Assembly (NCBI GenBank): GCA_036562265.1
Contig: DATCKS010000488.1
Location: 1 to 5,802, forward strand
DNA: 5,802 bases
Direction of reading: 5' to 3'
Source: DASVDK01 sp036562265 [NCBI: Thermodesulfobacteriota bacterium]
GTDB lineage: Bacteria; DASVDK01
Below, one piece after another: positions 1 to 5,802 of the stretch. The notes below the pieces were generated by a model. That model was not told the DNA's origin. It saw only the letters and a program-made list of their open reading frames with translations, and searched no databases. The position numbers and the translations under genes were made by a program. Position 1 is the stretch's first letter, and each line of letters starts with the position of its first letter.

Positions 1-123
1 GGTCGCGCATCTGTGCGGGCTCGACGAGAGGCCCAAGCCCGGTGAGCCAGGCTGACCCACGGGCTCACGACCCCAAGGCCTGACGGTCTACCGGGCTCGG
101 CTCGTTGACGCCCCCAAGATACA

Positions 124-141
124 AGGCCTTTCCATTTTCCA
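124..141 (-). repeat. Inverted copy of the dispersed GGAAAATGGAAAGGCCT repeat
   Basis: The 18 bases AGGCCTTTCCATTTTCCA are the exact reverse complement of 478-495 and of 503-520. This copy lies just left of the methyltransferase remnant. The right-hand copies lie just past its stop codon, so the remnant is bracketed by inverted repeats about 340-360 bases apart. A shorter related piece, AAGGCCTGAC, occurs at 75-84 in the same orientation as the right-hand copies. The match is seen directly. That it belongs to a mobile or REP-like repeat family is inference, and no transposase gene is present in the window. Confidence 0.75.
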
Positions 142-143
142 GA

Positions 144-440
144 GACGGTCGAGCCCTGCCCGCTGTCGATGCGCAGCTGGGGATCGGCCGGGGACGCCCG
201 GCCGCCGCGAGCCGCCGGCACGCCGACCGCGTGGAGGAGAACCTGAACCCGGTCGGTCGGGTCTACTACGCGGCCTCCACGATGATCTGCGTGCCGGTGT
301 CGCTCGCCGGCAACGGCCCGGCCCTCGGCGCCCAGGCAGGCGAGGCGCGCCTGCGCGAGATCGCGACGGCCGCCGGCTTTCGCCACTTCCGGCGCGCGGC
401 CGAGACCCCGTTCAACATCGTCCTGGAAGCCCGGCCGTAA
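144..440 (+). pseudogene. C-terminal remnant of a class I SAM-dependent methyltransferase
   Basis: The reading frame is open from a TTG at 105 to the TAA at 438-440, but only its second half looks like real protein. From about 225 it reads DRVEENLNPVGRVYYAAS, then a GAQAGEARLRE segment, then an AGFRHFRRAAETPFN-type ending followed by the last residues LEARP. I recognise this as the C-terminal end of a family of roughly 350-residue class I methyltransferases, in which it follows the Rossmann fold. The SAM-binding glycine motif and the N-terminal helical domain are absent. The upstream part of the frame is low-complexity Arg/Ala-rich sequence, and it runs through the inverted repeat at 124-141, so the TTG start is probably an artefact. 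The fragment would not be catalytic. I call it a 5'-truncated relic, probably broken at or near the repeat. A short expressed protein is possible but unlikely. The left boundary given here is only where the repeat ends. Confidence 0.6.
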
Positions 441-448
441 CAACCCCC

Positions 449-502
449 GGGGGTCAGGCCCCGACACCTGCTCGGGTTGGAAAATGGAAAGGCCTGACCC
501 CC
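449..502. repeat. Long-loop inverted repeat (12-bp arms)
   Basis: GGGGGTCAGGCC at 449-460 is the perfect reverse complement of GGCCTGACCCCC at 491-502, with a 30-base loop. It begins nine bases after the methyltransferase remnant's stop codon. The right arm is the end of the first tandem repeat unit, so the structure looks like two facing ends of one repeat family. In RNA it could fold as a strong hairpin and limit read-through towards the transporter operon. There is no U-tract after it, so it is not a canonical Rho-independent terminator. Confidence 0.6.
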
Positions 503-526
503 TGGAAAATGGAAAGGCCTGACCCC
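478..526 (+). repeat. Two tandem copies of a 24-base unit (period 25)
   Basis: The unit starts TGGAAAATGGAAAGGCCT and ends GACCCC. Copy 1 is 478-501, one C separates them, and copy 2 is 503-526; the two are identical over 24 bases. The A-rich half of the unit stands out against the GC-rich surroundings. The first 18 bases recur inverted at 124-141. From memory, very similar short units are scattered between genes in several GC-rich bacterial lineages, sometimes near IS200-like (Y1/REP-associated) transposases. I cannot verify that here. Confidence 0.8.
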
Positions 527-603
527 GACGCCCGACGCCGGAGCAAAACGGTATTGCGGGCCGGCGCCGGGGGACGCGAGGCACGTCGGGCGGGGCGTGC
601 GCT

Positions 604-607
604 AGGA
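604..607 (+). promoter_or_regulatory. Ribosome binding site favouring the ATG at 616
   Basis: AGGA at 604-607 overlaps the first possible ATG (607) but lies eight bases upstream of the in-frame ATG at 616, which is normal spacing. Starting at 616 also gives a compact signal peptide beginning MVRP. No convincing -35/-10 pair was found between 527 and 603. Confidence 0.5.
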
Positions 608-615
608 TGACGGTT

Positions 616-1824
616 ATGGTGCGTCCGGTCATTCTGGCTCTTGGCGTGGTCGCGCTGCTCGCGGGTGGGCTCGCCCCCGCTCCGGCGTCGGCGCAGTCGA
701 CGATCCGCATCGGCGAGATCAACAGCTACAGCGGGATCCCGGCCTTCACCCTCCCCTACCGCTACGGCGCCCAGCTTGCCGTGGAGGAGATCAACGCCTC
801 CGGGGGGGTCCTGGGGCGCAAGCTCGAGGTCCTCTTCCGCGACGACGCCGGCAAGCCGGGCGACGCGGTGACGGCGGCCAACAACCTGGTGGCCCGCGAG
901 GGGGTGGCGCTCCTCGCCGGGACCTTCTACTCGCACGTCGGCCTCGCCGTGTCGGACTTCGCCAACCAGCGAAAGGTCCTCTTCGTGGCGGCCGAGCCGC
1001 TCACGGACGCGCTCATCTGGGAGAAGGGCAACCGCTACACCTTCCGGCTGCGGCCCGGCACCTACATGCAGGCGGCGATGCTGGTCGAGGAGGCGGCGAA
1101 GCTGCCGGCGAAGCGCTGGGCGACCGTGGCGCCGAACTACGAGTACGGGCAGGCCGCGGTGGCGGCGTTCAAGAAGCTCCTCTCCGAGAAGCGCCCGGAC
1201 GTCGAGTGGGTCGCCGAGCAGTGGCCGGCGCTCGGCAAGATCGACGCCGGCGCGACCATCCAGGCGCTCGCGCGGGCCAAGCCCGAGGCGATCTTCAACG
1301 TGACCTTCGGCGGCGACCTCGCGCGGCTCGTCCGCGAGGGGCAGACGGTCGGCTTCTTCACGGGCAAGTCGGTCGTGAGCCTCCTGTCCGGGGAGCCCGA
1401 GTACCTCGACCCGCTCGGCGCCGAGGCGCCGGAGGGCTGGATCGTCACCGGCTACCCCTGGTACTCGATCGACACGCCCGAGCACCGGCGCTTCGTCACG
1501 GCGTACCGCGAGCGGTTCGGCGACACGCCGCGCCTCGGCTCGCTCGTCGGCTACAACACCTTCCTCGCGATCGCCGCCGCGCTACGCAAGGCGGGGAGCA
1601 CCGACACCGACGCGCTCGTCGCCGCCATGAAGGGGCTCACCTTCCAGTCGCCGATCGGACCGATCACCTTCCGCGCGAGCGACCACCAGTCGACGATGGG
1701 GGCCTTCGTCGGCCGCCTCGCGATCCGCGACGGCAAGGGGGTGATGGTCGACTGGCGCTACGCCGACGGGGCCCGGTACCTCCCGGACGAGCGGGCCGCG
1801 GCGGCCATGCGGCCGGCCGACTAG
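616..1824 (+). CDS. Periplasmic substrate-binding protein of a Liv-type (HAAT) ABC importer
   Basis: This is the extracytoplasmic receptor that captures the ligand and delivers it to the LivHM/LivG/LivF complex. From the ATG at 616 it is 402 residues; an in-frame ATG at 607 would add three residues but leaves no room for the AGGA. Residues 1-26 are a clear Sec signal peptide: a short basic start, a hydrophobic core VILALGVVALLAGG, and an ASA motif before Q27. The mature part is a Peripla_BP_6 (type I periplasmic binding) fold. Seen in order: IRIGEINSYSG (30-40), the AVEEINASGGVLGRKLEV segment (55-72), EPLTDALIWEKGNRYTFR around 127-144, NYEYGQ at 174-179, GEPEYLDPL at 259-267, and LVGYNTF near 310-316. 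The C-terminus has SPIGPITFRASDHQST at 345-360. Length and motif order match the family. The motifs recall a clade common in Burkholderiales and Rokubacteria-like genomes. The ligand cannot be read from the sequence: branched-chain amino acids, amides, urea derivatives and aromatic acids are all possible for this family. Confidence 0.93.
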   Translation: MVRPVILALGVVALLAGGLAPAPASAQSTIRIGEINSYSGIPAFTLPYRYGAQLAVEEINASGGVLGRKLEVLFRDDAGKPGDAVTAANNLVAREGVALLAGTFYSHVGLAVSDFANQRKVLFVAAEPLTDALIWEKGNRYTFRLRPGTYMQAAMLVEEAAKLPAKRWATVAPNYEYGQAAVAAFKKLLSEKRPDVEWVAEQWPALGKIDAGATIQALARAKPEAIFNVTFGGDLARLVREGQTVGFFTGKSVVSLLSGEPEYLDPLGAEAPEGWIVTGYPWYSIDTPEHRRFVTAYRERFGDTPRLGSLVGYNTFLAIAAALRKAGSTDTDALVAAMKGLTFQSPIGPITFRASDHQSTMGAFVGRLAIRDGKGVMVDWRYADGARYLPDERAAAAMRPAD

Positions 1825-1852
1825 GACGCGCCGGGCGCGCTGCGCTTCCGAG

Positions 1853-3703
1853 GTGGGGTCCTACGTCGTCCAGTTCCTGAACGGACTGGCCACCGCCTCC
1901 TCGCTCTTCCTGGTGGCCGCCGGTCTCTCGATCATCTTCGGCGTCACCCGCATCGTCAACTTCGCGCACGGCGCCTTCTACATGCTCGGCGCCTACGTCG
2001 CCGTGTCCCTCGTGCCGCACACGGGCGGCGGCGCCGTCGGGTTCTGGACCGCCGTGCTCGCGGCGGCGCTCGTCGTGGGGGCGCTCGGCGTCGTCATGGA
2101 GCGGCTCCTCCTGCGCCGCGTCTACAGGGCCCCCGAGCTGTTCCAGCTCCTCGCGACGTTCGGGGTGGTCCTGGTCGTGCAGGACGCCGTGCTCCTCCTC
2201 TTCGGCCCCGAGGAGCGGCTCGGCCCGAGGGCGCCCGGCCTCGAGGGCGCGGTGTCGGTGCTCGGGCGCGCCTTCCCCGCCTACAGCCTCTTTCTCATCG
2301 TCCTCGGGTTCGCCGTCGCGGCCGCGCTCGCGTTCCTCTTCCGGCGGACGCGGTGGGGCGTCCTCGTCCGGGCGGCGACCGAGGACCGCGAGACGGTGGC
2401 GGCGCTCGGCGTGAACGAGGCGTGGCTCTTCACGAGCGTGGTGGCGCTCGGCACGGCGCTCGCCGGCCTGGGGGGCGCGCTGCAACTGCCGCGCGAGCCG
2501 GTCCACCCCGCGATGGACGTGCAGGTCATCGCCGAGGCGTTCGTCGTCGTGGTGGTGGGCGGCCTCGGGAGCCTCTGGGGGGCCTACCTCGCCTCGATCC
2601 TGATCGGCGAGCTGCACGCCTTCGGCATCCTGGTCTTCCCCGAGATCACGCTCGTCCTGGTCTTCCTCGTCATGGCGGTCGTGCTCGTCGTTCGGCCCTC
2701 CGGGCTCCTCGGGCGTCCGGAAACGGCGGCGCCGGGCCGCGCCGCGGCGCTCGCCGCGCCGCTCCTCATGCCGCCGTCCCGGCGAACGCTCGCGGTCGAG
2801 GTCGGTCTCGCCGCCCTCCTCGCGGCCGCACCGCTCGCGCTCGACGCCTACGCCCTCGGCGTCCTCTCGGAGGTCCTCGTCTACGCGCTCTTCGCGGCGA
2901 GCCTCCACCTCCTCATGGGGCCAGGCGGGCTCGTCTCCTTCGGCCACGCCGCCTACTTCGGCCTCGGTGCCTACGGCGCGGCGCTGACGGCCACGCGGCT
3001 CGGCGTGCCGATGCCGGTCGCGCTGGTCGCGGGGGTCACCCTGGCCTTCGCGGGCGCGCTCCTCTTCGGCCGATTCGCGGTCGGCCTCGGCGGCGTCTAC
3101 CTGGCGATGCTCTCCCTCGCCTTCGCCCAGATCGCCTACGCCGTCGCCTTCCAGTGGGTCCCGGTCACCGGCGGCGACAACGGGATCCTCGGCGTCTGGC
3201 CCCCCGGCTGGGTCGCCACGCCGGCCGGCTTCTACTACGTGGCGCTGGCGCTCTGCGGCGGGGCCGTCCTCTTCTTCCGGCGGGTCGTCTTCGCGCCGTT
3301 CGGCTACGCGCTCCGGGCGGCGCGGGACGCCGCCGCCCGTGCCGAGGCGAGCGGCATCGACGTCCGCCGCCAGCGGGCGCTCGCCTTCGCCCTGGCCGGC
3401 GCGGGCGCCGGGCTCGCCGGCGCGCTGTACGCGTTCCTCAAGGGGAGCGTCTTCCCGGAGTCGCTCGGCATCGCCACCTCCCTCGACGCCCTCGTCATGG
3501 TGCTCCTGGGCGGCGTCCACACGGTGGCCGGGCCGGTCGTGGGGGCGGCGGTCTACAAGACGCTCCAGGTGATCCTCGCGACCTACACCGACTACTGGCG
3601 CCTCGTCGTCGGCGCGACGCTCGTGGCGCTCGTGGTCGCCTTCCCGCAGGGGCTGGTCGGCTTCGCCGTCGGCCGGCTGCGCGCAGGCAAGGCTCGGCCG
3701 TGA
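1853..3703 (+). CDS. Fused LivH-LivM branched-chain amino acid ABC permease
   Basis: This is a single 616-residue inner-membrane protein that supplies both transmembrane halves of the importer, normally two proteins of about 290-330 residues each. The LivH-like half is residues 1-288: the GLSIIFGVTRIVNFAHGAFYMLGAY segment at 24-48, the cytoplasmic coupling loop at about 164-190 (RRTRWGVLVRAATEDRE onward), and VVVVGGLGSLWGA at 232-244. A short Ala/Pro/Arg-rich linker (about 289-311) leads to the LivM-like half. That half shows GLVSFGHAAYFGLGAYGAAL at 359-378, VTGGDNGILGV at 438-448, its coupling loop FGYALRAARDAAARAEASGI at 483-502, and VMVLLGGVHTVAGPVVGA at 548-565. Each half is mostly hydrophobic helices. 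The GTG start at 1853 lies 28 bases after the binding-protein stop and lacks a good Shine-Dalgarno sequence. The next in-frame ATG (1982) would remove the conserved HGAFYM region. M306 (ATG 2768-2770) may be the relic start of a once separate livM. The stop overlaps the livG GTG start by four bases. Confidence 0.93.
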   Translation: MGSYVVQFLNGLATASSLFLVAAGLSIIFGVTRIVNFAHGAFYMLGAYVAVSLVPHTGGGAVGFWTAVLAAALVVGALGVVMERLLLRRVYRAPELFQLLATFGVVLVVQDAVLLLFGPEERLGPRAPGLEGAVSVLGRAFPAYSLFLIVLGFAVAAALAFLFRRTRWGVLVRAATEDRETVAALGVNEAWLFTSVVALGTALAGLGGALQLPREPVHPAMDVQVIAEAFVVVVVGGLGSLWGAYLASILIGELHAFGILVFPEITLVLVFLVMAVVLVVRPSGLLGRPETAAPGRAAALAAPLLMPPSRRTLAVEVGLAALLAAAPLALDAYALGVLSEVLVYALFAASLHLLMGPGGLVSFGHAAYFGLGAYGAALTATRLGVPMPVALVAGVTLAFAGALLFGRFAVGLGGVYLAMLSLAFAQIAYAVAFQWVPVTGGDNGILGVWPPGWVATPAGFYYVALALCGGAVLFFRRVVFAPFGYALRAARDAAARAEASGIDVRRQRALAFALAGAGAGLAGALYAFLKGSVFPESLGIATSLDALVMVLLGGVHTVAGPVVGAAVYKTLQVILATYTDYWRLVVGATLVALVVAFPQGLVGFAVGRLRAGKARP

Positions 3704-4596
3704 GCGATCCGGCGAACAGCAGCCGCGAGCCGTTGCCGGAGGCGCGGCGGGAGCCGCGCCGTGAGGCGAGCGGCCACCGGTCGGTTGGCGCGCCGCAGGC
3801 GCGCCGAGGAGCGGAGGCCCGGCTTGGCCGGGCCGGAGCGGAAGCCGGCCGCGAGCCGTTGATGGAAGGTCGCGGGCTCGCGAAGCGGTTCGGCGGCGTC
3901 GAGGCGGTGCGCGGCGTCGACCTCGCGGTCCGCCGCGGCGAGGTCGCCGCCCTGATCGGCCCCAACGGCGCCGGCAAGACGACCTGCTTCAACCTCCTCA
4001 CGGGGCAGCTCCGGCCGGACGCCGGCCGGGTGCGGCTCCGCGGCCGCGACGTGACCGGCAGGCCGCCGCACGACCTCGCGCGGCTCGGCGTCGGGCGCAC
4101 CTTCCAGGTCACGACGGCCTTCGCCTCGATGACCGTCCGCGAGAACGTGCAGGTCGCCTGCCTGGCGAGGCACCGCCGGCTCGCCGGCCTGGTGAGGCCG
4201 GCCGCCGGGTGCTTCGTCGCCGAGGCCGACGCGCTCCTCGAGCGGGTCGGGATGGCGGACCAGGCCGACCGCGCGTGCGGCGTCCTCGCCTACGGCGACC
4301 TCAAGCGGGTCGAACTGGCGGTGGCGCTGGCGCACGAACCGGACCTGCTCCTCATGGACGAGCCGACGGCGGGGCTCGCGCCGCCCGAGCGGCACGCGCT
4401 CATGACGCTGGTGAGTTCCCTCGTCGCCGACCACGGGCTCACGGTGCTCTTCACGGAGCACGACATGGACGTCGTCTTCGGTCACGCCGCGCGCGTGCTC
4501 GTCATGCACCGGGGCGAGATCATCGCCGACGGCCCGCCCGACGTCGTGCGGGCCGATCCCCGCGTGCAGGCCGTCTACCTCGGGGGCGGGACGTGA
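3700..4596 (+). CDS. LivG ATPase of the Liv-type ABC importer, with an N-terminal in-frame repeat insertion
   Basis: This cytoplasmic ATPase pairs with LivF to drive transport. The ABC domain, numbered from M55 (ATG 3862) as residue 1, has the A-loop/beta start MEGRGLAKRFGG, Walker A GPNGAGKTT (33-41), Q-loop Q82 in GRTFQ, the family-type signature LAYGDLKR (142-149), Walker B LLLMDEP (162-168), and H-loop H200 in FTEHDMD. It also has the long LivG-specific segment between Q-loop and signature. From ATG 3862 the protein is 244 residues, a usual LivG size. From GTG 3700 it is 298. I prefer 3700 because its GTGA overlap with the permease stop copies the livG/livF junction. Also, VSDPANSSREPL followed directly by MEGRGL would be a normal LivG start once the 42-codon repeat segment is ignored. 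The insertion is Arg/Ala/Gly-rich. Translation from 3862 cannot be excluded, though no good Shine-Dalgarno sequence precedes it. Confidence 0.9.
   Translation: MSDPANSSREPLPEARREPRREASGHRSVGAPQARRGAEARLGRAGAEAGREPLMEGRGLAKRFGGVEAVRGVDLAVRRGEVAALIGPNGAGKTTCFNLLTGQLRPDAGRVRLRGRDVTGRPPHDLARLGVGRTFQVTTAFASMTVRENVQVACLARHRRLAGLVRPAAGCFVAEADALLERVGMADQADRACGVLAYGDLKRVELAVALAHEPDLLLMDEPTAGLAPPERHALMTLVSSLVADHGLTVLFTEHDMDVVFGHAARVLVMHRGEIIADGPPDVVRADPRVQAVYLGGGT
3722..3861 (+). repeat. 126-bp in-frame hairpin-rich insertion flanked by 14-bp direct repeats
   Basis: GCCGCGAGCCGTTG occurs at 3722-3735 and again at 3848-3861, exactly 126 bases (42 codons) apart, both copies in the livG frame and both encoding REPL. 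Between them lie three compact hairpins. The first has arms GGCGCGGC 3741-3748 and GCCGCGCC 3753-3760, loop GGGA. The second has arms GGCGCGCC 3787-3794 and 3798-3805, loop GCA. The third has arms GGCCCGGC 3816-3823 and GCCGGGCC 3827-3834, loop TTG, and is flanked by GGAGCGGA at 3808-3815 and 3835-3842. An alternative stem pairs GGCCGG 3831-3836 with CCGGCC 3845-3850. The pattern resembles a small palindromic element inserted in frame, as known for Rickettsia palindromic elements; that analogy is inference. A local duplication followed by divergence is the main alternative. Confidence 0.7.
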
Positions 4597-5303
4597 CGAA
4601 GGCGCTCGTCCTCGAGGGGGTCGACGCCTGGTACGGCGCGGCCCAGGTCCTCTTCGGGCTGTCGCTGCGCGTCGCGCCCGGCGAGGTGGTGGCGCTCCTC
4701 GGTCGCAACGGCGCGGGCAAGACGACGACGCTCAGGGCGATCATGGGCCTCGTGCCGAGGCGGCGCGGCCGCATCGAGTACGGCGGCGTCGATCTCACGG
4801 GGCTGCCGACGCACCGGATCGCCCGGCTCGGGATCGGCTACGTCCCCGAGGACCGCCGCATCCTCGCCACCCTCACCGTCCGCGAGAACCTCGAGGTCGG
4901 CCGCCAGCCGCCTCGTCCCGGCGCGCCGGTCTGGTCGGTGTCCCGGCTGTTCGACCTCTTCCCGAGCCTCGCATCGATGGCCGACCGGTCGGCCGGCGGG
5001 ATGAGCGGCGGCGAGCAGCAGATGCTGGCCATCGCCCGGACCCTCATGGGCAACCCGTCGCTCCTGCTCCTCGACGAGCCGTCCGAGGGGCTCGCGCCGC
5101 TGGTCGTCGAGGAGCTGGCACGGACGCTCTCGAAGCTGGCCGGCGAGGGCCTCTCGGTGCTCCTCGCCGAGCAGAACGTTCACTTCGCCCGCCGGCTCGC
5201 CGGCCGCGCGGCGATCGTCGAGAAGGGTCGCGTCCAGGTGGAGGGGACCATGGAGGCGATCGTGGCGGACGAGGGGCTGCGCCGGCGGTACCTGGCGGTG
5301 TGA
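4593..5303 (+). CDS. LivF ATPase of the Liv-type ABC importer
   Basis: This is the second cytoplasmic ATPase of the importer, the partner of LivG. It has 236 residues from the GTG at 4593, which overlaps the livG stop in GTGA; the protein begins VTKALVLEGVDAWYGAAQVL, the normal LivF opening. Walker A is GRNGAGKTT (37-45). The Q-loop region reads YVPEDRR (83-89), with Glu at the Q position as is common in LivF. The signature is MSGGEQQ (137-143). Walker B is LLLLDEPSEGL (157-167). The H-loop position is occupied by Q194 in AEQN, typical of LivF and not a defect. The C-terminus ends RRRYLAV, matching the family's usual YLG/YLA-type end. The sequence looks complete and functional. Expression is probably coupled to livG. 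The closest alternative, another HAAT ATPase such as UrtE, has the same fold; ligand identity cannot be settled from this gene. Confidence 0.93.
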   Translation: MTKALVLEGVDAWYGAAQVLFGLSLRVAPGEVVALLGRNGAGKTTTLRAIMGLVPRRRGRIEYGGVDLTGLPTHRIARLGIGYVPEDRRILATLTVRENLEVGRQPPRPGAPVWSVSRLFDLFPSLASMADRSAGGMSGGEQQMLAIARTLMGNPSLLLLDEPSEGLAPLVVEELARTLSKLAGEGLSVLLAEQNVHFARRLAGRAAIVEKGRVQVEGTMEAIVADEGLRRRYLAV

Positions 5304-5467
5304 CCGGCACGTCGAGCGCGACACCCCGTGCGACGCGAGCACCGGAATGTGATATAAGTTTGCGCCAGGCAACGTACGCGCAGGAGCGGCGGCACGTCTC
5401 CAATGGGTAATGGGTCCCTCGGCGCCGCCCACCGCAACCAGGGACGACTTCCGAGAAGCCTTCGCCG
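5304..5467 (+). promoter_or_regulatory. Intergenic region with a possible -10 box
   Basis: These 164 bases separate the transporter operon from the deacetylase-like gene. TATAAG at 5353-5358, inside the AT-rich patch GTGATATAAGTTT, is a 5-of-6 match to a sigma70-type -10 box in otherwise very GC-rich DNA. I see no convincing -35 element. A tandem AATGGGT (5402-5408 and 5409-5415) and a weak 6-bp inverted repeat (GTCCCT 5414-5419, AGGGAC 5440-5445) follow. No Rho-independent terminator for the operon is visible. The region suggests the downstream gene may have its own promoter, but this rests on one hexamer. Confidence 0.3.
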
Positions 5468-5802
5468 ATGGAACCGGACCGGATCGCGTATCTCCCGATT
5501 GTCGATCGACCCTCGCTGAAGTGGCCCGGTGGCAAACGCTTGGCGCTCTGGGTCGTGCCCAACATCGAACACTACGAGTATCTCCCCCCGGCCAATCCGA
5601 TTCGTGATCCCTATCCACGCACGCCGCACCCGGATGTCCTGAGCTATGGCGCCAAGGATTACGGCAACCGGGTCGGGCTCTGGCGCCTCTTCGAGGTCAT
5701 GGACCGTCACGGGATCCGGTGCACGGTCTCCCTGAACATCGCCGCATTCGAGCACTACCCGGAGATCTTCGAGGCGTGCGAGCGCCGGGGCTGGGACTAC
5801 AT
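5468..5802 (+). CDS. Polysaccharide deacetylase family protein (PuuE/allantoinase-like branch), 3'-truncated by the window
   Basis: The frame opens at ATG 5468 and stays open to the window edge, giving 111 complete codons and two extra bases. The next upstream in-frame triplet of note is a TAA at 5408, with no other usual start codon between. GAGAAG at 5453-5458 is a possible Shine-Dalgarno sequence. The protein starts MEPDRIAYLPIVDRPSLKWP, then LALWVVPNIEHYEYLPP (about 26-42), RTPHPDVLSYGAKDYGNRVG (about 51-70), LWRLFEVMDRHGIRCTVSLN (71-90), and HYPEIFEACERRGWDY near the edge. I recognise this as the N-terminal third of a roughly 290-310-residue NodB-fold family. Members include the metal-independent allantoinase PuuE and many uncharacterised proteins annotated as polysaccharide deacetylase. 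The downstream SHG-type motif and catalytic residues lie outside the window. There is no signal peptide, so it is probably cytoplasmic. A deacetylase acting on carbohydrate is not favoured; a C-N hydrolase acting on a small amide or ureide is a reasonable inference only. Confidence 0.85.
   Translation, partial: MEPDRIAYLPIVDRPSLKWPGGKRLALWVVPNIEHYEYLPPANPIRDPYPRTPHPDVLSYGAKDYGNRVGLWRLFEVMDRHGIRCTVSLNIAAFEHYPEIFEACERRGWDY

What the first reader, a model, noticed from the sequence alone, without database searches (positions are those of the whole stretch)
3722..3861. In-frame 42-codon palindromic insertion at the start of livG
A 14-base direct repeat (GCCGCGAGCCGTTG) flanks a segment such that the repeat period is 126 bases, exactly 42 codons, with no stop codon in the livG frame. 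Deleting one period joins VSDPANSSREPL to MEGRGLAKRFGG. That gives a 256-residue LivG starting at the GTGA overlap with the permease stop, just as livF starts relative to livG. The simplest reading is an insertion or duplication that kept the frame and is now translated as an Arg/Ala/Gly-rich N-terminal extension. Repeat elements that insert in frame into protein genes are established for Rickettsia (RPE); one in this GC-rich lineage would be notable.
Basis: partly seen in the sequence, partly recalled or inferred. Interest (0 to 1): 0.6.

Follow-up and report, generated by a model that had tools for sequence, protein, structure and literature searches.

The report
Hairpin-rich insertion at livG start
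A short DNA segment carrying three strong hairpins appears to have dropped into the first codons of an amino-acid transporter gene without breaking its reading frame, much like the small palindromic inserts known from Rickettsia genes, but only this one copy could be examined.

Summary
GCCGCGAGCCGTTG stands at 3722-3735 and 3848-3861 (period 126 bp, 42 codons), and the livG frame is open from GTG 3700. Between the copies lie three perfect 8-bp-stem hairpins; such a cluster was seen in 0 of 5,000 simulations and 0 times in 882,792 bp of related loci. Homologues support an insertion. In 73 of 78 relatives livG starts on the permease stop, with 5-53 nt from stop to core domain; here it is 158 nt, and 32 nt after removing one period, leaving a normal N-terminus (VSDPANSSREPL-MEGRGLAKRFGG). 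The added codons lack the operon's coding signature and fold with low confidence. Best reading: a small hairpin element, or a slippage-type event, entered codons 8-12 with a 14-bp duplication, and livG is still read from the overlapping GTG. Not shown: translation of the extension, mobility, other copies, alleles without it. No genome is held for this window and the best listed permease relatives were 63% identical. Main rival: livG now starts at ATG 3862 and the hairpins are an untranslated spacer. A single case resembling known in-frame palindromic inserts (RPE) and MIRU.

The parts
1853..3703 (+). fused LivH-LivM permease (GTG start assumed); its TGA stop (3701-3703) overlaps the livG GTG
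   Evidence: Pfam PF02653, two stretches; UrtB/UrtC/LivH/LivM models below their cut-offs; sequence
3700..3703 (+). GTGA start/stop overlap, inferred ancestral and probably present livG start
   Evidence: 73 of 78 relatives start livG on the permease stop; same GTGA at livG/livF
3700..3735 (+). inferred original livG codons 1-12 (VSDPANSSREPL)
   Evidence: joins directly to MEGRGLAKRFGG when one period is removed; resembles homologue N-termini such as MSAPLLEARGLAKAYGG in L062
3722..3735 (+). direct repeat copy 1, GCCGCGAGCCGTTG
3736..3847 (+). 112-bp inserted core between the repeats
   Evidence: no counterpart in L001-L080; junction excess length; codon-position G+C .93/.74/.83 over 3736-3861 against .80/.49/.97 for the LivG core
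3741..3760 (+). hairpin 1, 8-bp stem, loop of 4, -18.3 kcal/mol
3787..3805 (+). hairpin 2, 8-bp stem, loop of 3 (10 pairs with flanks), -18.4 kcal/mol for 3785-3807
3816..3834 (+). hairpin 3, 8-bp stem, loop of 3, -18.4 kcal/mol for 3813-3838
3848..3861 (+). direct repeat copy 2; supplies codons for REPL, the last two of which begin the predicted strand beta-1 (53-64)
3862..4596 (+). LivG ATPase core; ATG 3862 is the rival start
   Evidence: Pfam PF00005 and PF12399; best NCBIfam models, LivG and UrtD, from residues 52 and 57, below their cut-offs; sequence relative 1g6h

Best explanation
A 126-bp insertion (112 bp of new sequence plus a 14-bp duplication of the site) entered codons 8-12 of a livG gene whose GTG start overlaps the permease stop (GTGA). 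The insert carries three stable G+C-rich hairpins and looks like a small non-autonomous hairpin element, though a slippage or template-switch event could leave a similar trace. Its length is a multiple of three and its frame is open, so ribosomes coupled from the permease gene that start at GTG 3700 would read through into the unchanged ATPase domain. LivG would then carry a probably unstructured Arg/Ala/Gly/Glu-rich tail with 42 extra residues. The second repeat copy restores REPL next to the core, so strand beta-1 is intact. Shown: the repeat, the hairpins, the open frame, the excess length against homologues and the normal N-terminus after removing one period. Inferred: the direction of change, element-like origin, and translation of the extension.
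For: Junction length: 158 nt against 5-53 nt in the 73 relatives with an overlapping start, and 32 nt after removing 126; 73 of 78 relatives have the overlapping start. The 112-bp core has no counterpart in L001-L080. The N-terminus without one period looks like those of homologues. Triple hairpin cluster: 0 in 882,792 bp and 0 of 5000 simulations. Base composition by codon position is not that of the operon's genes. AlphaFold2: core blocks mostly above 90, residues 1-50 in blocks of 43-56, strand beta-1 at 53-64 includes P53 and L54. GTG 3700 has a Shine-Dalgarno match of -4.1 kcal/mol at 6 nt; ATG 3862 has -2.3 at 12 nt and TTG 3859 -3.5 at 15 nt; mean unpaired probability around the start is .45.32 and .26. 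ATG 3862 lies 158 nt past the permease stop; a review reports best coupling at -4 to +3 nt, reduced coupling up to about +40 nt, and loss at +89 nt in one tested system (PMC12548453, passages seen).
Against: No allele without the insert and no second copy was found, and neither could be sought in the source genome or its close relatives. The direct repeat is only weakly significant alone. Openness of the frame is expected about 80% of the time. The extension lacks coding signature, which also fits an untranslated spacer. The Shine-Dalgarno match at GTG 3700 is weaker than the median of 77 relatives (-6.4; quartiles -9.5 and -2.55), though within their middle half. The model draws a helix at 36-48, at low confidence, so the tail need not be wholly disordered. 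Relatives in the alignment are only 52-66% identical in LivG. An assembly error cannot be excluded without reads.
Confidence: 0.6

Rival explanations
1. The insertion is real but untranslated: livG now starts at ATG 3862 (or TTG 3859), and 3704-3861 is a 158-nt spacer whose hairpins act at most as a BIME/REP-like mRNA element between permease and ATPase genes.
For: Composition of the segment is not coding-like. The two best NCBIfam models begin at residues 52 and 57. In L049 (Variovorax beijingensis) the same junction has 139 nt from stop to core with a REP-like repeat (7 copies at up to 2 mismatches in that genome, this one included), and livG has its own ATG.
Against: ATG 3862 has only a weak Shine-Dalgarno match (-2.3, weaker than the upper quartile of relatives), is 158 nt from the stop, would cut two residues from the predicted strand beta-1 and would start at a nearly invariant Leu column. 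In the 73 overlapping-start relatives the start lies at least three codons earlier (from gaps of 5 nt or more). The GTGA start and frame are kept.
Confidence: 0.25
2. No insertion: this lineage's LivG has an old, lineage-specific low-complexity N-terminal extension, and the 14-bp repeat and hairpins are by-products of extreme G+C content.
For: The repeat is only weakly significant; no closely related allele is available.
Against: Hairpin cluster above expectation; codon-position composition unlike the four operon genes measured; removal of one period gives the homologous geometry.
Confidence: 0.1
3. Metagenome assembly or sequencing artefact at a hairpin-rich site.
For: No genome is held for the window, so it may be a metagenome record; strong hairpins are error-prone (general knowledge).
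Against: The segment is not a copy of other window sequence: its best match to the rest is 31.0 bits (E 7e-4), within the range of 30 control segments, 24.7-48.2, two of which overlap it. The frame is intact on both sides.
Confidence: 0.05

Closest known systems
Rickettsia palindromic elements (RPE; Ogata and colleagues) and the Wolbachia counterpart
   Same: Hairpin-forming short insert in frame in a protein gene. In-frame RPE insertion is described in PMC3733652 and PMC5656822 (passages seen).
   Different: RPEs are many-copy families (recalled); only one copy is known here. G+C-rich three-hairpin array, where RPE hosts are A+T-rich (recalled). A 14-bp direct repeat flanks it. The source lineage is unidentified.
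MIRU (mycobacterial interspersed repetitive units)
   Same: Insert at a start/stop overlap in an operon of a G+C-rich genome that is thought to keep translation of the downstream gene (PMC12548453, passage seen).
   Different: MIRUs insert at the start codon and bring a separate small ORF; here the insert is 22-36 bp inside livG and in the same frame. Many MIRU copies exist; one here.
REP/BIME elements in operon junctions (GTAG/CGTC super-families)
   Same: Short hairpins in an intercistronic junction; a REP-like repeat is seen in the same livHM-livG junction in L049. REPs inside coding regions are reported (PMC3733652, passage seen).
   Different: No GTAG, CTAC, CGTC or GACG in the insert; three unlike stems instead of one repeated palindrome; frame kept.

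Membership tests
RPE-like protein-coding palindromic element | insert lies in frame in a gene whose homologues lack it | tested here: met
   no counterpart in L001-L080, 78 of which have a livG match; frame open across 126 bp. Close homologues not available
RPE-like protein-coding palindromic element | insert can form hairpins | tested here: met
   three perfect 8-bp-stem hairpins, but not one overall palindrome
RPE-like protein-coding palindromic element | many copies in the genome | not testable with these tools
   window genome not held; no copy of the array seen in phages, plasmids or 100 Pseudomonadota genomes
RPE-like protein-coding palindromic element | actually translated | not testable with these tools
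   needs proteomics or ribosome profiling
RPE-like protein-coding palindromic element | belongs to Rickettsia/Wolbachia RPE sequence families | not tested
   RPE sequences were not fetched
GTAG/CGTC REP super-families | GTAG or CGTC tag at the palindrome | tested here: not met
   0 occurrences of the tags and their complements in 3722-3861
MIRU | inserted at the start codon, with its own ORF coupled to the gene at -4 nt | tested here: not met
   insert begins 22-36 bp after the first base of GTG and shares the livG frame
Rfam RNA families | match to a curated RNA family | tested here: not met
   three weak matches at E up to 1 elsewhere in the window, none at 3700-3870

The most novel reading that the evidence does not exclude
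The segment is one copy of an undescribed family of G+C-rich triple-hairpin elements in an uncultured lineage that insert with a 14-bp target duplication and are tolerated in frame inside genes: an RPE-like 'protein-coding palindrome' system outside Rickettsiales.
Probability: 0.2. Interest if true: 0.65.

Novelty: new variant of a known kind. Interest (0 to 1): 0.38.

Why it matters
If it is one of a family, it would give an independent, high-G+C case of short palindromic DNA spreading into protein genes without destroying them, and would suggest that coupled start/stop overlaps in operons are landing sites that select for lengths in multiples of three. The L049 comparison, where a REP-like repeat lies in the same junction and livG uses its own start codon, shows the other way out. 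As a single case it is mainly a caution for start-codon annotation.

Tried and rejected
Second copy of the insert: not found in phages (no match). In plasmids 4 weak matches at E 0.04; two were fetched and the alignment of one (L228) was seen, 76% over 66 bases. In 100 Pseudomonadota genomes 7 had matches at E up to 0.001, 8 places; at most 8 first-look candidates per genome were scored. Seven of the 8 places re-aligned locally (L234 did not pass my limit); they are isolated 24-39-base stretches, one with a single 7-bp-stem hairpin nearby, none with an array, so I treat them as chance although the best were an exact 24-mer and an 85% 39-mer. Against L001-L080 the 112-bp core gives only short matches no better than shuffled copies.

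Of the 104 loci examined, 3 had one hairpin within 60 bases of the motif and none had more. The permease had no relative in viral contigs and the flanking repeat no match there.

Taxonomy: the lineage was not identified. I guessed Rokubacteria/Methylomirabilota from recall and could not test it. The flanking repeat in its 24-base form is absent (up to 1 mismatch) from 398 Pseudomonadota genomes, and in its 23-base form (exact) from 19 genomes of my loci (one genome is in both sets).

Duplication of nearby window sequence as source of the insert: no more similar than control segments. Rfam, tRNA, promoter and terminator scans gave nothing at the site. Literature searches showed no description of this element in the listings seen, which held only the first 1-15 papers of each search; the original RPE paper that I asked for is not held, and RPE features beyond the passages cited are recalled.

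Biases: the start choice used for the LivG alignment and for the Shine-Dalgarno set takes the nearest ATG/GTG 2 to about 25 codons upstream of the core, so those calls cannot show long extensions in relatives; the junction count does not depend on it. Two of 80 loci (L050, L065) had no livG match and were dropped before the counts; of the 78, L038, L041, L044, L049 and L071 lack the overlap. The alignment display showed one row in two.

Full report
What is there. The window holds a branched-chain amino-acid type ABC transporter operon: livK 607-1824, a fused livH-livM permease 1853-3703, livG from GTG 3700 to 4596, and livF 4593-5303. The start of a gene with a weak allantoinase PuuE match follows at 5468. 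The permease stop and the livG GTG overlap as GTGA, and livG/livF do the same. The repeat GCCGCGAGCCGTTG stands at 3722-3735 and 3848-3861, 126 bases apart. Between the copies are three perfect 8-bp-stem hairpins at 3741-3760, 3787-3805 and 3816-3834, each near -18 kcal/mol as RNA.

Chance. The direct repeat alone is not strong evidence: 45 of 400 simulated windows and 71 of 2000 simulated 801-bp segments had one, as did 28 of 4394 real 200-bp windows of the related loci. A 42-codon open frame is expected in 80% of sequences of this composition. The hairpin cluster is unusual: none of 5000 order-1 simulations of the 158-bp segment had three such hairpins, and no cluster of three within 120 bp occurs in 882,792 bp of L001-L080, which hold 188 single ones. 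The 171-nt region folds with z = -3.17, 3 of 200 shuffles doing as well; the 112-bp core alone gives z = -2.27, 4 of 200.

Homologues. 78 had a livG match; L050 and L065 were dropped. In 73 of 78 the livG start overlaps the permease stop, and the distance from stop to the core residue aligned with window 3862 is 5-53 nt in these; the other five are L038, L041, L044, L071 and L049 (139 nt). The window has 158 nt, and removing one repeat period gives 32 nt. The N-terminus then reads VSDPANSSREPLMEGRGLAKRFGG, like MSAPLLEARGLAKAYGG in L062. The 112-bp core has no match of 56 bases or more in L001-L080 and no match better than shuffled copies give. This is the main reason to believe in an insertion of one period.

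The inserted codons. G+C at codon positions 1, 2 and 3 is .80/.49/.97 in the LivG core, with positions 2 and 3 nearly the same in the other three genes measured, but .93/.74/.83 in 3736-3861. The segment has therefore not evolved as a protein for long, or is not translated. AlphaFold2 on the 45-sequence alignment gives the core high confidence and residues 1-50 block means of 43-56, with a low-confidence helix at 36-48. Strand beta-1 runs 53-64, so the second copy of the repeat supplies P53 and L54 of that strand. The nearest solved relative by sequence is the branched-chain amino-acid ATPase 1g6h, aligned from residue 56.

Which start is used. GTG 3700 has a Shine-Dalgarno match of -4.1 kcal/mol at 6 nt, against a median of -6.4 for 77 relatives (quartiles -9.5 and -2.55). 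ATG 3862 has -2.3 at 12 nt and TTG 3859 -3.5 at 15 nt; the region around GTG 3700 is also the least paired of the three. A review says coupling is best at -4 to +3 nt and was lost at +89 nt in one system, and that MIRUs appear to insert at start codons so that their ORF is coupled at -4 nt (PMC12548453, passages only). These facts favour continued use of GTG 3700, with translation of the insert, but do not prove it.

An instructive comparison. In L049 (Variovorax beijingensis) the same junction has 139 nt from stop to core and holds CCCTCATCCCAACCCTCTCCC, present 7 times at up to 2 mismatches in that genome, this copy included (2 and 4 times in two other Variovorax genomes; reversed-pattern control 0), and livG there has its own ATG. 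So a REP-like repeat can lie in this junction, and the overlap can be lost when another start exists.

Other copies. None found in phages; 4 weak plasmid matches at E 0.04. In 100 Pseudomonadota genomes 7 had short matches, and the seven of eight places re-examined lacked the hairpin array. The source genome is not held, and I had no handle in its lineage, so the family question stays open.

Comparison with known kinds. In-frame palindromic inserts are known in Rickettsia, and REPs inside coding regions in several organisms (PMC3733652 and PMC5656822, passages only). The insert has none of the GTAG/CGTC tags, is not at the start codon itself as MIRUs are, and matches no Rfam family at the site. 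It works like an RPE insertion; membership in any family cannot be claimed from one copy.

Verdict.

Noticed in passing
window 478-526 and 125-141: Perfect tandem 25-bp repeat TGGAAAATGGAAAGGCCTGACCCCC (2 copies) with a 17-bp inverted copy at 125-141; its 24-base form is absent from 398 Pseudomonadota genomes at up to 1 mismatch. Looks like a REP-type repeat of the source lineage.
   Followed up: partly
window about 105-440: Open frame similar at DNA level (about 71-75%) to class I SAM-dependent methyltransferase genes on Rhizobium, Paracoccus and Leisingera plasmids; the match ends on its 5' side near the inverted repeat copy, so possibly a gene remnant.
   Followed up: partly
L049 about 6903-7032: REP-like repeat and inverted repeats in the livHM-livG junction of Variovorax beijingensis, with livG starting at its own ATG instead of on the permease stop.
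   Followed up: partly
window 5468-5802: Start of a gene with a weak match to allantoinase PuuE (E 3.4e-6, below its cut-off), cut off by the window end, next to the transporter operon.
   Followed up: no
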